In this document: positions 1-64,000 of the stretch, in pieces
Layout: each line of letters begins with the position of its first letter
Position numbering within the stretch: position 1 is the stretch's first letter
Assembly: GCA_038049695.1 (NCBI GenBank)
Contig: CP142458.1
Location: forward strand, 46,033,001-46,097,000
Origin: Cinnamomum chago
Taxonomy: Eukaryota; Streptophyta; Magnoliopsida; Laurales; Lauraceae
DNA: 64,000 nt
Reading direction: 5' to 3'
The notes under the pieces: generated by a model
The model's input: only the letters and a program-made list of their open reading frames with translations
Told to the model about the DNA's origin: nothing
Databases searched by the model: none
Program-made: the position numbers and the translations under genes

Positions 1-1735
1 GCAAAGGCATAATTAATATGCATAACACGCTTAGGAAGTGATCCCCTTTTTCTTGAAACAATTCTTCAAAACAAGCTTATACTTGAAATCCAAAACTAGT
101 ACACGATGGTACTTACCGTACCAAAACGGAACTCAAACACGAAATCTGACAAGCATGTGTTAAAGCTGCTAATTGACCTTTGTGTAATTGGGACTCCAAA
201 TGTCGGAATGTACCAGAATTGGTGTCCCCGAAGTTGGGTTGCATTTCGAAGTTCCATTTACACAACGTCAAGTCAAAACCCTTAACATAGTCTAGTTTTT
301 CAACCTTCAAGAAAATACAGAAAATGAAATAATTCTTCTTCCTGAATCTGGCAGGTTCGCTCGAGCGAACTTTGTAAGGTGATGACACTTCGCTCGAGCG
401 AGACAGTTCGCTCGAGCGGATATAAGGTGCGCTCGAACGGACAACTCTCTGTCTGCGCTCGGACCAAACAGAGGCTTGGTCGCTCCAGCGGACCCAAGGG
501 TCGCTCCAGCGGACAAGCTGCTGCCTGTGCTCGCTGAGTGCAGAAAATGCCTTTCTCTTGCACATCTTCCACTACATTTTTCTTCTTCTTCTCATCCATC
601 AATTACATACAATCCCTTGAGCCTTCATGCTCACCAAGGGTTCATTTCCACCATTTCACACATCCAAATCCAATAAAAACATAATCATGAAGCTTGTAAA
701 CAAGTTTATATGCACAATTCTTAAAACACAATGGAATCAATATACACATGCATCATTGAACCTATAAAGATTACTTGCCTTGCCCAATGCTAACAATCCT
801 TCTCAAACACTTCACTCAAGCTATTCCAACACTATAAGAAAACCCAAGAGAAACCCACTCAAAACTCAACAAAAATGGGAACAAAGAACCCATTTTAACC
901 AAAAGGGTTTGTAAACATGAAAAACATGATCTTAAGGAATCAAAATGACTCAATGAAAACACATGGGTTGAAGCTCTTACCTAGAAATGGCCAAACAAGA
1001 GAAAGGGAAGAAAAAGGAGCTCTTGTCCAACTTGGAACCTCAAGAAACTTGCATCAATGGAGAGCTTAAGATGAGAGGAAGAAGATGGTAGCCTTGGAAT
1101 CTTCCTTGGAGGTCTATAGTTAGAGCATGCAAGAGGAATGAAGATGGAAGGGGAAGAGGGATTTTTCCAGCCCTAGGTCAAGAGAGTTGCAGGGATTAGG
1201 TAAAGTGAATGAAAAGAGGGAAAGAGAAGGCTTAAGACCTTAGCAAATGGGCCCAATTACTTGAACTTTGAAACGACGAAAACATGATCTTGTGGGCCTC
1301 GAATGACTTTGACGAAGAAGGATAAAACGATCCTCGAAATATCTAGTTTCAAAAAAGTATATTTTTTACATGGTTTTGAGATCTCGAAAATTGTGTCCAG
1401 ATTTGTGCATAAAAGACAATTTTACCCTCTTTGGGCCAAAACATGGGTTTTTGGGCTTCAAATATGAATCTGCTTAAGACGAAAGTTGTAACACATAGAA
1501 AAATCATTTAAATGAAATCAAAATCACAATCACACGGAAACCGATACGATCCTCCCAAGCTTACACGTGCACTCAGGCCTTCCTGAGTGTGTCTGACTAA
1601 TACTAAACGTTCTCAAAATTCCCAAAGCAAATTACTTCTAACCCAACGACAACTAAACCCACTTAGAACTAAATACATACTAATCGCATACTAATCGAAT
1701 TGGTCTGGGTCGGGGTCTAAAATAAACCGTCCACA
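1..1735 (-). mobile_element. Ty3/gypsy-type LTR, reverse orientation, left end outside window
   Basis: Read on the minus strand, the block starts TGTGGACGG at 1735 and runs into AGACCCCGACCC. It is preceded (plus 1736-1753) by a purine-rich stretch that could be a polypurine tract. The next 150 bases resemble the start of the LTR at 8411: both have AGACCCCGAC and later TTTGGGAATTTTGAG. No protein-coding frame is credible here. The other LTR end and any coding part are outside the window or lost. The LTR call rests on the terminal motif and on this resemblance, so the boundary is tentative. Confidence 0.4.
356..513. repeat. Array of XhoI-like palindromes (CGCTCGAGCG) and variants
   Basis: About seven short self-complementary words lie in 160 bases. 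TTCGCTCGAGCG occurs at 356, 389 and 407, degenerate forms near 429 and 454, and CGCTCCAGCGGA at 481 and 502. They are GC-rich islands in an AT-rich LTR, and the sequence between them is unrelated. The layout matches the GGTCGACC palindromes in the LTRs at 10.5 and 15.7 kb, although the sequences do not. Confidence 0.8.
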
Positions 1736-1753
1736 TCAGCTCTCCCGGTCCCC

Positions 1754-2040
1754 TAACGGAACAAGAAAAGTGATGGGATGAAGCCTAATGCTCGAATCTA
1801 TCTAATGAGGAAATCTGATATAATCCTAGGGTGCAAATAGCCTAAGCTTGATAACTCTGCCTAAAGAATTTGGTTAATTAAGGTTTTAGTCGATTCGGTT
1901 TATTTTAAGTTATGAGTTGATTAAGAGTGATTTAGGGATGTTTTAAGATTCTACTTAAGTTGTTTAAGGCTCAGGGATTTCAAGTTTTAATTCGAGAAGT
2001 GAAATGATGTCGAAATCGACGGACAAGATTGGCAGAGGAC
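1754..2040. other. No gene recognised
   Basis: This AT-rich spacer lies between the LTR-like block ending at 1735 and the first GGCGCC repeat. No frame, RNA gene or clear repeat was seen. Confidence 0.5.
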
Positions 2041-3860
2041 TTGGGCGCCCAGGGGGTGGCGCCTAGGTCACTCTGGTGACTTGGGCGCCTAGGCAGTGGC
2101 GCCCAAGTGGCTGTTTCTTGGTGGTTTGGTTGGTGGTGGTGCTATCGTTGTTATCTTCGGAATCCCGAGGACTCTTACTTGATGAGTTCTAATGTTCCAA
2201 ATTATTTTAATTCTCTGGTGTTCAAATGTCAAAATTATTCGAATTCGAATTTTGAAACAAAACCAAGAATTCGCGTTTTAGTGCAAATGAAAGGATAGGC
2301 GCCAAGGGGGTGGCGCCCAAGTGATGGCTTGTGATTTTCAGGTATTCCAGATGGGACTAAGTTTTCGGTTTTTAGGATCTAGAGATTGTGTTGGGTTCTG
2401 GTTTTAGTTAATTTAAGTTATGAGGTGTTTAGTTGTTTGTTTTTGGTCGAGGTAGTAGGTCGGGGTGAAAGTGTAGGATAGGCGCCATAGGGGTGGTGCC
2501 TAGGTGGTTGTTTGTTGGTTCGTAAGGGTTTTTGGGTGCTAAGTCCGAATCGATTAAAGTCTCAAGTATTTTAAGTTAAAAGTGCTTTAATATGTGGATT
2601 GGGATTGGTCTGAATGTTAATTAATTAGGCTAAGTTGTTGGTCGGGGTTTTTATGAAAATCGGTAGGCTGGGCGCCCATGGTGTGGTGCCCAGGTGGAAA
2701 GGGGAGATAGGCGCCCAGGGGGTGGCGCCCAAGTGGACTATTCTGTGGTTCGAGTCGGTTTCGTATTTTTTAGGTTGATTTGAGGTTGAACTTTTATGGT
2801 TGATGTATTTTAAAATAAAAGTGTTTTGCTGCGTTGTTAGGATTAAATTAGGTTCTAGTTAGTTAGGTCTTTTTGTGTTTCGGGAGGCTAGGCGCCCAGA
2901 GGGTGGTGCCTAGGTGGATAGTCTTTTAAGTTTTGAGTTGGTTCAATGATCGTTAAGTTAATTTGAAGTCGGACTTCTGACTTCAATTGTTTTAAATTCA
3001 ATGGGATTCTAAAGTGTTGATTATGATTGAATTCGGGTTTAGTTTCAAGTGGGGTTTCCTAGTGACTGGGTAGGATAGGCGCCCAGAGGGTGGCGCCCAG
3101 GTGTCTCGGAAGGATGGGCGCCCAGGGGGTGGCGCCCAGGTGTCTCAGAAGGATGGGCGCCTAGGGGGTGGCGCCCAGGTGGACTGTTTTTATGGTTCGA
3201 ATTGGTTTTATGTTTTTGAGTGAATTCTAGATCAAATTCATTGAGGTTTCAAGTCTTTTAAATTGACAGCGCTTTAATGTATTGATTCGGGTCTAATTAG
3301 TTAAGTTTTAATTCCAATTGATGGTCTCTAACGAAATGGGGTAGGTAGGCCCCACGAGGGTGGTGCCTAAGCGGATTGATAGGCTGGGTGCCTAGGGGGT
3401 GGTGCCCAGGTGTCTGGTTTTTGGTTTCGTGTTGGTCTTGTGCTTTTAAGTTGATTTGAGTTCGAATTGATTAGGGTTTCAGGTTTCTTAAGTCTAAAAG
3501 TGTTTTATTATGTAAATTAGGATTAAATTTGGTTCGTGATTAATTAGAAGTTGTAGTTAAGGGTTCCTTAGTGATGGGATAGGATGGGCGCCAAGGGGGT
3601 GGCGCCCAGGTGGACTGTTTTGGGTTTTGTTGGTTTTGTGTTTTCGAGTTAATTAGAGGTTGAATTGATTAGGGTTTTAGTTATTTCGGGTTTAAAATGT
3701 TTTACTGTGTTGATTCAGATTAGTTTAAGGTTTTGATTAATTGGTTTAAACTTTAACCGGGGTGTCTTAGAGAATGAAGAGGTTGGGCGCCCAGGGGATG
3801 GCGCCCAAGTGGCTGTGGAAGGATGGGCACCCAGGGGGTGGCGCCCAGGTGGCTGTGTTT
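2041..3860. repeat. Degenerate ~200-bp repeats each carrying GGGCGCCCAGG...GGTGGCGCCCAGGTGG
   Basis: A pair of GGCGCC-centred words about 14-16 bases apart recurs near 2041, 2300, 2482, 2671, 2711, 2889, 3077, 3117, 3157, 3345, 3385, 3587, 3786 and 3826. Spacing is roughly 180-270 bases, with some 40-base local doublings. The sequence between the words is AT-rich and also distantly repetitive, with recurring themes such as ATTAGGGTTT and GATTTGAGGTTGAA. Many copies differ by C to T or G to A changes. No protein is encoded. A degenerate tandem array inside a long LTR is the simplest reading. Confidence 0.8.
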
Positions 3861-4324
3861 TGGGTTTTAGGTGTCTTATATTCTTAGTTGCTCTTAATCC
3901 GAATCAATTAGGCCCTTAAAGGGATTAAAGGTGTTCTTAATGATTTGATGGTTTTGAAATTAATTAATTATGTTGTTCTAATTAATCTTAGGGTTTATCC
4001 TACTTAGGCGCTAAATTCGATAACCTAGACTATCTAACTATTATTTTTGGGTTTTCTGGATGTCTTTTTTTATTTATTTATTTTTGGTTTCCCCTCTAAT
4101 TTACTAAAGAGTAAGGAAAGAGAAGAAATGATTTTATGTTTTATGATATTTTTTTGGGTCTTTTGTATGACTCTACAATTCAAATGATATGATGTGATGT
4201 GTGACAAAAATGGTAATTCGAAGTTCATAATACATCAAACAACCAAACATATCATTATCAAATAGTTTCTAAGTAAACTAAATGCGGAAGACCGGAAGTT
4301 ATGCATGAAGGTGGACAAAATCCA

Positions 4325-4600
4325 CTTGGGCGCCACACCTGTGGTGCCTACCCTGCTCAGTCAGGGTTTTCAATGGATCACAATGAATGCACAAAAAAAT
4401 CTTAGTATTTTCAACACAATTTCCAATATTCAACAACTGATGCGAATTCCTAATGCGAACTACTAATGATGCAACTAGCAAATCTATGAGAAAACGATGC
4501 AATGGGCGAAGGTTTAGAACCCGGACCCAGTCTTAGAAGGGTAGGTGCCCAGGGGGTGGCGCGCAGCCTGTCCAGGAGAGGGCAGGCGCCCAGCTTTTCT
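4325..4600. repeat. Isolated GGCGCC-type words
   Basis: Three further copies of the GGCGCC word family lie near 4328, 4545 and 4585. They are separated from the main array by about 450 bases of AT-rich sequence with no gene. Confidence 0.6.
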
Positions 4601-5212
4601 GCCAATGGTTTTTCGCGATCTCTTTGATATAAATGATAATAATGATACCGTTAATGCGAGATCTAACCTAGTTATGCAATTAGAATTACGAAATCAATGC
4701 AGATCTACTATATTAGAATGAACCTAAACATGTTTCTAGTATGATGAGATGCTAATATCAGTTTTAACACAAGCTAACGTAGATCTATGATTCTTAAACG
4801 ATCCTAAACATAGTTCTAAGCATTTATGCCAATGGAATGCAATAAAAGAAAGGGGAGATCTAGGAATACCGGTATGTGATGCGTTTCTCAAGTTCCTAGA
4901 ATGAAGCTTTCGCGAAGTCCCATAGCCCCAGTTGAAGATATGAAAGCCTTCTTCTCTACCTCTTCTTCTTCTTCTATAGATCTGAAACTCTTTCTCTAAT
5001 GGTGGCTACCTCTTCTTCTCCTTCCTTATTCTCTATTTTCTCTCTTTTCTTTTAGGGTAGCTCCCTTTGCAAATGGGGTTAAGAGGGATTATATAGAGGC
5101 TTTGGGACGAGTTTAGGAGGGCTAGGGCTTCATTAATTCGTGCTTCTAGAAGGTCTCACGCATCCCAAGGCGGCTTAAGTCATTTTAGGGTGAACTAGGG
5201 TTTGAGAGAAAG

Positions 5213-5810
5213 GGTGGGCGCCCATGGGGTGGTGCCCACATGGTCTGCGCAGTCTGGGCGCCCACAGGGTGGCGCCCAGGTGGAACTTAGGGCTGGGCGC
5301 CACATGGGTGGTGCCTAGGTGGTTCGGTTCGTCTTCGGTGCATGGTCCCTATGTTTGAGTGGTCCCGGGCTACTTTCAAGCCATTCTAGTGGAATTTGGA
5401 GGGTGGGCGCCCACCATGAGGTGCCTAGGTGGCCCTGGGTAGTATGGGCGCCCAGCATGGGGCACCTATGTGGAATTTAGTAGCCTGGGCACCACATGGG
5501 TGGTGCCTAAGTGATTTTGACCTCCTCTCGGGACAAACTTCGGAAGCTCATAACTTTTGACCCGCTTATCGGATTTGGACGTTCTATATATCGTTGGAAA
5601 GCTCTCGGAGTCAAGAATCCAATGGTCTAAATGTCCTGATGATTAGGTGCCGGAAAAAAGGGGGGAACCTATGGACCAATGGAACCGGCTCCGTAACTTA
5701 GGCTAATCAGGTGACGTTAGGGCACATTAGGGTTGGATAAGTGTGGGTGCCCAGCCTAGGGCGCCTATGTGGTTTTCAGTAGGTGGGGCGCCACTTGGGT
5801 GGTGCCCAAA
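5213..5810. repeat. Second GGGCGCCC array
   Basis: The same word family returns in the same orientation near 5217, 5257, 5293, 5405, 5449, 5490, 5745 and 5787. The units are more degenerate here, for example GGGCGCCACATGGGTGGTGCC. Longer blocks around them also repeat: the text around 5540-5620 is partly repeated at 5830-5910 (GGATTTGGAYGTTCTATATAT and GGAAAGCTCTCGGAG). This suggests a duplicated unit of about 290 bases. Confidence 0.75.
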
Positions 5811-6325
5811 CGGATCTCGTCATTTCTTATCTTCGGAAGTTCATAACTTTCGACCTGTTGGTCGGATTTGGATGTTCTATATATGGTCGGAAAGCTCTCG
5901 GAGCGTAGAATCTCATGGGCTGTAAATCCTAATGGTCAGAGGTCAGGAAAATAAGGGATAGTTGGATCAATGATCCCAACCTCTTAATTTATGTTAATCA
6001 TATCGTACTTAGGCAAACTATGTGTAGTTTCTCTAAGAATAACCTGAGTGTCTTCTATATAGTCTGGAAAGGGTTTGGAATAGTGTTGTAGTCCATGCTT
6101 GGTATGAGTAGTGGGTTGAACTTGAGATCTCAACGCGATTTGGCCTTTTCTCTCACAATTTCTATGAATTGTCGAACTAAGTCTAAAATTATCAACAAGC
6201 ATCTTCATCGTCATTAATTAATTTTAATTATGCCATTAACCATTCAATTATGGGTGAAATGGGGGCATCATTATATATGATAAGTGTTTAAGGCTATCAT
6301 AGGGGGCCAAAATGAGGTGTCTACA

Positions 6326-6706
6326 CGCGCGACCCCACATCTCATGCACGATCCAGGCCCACAGTTAATTGCAAATAACTCAACTATATAAATGCAATTG
6401 AACTCCAGTCTTAGAAATAAATTTCAATGAAGACCCTAAACTTCCCAATTACCACAAGTAGGCTCCTCCATCTATATCCATGGATCAATTGGACCTGTCC
6501 ACCAAATTAGATCCATATCTTATTATCCTTGAGCCCCAATTAATTATAGTGATCATTTGGTATCGATCCAATTAACTCTTACTCGGAATGGGTGCGCACT
6601 TACCAATGACAAATCCATTAATTGGCACAAGGGGATATTAAAGATAGATTCCATCTTGACCATTGAATGTTCTTGAATATTAAAGATAGATTCCATCTTA
6701 CAGTAC
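6326..6706. other. No gene recognised
   Basis: AT-rich sequence between the putative LTR end and the first gypsy pol codons. A short direct repeat (GAATATTAAAGATAGATTCCATCTT type) occurs near 6637 and 6675. Nothing else was seen. Confidence 0.5.
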
Positions 6707-8397
6707 TTGTTTTCGCAGAAGGAACTTAACATGAGGCAGAGAAGATGGATGAAATATATTAAAGATTATGACTTCCCAATCAAGTATCTCCCGGGAAAAG
6801 CAAATATAGTTCCTAATGCTTTGAGCAGAAAATTAGTAGGCTTGGCAAATCTAAGTGGCACTTGTATCTTCGAGCAGTTCGAGGAGTTGAAAATAGACCT
6901 ACAACCACTAAGGAAGGGTGTATTGTTAGCCAATATGTCAGTATGTGGGCCTTCCTTCATCTAGAAGATCAAGGATAGTCAATTGCAAGATCCAGAGTTG
7001 GCTAAGATTTCAGAACATATAGTAGAGCATCTTGACTTTCATATTGTGGATGGAGTCTTCTACTACCGTGATAGTCTATGTGTGCCCAACATCGAAGATT
7101 TGAAGAATGACATCATGACAGAGGCTCACAATACGAAGTATTCAATGCATCCAGGTAGTACCAAGATGTATCAGAATTTGAAGGGCATATTTTGGTGGAA
7201 TAACATGAAGAGGGAGATTGCAGCATTTTGTCTCCCGATCTATGACTTGTCAGTTGATAAAGGCGGAGCACCAGAAGCCTCCAGAGTTGTTACAACCGTT
7301 AGAGATCCCGGAATGGAAATGAGAGCACATTACTATGGATTTTATTTTGGGACTACCGAGGACAAGCAGAGGCAACAATGCAATATGGGTCATTGTAGAC
7401 CGGCTCACCAAGTCAGCTCATTTTATTCTTATGAGGACAGGGAAGATGATACACATGTTACCTTTGGTAGAGTTGTTTGTCAACGAGATTTTCCGTCGGC
7501 ATAGACAGCCAGTTTCTATCACATATGACAGAGACAACATATTCGTCTCGAGATTTTGGAAGACAGTGCATGAATCCATGGGTACGAAGCTATAGTTCAG
7601 CACAACTTATCACCCTCAGACATATGGCCAATCAGAAAGGATGATTCAGACTCTTGAGGATATGCTCCGCGCATGTGTGTTAGACTTCAAGACTCAATGG
7701 GATGAGACCTTACCGTTGTATGAGTTCGCTTACAACAACAGTTACCATTCAAGTATTGGAATGGCGCCTTTTGAAGCCTTGTATGGCAGAAGGTGTAGAA
7801 CACCTGTGTGTTGGGAAGAAGTTGGTATTCGCAGTTTCCGTGGACCATCCCAAGGTCAAGTTGATTCAAAAATGTCTGAAAGTGGCCCAAAGTAGACAGA
7901 AAAGCTATGCAGACTCTCACAGAAGGGACTTACAGTTCAAGGAATGAGACAAGGTTTTCTTGAAGGTATCACCTATTAGGGGAACTTTGAGATTTGGGCA
8001 GAAAGGCAAGCTATCGAGGAGATACATCGGACTGTACGACATTGTGAGCAAGATTGGTGATGTGGCTTATAGGTTAGCCTTACCACCCGACCTTTCCGGC
8101 GTACACAATTCTTCCATGTGTCTATGTTGAAGAAGTACGTCCCTTATTCATTACATGTACTCCGGCATGAACCTTTGGAAATCTGAGAGGATGCTACCTA
8201 TGTTGTGAAGCCTATTTAGATCATCGATACGAAGGAAAAAGAATTGAGGACACGGACCATTCATTGGGTAAAAGTACTTTGGGAGAATCATGGGCCAGAA
8301 GAAGCAACGTGGGAATTACGAGATCAAGTACAGAAGAAATATCCACATCTACTACCTAAGGTGAGTTATATATTTCATTTGGAGGACCAAATGCCTT
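6707..8397 (+). pseudogene. Ty3/gypsy chromovirus pol remnant: RNase H end, integrase, chromodomain-type tail
   Basis: Decayed 3' part of a Ty3/gypsy polyprotein, in order. RNase H tail with the family hallmark YLPGKANIVPNALSRK (about 6785-6833). Integrase zinc-finger region with both histidines (about 7120 and 7150) but the first finger cysteine replaced. Integrase core with MDFILGLPR (7335), DRDN for the second aspartate and [14 protein letters not shown] carrying the glutamate. After 7900 comes a tail like RTIHWVKVLWENHG...EEATWE typical of chromoviruses. At least two frameshifts (7205-7340), an in-frame TAG at 7593-7595 and further stops after 7895 destroy it. Reverse transcriptase, protease and gag are absent to the left. 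The lineage is probably Tekay/Del-like; that is an inference from motifs only. Confidence 0.85.
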
Positions 8398-8410
8398 AAG
8401 GGGTGGAGAA
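8398..8410 (+). promoter_or_regulatory. Polypurine tract of the gypsy element
   Basis: A purine run (AAGGGGTGGAGAA) sits immediately before the TGTAAGACCCC LTR start and just after the end of pol. This is where plus-strand DNA priming occurs. Confidence 0.6.
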
Positions 8411-9290
8411 TGTAAGACCCCGACCTGAGTAACCTCGATTAGTACTAATTAAGTGGTGGGTTAATTCTAAGCGTGATTAGTGGATTGTGGTTAAGTTGGG
8501 ATTAGAATAGCTTTTGTTATAGCTTTGGGGAATTTTGAGGGCCTCTGTGATTAGTGGGACCCTTTGGGGGTTCCTTTTTGTGACATTGGGTGTGCTAAGA
8601 GGGATTACTTGAGATTTTCATATTTAGTGTTTCAACCCTGTTTGAATCATCTCGTTAATCTCTACAACTTTAGCGTTGATCCCGTTCCCATTCGAAATCC
8701 CGAAACCTGATCTTCCTAGCATCGAGGGTAAAACAGTATTTTCACACCAAATCTTCTTCGTCGAGCGTACCCAAAGTCCTGAAAAGCATGATTTCAGTCC
8801 CACAAGATTTCTAGTAGTGGAGCCCACTCCCCACTTGTATATAAGGAGACCTTTCTTCCTCTTCTTCTTTCTTTTTCCAGCACAAGAGTCCCAACCTTAG
8901 GCTTGGGATTTTTTCTCCTCTTCTCCTTCTTGTTCTTCCATCTCCTATCAATACCAATCTTGCACCTAAGACTAAGTGGAGATCATCATCTTCTTCCTCA
9001 CTACTAGAGCTCTCTCTTGATGCCATTTGTGGAGGGAGTCACCCATTCCAAGATCCCCCTTTTGAGCTAGCCTTGTCCATTTGAGGGACTCCCAAGTAAG
9101 TAATCCCTTCAATCTCTTGAATATGTGTTCTCCTAGCCATAGGCAAGCCCCATTCCCTTTATTGCAAGCCCTTTCCTTCTTGTACATTGTTTTGACCCTT
9201 TTAGGGTTTGTGTTTGGGGTTTTTGATTGTGTTGTAGGTTATCTTTGAGAAAGGCTTGATTAGAGCTTGTTTTGCTTGTTAGAGACCCAA
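8411..9290 (+). mobile_element. 3' LTR of the gypsy remnant, right end uncertain
   Basis: It starts TGTAAGACCCCGACC directly after the polypurine tract. A TATA box (TATATAAGG) at 8838-8846 is followed by a pyrimidine-rich leader, as in an LTR promoter and R region. The right terminus could not be placed because no second LTR is present for comparison; 9290 is only a guess. The first 150 bases resemble the reverse-oriented LTR ending at 1735. Confidence 0.55.
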
Positions 9291-10120
9291 GGCAAGTGGA
9301 TGAATAGATATTTTGAGTATTAAATGGTTTTTATGAGCAATGTAGATGATTTCACTATTCATTTTGACTTGCATTGATTTTGAAATAAATGCTCATGAAT
9401 AAATCTTGTTAGTTGTTTAACTCTTGATAATGTTGACTCATATGGCCTTTATTTCATACATGATTATGACACGAATGAATTCTTGTAAATGTTGGTTTTC
9501 TTTTCTCTCTTTGGTGATTAAATGTGAAAGAATGGAGGCGTTTGGGATATATGTTTGTAGAAGTTTTGATGATGGTTTGGATGTTTGAAGGAGGTTTTGG
9601 GCCTCCCAATTTGATGTAGAATTGAGGCTCAAAGGAGTTTGTAAGGAGGAAAAAAAAGGAACAGAATTGTCCCGAAATCTGTTTCTGGACAGTGTGATTT
9701 TTTGTGTTTCAATAATGAAAGACAAGAAATGTGATTTTTGTCTCTTTACAAAGAATACAAAATACAATAGAAAAGTGAGAAAATGAATCTGACTTCTCAA
9801 GAGATTGGGGGGACTCGTTCAGATTGACGGTCGTAAGTCATGTATGGACTTCGCCATCGTCCTTCAGATGAGAACACATGTTGCTTTGATTATTTGGCTT
9901 GGCTTGAACCTCAATCTTTTAGAGGATAAAGACCAAGGGGAGGTCCTATATCCAATAAAAAATCGAGTAAACAGGCTGAAAAGCCGCGTTTAGGCCATAT
10001 TGGATAGAAGGAGAGGGGACCTTGGCGGGGTTGACCCCCCAAGAGGCTTTGATCACCTTGTGGTGTTTGCAGCAGCAGAGTAACATAAATTCTTCAAAGT
10101 TTCTCTCTCTTTTGCTTGTG
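9291..10120. other. No gene recognised; target sequence of the 10126-17531 element
   Basis: No frame with recognisable motifs was seen. Before the insertion at 10126 this sequence was contiguous with 17537 onward. It may therefore be the left part of the long reverse LTR proposed for 17537-19488. Confidence 0.4.
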
Positions 10121-10125
10121 CGTAT
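10121..10125. other. Target-site duplication CGTAT, left copy
   Basis: Matches 17532-17536 exactly, on the far side of the element. Confidence 0.9.
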
Positions 10126-12311
10126 TGTTAGGAATTTTCTAGATTGCAATTTGATGGATGCATTTCATTCTAGCATCATTTGATTCACACACTTGCATTG
10201 TTTTAAATAAACTTGAAATCTTGTTTTATTCATGCATTGCTTTTAAGTTTTGTAAAAGTATTGATTTATGCATGATTTGTATTTTCATCTTGGATGCATT
10301 TGTTTTAGAAAAGAGTTTTCAAGAAATCAAGCAAGCCTTTGTTTTAAAAGTTTTGAATCTTTTTAGGCTTTTTATGTCATGTTTTAAAAACCATTAGAAT
10401 CTTTAAAACATGTTTTCCTAGCTTGATTTAGTTGCCAAAAGGTCCCCCAAAGAGATAACTTTGAAATGACAAAAGTTGGATTTTTTGTCAAAAGGGGGTT
10501 GTCCCGGCAGTGTCGCCGGTCGACCGAGACAACTGCAGGCAAAAATTGCCTGGGAGCACCAACGGTCAGAAATATGACCGTTGTGTGTTCTCGGTCGACC
10601 GAGACCTCTTTGTCGGTCGACCGAGAACTAGCCGTTGGGCACTTTTTGCTATAAATATGAGTTCTTTCCCTTGCCAAAAGTTGGGAATTTTTAACCCCTC
10701 CTTGAGAGGATTTGAGGCATATCAAAAGGGAAAAGAACCAAGGGATGAAGGGGATGATTAGGAAAGCTAAAGCTTGGATTAATGAAGTTAAACCACCAAG
10801 TAGGCTCTTCCTTCCTTAATCATATGTTTTCATGCTTTGTTTTATTTTTGGTAAATCATTTCTAGCATGTTAAACTATGTTTGTGTTGTGTCCTTAACAT
10901 TTTTTATGTTTTGAGTTGATTTATTGTTTTGGATACAACATCACATGATTCAATCCAAGTAGTACTTAACTTTGGTAAATCTAAGTAGATCATGTTAATG
11001 AAAGAACCTTTGAAATCATATGTAACATGATCCATATACTTGGTTGAATCTTTGGTTGTTGTTTTCCATCATAAGAACATCTCTCTCAAAACTAACTTAT
11101 GTTTTGGATTCAACTTCTTTACAAATCATATGTTTTCATGTTTTGTTTTATCATTGGTAAATCTTTGTAACATGTTAATCTATGATTTGTTGTATCCTTA
11201 GCATGTGTTATATTTTGAATAGATCTATTGTTTTGGATACATCACCATTGATTCATCAAAGTAGTACTTTATCTTTGGTAAATCTAAGTAGATCATGTTA
11301 ATGAAATATGTAACATGATTCATATACTTTGTTGAATCATTGGTTGTTGTTTTCCATCATAAGAAAATTTCCTTCAAATGTATCTTATGTTTTGGATTCA
11401 ACATCATTACAAATCATATGTGTATTATTGTTTTAATGTTTCACAACTTGCCTTACTTTGATTGGTAAATCTTTTTCAAGTTGTCCTTATAATTACATAT
11501 GATTTGTCCCCTCTTTTCAATCAAATCTATTTTTATGTTTTGAGCTTCTTTGATGATTTGATTGACATCCCTATGCATCACATGTTTAGAGCTAATCCAT
11601 TTCATACAACTTGTGTAACTTTGATATCATTAACAAGTTGTTACTTTTAACATGTGATTGCATTACATCCTCAATCATAAATGTTTTTGAGCTAAAACTT
11701 TCAAAAGCCTTAGGCTTACATTTATGAGCTTTCATTTTCTAAATGATTGAGGACCACACACACACACTTCATTTGTTTTCATCTTTTCATTCATAGTGTG
11801 AGTGTGTATTTGTATTTCAATTCCATATCCGCCTATTTAAGAGGCAATGTAATGAGCTTAATTGAATCTCCATCAAGTGTATTAAAGACACTATTTTAGT
11901 GAGATAACCAACCTTGTGGTTGAAGAGGTTATTGCTTAGCCTATAAAAGCATAATGTATAGGTTGATGTTAAGCCTTGAAAAACATCAATGTAAGGTTAT
12001 TGCTTAGCCTTGGAAAGCATATTGTAAAGGTTATTGCTTAGCCTATTGAAAAGCATAAATAGTGGAAATCCGGTGGGGTGTTGGATCACAAGCCGGTAGT
12101 GGATGTAGGCATTGAGGCCGAACCACTATAAATCCTTGTGTGATGGTGATTGCTTTGTGGTGATTCTTTTGTTAGCTTCCGCATCTTGTATGATAAATCA
12201 TCACATGTGACTAGTTTGTTTTAAAGAAGTTAAAATTGTTAAAATTGGTCATAAAAGAAGCTCACCCTATTCACCCCCCCCCTCTAGGGTTCGGATCCCC
12301 ATGGACTTACA
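10126..12311 (+). repeat. 5' LTR of the non-coding element
   Basis: It is bounded by TGTTAGG and TTACA. A palindrome-rich promoter block at about 10517-10657 is followed by a run of nested inverted repeats (10831-11753), a CA microsatellite near 11755, repeated GGTTATTGCTTAGCC units (11927-12050), a conserved block 12070-12145, and a C run just before the end. Its open stretches, such as those near 10158, 10466 and 11462, are shared with the 3' LTR and are not genes. Confidence 0.93.
10517..10657 (+). promoter_or_regulatory. LTR promoter: palindrome chain followed by TATAAATA
   Basis: A TATA box TATAAATA at 10650-10657 is preceded by a dense chain of perfect self-complementary words: CGGTCGACCG (10517-10526), a CAGGCA/TGCCTG hairpin near 10536, an AACGGTCA/TGACCGTT hairpin (10561-10582), CTCGGTCGACCGAG (10590-10603) and CGGTCGACCG (10614-10623). 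The position just upstream of TATA fits U3 enhancer elements. The 3' LTR has the same layout with TATA at 15870 and one more palindrome. Confidence 0.7.
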
Positions 12312-12313
12312 AG

Positions 12314-12325
12314 TGGTATCAGAGC
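12314..12325 (+). promoter_or_regulatory. Primer-binding site, initiator tRNA-Met
   Basis: TGGTATCAGAGC starts two bases after the 5' LTR end. It is the usual minus-strand primer site of plant copia elements. Confidence 0.92.
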
Positions 12326-12460
12326 GGGTTACTCCATTTTAGGGCTTAACAACCCGGAGTTGATCCTTGCTAGATTTGAACCCTAGTGTTGTATTTTATT
12401 GCATATCTTTTAAAGATTTCCACTATGATTGAAAATGAATTTCCCTAGCCTCATTGCACC

Positions 12461-14752
12461 ACTCTAAGACTTTCTCAAGTTATATCTTCTAGAGTTGGTG
12501 AGTCCTCAAAGTGATCTTTCAAGGACACCTTTTCAAGACCTTAGGTGTATTTTCAAAGGTAGACTTTTTGAGTAACCTTAAGGCCTTGATACCCCTAGAC
12601 CAACCTATGCTTTTTAGTTATATCTTTTTGTTGGTCATGTTACATTTGCATTTTGTTTCTTTATAGTCACATCTTTTAAAATGCAATGTTTCTTTGTGAT
12701 CATTTGATTTTGTCTTCATGATCTTTTAAGTTATATCTCATGGTTTTCAAAATCCTTTGATTGCAATACTTTCATGATGGATTTGCATTTTGTTCATATA
12801 GTTATATCTCTTGTAGTGCATATCTATTCATGATCAATTGATTGTGATTACATAAGCTTTCTTAGCTAGTTTTTTCATGATCAATTGATGTTGTAAAATC
12901 ATTTGATGTTTGTCATAGTTAGATCCTCTTTGGAAATCAAATGATTTGAAGCAACCTTAGTTTTCCATTGATTTACAAGTTATATCTTTTGATATGGAAA
13001 ATTTGTAAGTGTCTATTTTTTTAAATTGAAAACTTTACAATAGTACACTTCTTGTTTTTCAAATTCACTTGCTCTTAATTCTATAAATGATTCTTTGTTG
13101 GAATTTCATACATTGAAGTGATTTGAAAAACTTTGGAAAATGTTCTAAGCTTTATTAGTTATATTTATAGAAGCATTTTCTTTGAAGTTATTTCCTTGTG
13201 CCTATTTATGATTATATCATTTGAAAGGAAATAATTTTTACAATCTATTTGCATCTTTGCTCTATTAGTTACATTCTTTATGCAAATTGATTTTGTTGAC
13301 TTACATTGCATGGTTGGATATGTTTCATTGATTTGCATGTTTGTGCCTAACTTGGTATATTCTCTTTAATGCATTTTGATGATTGTTTATGTGCTTTATA
13401 GTAAAATCTTGTATTTGAGCTTTTTAAGTACATATGTGATTTTATGTGCTAAGTTCATTTGGTATAGACCTCATATCCTTTTTCATTGCATTGTAAGCTT
13501 AGTACATTTGCTAAGAGTGAAATTGTCACATGATAGATTGATCCAAAGGGTTTCATTGATCCCTTCAACTTCATACCTTCTTGTGCTTAAATAGTAATAT
13601 TCTTTTTTATGAATGGTATGAGTTAGATCTTGAGTGTTGATTAATCCTCTCTATGCAAATGTCAAATTGTTCTATGTATGGTTGTGACCTTAGTTTTATT
13701 TGTAGAAACCATACTAGAACTCAAATCCATCCTCTATGCCATTCTAGTCATATCTTTTTGGATGGTTATGATGTTGATTCATGTATTGTCTCTAAGTGAT
13801 ATCATCCTTATACATGTTTCAACTTCATAGTAGTGATCTTGATCATATGAAACTCTTTGAAATCCATTCCTCATATTTCTATGTGTTTGATGGATAACTT
13901 AGATGTTGAATTCATATGATTTAGTCACTTTTTAAATTGCATGCATTTCAAAGTCATATCCTTGTGCATTGCAATTTATCTTGTTCATCACTATGCTCAA
14001 TAGTTATATTTTTAAAAGTGATGAATATGCATTTATGATGCTTGATGGAATTTTGTCACATTCTTGCTCTTTATCATGTTATCAAATTCAATTGGATTCA
14101 ATTGGTATAATGTTTTGATTGATTTGATTTCTTGTGAATATGATAAACTTTGTGTGCATTGGATTGAACTTGATAAGTAATATGATTGCTCCATGTCACA
14201 CACCATTAGCATCATAATGTTCATGTTGCCACCTCCTTTGCTCATATAGGTATATCTCATGACCACCATGTTTATGTGTTCATAATATTGGTTGGTTATT
14301 AGTTGAGGTTGGCTTCATGTTTGAATTTCATTTCACTCAATTTGCACTTTAATAAGTCATATTTATTGATTGAATGAAATGATTTTCAAAATCTTACATA
14401 GCATTTGATTTTCATTAGTAATATTGATTGATGCTATGTTTGAGTAAACCCCATTTTATCATGGATAGCTCTAATTTGGATTTCTCATAATAGTTATACT
14501 TTTAAATCCATTTTAGAGTGATTGAGTTTATAGTCATATCCTTTAATCTCAATTGATATGTTTGTTTCAATTGATATCCATGATTGCTTCTCCCATTAGA
14601 CCTAGCTCTCTTTTGGTAATTTGATCATATTGTGCTTAATAGTTAAATGAATCTAATCCTTTCCTTGAAGTTAACCCTCACTTGGTTAAACCATCTACTT
14701 CTTGAATCTAATAGTTATATCTTGTCAAAAGCTTGACAAAAGAAGAGAATGG
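12461..14752 (+). repeat. Tiled array of ~27 stem-loops with constant loop motif AGTYATATCYTTT
   Basis: Inverted repeats lie almost end to end, and each encloses a copy of AGTYATATCYTTT. Examples with perfect arms: TTGCATTTT/AAAATGCAA (12646-12686), AAATCATTTGAT/ATCAAATGATTT (12896-12947), TTTTCCAT/ATGGAAAA (12961-13001), TTATTTCCTT/AAGGAAATAA (13188-13234), ATTTGCAT/ATGCAAAT (13247-13287), GTATGGTT/AACCATAC (13676-13714), TTCATCACT/AGTGATGAA (13984-14025), ACATAGCAT/ATGCTATGT (14396-14439). Near-perfect: 13773-13823 (14 b) and 14469-14518 (15 b). Others: 12461, 12598, 12699, 12772, 13023, 13136, 13389, 13444, 13571, 13727, 13824, 13934, 14081, 14151, 14325, 14521, 14691. Arms differ from hairpin to hairpin while the loop is shared. 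Average period is about 83 bases. No reading frame spans it. Confidence 0.85.
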
Positions 14753-14949
14753 ATTGAGGGGGAGTGTAAACCTTCATAGGAAGAATTAGTTTTGATCAAA
14801 TTCACCATTGGAATGCTTTTGAGCCCTTAGAGATAACTTTCATGCATGATAGCCTGTTATGAATTTCATTTTCAATTTCAATTGTTAACAGGTGCTACTA
14901 ATGGTATTTTCCTTGTTTCATGTGTGTAGGTACCTTTGCAATTTAATGG

Positions 14950-15323
14950 CAAAGGGGGAGAAATTATGCAAGTTCTCAAAAGGGTGAAGAGAAAGTCCAA
15001 GCTTCCAAAGGGGAGTGTTGTGTATGATCTTCTACAAAGGGAGAGAATGCATACCTTGCCAAAGGGAGAAAGAGGCATGGTCAAAGGGGGAGAGCTAATA
15101 GAAGAAAGAAAGCTTGGAGCTAAAGAAGATGCTTGGCTATAAAGAAAGAAAGACTGAAGAATGATCAAGCACCAAGCATCATGAAGAATGGAGAAAAGAG
15201 CTCAAGCTAAGAGAAGAAGCATCCAAGAAGATTTCAAGCCTTGTCAAGCTGAGGGGGAGCTGAAGACTAAGTGTGCTTGTTCAGTGGTGAGTGTGTTTGC
15301 CATCAAATTGCAAAGGGGGAGAT
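14950..15323 (+). repeat. Series of polypurine-tract-like runs ending at the true PPT
   Basis: AAAGGGGGAGA or close variants occur at about 14950, 15006, 15038, 15060, 15083 and 15251, and finally 15311-15323, directly against the 3' LTR. Only the last is in the position needed for plus-strand priming. The same 3' internal segment, with several such runs, is present in reverse at 62919-63340. Confidence 0.75.
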
Positions 15324-17531
15324 TGTTAGGAATTTTCTAGATTGCAATTTGATGGATGCATTTCATTCTAGCATCATTTGATTCACACACTTGCATTGTT
15401 TTAAATAAACTTGAAATCTTGTTTTATTCATGCATTGCTTTTAAGTTTTGTAAAAGTATTGATTTATGCATGATTTGTATTTTCATCTTGGATGCATTTG
15501 TTTTAGAAAAGAGTTTTCAAGAAATCAAGCAAGCCTTTGTTTTAAAAGTTTTGAATCTTTTTAGGCTTTTTATGTCATGTTTTAAAAACCATTAGAATCT
15601 TTAAAACATGTTTTCCTAGCTTGATTTAGTTGCCAAAAGGTCCCCCAAAGAGATAACTTTGAAATGACAAAAGTTGGATTTTTTGTCAAAAGGGGGTTGT
15701 CCCGGCAGTGTCGCCGGTCGACCGAGAGGCAGGTCTCGGTCGACCGAGACAACTGCAGGCAAAAATTGCCTGGGAGCACCAACGGTCAGAAATATGACCG
15801 TTGTGTGTTCTCGGTCGACCGAGACCTCTTTGTCGGTCGACCGAGAACTAGCCGTTGGGCACTTTTTGCTATAAATATGAGTTCTTTCCCTTGCCAAAAG
15901 TTGGGAATTTTTAACCCCTCCTTGAGAGGATTTGAGGCATATCAAAAGGGAAAAGAACCAAGGGATGAAGGGGATGATTAGGAAAGCTAAAGCTTGGATT
16001 AATGAAGTTAAACCACCAAGTAGGCTCTTCCTTCCTTAATCATATGTTTTCATGCTTTGTTTTATTTTTGGTAAATCATTTCTAGCATGTTAAACTATGT
16101 TTGTGTTGTGTCCTTAACATTTTTTATGTTTTGAGTTGATTTATTGTTTTGGATACAACATCACATGATTCAATCCAAGTAGTACTTAACTTTGGTAAAT
16201 CTAAGTAGATCATGTTAATGAAAGAACCTTTGAAATCAAATGTAACATGATCCATATACTTGGTTGAATCTTTGGTTGTTGTTTTCCATCATAAGAACAT
16301 CTCTCTCAAAACTAACTTATGTTTTGGATTCAACTTCTTTACAAATCATATGTTTTCATGTTTTGTTTTATCATTGGTAAATCTTTGTAACATGTTAAGC
16401 TATGATTTGTTGTATCCTTAGCATGTGTTATATTTTGAATAGATCTATTGTTTTGGATACATCACCATTGATTCATCAAAGTAGTACTTTATCTTTGGTA
16501 AATCTAAGTAGATCATGTTAATGAAATATGTAACATGATTCATATACTTTGTTGAATCATTGGTTGTTGTTTTCCATCATAAGAAAATTTCCTTCAAATG
16601 TATCTTATGTTTTGGATTCAACATCATTACAAATCATATGTGTATTATTGTTTTAATGTTTCACAACTTGCCTTACTTTGATTGGTAAATCTTTTTCAAG
16701 TTGTCCTTATAATTACATATGATTTGTCCCCTCTTTTCAATCAAATCTATTTTTATGTTTTGAGCTTCTTTGATGATTTGATTGACATCCCTATGCATCA
16801 CATGTTTAGAGCTAATCCATTTCATACAACTTGTGTAACTTTGATATCATTAACAAGTTGTTACTTTTAACATGTGATTGCATTACATCCTCAATCATAA
16901 ATGTTTTTGAGCTAAAACTTTCAAAAGCCTTAGGCTTACATTTATGAGCTTTCATTTTCTAAATGATTGAGGACCACACACACACACTTCATTTGTTTTC
17001 ATCTTTGCATTCATAGTGTGAGTGTGTATTTGTATTTCACTTCCATATCCGCCTATTTAAGAGGCAATGTAATGAGCTTAATTGAATCTCCATCAAGTGT
17101 ATTAAAGACACTATTTTAGTGAGATAACCAACCTTGTGGTTGAAGAGGTTATTGCTTAGCCTATAAAAGCATAATGTATAGGTTGATGTTAAGCCTTGAA
17201 AAACATCAATGTAAGGTTATTGCTTAGCCTTGGAAAGCATATTGTAAAGGTTATTGCTTAGCCTATTGAAAAGCATAAATAGTGGAAATCCGGTGGGGTG
17301 TTGGATCACAAGCCGGTAGTGGATGTAGGCATTGAGGCCGAACCACTATAAATCCTTGTGTGATGGTGATTGCTTTGTGGTGATTCTTTTGTTAGCTTCC
17401 GCATCTTGTATGATAAATCATCACATGTGACTAGTTTGTTTTAAAGAAGTTAAAATTGTTAAAATTGGTCATAAAAGAAGCTCACCCTATTCACCCCCCC
17501 CCTCTAGGGTTCGGATCCCCATGGACTTACA
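15324..17531 (+). repeat. 3' LTR of the non-coding element
   Basis: Same content as the 5' LTR plus one extra 22-base unit near 15726-15747 that contains a fourth GGTCGACC palindrome. Substitutions seen relative to the 5' LTR lie at about 16239, 16399, 17007 and 17040. Confidence 0.93.
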
Positions 17532-17536
17532 CGTAT
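17532..17536. other. Target-site duplication CGTAT, right copy
   Basis: Exact partner of 10121-10125. Confidence 0.9.
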
Positions 17537-19488
17537 GTGTGTATGGGTCTGTCTGCACCGGTCCTCCTCTTAGAATGACCTCTTTTTATAGGCTCTCGGT
17601 AGCCATAGGGTGATTTATGGCATTGATGGCCCATGATGATAGAGTTGATGGCATTGATGCTCCATTTTGGGAGGAGTTACAAGTTTTAATCCTTTGATTT
17701 TGTAACTCCTTTTTCTTGGCTTGTGATTGGCAGATGGAGAATGATGGGCATTTAATCGCCTTTAATCTCCATGATGAAAGGAGTTTCATGGTTTTAATGC
17801 CATGATTGTTTGGATTTGTAACTCTCATTTGCTTGATTTTGATTGGGTCGTCCAAAATAATGGGTTAATGACCGCATTAAGTTGTCATAAAACAGATCAA
17901 TTAATAGCATTAGGTGGTCGCCAGGGCATTTGAAGGGTCGCGGGCCGTACCCCATCTTTTGGAATTCTTTTTGTGATGATCGCCGATGGATCCACATGTT
18001 GTTTGATGTCGGATGGCGATGCAACTTCAGACATTGATTGGTGCCAGTGGGCCGATGACATCTGTCTTGTCGATTTCTCGATCGGTCGGACAGAAAGTGT
18101 ACTTTCTTGGTCAGTTGGTTGGCGACCTTGGAGCGATCAATGATAATTTCATGCATCTTGATGGCGGATCTGAAATGTTGATGAAGATCAGTTGATTTCA
18201 AGCATCAAGAATTAGATTTTAGAAAAACCACAGGGGCTGGAATTGTTGAAACGCGAAAAAAGGGTCGAAAAACGGGCGACCCGACAGAAATCCGGCGACC
18301 CGGATTTCCAGGATCGCCAGCGACTATGGGCTGGGGTAGTCACCGGCGACCATGGGGATTTTTCCCATTCCGATCGCCGTTTCTCGGCCGTCTTTCGATC
18401 TTTTTTGTTTCTTTTTTCTCCTTTATTTTTCTTGACACTTTTCCTTATTTATTGGCTTGATTCTCCTGAAGAAAACCTAATGAGAAGCCGTGCAAACCGG
18501 AGCACAAAGTTTCCTATTTTTTTGGAAAAGTCGAAGATTTTGTAGCCGATTTCCCGTCAAGAGCCAAAACTAGGTCAAACGATGTCGGAATGACCTGAAA
18601 TTTGAGGTGAAGCCTCGTGAGCAGTAGGTAGGACCAACCATGGGCTTTTATTTGAGTTTTGAAACCGTGTGGGGTCTCGTTGCCAGTAGACTTGATTTTG
18701 CCGTGAGGAAGATGCCGCGCTTTGATGTATGATAAACCGATGTCCGATCGACTTAAAATTTGACAGGGAGCCTATTGGAGTCATTTTGAGATGATCCATT
18801 CGCTCCGATTTGGAAGTCATTATCCCGAGAAGCTCCGCCGCCGGGAGGCTTGATTTTGTTTCGGAGCGTCAAAGTTAAGTCAAACATTGCCGGAATGACC
18901 TGAAATTTGACGTGCCGCCTTTTGGAAGTATGTTGAAGTTACCCATGTGCTCTTTTTGATGAGTGATGGCCTCGATAGTTCTCGCCGCCGAGAGGTTTGA
19001 TTTTACTGCTCGAGGGTTGATGGAGGGTCAAACGTTGTCGTTTGACTTGAGATTTGACACGGAGCCCTTTGAAGGTATTTTGAGACCATCCTTAGGCTCT
19101 TATCGAAGTTTGTATGTCTTTGATGCCGTCGTCGCCAGGAGCGACTGTTTTGCTATCGGAGGAGTGAAGTTAGGCCAAATGATGCTGGAATGGCCCGAAA
19201 CTTCACATGGAGCCTCCTACTGGTATTTTGAGGCCAGTTGTGCGCTCCGTTTTGTGTTAGGGTCTCCTATTCAGCAGCTGGAGGAGTGAAGTTAGGCCAA
19301 ATGATGTTGAAATGGCCCGAAACTTCAGGTATACCCCTCTTTTGGCTGTTTTGAAGGATCTTGTAGTTTTTCTTTGATTCTGACAAGATCTGATGCTTGA
19401 AGTAGCATTGCCTGTTTGTAGTAGGATGAGGCTTCATATGGCTTCTTGATGTTGATGAGGCAAGGTGACTTTTTTGGTGTTAACAAAT
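17537..19488 (-). mobile_element. Candidate LTR of the Tat-type element, reverse orientation
   Basis: On the minus strand an LTR-like start TGTTAACACC lies at 19488, preceded by a purine-leaning stretch. It sits just left of the extra-gene promoter region, where a 3' LTR of a reverse-oriented Tat element would be expected. The block is non-coding and includes diverged tandem repeats (18573-19330). Its left end may lie in 9291-10125, because the non-coding element inserted into this sequence. The boundary is inferred from a single terminal motif. Confidence 0.35.
18573..19330. repeat. Six diverged ~145-bp tandem repeats
   Basis: Units anchored by GTCAAACGATGTCGGAATG-like words start at 18573, 18734, 18879, 19027, 19173 and 19296. 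Each is followed by TGAAATTTGA-type text and an AGCC...TTTGG...TTTTGA segment. Spacing is 161, 145, 148, 146 and 123 bases. No conserved reading frame spans them. Confidence 0.75.
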
Positions 19489-19706
19489 GCCCGCTCGAGG
19501 TACAATGACGAGTAGCTTTTGGAGTCAATGTACCTCGAAGAGAAACTTGAAGGAGAGCTTCTGATTTGACCCAGAGTCTTTGAACGTTTTTTTAATAGCC
19601 TTTTGAGTTTCCAAAGGGATTTTATGGTAGTGAGAGGGATCACGTACCATTTCAAGGCAAAGTTTTAAAAATGACATGAGGGTTTTGGATTTTGTGTTTT
19701 CCGTTT

Positions 19707-20020
19707 GACCTTGTGAACCTAAGGGCTGTATGTGGCGCATTAGGCGGATCAAGAGGTTTATTTTTTTTTGTGTGTTTGACCTTGTGACCTAACAAGCTGT
19801 ATGTGGTAGGTTAGGGGGTTGGGATTTGATTTTTGAATTTGACCTTGTTACCCAACAAGCTGTATGTGGCAAATTGGGGGGGTCAGATTTGGTTTTGACC
19901 TTGTGACCTAACAAGCTGTATGTGGCGAGCTAGGGGGTCAGGATTTGTTTTTTTTTTTTTTTTGGTTTCGGCTTTGTGACCTAACAAGCTGTATGTTACA
20001 AGTTAGGGGACCAGAGTTTG
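19707..20020. repeat. Five ~65-bp tandem repeats (GACCTTGTGACCTAACAAGC)
   Basis: Units start at 19707, 19778, 19841, 19897 and 19970. Each has GACCTTGTGACC, then AAGCTGTATGT, then a variable T-rich tail. They lie between the putative LTR and the extra-gene promoter, the region of Tat elements known to collect tandem repeats. Confidence 0.85.
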
Positions 20021-20289
20021 GTTTTTTGCGGAATGTCAATTTCAAGATTTTGGTTTAATTTGGTTCATGAGGTTGGATGGTTTGGATTTTTGGAAACTCA
20101 TGAGGCTTTTTTTTTGTTTTGAATGGTTCAATCAACTCAAAAGAGGCATGAAACCATTTTGTATGCTCTTGGTAAAGGAGATTTTTGATAGGAAGCCCCT
20201 TTTAGTGCCTAGGTGGTCAAATCTGGCTCATGTGGGCTAACCCGTGGGATCTTAAGCTTTAGAGATGGCTTAGATCTCATATGGTGTCA

Positions 20290-20455
20290 TTTTGTAAAGA
20301 ATATCTAAAAATATCTCCTTTTGGTAGAGAATATTTAAAAATATCCTTACTTGGAGAGAATCTCTCAAGTTTCCTTGTTTTTGGGAGAGATTTTCTCAAA
20401 GTATCTTTCTTTGGGAGAGAATATCTCACATTCCCTTTCTTTTTGGGAAAGTTGC
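20290..20455 (+). promoter_or_regulatory. Five ~30-bp repeats with GAGAATATCTC-like words and an Evening Element
   Basis: Degenerate units contain partial palindromes (GAATATCT, GAGAATCTCTC, GAGATTTTCTC, GAGAATATCTC). AAAATATCT, the plant Evening Element consensus, is exact at 20308-20316 and one base off near 20338. The array ends about 60 bases upstream of the TATA box of the PMD-like gene copy A, so it may act as its proximal promoter. Any circadian link is an inference from one motif. Confidence 0.5.
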
Positions 20456-20516
20456 TAATTTTTAGCACTTACCTCCTTTCTTTTCTCCTTGTTTCCTCTT
20501 TTAGTTTGCTTTCCTC

Positions 20517-20524
20517 TATAAAAG
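20517..20524 (+). promoter_or_regulatory. TATA box of PMD-like gene copy A
   Basis: TATAAAAG lies about 130 bases upstream of the ATG at 20645. It is followed by a CT- and AAG-rich leader typical of plant 5' UTRs. The position, the good start codon and the downstream intron together support a separate transcription unit. Confidence 0.65.
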
Positions 20525-20644
20525 CAAGGGGAGATTGGATCTTTGCTTCATTGCTTTATTTTTGCAAGAGTCTTCAAGAGTGCTCCAAGATCCAGAACTT
20601 CTCTTCTTCTTCAAGAATCTTCAAGTTCTCTTTTTTCTCCATCC

Positions 20645-22990
20645 ATGGCTTCAAGTAAGTTTTCTTCCTTCATAAGAAATCCCATGTAGAAATAAAAAAT
20701 ATTTTCATTCTTTTCTTTTCTTTTTTTTTTCTTTTCTTTCTCTGCTTCTTTCTTTTCCTCAAGTTTTTTTTGTCTCTCTCTTTTTTTTTTGTTGGAAAGG
20801 TTTCTCTCTTTCCCTTTTTTTTTTTTTTTGCTCACCATGATAATGAGGTTTATGCAATTCAAGATGTTCATGCATGTTTTTTTGGATGCATAAAGATAGA
20901 AGGCTACAGTCTCTAGGTCAAGCCAACATGATTTTTGACTTGGACAAAGTTTAATTGGTTTTGACCAAGTTGGGTTGGTCAAACTTTGGTTAAAGTTTTC
21001 CTAGCATCTAATGCATGATGATTTTCTTTGATGCATGATTTTTTAGGAAATTGATTTGGGAGCATGATGATGCATACTTGGAAATCTCTTGCAAGTTTTG
21101 AGGTTTGGAGCTCGCAGCAATGTTGAGCCCTTTCTTAGTCTTGCGGGATTTTGAGGAGCTTTACAAGTTTTGGAGTTTAAAGCTCGCAACAATGTTGAGC
21201 CCTTTTCTAATTTTGAGGAAATCTGATAAGACTGGCTTGGTCTCGCAGCAATGTTCGAGTTCGAGTCTTCTTTGAGAATCTTCCACTGATTATGAGCTCG
21301 CAATGGTGTTGAGCTCATCTTCAAGTTTCCTATTTTTTTTGGGGTGTTTCCCATCTCTTCGGAATTGCCCTAGAACCATGCCAAAATTTCGCTAGATTTT
21401 TTTTATAGCAAAATTCTATCATTTTGGTGATGATTGATCTTTTCTTTTCCATCCTTTGCAGGTAGTTCCTCCAGGAGGAACAAGGGCAAAGAACCTGTTA
21501 CTGATGCACCTCGCCGGTCTGCCTGGTCTCCTAATGCGGCCGTACAACAAGCCTGGGAGAAGGTCCAGTTTGTGGAGAGAAACTTGGAAGAGTGTGACTC
21601 CCTCAACCGTGATGAGATGAGATAGCGATTGATCGCTCTAAAGGATGAGGAGCTTTACAAGATTATGGTAAGCAGCCGTCCTTGAGTCATGGACGATCAG
21701 AGCATCGTGCCCAAGCCTACCTTTTTCTTTAGTGACGCAGTCCCTGGTGAATTGACATACCAAAGGAGATGTTTTTAGTTCTCTTTCACGGCAGATGGTA
21801 AGGAGAGAACTATTTCTACCCAGTCGACTTTCGATCGCACTATCTCGATCATGAGCCTTTCTCCCACATGCCCCAAAAGGGAAGATCCTCCGAGCTGGGT
21901 GAAGCGAACTAAAGTGATCAATACCGGAGTTTTTGTTGGCAGCCCTTCCAGATATGCAGAGAAGTCGCCTGTTCGCATGGACATGTTGATGCTAGCTAGC
22001 GGTTACCAAGGTTCTGATCATCCATCGGTCGATTTGAGACCAGTGGGCATTGGCGTTTTCCGGGGTGACGACAGCAATTGTGTGAAGCCTTTTCGACTTT
22101 GTGGCCGTTTCAGCGCTGACTCAAGCTGGGAGCATGGACTGATCACATCCTGTAGGTTGGAGGGGCCATTCTGAAGGAGGTAGAGATCTTCGACGCGGTT
22201 CGTGCTTTTTGGCAAACCATGGTTTTCTCCGATGAAGCCTTCTTGGCCATGTTGGAGTCATTCCTTCCACAAACCAACACCTTCATTGTCACGAATGGTG
22301 AGATTGGTTTTTCTTTGAAGAAATTGAGTGCCATCACTGGGCTGCCTATCCTCTGCAAACTTTATGAGGAGTTCATGCCGATTGACAGCTTCCTTAAGGA
22401 GCAGTCTGAGGAGTTTAGGCTTTTGTACTTTCAGCTTGTCCCCTTCTACGATTTCTTAAAGGAGAAGGACGGTTCGAAAGTCAGGTCCAGCAATTGGAGG
22501 AGTTTTGGCTCTTTGTTCCGCAACGTCTTTGATAGCAGAGAGTCTTCTTATAACACGACCCGGGAAGCTAGAGCTAAGACTCCGGGTTCGAAGAAGACTT
22601 CTATCATGTGAGAAGACTTGAAGGACTTTTTCATGAGCACAGGTGCCATTTATTCTGACATTACGCTGCGGAGGGATCCTTCTGTTTACCTCACTTGCTG
22701 GCTGAGTGAGGCTGTTTTTGCTGGAGGAGATGGAACGCACATCATGCCGTATTGTATTTTTTTGGCTTGTCAGATGGCATTCGGAGAGCGGCTTGCTTTG
22801 GTGCCTGCCCTTTACTCCTATTTGTGTACCGAACTGCAGGCTGCTGCTTTCCTGGTTCGGCTTGGGCTCCCTATGAGCAGGGTATTCTCAGCCCATATTT
22901 TTTATTTGTGGTATGTATACCACTGTCCCGGCTTCCATCAATTGGGTGCTACACAGGATGATGATCCTTTTATGATTCGGTTGGCTAGAG
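20645..22990 (+). pseudogene. PMD-like gene copy A, 5' part (broken), inside a Tat-type retrotransposon
   Basis: The start ATG at 20645 opens a 10-base coding exon. An intron follows (20655-21461, GTAAGT...TTTGCAG), and splicing keeps the frame into a Ser/Arg/Lys-rich N-terminus. The main exon carries motifs resembling plant mobile domain proteins: ESFLPQTNTFIVTNGEIGF, SAITGLP, and later LYSYLCTELQ with LPMSRVFSAHIFYLWY. These proteins are known both as host genes and as passengers of plant transposons. Breaks: TAG at 21623-21625, TGA near 21682, TAG near 21777, a one-base loss near 22125 and a TGA at about 22609 shared by all copies. An LTR inserted at 22991 splits it. The gene runs antisense to Tat pol. 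The PMD assignment is from motif memory and moderately sure. Confidence 0.65.
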
Positions 22991-24852
22991 TGTTAGGGAT
23001 TTTGTGTATTGTAATTTGATGGATCCATTATCATATTAGCATCATTTGAATTTTCACACATGCATTGTTTTAGAAAAACTTGAAATCTTGATTTATACAT
23101 GCATTGTTTTTAAGACTTGTAGAAATCTTGATTTATGCATGTTTTGTTTTTTAAACTTGGATGTAATTAGATTTGAAAAGAATTTTTATAAATCAAGCTA
23201 GCCTATGTTTTAAATCTTTCAAATTAATTTAGGCTTTTTATGTTTTCAAGGTTTTAATCCTCTTTGTTTGATTTAAACCATGTTTCCAAGCTTGATTCAG
23301 TGACACAGAAGTTCCCTTCAAGAAATACTTTGAAATATGAATTTTAAGAGAATTTGGTCCCTGGGCCCGGGTCGACCTGCAGTGTGCTGGTCGACCGAGC
23401 CCACTGCGGGTCGACCAGGTAAAGAGCCGTTGGGCTTATTTTCAAACGGTCAGTTTTATGACCGTTGAAGGCCAGGTCGATCGGGGAGGAGCCGTTGGGC
23501 ACTTTTTGGCTATAAATACTAGTTCATTCCTTTGCCAAAAGTTAGCAATTTTTAGGCCCTCCTTGAGATGTTTTGAGGCCAATCAAAGGGGAATGAGCTA
23601 AGGGATGAAAGGGGTCATTTGGAAAGCTAAAGCTTGGTTCCATTGAGTTAAATCACTAAGTAAGCTTTACTTTCCTTAACCATATGTTGTCATGCTTTGC
23701 TTTATTATTGGTAAATCTTTTCTAGCATGATAAACTATGTTTTGTTGTGTCCTTAACGTGTATATGTTTTGAATTGATTTATTGTTTTGGATGCATCACC
23801 TTGATTTAATCCAAGTAGTACTTAAATTGGTATATCCAAGTAAATCATGTTAATGAAAATATCTTTGAAATTATATGTAACATGATTCCTATACTTGGTT
23901 GAATCTATGGTTGTTGTTTTTCATCATAAGAAAATCTCTTTCAAATCTATCTTATGTTTTGGATTCAACAACTTCACAAATCATATGTACTTTTGTTTTA
24001 AAGTTTCACAACTTGCGTTGCTTTGATAGGTATATCATTTTCAAGTTGAATTTATAATTACATATGATTTGTCCCCTAATTTCAATCAAATCTATTTTTA
24101 TGTTTTATGCTTATAGCAGACACATATTGAGCTACATTGTTAATTTGATTGACATCCCTATGCATCACATGTTTTGTTCTTAGAATTGCACAACATGTTT
24201 AGAATACATGTGTATCTTTTACAAGTTATTTTTAACATGTGATTAGCATTCTTTCCTCAATCATAAATGTTTTTATGTGCTAAAACTTTTAAAAGCCTTT
24301 GGGATACATTTATGAGCTTTCATTTTCAAATTGATTGAGGACATCATACATACACATTGTGCATTCATCTTTGCATTCATAGTGTGTGTGTGTGAATTAG
24401 ATTTTCATTTTCATATCCGCCTAATTAAGAGGCATTGTATTGAGCTATAGATTGTATCTCCATCAAGTGTATTTTAGACACTACTTAGAGAGATAACCAA
24501 CCTTTTGGTTGTAGAGGTTATTGCTTAGCCTAAGAAAAGCATAGTGTAGAGGTTATTCTTAGCCTTGAAAATCATATTGTAAAGGTTATTGCGTAGCCTA
24601 TTGAAAAGCATAAATAGTGGAAATCCGGTGGGGTGTTGGATCACAAGCCGGTAGTGTATGTAGGCATTGAGGCCAACCCACTATAAATCGTTGTGTGATG
24701 GTGCATGCTTTGTGGTGATTGCTTTTGTAAGCATCGGCATTTATTTACTTAATCACCTCTTGTGACTAGTTTAATTTAATGAAGTTAAAATTGGTCATAA
24801 TTGAAGCTCACCCTATTCACCCCCCCTCTAGGGTTCGGATCACGGACTTTCA
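22991..24852 (+). mobile_element. Solo LTR (TGTTAGGG subfamily) inside PMD-like copy A
   Basis: It runs TGTTAGGGATTTTGTG to GACTTTCA. It is flanked by TAGAG (22986-22990) and TAAAG (24853-24857), a target duplication with one change. Features shared with the 10-17 kb LTRs are the AACGGTCA/TGACCGTT hairpin near 23447, GGTCGACC-type words upstream of TATAAATA near 23512, nested inverted repeats, GGTTATTGCTTAGCC units, and the CCTCTAGGG end. No internal domain is present. Confidence 0.9.
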
Positions 24853-24857
24853 TAAAG

Positions 24858-27199
24858 GAGTAGCCATTTCTGAATCACTTTTGTCTGCCCGTTTAAGGAT
24901 CCGACGATTCAGGGACGTCGAGATTGGGTAGTCTTCAGTGAAGCTTTCTCCAGGTTTGCGGAAGAAGGCTTTTGATTTTGGCGTCTCCCGTGATTCCACT
25001 AAGGCAGGGTCGGGAAGACACTATTCTCTGACAAACGCTGAAAAGAGGTGGCTTTTTAACATACGTGTTGGTACGATGGTGTACCGTAGACATCTTTTTG
25101 TTGATATCCAGCCGTATGTCCCCTCACGTTTTGCGCTGCAGTTGGGCTTCTCTCAAGGCGTTGTTGGAGCGCCTTCGAGCATGGTGAAGCTTTTCGGAGA
25201 TTTGCAGGACGGGAGGAATGCATGGGCTTTTTATAGTGCGGAGGACAATACTGCCATGATTTCTTATCCTGAGTTGCCCACTTTCCGGACTGGTAGCTTT
25301 ACGAAATGGTTCATAGAGAGCTTTTAGGTGTACCTGGGGCTTTCCAAGAAGGAGTTTGATGTCAGGCAGTCTTCTGGGAAGGGTATTGGCAGATCAGATG
25401 GAGTCCGACGAGAGGAAGTTCTGGATTTCCTTTCTGGAGAGAAGCACAAGATAGGCTTTCTTGGTGAACATGACGTCATCAGATTAGGAGCTGTACAAGA
25501 GATACCTAGTGAGGTCATGAAACCACTAGAGGAGGAGGAAGTTGAGATCGATGCTTGGATACAAACAGAACGAACGAAGGCTTCCTTGGAGTCCACTGGG
25601 AAGAGCAGACCATCCGGTGAGGAGTCAAGCGAAGGTCCTGACTTTGACGATTGGGCGGGTATTTCAAGCAAACTGACCCATTGAAGCAAGAGGAAGAGAG
25701 GGCAGCGCCGTAATAAGAGGCAACACGAAGACTCTCCTGATTTGGAAGTCCCTCTCACCATTGCTGAAGAGATGTCAGGGGATGCTGATGAGCCTCCGCA
25801 AAAGAGGAGCAGAGAGGAAGAGACTGTTAGTGAAGGTATGATTCCTCCTCTTTCTCTTTCCGTTTCTTTCATTGAGATTTTCTTGTTTTGATTTGCATTC
25901 TCTCCCCTTTTTAGTGGGAGATGATGATTTGGTGATGCCTGAGGTTCCGGCCGATGAGGCAGTGACGGATCCAATTGCGGCATTTGAAGAACCGAGGGAC
26001 TCTAGAGTGATTCCAGAATCTTCGCCTGGTATGACTTCTTTGTGTTTTCTTTTTGTATGTGCAGTCATTTGCTAACATATTGCTTGTTTTCTTGTCAGCT
26101 GACTTGCCACATGATTCTGATGACTTTGAGCCTCCCATGGATGCGACCTTTGACGGTGCTTCGGATGAACTCATGGATGTAGAAAGTATTCCGCCGATTG
26201 TCGAAGAAGGTATTTGTAGCAATAACCCTGATGATAATGAGTTTTTCAATAGGATCATATTCATACCTTTTTTGTTTTGTTTTGAAGGCAAGTTGTGAAG
26301 TAACATGAGAAGTTCCTTCGTCTTTTTCAAGGCCAGAGCTGGGGATGCCAGCAGTTAATCCAGAAGTAGGGACTTCTTTTTCCAGTTTCAATGAGGCAGG
26401 GGTGAAATCTTCTGAGGAGATTCCTTTGCTAGTGTCTCTGATTAGAAAGAGTTTGATGATCACTTCTCCAACAGGGCATGACATGGGCGGTCGACCGATG
26501 GAGAGGGGCGAGCCTTCATCCGGGCCGTCTCTTCAGTATGTGAAGAAAGTGTTGAAGAGTGTCTTGAGCTCATGGGTCGAAACTCTTTCTTCTGGCCATT
26601 TGGAAGTTGGCTTCGGCATGATCAAGCCATTGTAGGACATCTTTGTTGATAGCAAAGAGATCGATCTGGACATTGCAAGTGCGAAGGCTTTTGTTGATGA
26701 ATTCATTACTCTGGGCAACAAATGGAATGAGACCAAGAGCTTCCCAAATGGTGACTTTTTCAATGAGATGTTTTTGAAGCCTTCTGGCGAGGTCAAGTTT
26801 GAACTAAACGAGATCTCGCGGACTCGGAAGCAATTTGTTCGGGAGAGGAATGTCACCGAGTTGGCTATCATTGAGCTAACATATGACCTCCACCGTCTTG
26901 ATAGGGAAGTCTTTGAGGCGGACAACGTCTTGATCTACTGGAAGAACAAGCTGCTGCCAAATGGACTGGTATTGTGGAAGCTCGTTCTAAAGAAGGGACC
27001 CTCATTCGCCACGTCAATGAGGGTGATAGCAATCTCTGGAGGAAGACTTAGGAATATGAGCAATGGCAAATGCTTTGGGAAGAGCTTCCTCATGCTGAAG
27101 ATGGGTCGCGACGTTCTGCCGTATTTTATGGAAAGATTTTGAAGAAGCGTGGCATGGAAGCTTTAGAGGCTAAGGCCAAGAATCTGCTTGAGGAGTTAA
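24858..27199 (+). pseudogene. PMD-like gene copy A, 3' part (broken)
   Basis: Reading resumes after the solo LTR. A block HYSLTNAEKRWLF...VPSRFALQLGFSQG resembles the C-terminal part of PMD proteins (R-A-x-QxG signature). It is followed by an acidic, Lys/Arg-rich linker with a nuclear-signal-like PPQKRSREEE, then a helical C-terminal region. Three intron-like gaps lie near 25834-25914, 26030-26098 and 26209-26287, with GT/AG borders. Stops occur at about 24928 (shared with copy C), 25325 and 25682. Near 26940 two overlapping frames both look coding, which suggests a frameshift shared with copy C. The sequence diverges from copy C after 27199, so the true end is lost. Confidence 0.6.
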
Positions 27200-27758
27200 A
27201 CAGTGGAGAACAGCCGCTGTTGGGTTAAGGTGAGGAGAAACAGTGGATCTTATAAATACATATACATATACTATACATGACCACGGTAGCCAGCCGGGCA
27301 TCGGGAACCACAGTAGCAATCTGCGGTATTGGGACAAGACCACGGTAAAAACTGGGTAGCGGGATCCAAACTGCAGCTGGCGGGACAAGAGGGGGATCTC
27401 CAAGTCAATGGATCATATAACAAGGTTAGTGGTGCTGACTCATAGGTCAAACATCAGAAATCAAGACATGTGGAAATAAATCAAGTACAAGTAAATAAAC
27501 AGACGGGACGGGGTGCTCAAAGGCACAACTGTCATTTGATGTCGGGCAATACATTTCGGGGCTAGCAATTATTATAAGTACACTTTTAATACTTTCGGGA
27601 ATAACAAGTCAAGTAGTGTAAATTCGGGAACAATGAAATACTATAGAACTTTTGAAATCTCAGGACAAGTATCGGGGTTCAAGACTAGTTTAAGGTGAAT
27701 AGGGATCCCGTATGTCAATATATATAAAACTTGGTACTCCTTGAGTTTGGGGACATTT
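27200..27758. other. Unassigned sequence, left flank of the copia solo LTR
   Basis: No frame or known motif was seen. CGGGA/CGGGG words recur (TTTCGGGG near 27555, ATTCGGGAA near 27624, TATCGGGG near 27670). Before the copia insertion it was continuous with 29777-30007. CATTT at 27754-27758 is the left target duplication. Confidence 0.5.
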
Positions 27759-29776
27759 TGAAAGAAAATGCATTACTGATCTGAACTCATACTCAAGAGG
27801 ACGTCCATGGCTGATTTTGATTTTCAAGTTTTAAAAAACTAGAATTCAGATCTGATTCCAGCCATGAAAGCATGCATATAACTCCATGGAATCATTATCA
27901 ACATGTGTCTAAATAAAGGAGATGATAGAGGACTATTACCTTGATGATATGAGTGCCTCAAAACTCTGAAAAGAAAGACTTCAAAGGTCTGAAAACAGCC
28001 TGCAATCAGCAATGTATGTTGCAGGAATTTGTTGCAGAATTTTTCTGTCCTTTGATCTTCTCTCCTATTCCACTTCCCAATCTAATTGGTCTTGATGGTG
28101 GGATCAAACTATGGAATCCTAAGAAGGGTTTTCTGAACTACTCTTTGTAGAAATAACCCAAGACCTGATCTCCTCTCCTATGAAGAAGAAGAGGGCAGCA
28201 ATGGGCTGGGCGTGTGTATGCTTTCACTTGTCTTGGGCGGCCAATGGAGTTCTTACTAGTCCCAAGCCCTAGGGTAGAATTCCAGCCACTTGTAATCCTT
28301 GTGTTGCACGCCCAAGGGGACTCCCTTATATTTATAATGATTAGATTCCTCTTTGGGAATCCTAATTCCAATAGGAATGTCAATCCCTAAAAAGAGTAGC
28401 AACCTTCCCCTTTAGTTGTGCAACACTTACTAATTAAAGACACTAAAAATAGTAACCTTTAATTATAGGAATTCTTACCCAAAGAGGAGTCTTACTTTCC
28501 AAGTAAAGATACCTAATCAAACTTGGAAACCTCACACAAGGGGCTCCACTTATGGCTGGCCCACAAGATAGCTAAACACACCATGGCCCACTAGTCAATA
28601 ATTTAGCTAGAGTTAAATTCATGTATGCCATCAAGGGCCTATTAGAATTTAAACTCAAAATTATTCTTCCACAAAATAATTCAACCACATATCATCTAAT
28701 TAAATTAGGAAACCATGCCAATATAGGAAAGTGGCTAGAAGAGGGACCAAAAGACATATTTGCCCTTGGCACCCAAAATGACCAAAATGTCCATGCTAAC
28801 CCCATAGCAACATTAAGATCATTTTAACCCTAACTCATTCCACTAGAGAGTTATGGTTGCACTCCAGGGACAAATATTAAATTGCAGATAAAGCTCATCA
28901 TAAATAGACGATTGTCTTTGACCTACCAAGTACAATGACCATAATGCCCCTCTATGTAACATCCATAATCAAGTAGGTTAACCGATGTACTATCTTACCT
29001 TCTTGATTACATCTCAACCTTAGAACTTCATACCCTTGACTTAATCATTATCCGGATATCATTCTCTTGTTCCAGGGAGCGACCCACAAGTTCAATATCC
29101 ATATGGAACATCCATATACTAAGATCTTAGATTCTGATGATTAATCGGATAATTCTAAGGGGACGATCATTCCATCACATGATGGCATAGATTCCATATT
29201 TCATTTGCACGTCCCAACTAATCAAGCCCGAGCACCCAAAACACAGAGCTGTTGACCCATGAACAGGATCTCACCCATAGTGAATTAAAGAACAAGAACT
29301 TGACTTCGTCAGTTCATCCACAAATGCTCAAGATTAAGAGCACTGGTCACTCAGTAGCAAGAGGTGAGTTGATCTCTCTCTGTGATAGTACTATTTTAGA
29401 GATCACACCTTCAAGTGGTCCTGTTCAATGCATGACACATGCACTAATGAGATAAATCCGGAAAGACCTCCGTGACTAAGGTAAGTCACCCTGAATACAG
29501 GAGAGTATCTCATTATAACTTATACCAAGATGAAGTGCCCAACTCCATCTTTCAGTTATGAACATGTTTATTATTTCAAGTGTCCATGACTCAGACCTTA
29601 CTGTGTGTAGCCACTACACACCTGAGTCATTTACCAGAAAACAATGGGCCTTACACAACCATACATATACACAAGTATTAAGAGAAAGATGTCATTCCAA
29701 TAAATAACCAATAAATATCCAGTTACAGAGATGTGAGTGCAGTTAGTGGGCTTTAGGGCATACACCAATCCCAACA
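27759..29776 (-). mobile_element. Copia solo LTR, reverse orientation
   Basis: 2018 bases, reading TGTTGGGATTGG...CTTTCA on the minus strand, flanked by a perfect CATTT duplication (27754-27758, 29777-29781). It is nearly identical to the LTR at 48344-50361 and closely related to the forward LTRs at 37532 and 45321. No primer site or internal sequence adjoins it, so it is a recombination product of a full element. Short frames inside, such as near 28621 and 29252, recur in every LTR copy and are not genes. Confidence 0.93.
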
Positions 29777-30007
29777 CATTTCGGGGTCCTTATATACTTT
29801 GGGGTTTTCGAAACTTCAAATGAATCTTCGTAATACGGTCTCTTTCTCAAACAGCTCCATGCGCATCTCCAGGTGAACAATCCCCATCATTCTCTAAAAG
29901 GGTTCACACATGATTGGGACAAAAATCCTATTCATTTCTCTCCATTTCCATGTTTCTGGGTAATTTTTGTCACATGGCGGTTAGCCGCCGTTGGGTTAGG
30001 CGGCTAG
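29777..30007. other. Unassigned sequence between copia LTR and truncated LTR
   Basis: Right flank of the solo LTR, duplicated at 50362-50592. It holds a small perfect hairpin GGCGG/CCGCC near 29977. No gene seen. Confidence 0.5.
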
Positions 30008-30859
30008 TGAAAGTCCTGGATTTGAACCCTAGAGAGGGGGGGGGGGGGGTTGAATAGGGTGAGCTTCAATTATGATCAATTTTATCCAATTTTAACTTCT
30101 TTAAATTAAACTAGTCACAAGTGGCGATTAAGTAAATAAATGTGGAAGCTTACACAAACAATCACCACAAAGCATGCACCATCACACAAGAATTTATAGT
30201 GGTTCGGCCTCAATGCCTACATCCACTACCGGCTTGAGATCCAACACCCCACCGGATTTTCACTATTTATGCTTTTCAATAGGCTAAGCAATAACCTTTA
30301 CAATGATGTTTTTCAAGGCTCAACATCAACCTATTACACTATGCTTTTCTTTACGCTAAGCAATAACCTCTTCAACTAAAAGGTTGGTTATCTCTCTAAG
30401 TAGTGTCTAAAATACACTTGATGGAGATAAAATTTATAGCCCATTACAATGCCTCTTAATTAGGCGGATATGAAAGTGAAAATCTACTTCACACACACAC
30501 ACACACACTATGAATGCAAAGATGAATGCACAATGTGTATGTATGATGTCCTCAATAAATTTGAAAATGAATGTTCATAAATGTATGCCTAAGGCTTTTG
30601 AAAGTTTTAGCTCATAAAGACATTTATGATTGAGGAAAGAATGCTAATCACATGTTAAAAATAACTTGTAAAAGATATACATACGTATTCCAAACAAGTT
30701 GTGAAAATCTAAGAACTAAACATGTGATGCATAAGGATGTCAATCAAACTAACAATGTAGCTCAATATGTGTATGCAATAAGCATAAAACATAAAAATAG
30801 ATTTGATTGAAAATAGGGGACAAATCATATGTAATTATAAAATCAACTTGAAAATGATA
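30008..30859 (-). mobile_element. Truncated TGTTAGG-family LTR, reverse orientation, fused to PMD-like copy B
   Basis: The right-hand 852 bases of an LTR of the 22991 family, read in reverse. It begins TGAAAGTCC and the CCTAGAG...G-run end and breaks off at the TATCATTTTCAAG point. It is joined to the intron of the PMD-like gene just before its splice acceptor, so copy B has lost its promoter, start codon and first exon. Copy C has the identical junction. Confidence 0.85.
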
Positions 30860-30888
30860 ATTGATCTTTTCTTTTCCATCCTTTGCAG

Positions 30889-32334
30889 GTAGTTCCTCCA
30901 GGACGAACAGAAGAGCCTGTTACTGATGCACCTCGCCGGTCTGCCAGGTCTCCTAATGCAGTCGTACAACAAGCCTGGGAGAAGGTCTAGTTTGTGGAGA
31001 GAAACTTGGAAGAGTGTGACTCCCTCAACCGTGATGAGATGAGACAGTGATTGATCGCTCTCAAGGATGATGAGTTTTATAAGATTATGGTAAGCAGTCG
31101 TCCTTGGGTTATGGACGATCAGAGCATCGTGCCCAAGCCTACCTTTTTCTTTAGTGACGCAGTCCCTGGTGACTTGACATACCAAATGAGATGTTTTCAG
31201 TTCTCTTTCATGGCAAATGGTAACGAGAGAACTATTTCTACCCGGTCGACTTTTGATCGCACTATCTCGATCATGAGCCTTTCTCCCACATGCCCCAAAA
31301 GGAAAGATCCTCCGAGCTGGGTGAAGAGAACTAATGTGATCAAGACCGGAGTTTTTGTTGGCGGCTCTTCCAGATATGCAGAGAAGTCGCTTGTTCGCAT
31401 GGACATGTGGATGCTAACTAGCGGTTACCAAGGTTCTGATCATCCATCAGTTGATTTGAGACCGGTGGGCCTTGGCATTTTCTAGGGTGACGACAGCAAT
31501 TGTGTGAAGCCTTTTCGACTTTGTGGCCGTTTCAGCGCTGACTCAAGCTCGGAGTCATGGACTGATCACATCCTGCAAGTTAGAGGGGCCATTATGAAGG
31601 AGGCAGAGATCTTCGACGCAGTTCGTGCTCTTCGGCAAACCATGGTTTTCTCCGATGAAGCCTTCATGGCCATGTTGGAGTCATTCCTTCCACAAACCAA
31701 CACCTTCATTGTCACGAATGGTGAGATTGGTTTTTCTTTGAAGGAATTGAGTGCCATCACTGGGCTGCCTGTCCTCGACAAACTTTATGAGGAGTTCATG
31801 CCGATTGACAGCGTCCTTGAGGAGCAGTCTGAGGAGTTTAGGCTTTTGTACTTTCAACTTGTCGCCTTCAACGATTTTTTAAAGGAGAAGGATGGCTCGA
31901 AAGTCAGGTTTAGCAATTGGAGGAGTTTTGGCTCTTTGTTCCGCAACTTCTTTGATAGCAGAGAGTCTTCTGATAACACGACCCGGGAAGCTAGAGCTAA
32001 GACTCCAGGTCCGAAGAAGACTTCTGTCATGTGAGAACACTTGAAGGACTTTTTCATGAGCACAGGTGCCATTTATTCTGACATTACATTGAACAATGTA
32101 TTTTTCCGGCTTGTCAGATGGCATTCGGAGAGCGGCTTGCTTTGGTGCCTGCCCTTTACTCCTATTTGTGTACCGAACTGCAGGCTGCTGCTTTCCTGGT
32201 TCGGCTTGGGCTCCCTATGAGCAGGGTATTCTCAGCCCATATTTTTTATTCGTGGTATGTATACCACTGTCCCGGCTACCATCAGTTGGGTGCTGCACAG
32301 GATGATGATCCTTTTATGATTCGGTTGGCTAGAG
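30889..32334 (+). pseudogene. PMD-like gene copy B, middle part only
   Basis: It starts at the retained splice acceptor (TTTGCAG ending 30888). A 5-base loss relative to copy A shifts the frame at once. TAG near 30987 and TGA near 31048 follow. The PMD-like core is open from 31051 to 31485 and 31504 to 32034, separated by TAG at 31483, and ends at the TGA shared by all copies. A deletion of about 85 bases near 32090 removes part of the following segment. The LTR begins at 32335. No 3' half exists here. Nearly identical to copy C. Confidence 0.75.
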
Positions 32335-33953
32335 TGTTAGGGATTTTGTGTATTGCAATTTGATGGATGCATTATCATATTAGCATCATTTGAATTTTCA
32401 CACATGCATTGTTTTAGAAAAACTTGAAATCTTGATTTATACATGCATTGTTTTTAAGACTTGTAGAAATCTTGATTTATGCATGTTTTGTTTTTTAAAC
32501 TTGGATGCAATTAGATTTGAAAAGAATTTTTATAAATCAAGCTAGCCTATGTTTTAAATCTTTCAAATCAATTTAGGGTTTTTATGTTTTCATGGTTTTA
32601 ATCCTCTTAGTTTGATTTAAACCATGTTTCCAAGCTTGATTCAGTGGCCCAAAAGTTTCCTTCAAGAAATACTTTGAAATATGAATTTTAAGGGAATTTG
32701 GTCCCTGGGACCGGGTCGACCTACAGTGTGCTCGGTCGATCGGGTAAAGAGCCGTTGGGCTTCTTTTCAAACGGTCAGTTTTATGACCGTTGAAGGCCAG
32801 GTCGACCGGGGAAGAGCCGTTGGGCACCTTTTGGCTATAAATACTAGTTCATTCCTTTGCCAAAAGTTAGCAATTTTTAGGCCTTCCTTGAGATGTTTTG
32901 AGGCCAATCAAAGGGGAATGAACTAAGGGATGTAAGGGGTCATTCGGAAAGTTAAAGCTTGGTTCCATTGAGTTAAATCACTAAGTAAGCTTTACTTTCC
33001 TTAACCATATGTTGTCATGCTTTGCTTTATTATTGGTAAATCTTTTCTAGCATGATAAACTATGTTTTGTTGTGTCCTTAACATGTATATGTTTTGAATT
33101 GATTTATTGTTTTGGATGCATCACCTTGATTGAATCCAAGTAGTACTTAAATTGGTATATCTATGTAAATCATGTTAATGAAAATATTTTTGAAATTATA
33201 TGTAACATGATTCCTATACTTGGTTGAATCTATGGTTGTTGTTTTTCATCATAAGAAAATCTCTTTCAAATCTATCTTATGTTTTGGATTCAACAACTTC
33301 ACAAATCATATGTACTTTTGTTTTAAAGTTTCCCTACTTGCCTTGCCTTGCTAGGTATATCATTTTCAAGTTGAATTTATAATTACATATGATTTGTCCC
33401 CTAATTTCAATCAAATCTATTTTTATGTTTTATGCTTGTAGCATACACATATTGAGCTACATTGTTAATTTGATTGACATCCCTATGCATCACATGTTTT
33501 GTTCTTAGAATGTCACAACTTGTTTAGAATACATATGTGTATCTTTTACAAGTTATTTTTAACATGTGATTAGCATTATTTCCTCAATCATAACTGTTTT
33601 TATGAGCTAAAACTTTTAAAAACCTTTGGCATACATTTATGAGCTTTCATTTTCAAATTGATTGAGGACATCATACATACACATTGTGCATTCATCTTTG
33701 TATTCAGAGTGTGTGTGTGTGTGTGTGTGTGTGAATTAGATTTTTCATTTTCATATTCACCTAATTAAGAGGCATTGTATTGAGCTGTAGATTGTATCTC
33801 CATCAAGTGTATTCTAGACACTACTTAGAGAGATAACCAACCTTTTGGTTGTAGAGGTTATTGCTTAGCCTAAGAAAAGCATAGTGTAAAGGTTATTGCT
33901 TAGCCTTGAAAAGCATATTGTAAAGGTTATTGCTTAGCCTATTGAAAAGCATA
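32335..33953 (+). mobile_element. LTR inside PMD-like copy B, cut off at its right end
   Basis: Same insertion point and family as 22991-24852 and 52993-54888. It is intact from TGTTAGGG to the third GGTTATTGCTTAGCC unit, then broken at 33952-33953, where it joins copia pol sequence in reverse with a 2-base overlap (TA). Contains a (GT)n tract near 33710-33732. Confidence 0.9.
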
Positions 33954-36900
33954 TTTGCTGAGGCAATCTGCTCTACCACTATTTCTTCATCCTGGACAAA
34001 TTCCCGGATTAAGTGGTACTTTCTCTGAATATGCTTGCCTTTCTTATGATTCCTGGGCTCTTTGCAGTTAGCTACTGCACCAGTATTGTCGCAGTACATG
34101 ACAATCGGTTTTTGCACTGCAGGAACTACTCCCAATTCCAATAGGAATTTTCTGAGCCATACTGCTTCCTTCGCAGCTTCCGATGCCGCCACATACTCTG
34201 CTTCCATGGTAGAATCAGCAGTACAATCTTGCTTGACACTTCTCCATGATATAGCCCCTCCTGATAGAGTAAAGACGTATCCCGAGGTAGACTTTCTGCC
34301 ATCTACATCCGACTGGAAATCAGAGTCTGTATACGCCAGTGGCGTTAGATCATCTGCTCGGTAGACTAGCATATAATCTTTCGTTCTCCGAAGATACTTG
34401 AATATATGCTTAACAGCTGTCCAGTGCATAGGTCCAGGGTTTGATTGATATCTGCTAACCATGCCAACGACAAAGTAAATATCTGGTCTAGTACACAACA
34501 TTGCATACATGAGGCTTCCAACAGCTGATGCATATGGTACTCTCATGCTTTCTATCACCTCAGGTGTCTTCGGACATTGATTCCGAGATAGTGGTACTCC
34601 ATGTCTAGAAGGTAGCAAGCCCTTCTTGGAGTCATGCATGTTATACTTGACCAATATCTTCTCAATATACGAAGATTGGGATAAGGCTAACATCTTGTTC
34701 TTGCGATCTCGCAAAAGTTTGATCCCTAAGACATAGCTCGCCTCACCCAAATCCTTCATCTGAAATTGAGATGATAACCAAACCTTTGTAGATGACAAGA
34801 TGCCAACATCATTTCCAATGAGTAATATGTCATCCACATAGAGGACTAAAAATGCAACTGCGTTTCCACTCCCTTTCTTATACACACATGGTTCATCAAT
34901 GTTTTGATCAAAGCCAAAGGATTTGACTGCCTGATTAAACTTGATGTTCCATGCCCTAGATGCTTGCTTAAGTCCATAAATGGACTTCTTAAGTTTACAG
35001 ACCATGTTCTCTTGGCCACCAGCAATGAATCCCTCTGGTTGCATCATATAGATGCATTCGTCAAGACTTCCATTTAGAAAAGCTGTCTTGACATCCATTT
35101 GCCATATCTCGTAGTCATAATGACATGCGATGGCTAAGAGAATCCTTATGGACTTGAGCATGGCTACTGGCGAAAAAGTTTCCTCATAATCGATACCCTC
35201 TTTCTGAGTATATCCTTTCGCCACTAGTCTTGCTTTGAAGGTTTCAACCTTCCCATCCACTCCTCTCTTTCTCTTGTAGATCCACTTGCATCCTATGGGT
35301 TTGATCCCTTCAGGTGCATCCACAAGTTCCCAGACTTGATTGGAATATAGAGAATCCAATTCAGATTTCATCGCTTGCTGCCACATGTCAGCATCTATGT
35401 CCGTTACTGCTTCATCGTAACTAGTAGGATCCTCAACCAGATCCTCGGAGTCTGTCATAAAAGACACTCCCAAGTATCTATCTGGTGGTCTAGTAATTCT
35501 CCCACTACGACGAGGCTCTGGAGTGTTAAAAGGAATGTCTTGATTTTCTACAATCTCAGGATCTGGCACAGATGTTGCAGGAGTTTCTGAAAGAATCTCC
35601 TCAAGTGTTTCTTTACAACCAAGCTCTTGGTGCATCATGCAATCATCCTCCAAGTATCTAGCATGAGTGCTGATAAGCACCTTTTGCTCCTTTGGATGAT
35701 AAAAGATGCCTCCTCTCGTTCCCTTAGGATACCCAATGAAGTAGCACATTTCCGATCTGGGTTCTAGCTTGGTAGCTTTATCATTCAGTACATAAGCTGG
35801 ACAACCCCAAATGTGGATATGTTTTAAACTGGGTTTTCGACCTGTCTACATTTCTTGAGGTGTCCTAGGTACTGATTTAGAAGGTACCAGATTCAAAATG
35901 TATGCTGCTTCTTCTAGGGCATATCCCCAAAAAGATATGGGTAGGGTTGCATGACTCATCATGGACCCTACCATATCAAGAAGGGTTCGGTTTCTTCTCT
36001 CTGCTACACCATTTTGCTGGGGTGTACCCGGTGCAGACAACTGAGACACAATCCTATGTTGTGTGAGGTACTCCTTGAACTCACCCAGGAGGTATTCGCC
36101 ACCTCGATCAGATCGAAGAGTTTTGATATGTTTCCCTAGTTGTAGCTCCGCCTCAGCCTTGAATTGTTTGAACTTATCAAATGCTTCAGACTTGCGTCGC
36201 ATTAGGTACACATATCCATACCTAGAGTAATCATCAATGAAGGTGATGAAATACTCATAACCTCCTCTAGCTAGTTTGTTCATAGGACCACACACATCAG
36301 TGTGAACCAATTCTAACAACTCCTTTGACCTCAGTCCCTTTCCAGAGAATGACCTTTTGGTCATCTTTCCCATGAGACAAGATTCACATTGAGGAAAAGG
36401 TTCGAGATCTAATGAGCTCAGAAGCCCATCCTCTACCAACCTCTGAATCCGTTTTAGGTTAATATGACCCAAACGTAAGTGCCAAAGATAAGTGTCATTG
36501 GTCGAAGATACCTTCCTCTCGAGGGAAGATGCGCTTTCTAGTTGTACATTATGCAGTGAGGGAGCAATAGGATATATATAAAAATAAGTTATCATGCATT
36601 CTACCGGAACATATAATATTTCCATCTCTACTGATATCAACACCAGAATGGAAAGAAACTGAATAATTAAATTCAATGAGTCTGGAAACTGAAATTAAAT
36701 TCTTCCTTATGTCCGGAACATAAATAACATTGTTTAAAACTAATATCCTATCATGCGGAAAATGTAAGGTAACTGCTCCCACTGCAACAGCCCATATCTT
36801 TGCTCCATTTCCAACTCTAAGGTCAAACTCCCCTTTCTCAAGCTTTTTCATTATCTGAAACCCCTGCAATGAATTGCAGATATGATTAGTGGCTCCAGAG

Positions 36901-37531
36901 TCTACTATCCAGGAATCAGTAGAATCAACCACATGACAGGTTTCAATGTAGTAGGAAAGAGATATACCTTTCTTATCTGAGCCTAGGAGCTTGGGACAAT
37001 CTTTCTTCCAGTGACCTTTGAGGCCGCACTTAAAGCATTTCCCTTTGGGCTTTTCACCTGTGCCTTTGTCCTTCTTCCCAGCATTGCCCTTTTTCTGTCC
37101 TTTTCCCTTACCCTGCTTCTTCTTGAACTTTTTCCCTTTCGGGTTGAGTTTAGAGGAAAACTGGGAAAAGTGAAGTTGGCCTTTAGGCTTCATGATGGCC
37201 TCTGCCGCCTGGAGTTCTTTCATTAACTCAGAGAGAGTCATGTCCATCTTGCTCATGTTGAAGTTGAGCTTGAACTGGTTGAAAGACCCCGACAGAGTTT
37301 CGAGAATCATATCAGTCTGACTCCCTGCAACAATCTCAGCCCCTAGGATCTCAGCTTCATTGAAACAATCCATCATTTTGAGCATGTGCTCTCTGACAGG
37401 TGTTCCCTCAGCCATCCTAGAATTCATGATTGTCCTTAAAGCAGCTTGCCTAGCTGGCCTGCTTCTGTCTGCGAACATCTCAGACAAGGACAACATGATA
37501 TCTGTAGCTGTGTCCATTTGTTCATGCTGCG
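33952..37531 (-). pseudogene. Copia copy M gag-pol, both ends missing
   Basis: Reverse-strand copia polyprotein nearly identical to copy P, running from about gag residue 89 to about residue 1280. All main domains are recognisable: gag with CCHC knuckle, protease DSGA, integrase, reverse transcriptase YVDD and RNase H. Breaks: a one-base frameshift near 36575 after the protease region, a TGG to TAG change near 35848 in the integrase C-terminal part, the gag start replaced by the forward LTR at 37532, and the pol end fused to the LTR at 33953. The apparent extension of the frame past 33953 is LTR sequence. Confidence 0.92.
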
Positions 37532-39547
37532 TGTTGGGATTGGTGTATGCCCTAAAGCCCACTGACTGCACTCACATCTCTGTAACTGGATATTTATTGG
37601 TTATTTAATGGAATGACATATTTCTCTTTATACTTGTGTATATGTATGGTTGTGTAAGGCCCATTGTTTTCTAGTAAATGACTCAGGTGTGTAGTGGCTA
37701 CACACAGTAAGGTCCGAGTCATGGACACTTGAAACAATAAACATGTTCATAACTGAGAGATGGAGTTGGGCACTTCATCTTGGTATAAGTTATAATGAGA
37801 TACTCTCATGTATTCAGGGTGACTTACCTTAGTCGCGGAGGTCTTTCCGGATTTATCTCATTAGTGCATGTGTCATGCATTGAACAGGACCACTTGAAGG
37901 TGTGATCTCTAAAATAGTACTATCACAGAGAGAGATCAACTCACCTCTTGCTACTGAGTGACCAGTGCTCTTAATCTTGAGCATTTGTGGATGAACTGAC
38001 GAAGTCAAGTTCTTGTGCTTTAATTCACTATGGGTGAGATCCTGTTCATGGGTCAACAGCTCTGTGTTTTGGGTGCTTGGGCTTGATTAGTTGGGACGTG
38101 CAAATGCAATATGGAATCTATGCCATTGTGTAATGGAATGATTGTCCCCTTAGAATTATCCGATTAATCATCAGAATCTAAGATCTTAGTATATGGATGT
38201 TCCATATGGATATTAAACTTGTGGGTCGCTCCCTGGATCAAGAGAATGATATCCGGATGATGATTAAGTCAAGGGTATGAAGTTCTAAGGTTGAGATGTA
38301 ATCAAGAAGGTAGACAGTACATCGGTTAACCTACTTGATTATGGATGTTACATAGAGGGGCATTATGGTCATTGTACTTGGTAGGTCAAAGACAATCGTC
38401 TATTTATGATGAGCTTTATTTGCAATTTAATATTTGTCCCTGGAGTGCAACCATAACTCTCTAGTGGAATGAGTTAGGGTTAAAATGATCTTAATGTTGC
38501 TATGGGGTTAGCATGGACATTTTGGTCATTTTGGGAGCCAAGGGCAAATACGTCTTTTGGTCCCTCTTCTAGCCACTTTCCTATATTGGCATGGTTTCCT
38601 AATTTAATTAGATGATATGTGGTTGAATTATTTTGTGGAAGAATAATTTTGAGTTTAAATTCTAATAGGCTCTTGATGGCATACATGAATTTAACTCTAG
38701 CTAAATTATTGACTAGTGGGCCATGGTGTGTTTAGCTATCTTGTGGGCCAGCCATAAGTGGAGCCCTTTGTGTGAGGTTTCCAAGTTTGATTAGGTATCT
38801 TTACTTGGAAGGAAAGACTCCTCTTTGGGTAAGAATTCCATTGATTAAAGGTTACTAATTTTAGTGTCTTTAATTAGTAAGTATTGCACAACTAAAGGGG
38901 AAGGTTGCTATTCTTTTTAGGGATTGACATTCCTATTGGAATTAGGATTCCCAAAGAGGAATCTAATCATTATAAGCATATGGGAGTCTCCTTTGGGCGT
39001 GCAACACACACAAGAAGAGATCAAGGGGCTGGAATTCTACCCTAGGGCTTGGAACTAGTAAGAACTCCATTGGCCGCCCAAGACAAGAAGCAAACACACA
39101 CACACGCCCAGCCCATTGCTGCCCTCTTCTTCTTCATAGGAGAGGAGATCAGGTCTTTGGGTTGTTTCCACAAAGAGAAGTTCAGAAAACCCTTCTTAGG
39201 ATTCCATAGTTTGATCCCACCATCAACACCAATCAGATTGGGAAGTGGAATAGAAGAGAAGACCAAAGGAGAAGCTACTGCAGAAAATTCCTGCAACTAG
39301 CATTGCTTACTGCTGGCTGATATCAGACCTTTGGAGCATTCTTTTCAAAGACTTGAGACCTTCAAATCAGCAAGGTATTAGTCCTCTAACATCTCCTTAC
39401 TTTATACACATGTTGATCATGGTTTCATGGAGTTTTTTATGCATGATTCATGGCTGGAAAATCAGATTAGTTTCAAGTTTTTAAAACAAGATCAGCCATG
39501 GACGTCTACTTGTATCTGATTTCAGATCTTTAATGCATATTCTTTCA
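37532..39547 (+). repeat. 5' LTR of copia P
   Basis: TGTTGGGATTGG to CTTTCA, 2016 bases, same family as the reverse LTRs at 27759 and 48344. Confidence 0.93.
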
Positions 39548-39548
39548 A

Positions 39549-39560
39549 TGGTATCAGAGC
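39549..39560 (+). promoter_or_regulatory. Primer-binding site, initiator tRNA-Met (copia P)
   Basis: TGGTATCAGAGC one base after the LTR end. The same site appears at 47338-47349 and, in reverse, at 48331-48342. Confidence 0.92.
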
Positions 39561-39643
39561 CACTCCATGATTAATCATGATCCCATGTTGTGTGGTTTTC
39601 ATTCCTAGATTAATTAAGGGCATGGTGGCGCCCTTTAGGTTGT

Positions 39644-39830
39644 TGTTTACTGCATTAGTAGTGTGCAGAAATTTTTCTAGGCTGCTGGAAACAATTTCAG
39701 ATTGCTGTTTACTGCATTAGTAGTGTGCAGAAATTTTTCTAGGCTGCTGGAAACAATTTCAGATTGCTGTTTACTGCATTAGTAGTGTGCAGAAATTTTT
39801 TCCAGGCTGCTGGAACAATTTCAGAAGTTG
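39644..39830 (+). repeat. Three 62-bp tandem repeats in the copia leader
   Basis: Units start TGTTTACTGCATTAG at 39644, 39706 and 39768. They lie in the untranslated leader about 85 bases after the primer site. The reverse copy M carries the same array at about 48050-48250, and the fragment at 47434-47525 has one and a half units. Confidence 0.9.
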
Positions 39831-40748
39831 TATAGTGCTGTCCAATGCACTATGAATGCACTAAAGACTGCTGGAATAATTTCAGAATGATGAATAGTGC
39901 TGTACATAGCACTTTGAATGCACTAACCTCTTTGTTTGCAGCCATATAATTGCATCCTTGATGGTTCGCATGTATGTGTGTGGATTTGGATGTTTTTTTA
40001 ATTAGTTGAAAAGTGTACGATTGCGCGGTTAGCAATCATAGGAAGTTGTAATTATTTCCTTGTTTATATTTCAACTAGTCTTGATGTAAGCTTTCTTGAA
40101 AAGCATAGGTATCTCCAATGTAATTTTTGGTTTTTGCTTTTCATGGGTTTGCTTGTATAAATTAATTTATTGTAACAAGCAAGGAGAAGAAAGCTTCAAA
40201 GATTGCATGGTTGCAATTAGAGGAGGATCCCATGGTGGTGGAGGCAACGAAGGTTTCCTAGTGCGAAAAGGACTCTTAACCAAGTTTCCTAGTTGGATAA
40301 GGAATCCTAGTTGGAAAAGGATTTGAAGTCCAAAAATAGCAGGGAGCCATCAAGGATTGCATTCTTTAATTTGCTTTTATATATGGAATGCATGGTTGAA
40401 TGCTTTATATAATTGCTATGTTTATCACCTAGTAACATGGCCACCACTAGGTTCTTAAAATTGGCATCTTTCTATATTGGATTGTTTTTGTTTGGCAAAT
40501 TGTTTTAAACGGATCTTAGACCAGCACCTTCTATTTGTCTAAGGTTTAAAATTGGATAGGGTTTAGTTTATCTTGGTACCCTAAGTTTCCAAGAGAGGCC
40601 AAACTAAAATCTAATATGTTGCTACCCTAGTGGGCCCATAACCCTCAGGTCCCAAGACCTTTAAACCCTAGTGTGAAATAATCAAGTGGGAGAGGGGTTT
40701 GGGAAAACCCCACGGCCTTCCATTTTAGGTTCATGCTATCTCATTAGA

Positions 40749-41240
40749 GTATTAGTGGGAGCGGCCATCCCTTCGATGGAGTTCTTTACTAAAGATCGCT
40801 TCGATGGGTTAGTGGGTGAACTAATGTGAATATTCGTAATGAGGTGTTAGTGGGAGCGGCCATCCTTTCGGTGGAGTTCTTTACTAAAGATCACTTCTAT
40901 AGAATGTCAATGAAGCGTTGGTGGGAGCGGCCATCCCTTCGGTGGAGCTCTTTACTAAGGTTCACTTCAAGGGTTGATTGGAGTCACTTCCCTTCGGAGG
41001 ACTTAAGTCATAGACATTCTGGGAACGTTCATAAAAGATGGTAATACACTTGACATAAGACGGTAATGACCTCTCCCTAGGAGTTAGAGTTGTTTGTCAT
41101 ATGAGGCCAAACCAATCAGTGATTGGACTATCACTGGATATGCGTATCCAGACAGTGATGATCCAAATAAGCAGACCTTAACTCAACGTGACTGTAGGCT
41201 CGGCCATCCCTTCGATGGAGGGTCTATGAGGAGGTTGAGA
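40749..41240 (+). repeat. Leader repeats with GCGGCCATCCCTTCG
   Basis: The phrase AGCGGCCATCCYTTCG followed by TGGAGTTCTTTACTAAAG recurs near 40758, 40857 and 40926, with a partial copy near 41203. The spacing is irregular (about 70-100 bases). It lies just upstream of the gag start in the long leader and carries no conserved frame. The unit could be an RNA packaging or translation element; that is speculation. Confidence 0.7.
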
Positions 41241-41373
41241 CACTGATACATTATTATTAGGGTTAAATAATGTAAAAAGTCTTGTGCATGTTTTTCCTTT
41301 TATTACAAGCACAATATACATGTTACATATATACTACCTGTCTAATTATAACCTGTTATATATATCCAGAGAG

Positions 41374-44300
41374 ATGGGGAAAGATTCCTTTAGCCCGTTG
41401 ATGAGTATTCTGCGTGAGAACAAATTGACTGGCCCAAATTACGTAGACTGGAAAAGAAACCTTAACATAGTACTCACCGCTGAGGAGTACAAGTATGTTT
41501 TGTCGGAACCCTGTCCTACCATTGATGATTATTCTACAGATGACCAGCTAGAGGCTGAAAGGAAATGGAAAAAGGCGAATAGCATGGCCAAATGCTACAT
41601 GCTTGCTTCCATGTCCAACGTGTTGCAAACGCAGCATGAGCAAATGGACACAGCTTCAGATATCATGTTGTCCTTGTCTGAGATGTTCGCAGACAGAAGC
41701 AGGCCAGCTAGGCAAGCTGCTTTAAGGACAATCATGAATTCTAGGATGGCTGAGGGAACACCTGTCAGAGAGCACATGCTCAAAATGATGGATTGTTTCA
41801 ATGAAGCTGAGATCCTAGGGGCTGAGATTGATGCAGGGAGTCAGACTGATATGATTCTCAAAACTCTGCCGGGGTCTTTCAACCAGTTCAAGCTCAACTT
41901 CAACATGAGCAAGATGGACATGACTCTCTCTGAGTTAATGAAAGAACTCCAGGCGGCAGAGGCCATCATGAAGCCTAAAGGCCAACTTCACTTTTCCCAG
42001 TTTTCCTCTAAACTCAACCCGAAAGGGAAAAAGTTCAAGAAGAAGCAGGGTAAGGGAAAAGGACAGAAAAAGGGCAATGCTAGGAAGAAGGACAAAGGCA
42101 CAGGTGAAAAGCCCAAAGGGAAATGCTTTAAGTGCGGCCTCAAAGGTCACTGGAAGAAAGATTGTCCCAAGCTCCTAGGCTCAGATAAGAAAGGTATATC
42201 TCTTTCCTACTACATTGAAACCTGTCATGTGGTTGATTCTACTGATTCCTGGATAGTAGACTCTGGAGCCACTAATCATATCTGCAATTCATTGCAGGGG
42301 TTTCAGATAATGAAAAAGCTTGAGAAAGGGGAGTTTGACCTTAGAGTTGGAAATGGAGCAAAGATATGGGCTGTTGCAGTGGGAGCAGTTACCTTACATT
42401 TTCCGCATGATAGGATATTAGTTTTAAACAATGTTATTTATGTTCCGGACATAAGGAAGAATTTAATTTCAGTTTCCAGACTCATTGAATTTAATTATTC
42501 AGTTTCTTTTCATTCTGGTGTTGATATCAGTAGAGATGGAAATATTATATGTTCCGGTAGAATGCATGATAACTTATTTTATATATATCCTATTGCTCCC
42601 TCACTGCATAATGTACAACTAGAAAGCTCATCTTCCCTCAAGAGGAAGGTATCTTCGACCAATGACACTTATCTTTGGCACTTACGTTTGGGTCATATTA
42701 ACCTAAAACGGATTCAGAGGTTGGTAGAGGATGGGCTTCTGAGCTCATTAGATCTCGAACCTTTTCCTCAGTGTGAATCTTGTCTCATGGGAAAGATGAC
42801 CAAAAGGTCATTCTCTGGAAAGGGACTGAGGTCAAAGGAGTTGTTAGAATTGGTTCACACTGATGTGTGTGGTCCTATGAACAAACTAGCTCGAGGAGGT
42901 TATGAGTATTTCATCACCTTCACTGATGATTACTCTAGGTATGGATATGTGTACCTAATGCGACGCAAGTCTGAAGCATTTGATAAGTTCAAACAATTCA
43001 AGGCTGAGGCGGAGCTACAACTAGGGAAACATATCAAAGCTCTTCGATCTGATCGAGGTGGCGAATACCTCCTGGGTGAGTTCAAGGAGTACCTCACACA
43101 ACATGGGATTGTGTCTCAGTTGTCTGCACCGGGTACACCCCAGCAAAATGGTGTAGCAGAGAGAAGAAACCGGACCCTTCTTGATATGGTAAGGTCCATG
43201 ATGAGTCATGCAACCCTACCCATATCTTTTTGGGGATATGCCCTAGAAGCAGCAACATACATTTTGAATCTGGTACCTTCTAAATCAGTACCTAGGACAC
43301 CTCAAGAAATGTGGACAGGAAGAAAACCTAGTTTAAAACATATCCACATTTGGGGTTGTCCAGCTTATGTACTGAATGATAAAGCTACCAAGTTAGAACC
43401 CAGATCGGAAATGTGCTACTTCATTGGGTATCCTAAGGGAACGAGAGGTGGCATCTTTTATCATCCAAAGGAGCAAAAGGTGCTTATCAGCACTCATGCT
43501 AGATACTTGGAGGATGATTGCATGATGCACCAAGAGCTTGGTTGTAAAGAAACACTTGAGGAGATTCTTTCAGAAACTCCTGCAACATCTGTGCCAGATC
43601 CTGAGATTGTAGAAAATCAAGACATTCCTTTTAACACTCCGGAGCCTCGTCGTAGTGGGAGAATTACTAGACCACCAGATAGATACCTGGGAGTGTCTTT
43701 CATGACAGACTCCGAGGATCTGGTTGAGGATCTTACTAGTTACAATGAAGCAGTAACGGACATAGATGCTGACATGTGGCAGCAAGCGATGAAATCTGAA
43801 TTGGATTCTCTGTATTCCAATCAAGTCTGGGAACTTGTGGATGCACCTGAAGGGATCAAACCCATAGGGTGCAAGTGGATCTACAAGAGAAAGAGAGGAG
43901 TGGATGGGAAGGTTGAAACCTTCAAAGCAAGACTGGTGGCGAAAGGATATACTCAGAAAGAGGGTATCGATTATGAGGGAACTTTTTCGCCAGTAGCCAT
44001 GCTCAAGTCCATAAGGATTCTCTTAGCCATCGCATGTCATTATGACTATGAGATATGGCAAATGGATGTCAAGACAGCTTTTCTAAATGGAAGTCTTGAC
44101 GAATGCATCCATATGATGCAACCAGAGGGATTCATTGCTGGTGGCCAAGAGAACATGGTCTGTAAACTTAAGAAGTCCATTTATGGACTTAAGCAAGCAT
44201 CTAGGGCATGGAACATCAAGTTTAATCAGGCCGTCAAATCCTTTGGGTTTGATCAAAACATTGATGAACCATGTGTGTATATGAAAGGGAGTGGAAACGC

Positions 44301-45306
44301 AGTTGCATTTTTAGTCCTATATGTGGATGACATATTACTCATTGGAAATGATGTTGGCATCTTGTCATCTACTAACGTTTGGTTATCATCTCAATTTCAG
44401 ATGAAGGATTTGGGTGAGGCGAGCTATGTCTTAGGGATCAAGCTTTTGCGAGATCGCAAGAACAAGATGTTATCCTTATCCCAATCTTCGTATATTGAGA
44501 AGATATTGGTCAAGTATAACATGCATGACTCCAAGAAGAGCTTGCTACCTTCTAGACATGGAGTACCACTATCTCAGAATCAATGTCCGAAGACAACTGA
44601 GGAGATAGAAAGCATGAGGAGAGTACCATATGCATCAGCTGTTGGAAGCCTCATGTATGCAATGTTGTGTACTAGACCAGATATTTGCTTTGCCGTTGGC
44701 ATGGTTAGCAGATATCAATCAAACCCTGGACCTATGCACTGGACAGCTGTTAAGCATATATTCAAGTATCTTCGGAGAACGAAAGATTATATGCTAGTCT
44801 ACCGAGCAGATGATCTAACGCCACTGGCGTATACAGACTCTGATTTCCAGTTGGATGTGGATGGCAGAAAGTCTACCTCGGGATACGTCTTTACTCTATC
44901 AGGAGGGGCTATATCATGGAGAAGTGTCAAGCAAGATTGTACTGCTGATTCTACCATGGAAGCAGAGTATGTGGCGGCATCGGAAGCTGCGAAGGAAGCA
45001 GTATGGCTCAGAAAATTCCTATTGGAATTGGGAGTAGTTCCTGCAGTGCAAAAACCGATTGTCATGTACTGCGATAATACTGGTGCAGTAGCTAACTGCA
45101 AAGAGCCCAGGAATCACAAAAAAGGCAAGCATATTCAGAGAAAGTACCACTTGATCCGGGAATTCGTACAGGATGGAGAAATAGTGGAAGAGCAGATTGC
45201 CTCAGCAAATAACTTAGCTGACCCATTTACTAAGACTCTTACTGAGAAAGTCTTTACTTCACATGTTGAGTCTATGGGAGTTAGGTTAGGTCGTAGTGAT
45301 CTTTAG
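41374..45306 (+). CDS. Copia gag-pol polyprotein, intact (1310 aa)
   Basis: Single open frame encoding the capsid and enzymes of a Ty1/copia element, in copia order. Gag with CCHC knuckle (residues about 251-264, CFKCGLKGHW), protease DSGA (D296), pre-integrase HHCC region (about 434-478), integrase core D497, D560, E596 (35 residues between the last two), reverse transcriptase with QMDVKTAF (D898) and YVDD (983-986), RNase H with YTDSD and AEYVAASEA, ending after ADPFTKTLTEKV. I chose ATG 41374 (MGKDSFSP) because homologous gag proteins start close to LTGPNYVDWK. An upstream in-frame ATG at 41284 would add 30 hydrophobic residues from the leader. All catalytic residues are present. The lineage within copia needs a tree. 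Confidence 0.95.
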   Translation: MGKDSFSPLMSILRENKLTGPNYVDWKRNLNIVLTAEEYKYVLSEPCPTIDDYSTDDQLEAERKWKKANSMAKCYMLASMSNVLQTQHEQMDTASDIMLSLSEMFADRSRPARQAALRTIMNSRMAEGTPVREHMLKMMDCFNEAEILGAEIDAGSQTDMILKTLPGSFNQFKLNFNMSKMDMTLSELMKELQAAEAIMKPKGQLHFSQFSSKLNPKGKKFKKKQGKGKGQKKGNARKKDKGTGEKPKGKCFKCGLKGHWKKDCPKLLGSDKKGISLSYYIETCHVVDSTDSWIVDSGATNHICNSLQGFQIMKKLEKGEFDLRVGNGAKIWAVAVGAVTLHFPHDRILVLNNVIYVPDIRKNLISVSRLIEFNYSVSFHSGVDISRDGNIICSGRMHDNLFYIYPIAPSLHNVQLESSSSLKRKVSSTNDTYLWHLRLGHINLKRIQRLVEDGLLSSLDLEPFPQCESCLMGKMTKRSFSGKGLRSKELLELVHTDVCGPMNKLARGGYEYFITFTDDYSRYGYVYLMRRKSEAFDKFKQFKAEAELQLGKHIKALRSDRGGEYLLGEFKEYLTQHGIVSQLSAPGTPQQNGVAERRNRTLLDMVRSMMSHATLPISFWGYALEAATYILNLVPSKSVPRTPQEMWTGRKPSLKHIHIWGCPAYVLNDKATKLEPRSEMCYFIGYPKGTRGGIFYHPKEQKVLISTHARYLEDDCMMHQELGCKETLEEILSETPATSVPDPEIVENQDIPFNTPEPRRSGRITRPPDRYLGVSFMTDSEDLVEDLTSYNEAVTDIDADMWQQAMKSELDSLYSNQVWELVDAPEGIKPIGCKWIYKRKRGVDGKVETFKARLVAKGYTQKEGIDYEGTFSPVAMLKSIRILLAIACHYDYEIWQMDVKTAFLNGSLDECIHMMQPEGFIAGGQENMVCKLKKSIYGLKQASRAWNIKFNQAVKSFGFDQNIDEPCVYMKGSGNAVAFLVLYVDDILLIGNDVGILSSTNVWLSSQFQMKDLGEASYVLGIKLLRDRKNKMLSLSQSSYIEKILVKYNMHDSKKSLLPSRHGVPLSQNQCPKTTEEIESMRRVPYASAVGSLMYAMLCTRPDICFAVGMVSRYQSNPGPMHWTAVKHIFKYLRRTKDYMLVYRADDLTPLAYTDSDFQLDVDGRKSTSGYVFTLSGGAISWRSVKQDCTADSTMEAEYVAASEAAKEAVWLRKFLLELGVVPAVQKPIVMYCDNTGAVANCKEPRNHKKGKHIQRKYHLIREFVQDGEIVEEQIASANNLADPFTKTLTEKVFTSHVESMGVRLGRSDL

Positions 45307-45308
45307 TG

Positions 45309-45320
45309 CAAGTGGGAGAT
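45309..45320 (+). promoter_or_regulatory. Polypurine tract of copia P
   Basis: CAAGTGGGAGAT directly precedes the 3' LTR and lies just after the gag-pol stop codon (45304-45306). Confidence 0.85.
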
Positions 45321-47336
45321 TGTTGGGATTGGTGTATGCCCTAAAGCCCACTGACTGCACTCACATCTCTGTAACTGGATATTTATTGGTTATTTAATGG
45401 AATGACATCTTTCTCTTTATACTTGTGTATATGTATGGTTGTGTAAGGCCCATTGTTTTCTAGTAAATGACTCAGGTGTGTAGTGGCTACACACAGTAAG
45501 GTCCGAGTCATGGACACTTGAAACAATAAACATGTTCATAACTGAGAGATGGAGTTGGGCACTTCATCTTGGTATAAGTTATAATGAGATACTCTCATGT
45601 ATTCAGGGTGACTTACCTTAGTCGCGGAGGTCTTTCCGGATTTATCTCATTAGTGCATGTGTCATGCATTGAACAGGACCACTTGAAGGTGTGATCTCTA
45701 AAATAGTACTATCACAGAGAGAGATCAACTCACCTCTTGCTACTGAGTGACCAGTGCTCTTAATCTTGAGCATTTGTGGATGAACTGACGAAGTCAAGTT
45801 CTTGTGCTTTAATTCACTATGGGTGAGATCCTGTTCATGGGTCAACAGCTCTGTGTTTTGGGTGCTTGGGCTTGATTAGTTGGGACGTGCAAATGCAATA
45901 TGGAATCTATGCCATTGTGTAATGGAATGATTGTCCCCTTAGAATTATCCGATTAATCATCAGAATCTAAGATCTTAGTATATGGATGTTCCATATGGAT
46001 ATTAAACTTGTGGGTCGCTCCCTGGATCAAGAGAATGATATCCGGATGATGATTAAGTCAAGGGTATGAAGTTCTAAGGTTGAGATGTAATCAAGAAGGT
46101 AGACAGTACATCGGTTAACCTACTTGATTATGGATGTTACATAGAGGGGCATTATGGTCATTGTACTTGGTAGGTCAAAGACAATCGTCTATTTATGATG
46201 AGCTTTATTTGCAATTTAATATTTGTCCCTGGAGTGCAACCATAACTCTCTAGTGGAATGAGTTAGGGTTAAAATGATCTTAATGTTGCTATGGGGTTAG
46301 CATGGACATTTTGGTCATTTTGGGAGCCAAGGGCAAATACGTCTTTTGGTCCCTCTTCTAGCCACTTTCCTATATTGGCATGGTTTCCTAATTTAATTAG
46401 ATGATATGTGGTTGAATTATTTTGTGGAAGAATAATTTTGAGTTTAAATTCTAATAGGCTCTTGATGGCATACATGAATTTAACTCTAGCTAAATTATTG
46501 ACTAGTGGGCCATGGTGTGTTTAGCTATCTTGTGGGCCAGCCATAAGTGGAGCCCTTTGTGTGAGGTTTCCAAGTTTGATTAGGTATCTTTACTTGGAAG
46601 GAAAGACTCCTCTTTGGGTAAGAATTCCATTGATTAAAGGTTACTAATTTTAGTGTCTTTAATTAGTAAGTATTGCACAACTAAAGGGGAAGGTTGCTAT
46701 TCTTTTTAGGGATTGACATTCCTATTGGAATTAGGATTCCCAAAGAGGAATCTAATCATTATAAGCATATGGGAGTCTCCTTTGGGCGTGCAACACACAC
46801 AAGAAGAGATCAAGGGGCTGGAATTCTACCCTAGGGCTTGGAACTAGTAAGAACTCCATTGGCCGCCCAAGACAAGAAGCAAACACACACACACGCCCAG
46901 CCCATTGCTGCCCTCTTCTTCTTCATAGGAGAGGAGATCAGGTCTTTGGGTTGTTTCCACAAAGAGAAGTTCAGAAAACCCTTCTTAGGATTCCATAGTT
47001 TGATCCCACCATCAACACCAATCAGATTGGGAAGTGGAATAGAAGAGAAGACCAAAGGAGAAGCTACTGCAGAAAATTCCTGCAACTAGCATTGCTTACT
47101 GCTGGCTGATATCAGACCTTTGGAGCATTCTTTTCAAAGACTTGAGACCTTCAAATCAGCAAGGTATTAGTCCTCTAACATCTCCTTACTTTATACACAT
47201 GTTGATCATGGTTTCATGGAGTTTTTTATGCATGATTCATGGCTGGAAAATCAGATTAGTTTCAAGTTTTTAAAACAAGATCAGCCATGGACGTCTACTT
47301 GTATCTGATTTCAGATCTTTAATGCATATTCTTTCA
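45321..47336 (+). repeat. 3' LTR of copia P
   Basis: 2016 bases, near identical to 37532-39547. Confidence 0.93.
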
Positions 47337-47525
47337 ATGGTATCAGAGCCACTCCATGATTAATCATGATCCCATGTTGTGTGGTTTTCATTCCTAGATT
47401 AATTAAGGGCATGGTGGCGCCCTTTAGGTTGTTGTTTACTGCATTAGTAGTGTGCAGAAATTTTTCTAGGCTGCTGGAAACAATTTCAGATTGCTGTTTA
47501 CTGCATTAGTAGTGTGCAGAAATTT
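47337..47525 (+). mobile_element. Forward copia internal fragment after the 3' LTR
   Basis: Matches 39548-39736: primer site, CATGGTGGCGCCC text and one and a half 62-base repeats. It then stops and flips into reverse internal sequence at about 47526. A primer site downstream of a 3' LTR means the LTR is also the 5' LTR of a second, truncated unit. Confidence 0.9.
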
Positions 47526-48343
47526 TCCAATTAGGAATCCTTATCCAACTAGGAATCCTTTTCCAATTAGGAATCCTTATCCAACTAGGAATCCTAATCC
47601 AACTAGGATACTTGATTAAGAGTCCTTTTCGCACTAGGAAACCTTCGTTGCCTCCACCACCATGGGACCCGGTTTGTTGCAACCTTCCTCGCTTGAAACT
47701 TTCCTTTTCTTGCTTGTTACAATAAATTAAATTTATACAAGCAAACCCATGAAAAACAAAAACCCAAAATTACATTGGAGATACCTATGCTTTTCAAGAA
47801 AGCTTACATCAAGACTAGTTAAAATATAAACAAGGAAAAAATTACAACTTCCTATGATTGCTAACCGCGCAATCGTACACTTTCCAACTAATTAAAAACA
47901 TCCAAATCCACACACATACATGCGAACCATCAAGGATGCAATTATATGGCTGCAAACAAAGAGATTAGTGCATTCAAAGTGCTATGTACAGCACTATTCA
48001 TCATTCTGAAATTATTCCAGCAGTCTTTAGTGCATTCATAGTGCATTGGACAGCACTATACAACTTCTGAAATTGTTCCAGCAGCCTGGAAAAAAATTTC
48101 TGCACACTACTAGTGCAGTAAACAGCAATCTGAAATTGTTCCAGCAGCCTAGAAAAATTTCTGCACACTACTAATGCAGTAAACAACAATCTGAAATTGT
48201 TTCCAGCAGCCTAGAAAAATTTCTGCACACTACTAATGCAGTAAACAACAACCTAAAGGGCGCCACCATGCCCTTAATTAGTCTAGGAATGAAAACCACA
48301 CAACATGGGATCATGATTAATCATGGAGTGGCTCTGATACCAT
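47526..48343 (-). mobile_element. Copia copy M leader region, reverse orientation
   Basis: Reverse-oriented leader of the copia family, with the primer site (GCTCTGATACCA) at 48331-48342 next to the LTR at 48344. It holds the 62-base repeats and, near the inversion point, five 18-base units (CCAACTAGGAATCC type, 47528-47610). About 1.26 kb of leader and gag start is missing between here and the rest of copy M at 37531. Confidence 0.88.
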
Positions 48344-50361
48344 TGAAAGAAAATGCATTACTGATCTGAACTCATACTCAAGAGGACGTCCATGGCTGAT
48401 TTTGATTTTCAAGTTTTAAAAAACTAGAATTCAGATCTGATTCCAGCCATGAAAGCATGCATATAACTCCAAGAAATCATTATCAACATGTGTCTAAATA
48501 AAGGAGATGATAGAGGACTATTACCTTGATGATATGAGTGCCTCAAAACTCTGAAAAGAAAGACTTCAAAGGTCTGAAAACAGCCTGCAATCAGCAATGT
48601 ATGTTGTAGGAATTTGTTGCAGAATTTTTCTCTCCTTTGATCTTCTCTCCTATTCCACTTCCCAATCTAATTGGTCTTGATGGTGGGATCAAACTATGGA
48701 ATCCTAAGAAGGGTTTTCTGAACTACTCTTTGTAGAAATAACCCAAGACCTGATCTCCTCTCCTATGAAGAAGAAGAGGGCAGCAATGGGCTGGGCGTGT
48801 GTATGCTTTCACTTGTCTTGGGCGGCCAATGGAGTTCTTACTAGTCCCAAGCCCTAGGGTAGAATTCCAGCCACTTGTAATCCTTGTGTTGCACGCCCAA
48901 GGGGACTCCCTTATATTTATAATGATTAGATTCCTCTTTGGGAATCCTAATTCCAATAGGAATGTCAATCCCTAAAAAGAGTAGCAACCTTCCCCTTTAG
49001 TTGTGCAACACTTACTAATTAAAGACACTAAAAATAGTAACCTTTAATTATAGGAATTCTTACCCAAAGAGGAGTCTTACTTTCCAAGTAAAGATACCTA
49101 ATCAAACTTGGAAACCTCACACAAGGGGCTCCACTTATGGCTGGCCCACAAGATAGCTAAACACACCATGGCCCACTAGTCAATAATTTAGCTAGAGTTA
49201 AATTCATGTATGCCATCAAGGGCCTATTAGAATTTAAACTCAAAATTATTCTTCCACAAAATAATTCAACCACATATCATCTAATTAAATTAGGAAACCA
49301 TGCCAATATAGGAAAGTGGCTAGAAGAGGGACCAAAAGACATATTTGCCCTTGGCACCCAAAATGACCAAAATGTCCATGCTAACCCCATAGCAACATTA
49401 AGATCATTTTAACCCTAACTCATTCCACTAGAGAGTTATGGTTGCACTCCAGGGACAAATATTAAATTGCAGATAAAGCTCATCATAAATAGACGATTGT
49501 CTTTGACCTACCAAGTACAATGACCATAATGCCCCTCTATGTAACATCCATAATCAAGTAGGTTAACCGATGTACTATCTTACCTTCTTGATTACATCTC
49601 AACCTTAGAACTTCGTACCCTTGACTTAATCATTATCCGGATATCATTCTCTTGTTCCAGGGAGCGACCCACAAGTTCAATATCCATATGGAACATCCAT
49701 ATACTAAGATCTTAGATTCTGATGATTAATCGGATAATTCTAAGGGGACGATCATTCCATCACATGATGGCATAGATTCCATATTTCATTTGCACGTCCC
49801 AACTAATCAAGCCCGAGCACCCAAAACACAGAGCTGTTGACCCATGAACAGGATCTCACCCATAGTGAATTAAAGAACAAGAACTTGACTTCGTCAGTTC
49901 ATCCACAAATGCTCAAGATTAAGAGCACTGGTCACTCAGTAGCAAGAGGTGAGTTGATCTCTCTCTGTGATAGTACTATTTTAGAGATCACACCTTCAAG
50001 TGGTCCTGTTCAATGCATGACACATGCACTAATGAGATAAATCCGGAAAGACCTCCGTGACTAAGGTAAGTCACCCTGAATACAGGAGAGTATCTCATTA
50101 TAACTTATACCAAGATGAAGTGCCCAACTCCATCTTTCAGTTATGAACATGTTTATTATTTCAAGTGTCCATGACTCAGACCTTACTGTGTGTAGCCACT
50201 ACACACCTGAGTCATTTACCAGAAAACAATGGGCCTTACACAACCATACATATACACAAGTATTAAGAGAAAGATGTCATTCCAATAAATAACCAATAAA
50301 TATCCAGTTACAGAGATGTGAGTGCAGTCAGTGGGCTTTAGGGCATACATCAATCCCAACA
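48344..50361 (-). mobile_element. 5' LTR of copia copy M, reverse orientation
   Basis: 2018 bases, nearly identical to the solo LTR at 27759-29776. Its outer end is followed by CATTT (50362-50366) and the same flank as at 29777, so both LTRs descend from one insertion event copied by a segmental duplication. Confidence 0.93.
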
Positions 50362-50592
50362 CATTTCGGGGTCCTTATATACTTTGGGGTTTTCGAAACT
50401 TCAAATGAATCTTCGTAATACGGTCTCTTTCTCAAACAGCTCCATGCGCATCTCCAGGTGAACAATCCCCATCATTCTCTAAAAGGGTTCACACATGATT
50501 GGGACAAAAATCCTATTCATTTCTCTCCATTTCCATGTTTCTGGGTAATTTTTGTCACATGGCGGTTAGCCGCCGTTGGGTTAGGCGGCTAG
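50362..50592. other. Unassigned flank, duplicate of 29777-30007
   Basis: No gene seen. Begins with the CATTT target duplication. Confidence 0.5.
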
Positions 50593-51438
50593 TGAAAGTC
50601 CTGGATTTGAACCCTAGAGAGGGGGGGGGGTTGAATAGGGTGAGCTTCAATTATGATCAATTTTATCCAATTTTAACTTCTTTAAATTAAACTAGTCACA
50701 AGTGGCGATTAAGTAAATAAATGTGGAAGCTTACACAAACAATCACCACAAAGCATGCACCATCACACAAGAATTTATAGTGGTTCGGCCTCAATGCCTA
50801 CATCCACTACCGGCTTGTGATCCAACACCCCACCGGATTTTCACTATTTATGCTTTTCAATAGGCTAAGCAATAACCTTTACAATGATGTTTTTCAAGGC
50901 TCAACATCAACCTATTACACTATGCTTTTCTTTACGCTAAGCAATAACCTCTTCAACTAAAAGGTTGGTTATCTCTCTAAGTAGTGTCTAAAATACACTT
51001 GATGGAGATAAAATTTATAGCCCATTACAATGCCTCTTAATTAGGCGGATATGAAAGTGAAAATCTACTTCACACACACACACACACTATGAATGCAAAG
51101 ATGAATGCACAATGTGTATGTATGATGTCCTCAATCAATTTGAAAATGAATGTTCATAAATGTATGCCTAAGGCTTTTGAAAGTTTTAGCTCATAAAGAC
51201 ATTTATGATTGAGGAAAGAATGCTAATCACATGTTAAAAATAACTTGTAAAAGATATACATACGTATTCCAAACAAGTTGTGAAAATCTAAGAACTAAAC
51301 ATGTGATGCATAGGGATGTCAATCAAACTAACAATGTAGCTCAATATGTGTATGCAATAAGCATAAAACATAAAAATAGATTTGATTGAAAATAGGGGAC
51401 AAATCATATGTAATTATAAAATCAACTTGAAAATGATA
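50593..51438 (-). mobile_element. Truncated TGTTAGG-family LTR fused to PMD-like copy C
   Basis: Same truncated LTR and same fusion point as 30008-30859, with a shorter G run near 50620. Confidence 0.85.
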
Positions 51439-51467
51439 ATTGATCTTTTCTTTTCCATCCTTTGCAG

Positions 51468-52992
51468 GTAGTTCCTCCAGGACGAACATAAGAGCCTGTT
51501 ACTGATGCACCTCGCCGGTCTGCCAGGTCTCCTAATGCAGTCGTACAACAAGCCTGGGAGAAGGTCTAGTTTGTGGAGAGAAACTTGGAAGAGTGTGACT
51601 CCCTCAACCGTGATGAGATGAGACAGTGATTGATCGCTCTCAAGGATGAGGAGTTTTATAAGATTATGGTAAGCAGTCGTCCTTGGGTCATGGAAGATCA
51701 GAGCATCGTGCCCAAGCCTACCTTTTTCTTTAGTGACGCAGTCCCTGGTGACTTGACATACCAAATGAGATGTTTTCAGTTCTCTTTCATGGCAGATGGT
51801 AACGAGAGAACTATTTCTACCCGGTCGACTTTTGATCGCACTATCTCGATCATGAGCCTTTCTCCCACATGCCCCAAAAGGAAAGATCCTCCGAGCTGGG
51901 TGAAGAGAACTAATGTGATCAAGACCGGAGTTTTTGTTGGCGGCTCTTCCAGATATGCAGAGAAGTCGCTTGTTCGCATGGACATGTGGATGCTAACTAG
52001 CGGTTACCAAGGTTCTGATCATCCATCAGTCGATTTGAGACCGGTGGGCCTTGGCATTTTCTGGGGTGACGACAGCAATTGTGTGAAGCCTTTTCGACTT
52101 TGTGGCCGTTTCAGCGCTGACTCAAGCTCGAAGTCATGGACTGATCACATCCTGCAAGTTAGAGGGGCCATTATGAAGGAGGCAGAGATCTTCGACGCAG
52201 TTCGTGCTCTTCGGCAAACCATGGTTTTCTCCGATGAAGCCTTCATGGCCATGTTGGAGTCATTCCTTCCACAAACCAACACCTTCATTGTCACGAATGG
52301 TGAGATTGGTTTTTCTTTGAAGGAATTGAGTGCCATCACTGGGCTGCCTGTCCTCGACAAACTTTATGAGGAGTTCATGCCGATTGACAGTGTCCTTGAG
52401 GAGCAGTCTGAGGAGTTTAGGCTTTTGTACTTTCAACTTGTCACCTTCAACGATTTTTTAAAGGAGAAGGACGGCTCGAAAGTCAGGTTTAGCAATTGGA
52501 GGAGTTTTGGCTCTTTGTTCCGCAACTTCTTTGATAGCAGAGAGTCTTCTGATAACACGACCCGGGAAGCTAGAGCTAAGACTCCAGGTCCGAAGAAGAC
52601 TTCTGTCATGTGAGAAGACTTGAAGGACTTTTTCATGAGCACAGGTGCCATTTATTCTGACATTACGTTGCGGAGGGATCTCGCTGTTTACCTCACTTAC
52701 TGGCTGAGTGAGGCTGTTTATGCTGGAGGAGATGGAACGTACATCAGGCTGCAATGTATTTTTCCGGCTTGTCAAATGGCATTCGGAGAGCGGCTTGCTT
52801 TGGTGCCTGCCCTTTACTCCTATTTGTGTACCGAACTGCAGGATGCTGCTTTCCTGGTTCGGCTTGAGCTCCCTATGAGCAGGGTATTCTCAGCCCATAT
52901 TTTTTATTCGTGGTATGTATACCACTGTCCCGGCTACCATCAGTTGGGTGCTGCACAGGATGATGATCCTTTTATGATTCGGTTGGCTAGAG
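51468..52992 (+). pseudogene. PMD-like gene copy C, 5' half (broken)
   Basis: It follows the splice acceptor ending at 51467. Promoter and first exon are lost. An early frameshift (5 bases fewer than copy A), TAG near 51566 and TGA near 51627 block the start. The core is then open for 327 codons (51630-52613), with GEIGFSLKELSAITGLP at about residues 222-238, the best-preserved PMD-like segment in the window. The TGA at 52611-52613, common to all copies, ends it, and a further 380 bases stay open up to the LTR at 52993. Confidence 0.7.
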
Positions 52993-54384
52993 TGTTAGGG
53001 ATTTTGTGTATTGCAATTTGATGGATGCATTATCATATTAGCATCATTTGAATTTTCACACATGCATTGTTTTAGAAAAACTTGAAATCTTGATTTATAC
53101 ATGCATTGTTTTTAAGACTTGTAGAAATCTTGATTTATGCATGTTTTGTTTTTTAAACTTGGATGCAATTAGATTTGAAAAGAATTTTTATAAATCAAGC
53201 TAGCCTATGTTTTAAATCTTTCAAATCAATTTAGGGTTTTTATGTTTTCATGGTTTTAATCCTCTTAGTTTGATTTAAACCATGTTTCCAAGCTTGATTC
53301 AGTGGCCCAAAAGTTTCCTTCAAGAAATACTTTGAAATATGAATTTTAAGGGAATTTGGTCCCTGGGACCGGGTCGACCTACAGTGTGCTCGGTCGATCG
53401 GGTAAAGAGCCGTTGGGCTTCTTTTCAAACGGTCAGTTTTATGACCGTTGAAGGCCAGGTCGACCCGGGAAAGGCCAAGTCGACCGGGGAAGAGCCGTTG
53501 GGCACTTTTTGGCTATAAATACTAGTTCATTCCTTTGCCAAAAGTTAGCAATTTTTAGGCCCTCCTTGAGATGTTTTGAGGCCAATCAAAGGGGAATGAA
53601 CTAAGGGATGTAAGGGGTCATTTGGAAAGTTAAAGCTTGGTTCCATTGAGTTAAATCACTAAGTAAGCTTTACTTTCCTTAACCATATGTTGTCATGCTT
53701 TGCTTTATTATTGGTAAATCTTTTCTAGCATGATAAACTATGTTTTGTTGTGTCCTTAACATGTATATGTTTTGAATTGATTTATTGTTTTGGATGCATC
53801 ACCTTGATTGAATCCAAGTAGTACTTAAATTGGTATATCTAAGTAAATCATGTTAATGAAAATATTTTTGAAATTATATGTAACATGATTCCTATACTTG
53901 GTTGAATCTATGGTTGTTGTTTTTCATCATAAGAAAATCTCTTTCAAATCTATCTTATGTTTTGGATTCAACAACTTCACAAATCATATGTACTTTTGTT
54001 TTAAAGTTTCCCTACTTGCCTTGCCTTGATAGGTATATCATTTTCAAGTTGAATTTATAATTACATATGATTTGTCCCCTAATTTCAATCAAATCTATTT
54101 TTATGTTTTATGCTTGTAGCATACACATATTGAGCTACATTGTTAATTTGATAGACATCCCTATGCATCACATGTTTTGTTCTTAGAATGTCACAACTTG
54201 TTTAGAATACATATGTGTATCTTTTACAAGTTATTTTTAACATGTGATTAGCATTATTTCCTCAATCATAACTGTTTTTATGAGCTAAAACTTTTAAAAA
54301 CCTTTGGCATACATTTATGAGCTTTCATTTTCAAATTGATTGAGGACATCATACATACACATTGTGCATTCATCTTTGTATTCA

Positions 54385-54422
<38 letters not shown>

Positions 54423-54888
54423 TAGATTTTTCATTTTCATATTCACCTAATTAAGAGGCATTGTATTGAGCTGTAGATTGTATCTCCATCAAGTGTATTC
54501 TAGACACTACTTAGAGAGATAACCAACCTTTTGGTTGTAGAGGTTATTGCTTAGCCTAAGAAAAGCATAGTGTAAAGGTTATTCCTTAGCCTTGAAAAGC
54601 ATATTGTAAAGGTTATTGCTTAGCCTATTGAAAAGCATAAATAGTGGAAATCCGGTGGGGTGTTGGATCACAAGCCGGTAGTGGATGTAGGCATTGAGGC
54701 CGAACCACTATAAATCCTTGTGTGATGGTGCATGCTTTGTGGTGATTGTTTTTGTAAGCTTTCGTATTTATTTACTTAATCACCTCTTGTGACTAGTTTA
54801 ATTTAAAAAAGTTAAAATTGGTTAAAATTGGTCATAATTGAAGCTCACCCCATTCACCCCCCTCTAGGGTTCGGATCACAGACTTTCA
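52993..54888 (+). mobile_element. Solo LTR (TGTTAGGG subfamily) inside PMD-like copy C
   Basis: 1896 bases with a perfect TAGAG duplication (52988-52992, 54889-54893). Includes a (GT)n tract near 54386-54419, longer than in copies A and B, and an extra GGTCGACC unit near 53458-53485. TATAAATA near 53513. Confidence 0.93.
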
Positions 54889-54893
54889 TAGAG

Positions 54894-57256
54894 GAGTAGC
54901 CATTTCTGAATCACTTTTGTCTGCCCGTTTGAGGATCCGACGGTTTAGGGATGTCGAGATTGGGTAGTCTTCAGTGAAGCTTTCTCCAGGTTTGCGGAAG
55001 AAGGCTTTTGATTTTGGGGTCTCCCGTGATTCCACCAGGGCAGGGTCGGGAAGACACTATTCTCTGACAAACGCCGAAAAGAGGTGGCTTTTTAGAATAC
55101 GTATTGGTACGATGGTGTACATCTTTTTGTTGATATCTAGCTGTATGTCCCCTCACGTTTTGCGCTGCAATTGGGCTTCTCTCATGGCGTTGTTAGAGCG
55201 CCTTCGAGCATGGCGAAGCGTTTCGGAGGTTTGCAGGACGGGAGGAATGCGTGGGCTTTTTATAGTGCAGAGGACAATACTGCCATGATTTCTTATTCTG
55301 GGTTGCCCACTTTCCGGACTAGTAGCTTTACAGTTCGTAGAGAGCTTTTAGGTGTACCTGGGGCTTTCCAAGAAGGAGTTTGATGTCAGGCAGTCTTCTG
55401 GGAAGGGTATTGGCAGATCAGATGGAGTCCGACAAGAGGAAGTTCTGGGTTTCCTTTCTTGAGAGAAGCACAAGATAGGCTTTCTTGGTGAACATGACGT
55501 CATCAGATTAGGAGCTGTACAAGAGATACCTAGTGAGGTCATGAAACAACTAGAGGAGGAGGAAGTCGAGATCGATGCTTGGATGCAAGCAGAACGAACG
55601 AAGGCTTCCTTAGAGTCCACTGGGAAGAGCAGACCATCCGGTGAGGAGTCAAGCGAAGGTCCTGACTTTGACGATGGGGCGGGTACTTCAAGCAAACTGA
55701 CCCATCGAAGCAAGAGGAAGAGAGGGCAGCGCCGTAATAAGAGGCAACACGAAGACTCTCCTGATTTAGAAGTCCCTCTCACCATTGCTGAAGAGATGTC
55801 AGGGGATGCTGATGAGCCTCCGCAAAAGAGGAGCCGAGAGGAAGAGACTGTTAGTGAAGGTATGATTCCTCCTGTTTCTCTTTCCGTTTCTTTCATTGAG
55901 ATTTTCTTGTTTTGATTTGCTTTCTCTCCCCTTTTCAGTGGGAGATGATGATTTGGTGATGCCTGAGGTTCCGGCCGATGAGGCAGTGACGTATCCAATT
56001 GTGGCATCTGAAGAACCGAGGGACTCTGGAGTGATTCCAGAATCATCGCCTGGTATGACTTCTTTGTGTTTTCTTTTTGTCTGTGCAGTCATTTGCTAAC
56101 ATCTTGCTTGTTTTCTTGTCAACTGACTTGCCACAGGATTCTGACGATTTTGAGCCATCCATGGATGCGACCTTTGACAATGCTTCGGATGAACTCATGG
56201 ATGCAGAAAGTATTCTGCCGATTGTCGAAGAAGGTATTTGTAGCAATAACCCTGATGATAATGAGTTTTTCAACAGGATCATATTCATACCTTTTTGTTT
56301 TGTTTTGTTTTGCAGGCAGGTTGAGAAGTAACAGGAGAAGTTCCTCCGTCTTTTTCAAGGCCAGAGCTGGGGATGCCTGCAGTCAATCCAGAAGTAGGGA
56401 CTTCTTTTTCCAGTTTCAATGAGGCAGGGGTGAAATCTTCTGAGGAGATTCCTTTGCTAGTGTCTCTGATTAGAAAGAGTTTGATGATCACTTCTCCAAT
56501 AGGGCATGGCATGGGCGGTCGACCGATGGAGAGGGGCAAGCCTTCATCCGGCCGGTCTCTTCAGTATGTGAAGAAAGTGTTGAACAATGTCTTGAGCTCA
56601 TGGGTCGAAACTCTTTATTCTGGCCATTTGGAAGCTGGCTTCGGCATGATCAAGCATGTGCGGGACATCTTTGCTGATATCAAAGAGATCGGCCTGGACG
56701 TTGCAAGTGCGAAGGCTTTTGTTGATGAATTCATTACTCTGGGCAACAAATGGAATGAGACCAAGAGCTTCCCAAATGGTGACTTTTTCGATGAGATGTT
56801 TTTGAATCCTTCTGGCGAGGTCAAGTTTGAACTGAACGAGATCTCGTGGACTCGGAAGCAATTCGTTCGGGAGAGGAATATCACCGAGTTGGCTATCATT
56901 GAGCTAACATATGACCTCCATCGTCTTGATAGGGAAGTCCTTGAGGCCAGAAGCGTCTTGAGCTACTGGAAGAACAAGCTGATGCCAAATGGACTGGTAT
57001 TGTGGAAGCACGTGCTAAAGAAGGGACCCTCATTCGCCAGGTTGATGAGGCTGATAGCAATCTCCGGAGGAAGACTCAGGAATATGAGCAATGGCAAATG
57101 CTTTGGGATGAGCTTCCTCGTGCTGAAGATGGGTTACGACGTTTTGCCGTATTTTATGGAAAGATTTTGAAGAAGCGTGGCTTGGATGCTTTAGAGGCTA
57201 AAGCCAAGAATCTGCTTGAGGAGTTAAATCTTTGGTTGAACACTATGTTAGACTGA
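54894..57256 (+). pseudogene. PMD-like gene copy C, 3' half (broken)
   Basis: Parallel to copy A: KAFDFGVSRDSTRAG and HYSLTNAEKRWLF, a frame-damaged LQLGFS region, an acidic and basic linker with PPQKRSREEE, intron-like gaps (55860-55938 keeps frame; the next acceptor AG has become AA near 56121), then a helical C-terminus. The last 85 codons (57002-57256) are in a different frame from the preceding 265 (56373-57170). They are rich in Glu, Lys and Leu, fitting a coiled coil (EARAKEGTLIRQVDEADS). The natural stop is TGA at 57254. The stop shared with copy A near 54967 shows that both descend from an already damaged ancestor. Confidence 0.62.
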
Positions 57257-57452
57257 GCTCCTGATTTTTTGAAACAAACTCTTTTATTCTTCTCTTTAGT
57301 ACCTCCATGCAAAAACATTTTTGGTACTCTATATACCTTTTACTCAAATACTTTTTGATGAAAATAAACAAAAGTTGGATGAGGATGTTTGTTTGAAAGT
57401 TTGACCAAAAGGTTGTCATTTTGCGAAATTCTTTTGTCAAAGGGTTGTTTTA
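57257..57452. other. Spacer between PMD-like copy C and tandem arrays
   Basis: AT-rich, likely the 3' untranslated region of the extra gene. No motif seen beyond scattered AATAAA-like words. Confidence 0.4.
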
Positions 57453-57945
57453 GGCATGAAAGCCATATTTTGTGGTGAAAGCTTGATTTTTTGATGGCTT
57501 GAAAGCCGAGTTTTGAGATGGCATGAAAGCCAAATTTTGAGATGGCATGAAAGCCGAAATTTTGTGGCGTAAAAGACGAATTTGGATTTATGGCATGAGA
57601 GCCGAAATTTGGGAAGGCATGGAAGTCGGTTTTGTTTGTGGCATGGAAGCCGAAATCTTTTTTTTGGCATGGGAGCCGAAAAATTTTTTTGGCATGGAAG
57701 CCGAAGTTTGTTTGTTGGCGTGAAAGCTAGATTTTTTGAAAACCAATTTTTATTTTGTTGGCATGAAAGCCAAATTTTTAGATTTTTGGCATAAAAGCCG
57801 GGTTTTTGATTTTTTGGCTTAAAATTCGAGATTTTTGTTTTTTGCGGAAAAGCCAGGTTTTGTTTTTGGCGTAAAAGCTAGGTTTTTGTTTTTGGCATGA
57901 AAGCTGATTTTTGTTTTTGGCGTAAAAGCTAGGTTTTGGTTTTCA
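57453..57945. repeat. ~19 short tandem repeats (GGCATGAAAGCCGAAATTTT)
   Basis: Units of about 20-30 bases with a constant GGCATGAAAGCCGA core and a variable T-rich tail. They are progressively degenerate at both ends. Located between the extra gene and pol of a Tat-type element, a region known to generate satellite repeats. Confidence 0.88.
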
Positions 57946-57954
57946 AAAATGCAA

Positions 57955-58540
57955 GAATCGACTAAAAGCCGCCTCCTTGCTGAATGAAATTGCAAGTATC
58001 GATGGAATGTCGCCTCCTTACTCAATTGGTTGCGAGTATCGATGGAATGTCGCCTCATCGCGAATTAGGGTACATGTATTGACTGAACGTCGCTTTCTTG
58101 CTGTATGGTTTTACAAGTATCAATGGAATGTCGCATCCTTGCTCATCCGATTTGCGAGTATCGATGGAATGTTGCTTCGTCATTTTCAGAAATATTGTTT
58201 TGTGGGTACTGACTGAATGTCATTTTCCCACGACTTTTTTTTGGATTTTGAGTTGTTTTGGACCTCGGTTTTTTTGTTTGAATTTTGGGTTTGTGGATAT
58301 CAACTTGAAATGTTGCGTCTCCACGATTTTTGAATTTGAGGTTTTTTTTTTTTTGAAAATTTGGGTTGTGGATATCAACTGGAATATTGCGTCTTCACGA
58401 TTTTTTGAAATTTTGTAAGTATCGACAAGGTGTCGCCTCCGTGCGCTTTTGAAATGTTGGAAGTATCGAATGGGGTTCGTGCCCTTCCGATTTTCGGGTT
58501 TTGAGAGTATCGACTAAGCGTCGTTTCCTCACGGTTTTTT
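57955..58540. repeat. ~10 tandem repeats (AAGTATCGATGGAATGTCGCC)
   Basis: Units of about 45-60 bases anchored by GTATCGATGGAATGTCGCCTCC and variants. A second array adjoins the first with an unrelated sequence, so two satellite-like seeds lie side by side. Confidence 0.85.
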
Positions 58541-58898
58541 GTTTGAAAAATCATTTTTGTTTAAAGTCACTAGGGTTGTAAATTTTGACTCAAAACCATT
58601 TTTGCTTGTAAAAGTCGAGGCGAACTAGGGTGTAAATTCATGGGTCCTGATTTTTTTTTCAAACCATGAATTTTGGGTTCAAGGATCGAAAATTTTGGTC
58701 AGGTCCAGGAAGAGGCTCCTAAACTTGGACTTGTTGATTTTTTGAACAATGAAACTACGAAAGTCAACATTGTTTCGAGTTTTTTTTAGAAATTTCAACA
58801 TAAGGATGAAAATTCCAAAAGGAGTGGGTTTGACGAACAAGTACCTGAGAATAGGCTTTGACCATGTGAGCATTGCTCTGATCCAGTGGTGTAAGTCT
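58541..58898. other. No gene recognised
   Basis: AT-rich sequence between the tandem arrays and the integrase tail. CAAAACCATTTTTGCTT-like text repeats weakly. Nothing else seen. Confidence 0.4.
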
Positions 58899-60236
58899 TC
58901 AAGGGTAGTACCGCTTCAAGAATTTTCCATTGATGGGCATCATACATCTGTCACCCTCTATGTTTAGAAGAGCGTATGCGACGTTGGAGAAGACTTTGTC
59001 GATGACGAAGGGTCCCTCCCATTTTGGTTCGAATTTTCCTTTGGATTTATTAGCAAAAACCATTGGCCCTTTTACTGCAAGAACCAAGTCTCCCTTTTTG
59101 TAGGCGCGTTGCCTGACCTTCTTGTTGAAAGATCTTGCCATGCGTGCGTGGTAAAGCTCAATGCTTTGTGGAGCCTCGAGCCGTCTCTCATCGAGATTAT
59201 CCGGCTCTTAGAGTCTCAATTTGACACTGCTTTCTTGCATCATGTCATTTTGTAAAGATGCCCTTAAGGAAGGAATTTGTACTTCCAAAGGGACAACAAC
59301 TTCACATCCATAGACCAAAGAGAATGGTGTGCTATGGGTTTGTCCTCGAACAGTGGTTCGATAAGCCCACAAAGCTTTAGGCAATTTGTCTCCCCAGTCT
59401 CTTTTGTGACTTGAGACCATTTTCTTGAGAATTTTGCAGAGTGTCTTGTTGAAGGCTTCTGCTAGTCCGTTCGCTGGCGGATTATATGGAGTCGAACGAC
59501 AACTTTGGATTTTGTACTTGTCGCAGAACCTGTATAATTTGTGATCCCGGAATTGTGGTCCGTTATGATGGATGAATCTTTTAGGTATGCCGAAGCGACA
59601 TATAATATTGGTGCGCAAGAATTGAAGTACTGATGAGGTCTTCATTTCGTTGAGTGCAAATGCTTCTGACCACTTGGAGAAATAATTCGTAGCGGCGAAG
59701 ATGAAGCGTTGACGTTTGCTTGACGGGGGAGATATAGGACCTATGATGTCCATACCCTAGGCTTCGAAAAGCCATGAGATTGCTGTGGGATGTAACCATT
59801 TTGGAGGCATGTGGACGTAATCTCCATGAATTTGGCATTGTTGGTAGCGTTTAGCAAATTGCATTGCGTCAACTACCATGGTAGGCCAATAATAACCTAA
59901 CCTTTTTATCTGATCGTAGAGCTTAGGACTAGCCTGATGAGCTCCACAAAGACCAGCATGAACTTCTTTGAGAGTTTCCTCGGCCTCTTGTTGTGACAAG
60001 CAGCGTAGAAGTACTCGGTTGAAGGGTTTTCTGTAAAGCATTTTTGAAGGAATATCCAAATGAAAGTTTGGGGTTCGTCTTTGAATGCTTACCCGCTCTT
60101 TTGGATCTTCAGGTTGGATTCCAAACATAATGTATTCAATGAACGAATCCCTCCAGTCGTCGATCAGAGGTTTAAGCTCCGATGTCACAGTTTCAGGAGA
60201 CAAAGGTTGAGAAGATGATATCTCTGTGGAAGTCAT
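58899..60236 (-). pseudogene. Tat-type Ty3/gypsy integrase, broken
   Basis: Reverse strand. Zinc-finger region with HxGLCGAH and YYWPTM, though one finger cysteine is missing. Core starts MDIIGPISPPSSKRQ (59753). The family SDNG second aspartate is replaced by histidine (IHHNG), and the glutamate is kept in ANGLAEAFNKTL. The tail KGDLVLAVKGPM...GKFEPKWEGPF ends at 58899. Breaks: TAG in place of Trp at 59754-59756 and TAA near 59206. LHPT...W/GMDIIGP and CQIHGD are typical of the Tat lineage. It is followed, in its reading direction, by tandem repeats and the antisense extra gene, which is also a Tat arrangement. Confidence 0.88.
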
Positions 60237-60239
60237 CTG

Positions 60240-61259
60240 AGAAGTTGTAGCTCCAGAAGATATGCTACCGGACGTAGTCTGAGAATCTGAGGTCCTGGCA
60301 GACGAACTTTGGAGGCACGATCATCCGGAACTATCGCATTGCAAGAAACTCCGATAGGAGATGCCTCTAGAACGCGCTGTTGAGATTCAGCAGTTTTCTT
60401 CATTTTTCAGGGTTAATGGAGGAGATGTCTGTAAATTTTTCGGGATTTCTGGTTTTGGATTTTGATTATGACGAAGCTCATTGATGCGATCTTGCTCTCA
60501 CTCTATGGCAATACATTGCAAGATTTTTGCATTTTCTTCGAGATCGGGCATATGAGTCAAATCTTCTTCATCATGTGCTCCTTGTGGTTCATCAATGTTG
60601 GGTTCCACTGGAGCGCTGGTAGGTGCTAGATCGACAACATTTTCTTGAACAACCTCTTAGTCTTCTCCATCATCAGACCAGGATTCTTGTGGCTGTAATG
60701 GGTTATACCAGATTACTGGCATAAGATGAGATTCGGGAATCCATTCCTCATCAGAGAGGTATTCTCCTGTTTCAAGGGATTTCTCCCACTCATCAGTATC
60801 ACTGGACTCGTATCCATCCATGGATAATCCAATTACCGAGTTGCAAGAGTATGATGCCCCCTGTGTAGTTTCATTTCTATAATGAGGTGGCATGAAATCT
60901 CCAAGGGTGAATTTTCTTACCGCCTTTGAAGCCTTGGGAAGGAATTCTTCCGGTGCCCCTAGTGAAGCAGTGGAAGAAGTCTCTGCCTTTTCAGGGATTT
61001 CTTACTTTGATTGAGTCTTCTCCTGTTGTTTGAGCTTGCAGAGTTGTTTCTTGGCTTGCCTTCGCCGTTGAGTGGTAGGTTTTGTTTTGACGATCTCCCA
61101 ATTTTAATCTTCTAGGAGATCGGGATGCATCCATATAGGTTGTCCGTCTGGTGTTGGATAAGGAACCAGCTCTTGGAACGTTTGAGTCATTTTGATCACA
61201 TTGAAGGAAGTGGTTATTTTCAACTTTGGTGACTTGGAAGTTTGTCCATATGATACCAT
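60240..61259 (-). pseudogene. Tat-type polyprotein segment upstream of integrase, RT and RNase H missing
   Basis: From an ATG at 61259 the minus strand is readable with several stops (near 61109, 61003, 60658, 60500). Text includes WMHPDLLED, KFTLGDFMPPHYRNE and a very acidic stretch (SSDTDEWEKSLETGEYLSDEE) that looks like a linker before reverse transcriptase. No RT (YxDD) or RNase H motif occurs before the integrase at 60236. The element has therefore suffered an internal deletion. An LTR of another family begins at 61271, just upstream. Confidence 0.6.
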
Positions 61260-61270
61260 GTTGACGGAGG

Positions 61271-62918
61271 TGAAAGTCATGGGATCCTAACCCTAGAGGG
61301 GGGGGGGGGGGGTGAATAGGGTGTGTTACAAATATGACCAATTTAGACCAATTTTAAATCTTTAAGATAAACTAGTCACATGTGATGATTTACCAAACAA
61401 GACGCGGAAGCTAACAAAAGAAATCATCACAAGTATGCACCATAACACAAAGGTTTATAGTGGTTCGGCCTCAATGCCTACATCCACTACCGGCTTGTGA
61501 TCCAATCACCCCACCGGATTTTCACTAATTATGTTTTTTACTAGGCTAAGTAATAACCTTTACAATGTTGTTTTTCTAGGCTCAACAACAACCTTTACAA
61601 GATGCTTTTCAAGGCTAAGCAATAACCTTTACAATGTTGTTTTTCTAGGCTCAACAACAACCTTTGCAAGATGCTTTTCAAGGCTAAGCAATAACCTTTA
61701 CAATGTGCTTTTCTAAGGCTAAGCAATAACCTTTACAATGAAGAATTTCTCTAAGAAGGTGTCTCTTCAAGAACACTCTAAGAGATACAATTTAAGCACA
61801 AATAAAATGCCTTTTAAATAGGCTGATATGAAAGTGAAATACAAAGTACAAACATACACTAAATTAAGCTAAAGTGTGTGCACAAAGTGTATGAGTGTTT
61901 TACTTCAATCAGTTTCTAAAGTGAAGCTCTTAAATGAATGCTTGATGCATTTTAAAATCTAAGCTCAGAATAATAATGATTGAAGTTTTATGCTAAATCA
62001 CATGAATAGTTCAAGCAACTTGAAAGTAGGAACAAAACAAGTTGTAAGAAGATTTAACTATTAATAACACATGTGAATTAGACAAGAGTGTTTGCAAACC
62101 ATTTTAATATTCCAAAGATGATAATGAGTTTGTTAAACATCTCTTTAAAAGCTAGAAAACATGCATATATGAAAATACAAAGATTTGAACATGCATGGAT
62201 TTCATTTGAAATGGAAATCAAAACAATAAGTAAGATATACCTTTTAAAAACTCAACCATTTGATTTCCAATAGCCTTCTAGCCTTTCACCTCATTCCCCT
62301 TTCTTAGGCTCCAAAATGGTTTCAAAAGTTCATCCAACAAGCCTCTCAAAAGTAGGAAAAAGAATGGACTTTATAGCAAAAAACAGTCCAACGGCTAGTT
62401 GGCCCGGTCGACCCCATGACCCCCGGGTCTACCTGGCCCAACGGCTATATTTCCCAACGGCTAGTTGCCCGGTTGACCTGGGCCTAGCTCGGTCGATCGG
62501 GTACACTGGCCATTTTCCAGCAGGCCAGTTGGGCTGGTCGACCGGGCACAGGGGTGGGTCGACCGACCAAACTGGCATGGGAAGAGTTCTTGCTGATTTT
62601 TTAAAATCCCAAAGGTGCAAAGTGAACTCAAGGCCAGTGTGCTTCATGCATACTAAAATGATTCTAAAAATGAAATATGTATGCAAGGCACAAACCTAAA
62701 TTCTTAATTTGATTTTCCAAAATCATGCACAAATAATTAGGTTTTCAAAGCGAATATGAATTCTAAAAACATGCATGAGAAATTCATTTTAAAAACATAT
62801 GCACATGCAAGTAGAATCCAAGATTCCAAAGTCAAAACCTAAGAGCTCATGTGTGTGATCATTTGACAGTGAATGAGAATGTGCATCCATCAAAATTGCA
62901 ACAAACAAGAACCTAACA
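61271..62918 (-). mobile_element. LTR of a third TGTTAGG subfamily, reverse orientation, 3' LTR
   Basis: Minus strand reads TGTTAGGTTCTTG (62918) to GACTTTCA (61271). It is preceded on its own strand by a polypurine tract (62919-62932), so this is the 3' LTR of a reverse element whose body extends to the right. It contains a G run near 61299, GTCGACC-type words at 62400-62570, the conserved block 61455-61525, and GGTTATTGCTTAGCC-type repeats at 61540-61745. It inserted into the Tat remnant; the second target duplication is outside the window. Confidence 0.88.
61540..61745 (-). repeat. ~34-bp repeats (AAGGTTATTGCTTAGCC) within the LTR
   Basis: Alternating units (AGGCTAAGCAATAACCTTTACAA and AGGCTCAACAACAACCTT) are present about six times. 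Shorter versions of the same array occur in every TGTTAGG-family LTR here, for example 11927-12050 and 17147-17270. Confidence 0.8.
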
Positions 62919-62932
62919 ATCTCCCCCTTTGC
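62919..62932 (-). promoter_or_regulatory. Polypurine tract of the right-end element
   Basis: GCAAAGGGGGAGAT on the minus strand, identical in core to the tract at 15310-15323. Several similar runs follow to about 63280. Confidence 0.85.
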
Positions 62933-63709
62933 AATTTGATGGCAACTACTATGATCACAGCACTTAAAGGACTTTGGATCTTCTAAACTGCTCTGTTCTA
63001 GAAATCACTTGAATGTAGCTTCGACCGCTTGACCGATTCGTCGAGAGCTTTTGACTTTAATCTTTCCAAGTTGATTTCTCCCCCTTGGTTAGAGCTCTCC
63101 TTTGCTCTTAACAACCAAGCAATCTTCACTTTGGCTCTTGAAGCAGATCTCCCCCTCAGTTAGATCTGTTCTTCTCTCCCCCTTTGTTTGGTCTCCTTTC
63201 TGTCTGATCTTTAGATCTTCTATTCTTCTCTTCCTCTGTGACAATAGATAGATCTGATCTTTTTCTCCCCTTTTGACATCGAATTGCAAAGGAACCTGTA
63301 TACATGAGAAAACATATACCTTTCAGTAGCACCTGTTACCAAATGAGAATGCAATTGTAATGCGAAACATGTTATCATGTATATAGATTTGTGTAGCATT
63401 GTTTGAATGAAGCTAAGATAACAAATATAAATTGATATAACACTCTAAAGCTTCAAAAACAACATAAACATCCATCAAGAGAAACAACAAGGAGAAACGA
63501 GATGAAATATGAAATTGTACTTTCATTGATTTAACTAGATAAGTTCAGTACAAGATTCACTAAGTACTTGACCATTACATAAACAAAAGATTATGGTCAG
63601 TACTTAAAACAATAGGTTAGATGATAGAAAAAGAATACAACATGTGAAAAGCAATCTATCACTACCCAAAAATAACCCCAAAACAAAAAGAAAAACACTC
63701 CTAAAAGAT
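62933..63709 (-). other. 3' non-coding internal region of the right-end element
   Basis: The minus strand of about 62933-63340 matches 14880-15310 of the non-coding element (CAGGTGCTACT...GGTA, then TTTGCAAT and GGGGGAGA runs). The rest is AT-rich with no gene. The stem-loop array of the non-coding element was not recognised here. Confidence 0.6.
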
Positions 63710-64000
63710 CTAGTCAGAAGCTGGAGGAGTAGGAGGCATGGTGTCATCGAGCCGCCTGCAGGTCTTGGAGATGTTCGATAAATACTTCAGTGTCTTGCGC
63801 ATCATCCCTGAGGCCTCTTGTTTGAATTCATGAAACTCAGTACGCATGGTAGTAACCACCTGCTCTAAGGATGACATGCGCTCCTCCATAGTACATCGAG
63901 GAGGGGCCTGAGGCTGATGTGGCTGAGCAGGCTGATCAGGCTGAGGCTGCTACTAATCTGCAATCTCTATATCTGCAGCCTCTAACTCCTCGTCTCCTTC
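63710..64000 (-). pseudogene. C-terminal end of a retroelement frame of unknown function, runs off the window
   Basis: Reading leftward from the edge there is an acidic start (EGDEELEAADIEIAD), two stop codons, a Pro/Gln-rich stretch (PQPDQPAQPHQPQAPP), then a probable short coiled coil (MEERMSSLEQVVTTMRTEF) and a Pro-rich end PPTPPASD before TAG at 63710. It lies about 370 bases upstream of the 3' segment shared with the non-coding element. It could be the end of an extra frame downstream of pol, as in SIRE elements, or of a plant-transposon-type protein. I do not recognise the family. Confidence 0.45.

Follow-up and report, generated by a model that had tools for sequence, protein, structure and literature searches.

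It is, to our knowledge, largely an open question how the RNA of non-autonomous LTR elements comes to be packaged by the Gag of other elements. Two types of structured genome are described in viruses: in the genome-scale ordered RNA structure (GORS) described for coronavirus, paired sites are less variable and pairings drift between relatives (PMC7642675), and in the dispersed packaging signals described for parechovirus, many stem-loops share a short loop motif (PMC5431903). For the Sireviruses, multiple PPT octamers are described as a defining motif, and the right arm of the inverted repeat at the LTR junction is reported to start on average 28 bp inside the LTR, compared with 18 bp in classic elements (PMC2829016). 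Here we analyze a 64,000-nucleotide stretch of the Cinnamomum chago genome (the window, part of G000:C8 in the 1.06-Gb, 14-contig assembly that we searched), containing an LTR retrotransposon with an internal array of hairpins. Our combined reading, to which we give a probability of roughly 45%, is that this is a Sirevirus-type non-autonomous element whose RNA would form a string of hairpins presenting an AGTnAnA loop word, and that this folded RNA would bind a Gag-type protein and be packaged in trans.

The array is located in a complete LTR retrotransposon at 10126-17531, 7.4 kb in length, which is flanked by identical copies of a 5-bp target site duplication, CGTAT (10121-10125 and 17532-17536). 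Self-comparison and alignment placed the 5′ LTR (TG...CA) at 10126-12311 and the 3′ LTR at 15324-17531, both on the + strand and both hairpin-rich, with lengths of 2,186 and 2,208 bp and with 4 substitutions and 22 gap columns between them. At 1.3e-8 substitutions per site per year, this divergence corresponds to an insertion age of some 70,000 years, and the element can therefore be called young, as the initial annotation had it. The same annotation called it non-coding, and indeed the internal region (12312-15323) of this copy contains no sense ORF of at least 80 codons, and no ORF of at least 150 codons on either strand. The 12-mer TGGTATCAGAGC read in the sequence at 12314-12325 (+ strand) is presumably a primer binding site of the tRNA-iMet type. 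The identical 12-mer is part of a search pattern given for Cassandra (PMC7215508).

Several features around the 3′ LTR are those of Sireviruses. The PPT octamer AGGGGGAG occurs five times within 0.57 kb on the + strand (the first at 14757-14764, with the others starting at 14953, 15085, 15252 and 15314), and the terminal copy is joined to the LTR as AT/TG (15314-15325), i.e., it is followed by AT and then by the TG of the LTR. This terminal PPT and the LTR junction are surrounded by a 14-nt, 100% complementary inverted repeat (15300-15313/15342-15355, + strand), with the left arm ending at the PPT and the right arm starting 18 bp inside the LTR. Both LTRs contain repeat boxes with CGGTCGACCG cores, three in the 5′ LTR and four in the 3′ LTR (GGTCGACC cores at 15716-15842, + strand), which resemble the CGG-CCG repeat boxes described for Sireviruses (PMC2829016). 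The 22 gap columns between the LTRs are equivalent to approximately one such box; this 22-bp length difference (10518-10630 compared with 15716-15850) suggests that the number of GGTCGACC boxes may change faster than the LTR mutates. The gag-pol of the Sirevirus lineage was found neither in the window copy, which has no long ORF, nor in the sibling copies L051-L053, which contain only a gag-C-like ORF, and for this reason we class the element, from its sequence features, as a young Sirevirus-type non-autonomous LTR retrotransposon and not as a Sirevirus proper.

The internal array, at 12461-14752 (+ strand), had been described as a tiling of hairpins with private, self-matching arms and a shared loop word, and our analysis confirms both the tiling and the private arms. 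Allowing pairs at most 110 nt apart, this region folds locally to -515.3 kcal/mol, compared with -382.8 kcal/mol (sd 13.4) for 60 dinucleotide shuffles (z -9.9), and refolding against 24 further shuffles gave z -10.5. When G-U pairs were disallowed, 36 hairpins 26 nt or longer (median 50.5 nt) were predicted, which together account for 85% of the examined 2,267 nt, and the earlier figure of about 27 was of the right order of magnitude. These hairpins lie close together, with 26 of the 35 gaps being 0-8 nt and the longest 65 nt, and their stems are short (7-30 positions, including mismatches). Folding excess is uneven across the array, with z of -2.2 at 12001-12800, -4.6 at 12801-13600 and -5.7 at 13601-14400 (each 800 nt); 14401-15200, which holds the array end and linker, shows little excess (z +1.3). 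Within the internal region, it is in the PPT-rich 3′ linker and the end of the array (14401-15323) that the folding excess is small.

Each arm pairs best with its own partner. For 25 loop words, complementarity was 11.46 between a word's own flanks and 8.72 with the flanks of other words (z 6.6, reached in 0 of 10,000 permutations), and the same comparison of own and swapped arms gave z 5.2 and 5.05 in the sister copies L057 and L064. For example, the hairpin at 12598-12636 (+ strand) has the arms GACCAAC...GTTGGTC around a perfect loop word at 12616. The hairpins are real. Pairs form readily in AT-rich sequence, and z is negative over much of the remaining window as well; the shuffle, arm-swap and register-shift controls nevertheless rule out that the T-rich composition produced the hairpins by chance, in that shuffles reproduce neither the folding nor the word count and swapped arms pair worse. 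The initial annotation also held that simple tandem duplication of one hairpin does not explain the array, with which we agree. An old duplication of this type, with later divergence of everything except the loop word, could account for the few unit pairs that share 18-26 nt around the word (repeat families D4, D6, D7 and D9), but it is very improbable, since each arm is a better match to its own partner than to other arms, since a search for a tandem period over the array found none, and since stems are less variable than loops (see below), the opposite of what a word surviving in neutrally diverging copies would leave.

The shared loop word is also enriched, on one strand. Allowing up to three mismatches, AGTYATATCYTTT occurs 24 times in sense and 4 times in antisense orientation, compared with a mean of 5.8 and a maximum of 11 in 100 shuffles; allowing up to one mismatch, there are 8 occurrences against a shuffle mean of 0.05. 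That the word sits in nearly every loop was an overstatement, since 18 of the 36 predicted hairpins contain it and half do not. Words are located in the central part of hairpins in 17 of 24 cases (circular shifts averaged 10.1, and 7 of 2,227 reached 17), with a weaker centrality in L064 (74 of 1,837 shifts reached the observed value). The core AGTnAnA, which was picked after seeing the word-enrichment result, is less variable than base- and pairing-matched sites in five of six comparisons (P < 0.05; the exception is L057, P 0.13). The full 13-mer is constrained in two of the six and not in the other four, and in two it is more variable than matched sites. When words in the LTRs were examined for an own-arm excess, none was found.

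Contrary to the initial proposal, the hairpin design extends beyond 12461-14752, the array being one component of a hairpin-rich whole that also takes in both LTRs and, in two siblings, a gag-like ORF. The 3′ LTR alone gives z -13.2, and in a scan of the window by 800-nt fragments (12 shuffles per fragment, pooled sd) the four fragments wholly or mostly in the element's two LTRs gave z of -7.1 to -8.5 (for example, -8.5 at 10401-11200 and -7.1 at 11201-12000 in the 5′ LTR), with -2.9 for 16801-17600. Related LTRs near 23, 33 and 53 kb gave -3.7 to -6.4, and the remainder of the window was mostly between +1 and -3.5, with seven fragments at -4 to -6. Using 350-nt fragments and 8 shuffles per fragment, folding excess was 22% in the array, 20 and 24% in the LTRs and 24 and 20% in the ORF of two sibling copies, compared with 7.5% (sd 8.4) in 160 fragments outside the element and 10% in a copia ORF in the window; the PPT linker was lower, at 8.6% (one fragment). 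Over 21 element fragments the mean excess was 19.6%, with 76% of them above 10%, i.e., the excess extends over the whole molecule as in GORS. Hairpins in the LTRs and in the gag-like ORF as well as in the array are what would be expected of a general ordered structure on the genome scale with no specific reader, protecting or compacting the RNA or hiding it from host RNA silencing, with the word as a by-product or minor signal. Drift of the arms while folding persists, and the lower variability of paired sites, are also as described for coronavirus GORS (PMC7642675). The one-strand enrichment of the word, its central position and the constraint on its core argue against this explanation, which we consider possible, if unlikely.

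The related LTRs, 77-80% identical, are located inside other repeats of the window (22987-24852, 32331-33953 and 52989-54877), are hairpin-rich and show no stem conservation among themselves. Repeated units in the window also contain ORFs with weak matches to a plant mobile domain (PF10536, below cut-off), at 31486-32034 and 51630-52613.

Sibling copies allow the structure to be compared with sequence diversity. In an initial search of the genome, 40 places out of 6,717 candidates were scored. The 46 matches listed comprise the window, 42 copies with 87-95% identity and three short matches with 80%. We aligned 39 array copies, and 35 of these, leaving out the near-duplicates L013, L055, L059 and L066, were used in the clade-average hybrid-arm, word-enrichment, stem-loop and word-core tests; L022, for which a 3′ end was not found, and L023, which is homologous only in part, had been excluded earlier, and an earlier set of 31 sequences collapsed to 20 distinct ones. 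In all eight comparisons, stem positions are 1.72-2.05 times less variable than loop positions, as described for GORS, and 0 of 1,827-2,217 circular register shifts per comparison reach the observed ratio. The lower diversity of stems holds for each of the four bases. Structure was taken from one copy and diversity from its siblings, and because five of the eight comparisons cross subfamilies, the constraint is not an artefact of taking the structure from the copies measured.

Outside the array this relationship is mixed. The 3′ part of the gag-like ORF has a stem-loop ratio of 2.10 (4 of 710 shifts), and W-type LTRs gave 1.60 (9 of 1,450 shifts) and 2.72 (0 of 1,450) with 8 and 7 copies, some of them from one tandem array. 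Older LTRs are not all in agreement: the W pairs gave 1.43 in L051-L053 (27 of 2,159 shifts) and 1.25 in six other LTRs (11 of 2,159); L051 LTR pairs, at 1.10 (380 of 1,818), are not clearly conserved, and the E23, E33 and E53 LTRs, with few differences, gave 0.62, their stems not being conserved. The hairpins of the array are very probably under selection, which is the best explanation of the array that these comparisons offer. Constraint on the structure in sibling copies, seen in the stem-loop test and in the word core, makes the suggested functional scaffold plausible.

The stretch at approximately 12600-13240 has diverged most between subfamilies, and several hairpins there have changed on both arms. 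For example, the outer arm of the hairpin at 12694-12766 (+ strand) is TTG/CAA in the window and TTA/TAA in the sister subfamily, a compensated change, and the hairpin at 13054-13131 (+ strand) has the arms GTTTTTCAAATTCACTT/AAGTGATTTGAAAAAC in the window and GATCTTCAAAATCATT/AATGATTTGAAGAT in the sister copy L034. In further examples, CATGA/TCATG is replaced by CATGT/ACATG, and CATTTGAT/ATCAAATG by CATTTGT/ACAAATG, with a matched deletion in some copies. Such both-arm changes keep pairing better than randomly placed changes in eight of eight array comparisons (Fisher p 3e-4 to 1e-9) and in five LTR comparisons (p 6e-3 to 4e-8), comparisons that overlap; the better-aligned 3′ part alone gave p 0.03. 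Since the null places changes at random, constraint and compensation are measured together here.

Counts of individual pairs are less clear. Summed over eight overlapping comparisons with small counts, there are 43 Watson-Crick double changes in 107,692 paired cells, compared with 56 in 324,459 slid cells (approximately 2.3 times as many per cell). Among double changes, those that are compensatory make up a share only slightly above that of slid pairs (43/71 and 56/117, respectively); this share is 25/33 compared with 15/37 among close siblings and is not above the slid pairs between subfamilies (23/49 compared with 38/74), these last two sets of counts being without the control matched for reference-copy choice that the branch-based count had. 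Hybrid arms scored approximately as own arms over all hairpins, and the hybrid-arm test was null in 14 of 15 single-copy comparisons and weak for clade averages (p 0.02-0.65). Pair-level covariation thus appears modest, with the pair counts and hybrid-arm tests mixed, weak or null, and the firm result from the alignments is the constraint on stems. As to whether arms simply decay without compensation in the siblings, they show no simple decay, although compensation pair by pair is modest.

These counts also bear on the suggestion that the array arose by fold-back copying seeded at the loop word, in which, at the level of DNA or cDNA, a reverse transcriptase or repair would switch template within imperfect hairpins and correct one arm from the other with no selection. 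Private arms are the expected product of such a process, and the arms are Watson-Crick, equally good on both strands and without a G-U excess. Terminal branches, where selection is expected to be weak, still have approximately 1.8 times as many Watson-Crick double changes as slid pairs (26 in 55,333 and 44 in 165,482, respectively). The excess is, however, larger on internal branches, at approximately fourfold (17 in 52,359 compared with 12 in 158,977), as predicted by selection on source copies, albeit with small counts and overlapping comparisons, and fold-back copying leaves unexplained both the slower stems for every base and the constrained word core. We therefore do not favor it, and regard it as improbable.

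Selection on the hairpins could act on either nucleic acid. The antisense strand folds as strongly (z -12.0), and with G-U pairs forbidden the folding excess of the array is larger (z -11.4) than with them. We observe no G-U excess, and losses to G-U are not favored over losses to A-C relative to slid pairs; standing mismatches in the array are G-T in 21 cases and A-C in 9, an excess of the kind predicted by the T-rich composition. With no strand signature, the sequence does not tell which nucleic acid is selected, and single-stranded cDNA is possible as the structured molecule. The sense-only word and the hairpin spanning the junction of the internal region and the LTR favor genomic RNA, and we consider it probable that the hairpins act as RNA. 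The hairpins might also be precursors of host small RNAs or of other silencing products, as hairpins in a repeat that is presumably transcribed could be. This is highly improbable, given that the array stems are short (7-30 positions) and that no Rfam family reached its gathering score in 10000-17700.

A more distant set of siblings suggests where the window copy came from. These copies have, in place of the leader, a 532-codon ORF (stop to stop). It is intact in L051, which is the same locus as L031, and in L052; in L053 it is divided between two frames. The encoded protein contains a zinc knuckle (zf-CCHC_3, E 2.9e-5, below Pfam's cut-off) and, by eye, a long coiled-coil-like stretch, and it ends at its C-terminus in WIPK; from Sirevirus gag, we take it to be the C-terminal part of a gag. 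The start of the array in the window aligns to the end of the sibling ORF and beyond (77% over 552 columns), so that the window copy is best read as a relative with its gag deleted, apparently derived from a family of the Sirevirus type.

We identified two relatives of this ORF in the protein collection, from other samples (P0001 and P0002, 74 and 64% identity), none in viral contigs, and a large, diverse set in the plant's own genome, where 85 of 8,306 candidate places were scored and open frames are 451-534 codons long. Among these relatives (in the protein collection, the viral contigs and the 85 scored places of 8,306), an autonomous partner was not found. The gag-C-like ORF without pol (L052:8283-9878, minus strand, and many other places) is present genome-wide, and is possibly a gag-only retrotransposon family of its own. 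In L072 and L073, similarity to the array family ends shortly downstream of the ORF. L072 also has an open frame, 186 codons or longer (1442 onward, + strand), whose opening residues, MARTKQTSRR, appear to match those of the histone H3 tail, and a histone tail mimic in a retroelement protein is possible. Tandem copies with periods of about 5.2-6 kb are present at C1:93440989-93464874, C8:49491498-49510387, C9:40049755-40080838 and other places in the genome (G000), and are apparently LTR-internal-LTR-internal arrays; a similar tandem arrangement is reported for Cassandra (PMC7215508).

Our combined reading would connect these observations as follows. Over most of its length, the RNA of the element would be maintained as a succession of short local hairpins, and in the array at 12461-14752 these would in addition display a recurring sense-strand loop word with the core AGTnAnA. 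Acting in the genomic RNA, the structure would compact it, and the hairpins would offer many weak binding sites to a Gag-type protein, either the Gag of an autonomous partner or the coiled-coil and CCHC protein that siblings still encode, with Gag binding leading to packaging of the passenger RNA in trans. We propose that the arms can drift because selection acts on pairing alone, and that the core of the loop word is less free because it is read. The packaging or Gag-binding role is put forward tentatively. A more specific version, in which a multi-site packaging array of about thirty drifting-stem hairpins, many with a constrained word, replaces pol and recruits a zinc-knuckle Gag in trans, so that a protein-less element would parasitize gag-only relatives that themselves depend on an autonomous partner, we hold to be unlikely. 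Should the array serve as a scaffold for packaging or folding, trans-packaging could be tested with short defined hairpins and one protein. If our reading is true, genome-scale ordered RNA structure would be extended from RNA viruses to a transposon family, the copies of which are numerous enough in one genome for selection to be measured directly. The titles and abstract openings that we searched, mostly from outside subscription journals, contained no description of such a hairpin array in a retrotransposon.

Comparison with known retrotransposons shows both likeness and difference. With the Sireviruses (Ty1/copia) the element shares the PPT octamers, the AT/TG junction, the junction inverted repeat, LTR repeats of the CGG-CCG type and, in siblings, a WIPK-ended gag-like ORF, but it has no pol, the siblings examined keep only an apparent C-terminal gag, and the array stands in place of pol. 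Its long LTRs and the lack of a long ORF in the window copy are those of LARD and TRIM elements, and this 7.4-kb copy by itself fits the description of a LARD as a long LTR element with no coding sequence; its siblings within the family encode a gag-like protein, with the ORF in front of the array, and the element appears not to be simply a LARD. Structured retrotransposon RNA bound by Gag is described for the dimerization and packaging structures of Ty1, where the signals are reported in the 5′ terminal domain and not in a long array (PMC5454406, PMC8396678), the structure here being a predicted one.

The viral systems are closer in their statistics and in their possible mechanism. GORS, which appears to be the best-documented phenomenon with the same statistics, has consecutive local stem-loops, a high folding excess also in coding sequence, less variable paired sites and drifting pairings, and the excess of about 20-25% here (350-nt measure) stands beside 15% for SARS-CoV-2, a value obtained by that study's own method and not strictly comparable (PMC7642675). 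The differences are that we find this structure in an LTR retrotransposon, with a shared loop word and no strand signature. Dispersed packaging signals, as described for parechovirus, MS2, STNV and hepatitis B virus, likewise consist of numerous stem-loops that are degenerate and have a short motif in common in the loop, and the array has many variable-stem stem-loops with a shared motif, the word being present in 18 of 36 hairpins. The motif of the array is longer and is in a transposon, and its protein reader is a putative one; by analogy, we suggest that these dispersed packaging signals are the closest parallel for the mechanism.
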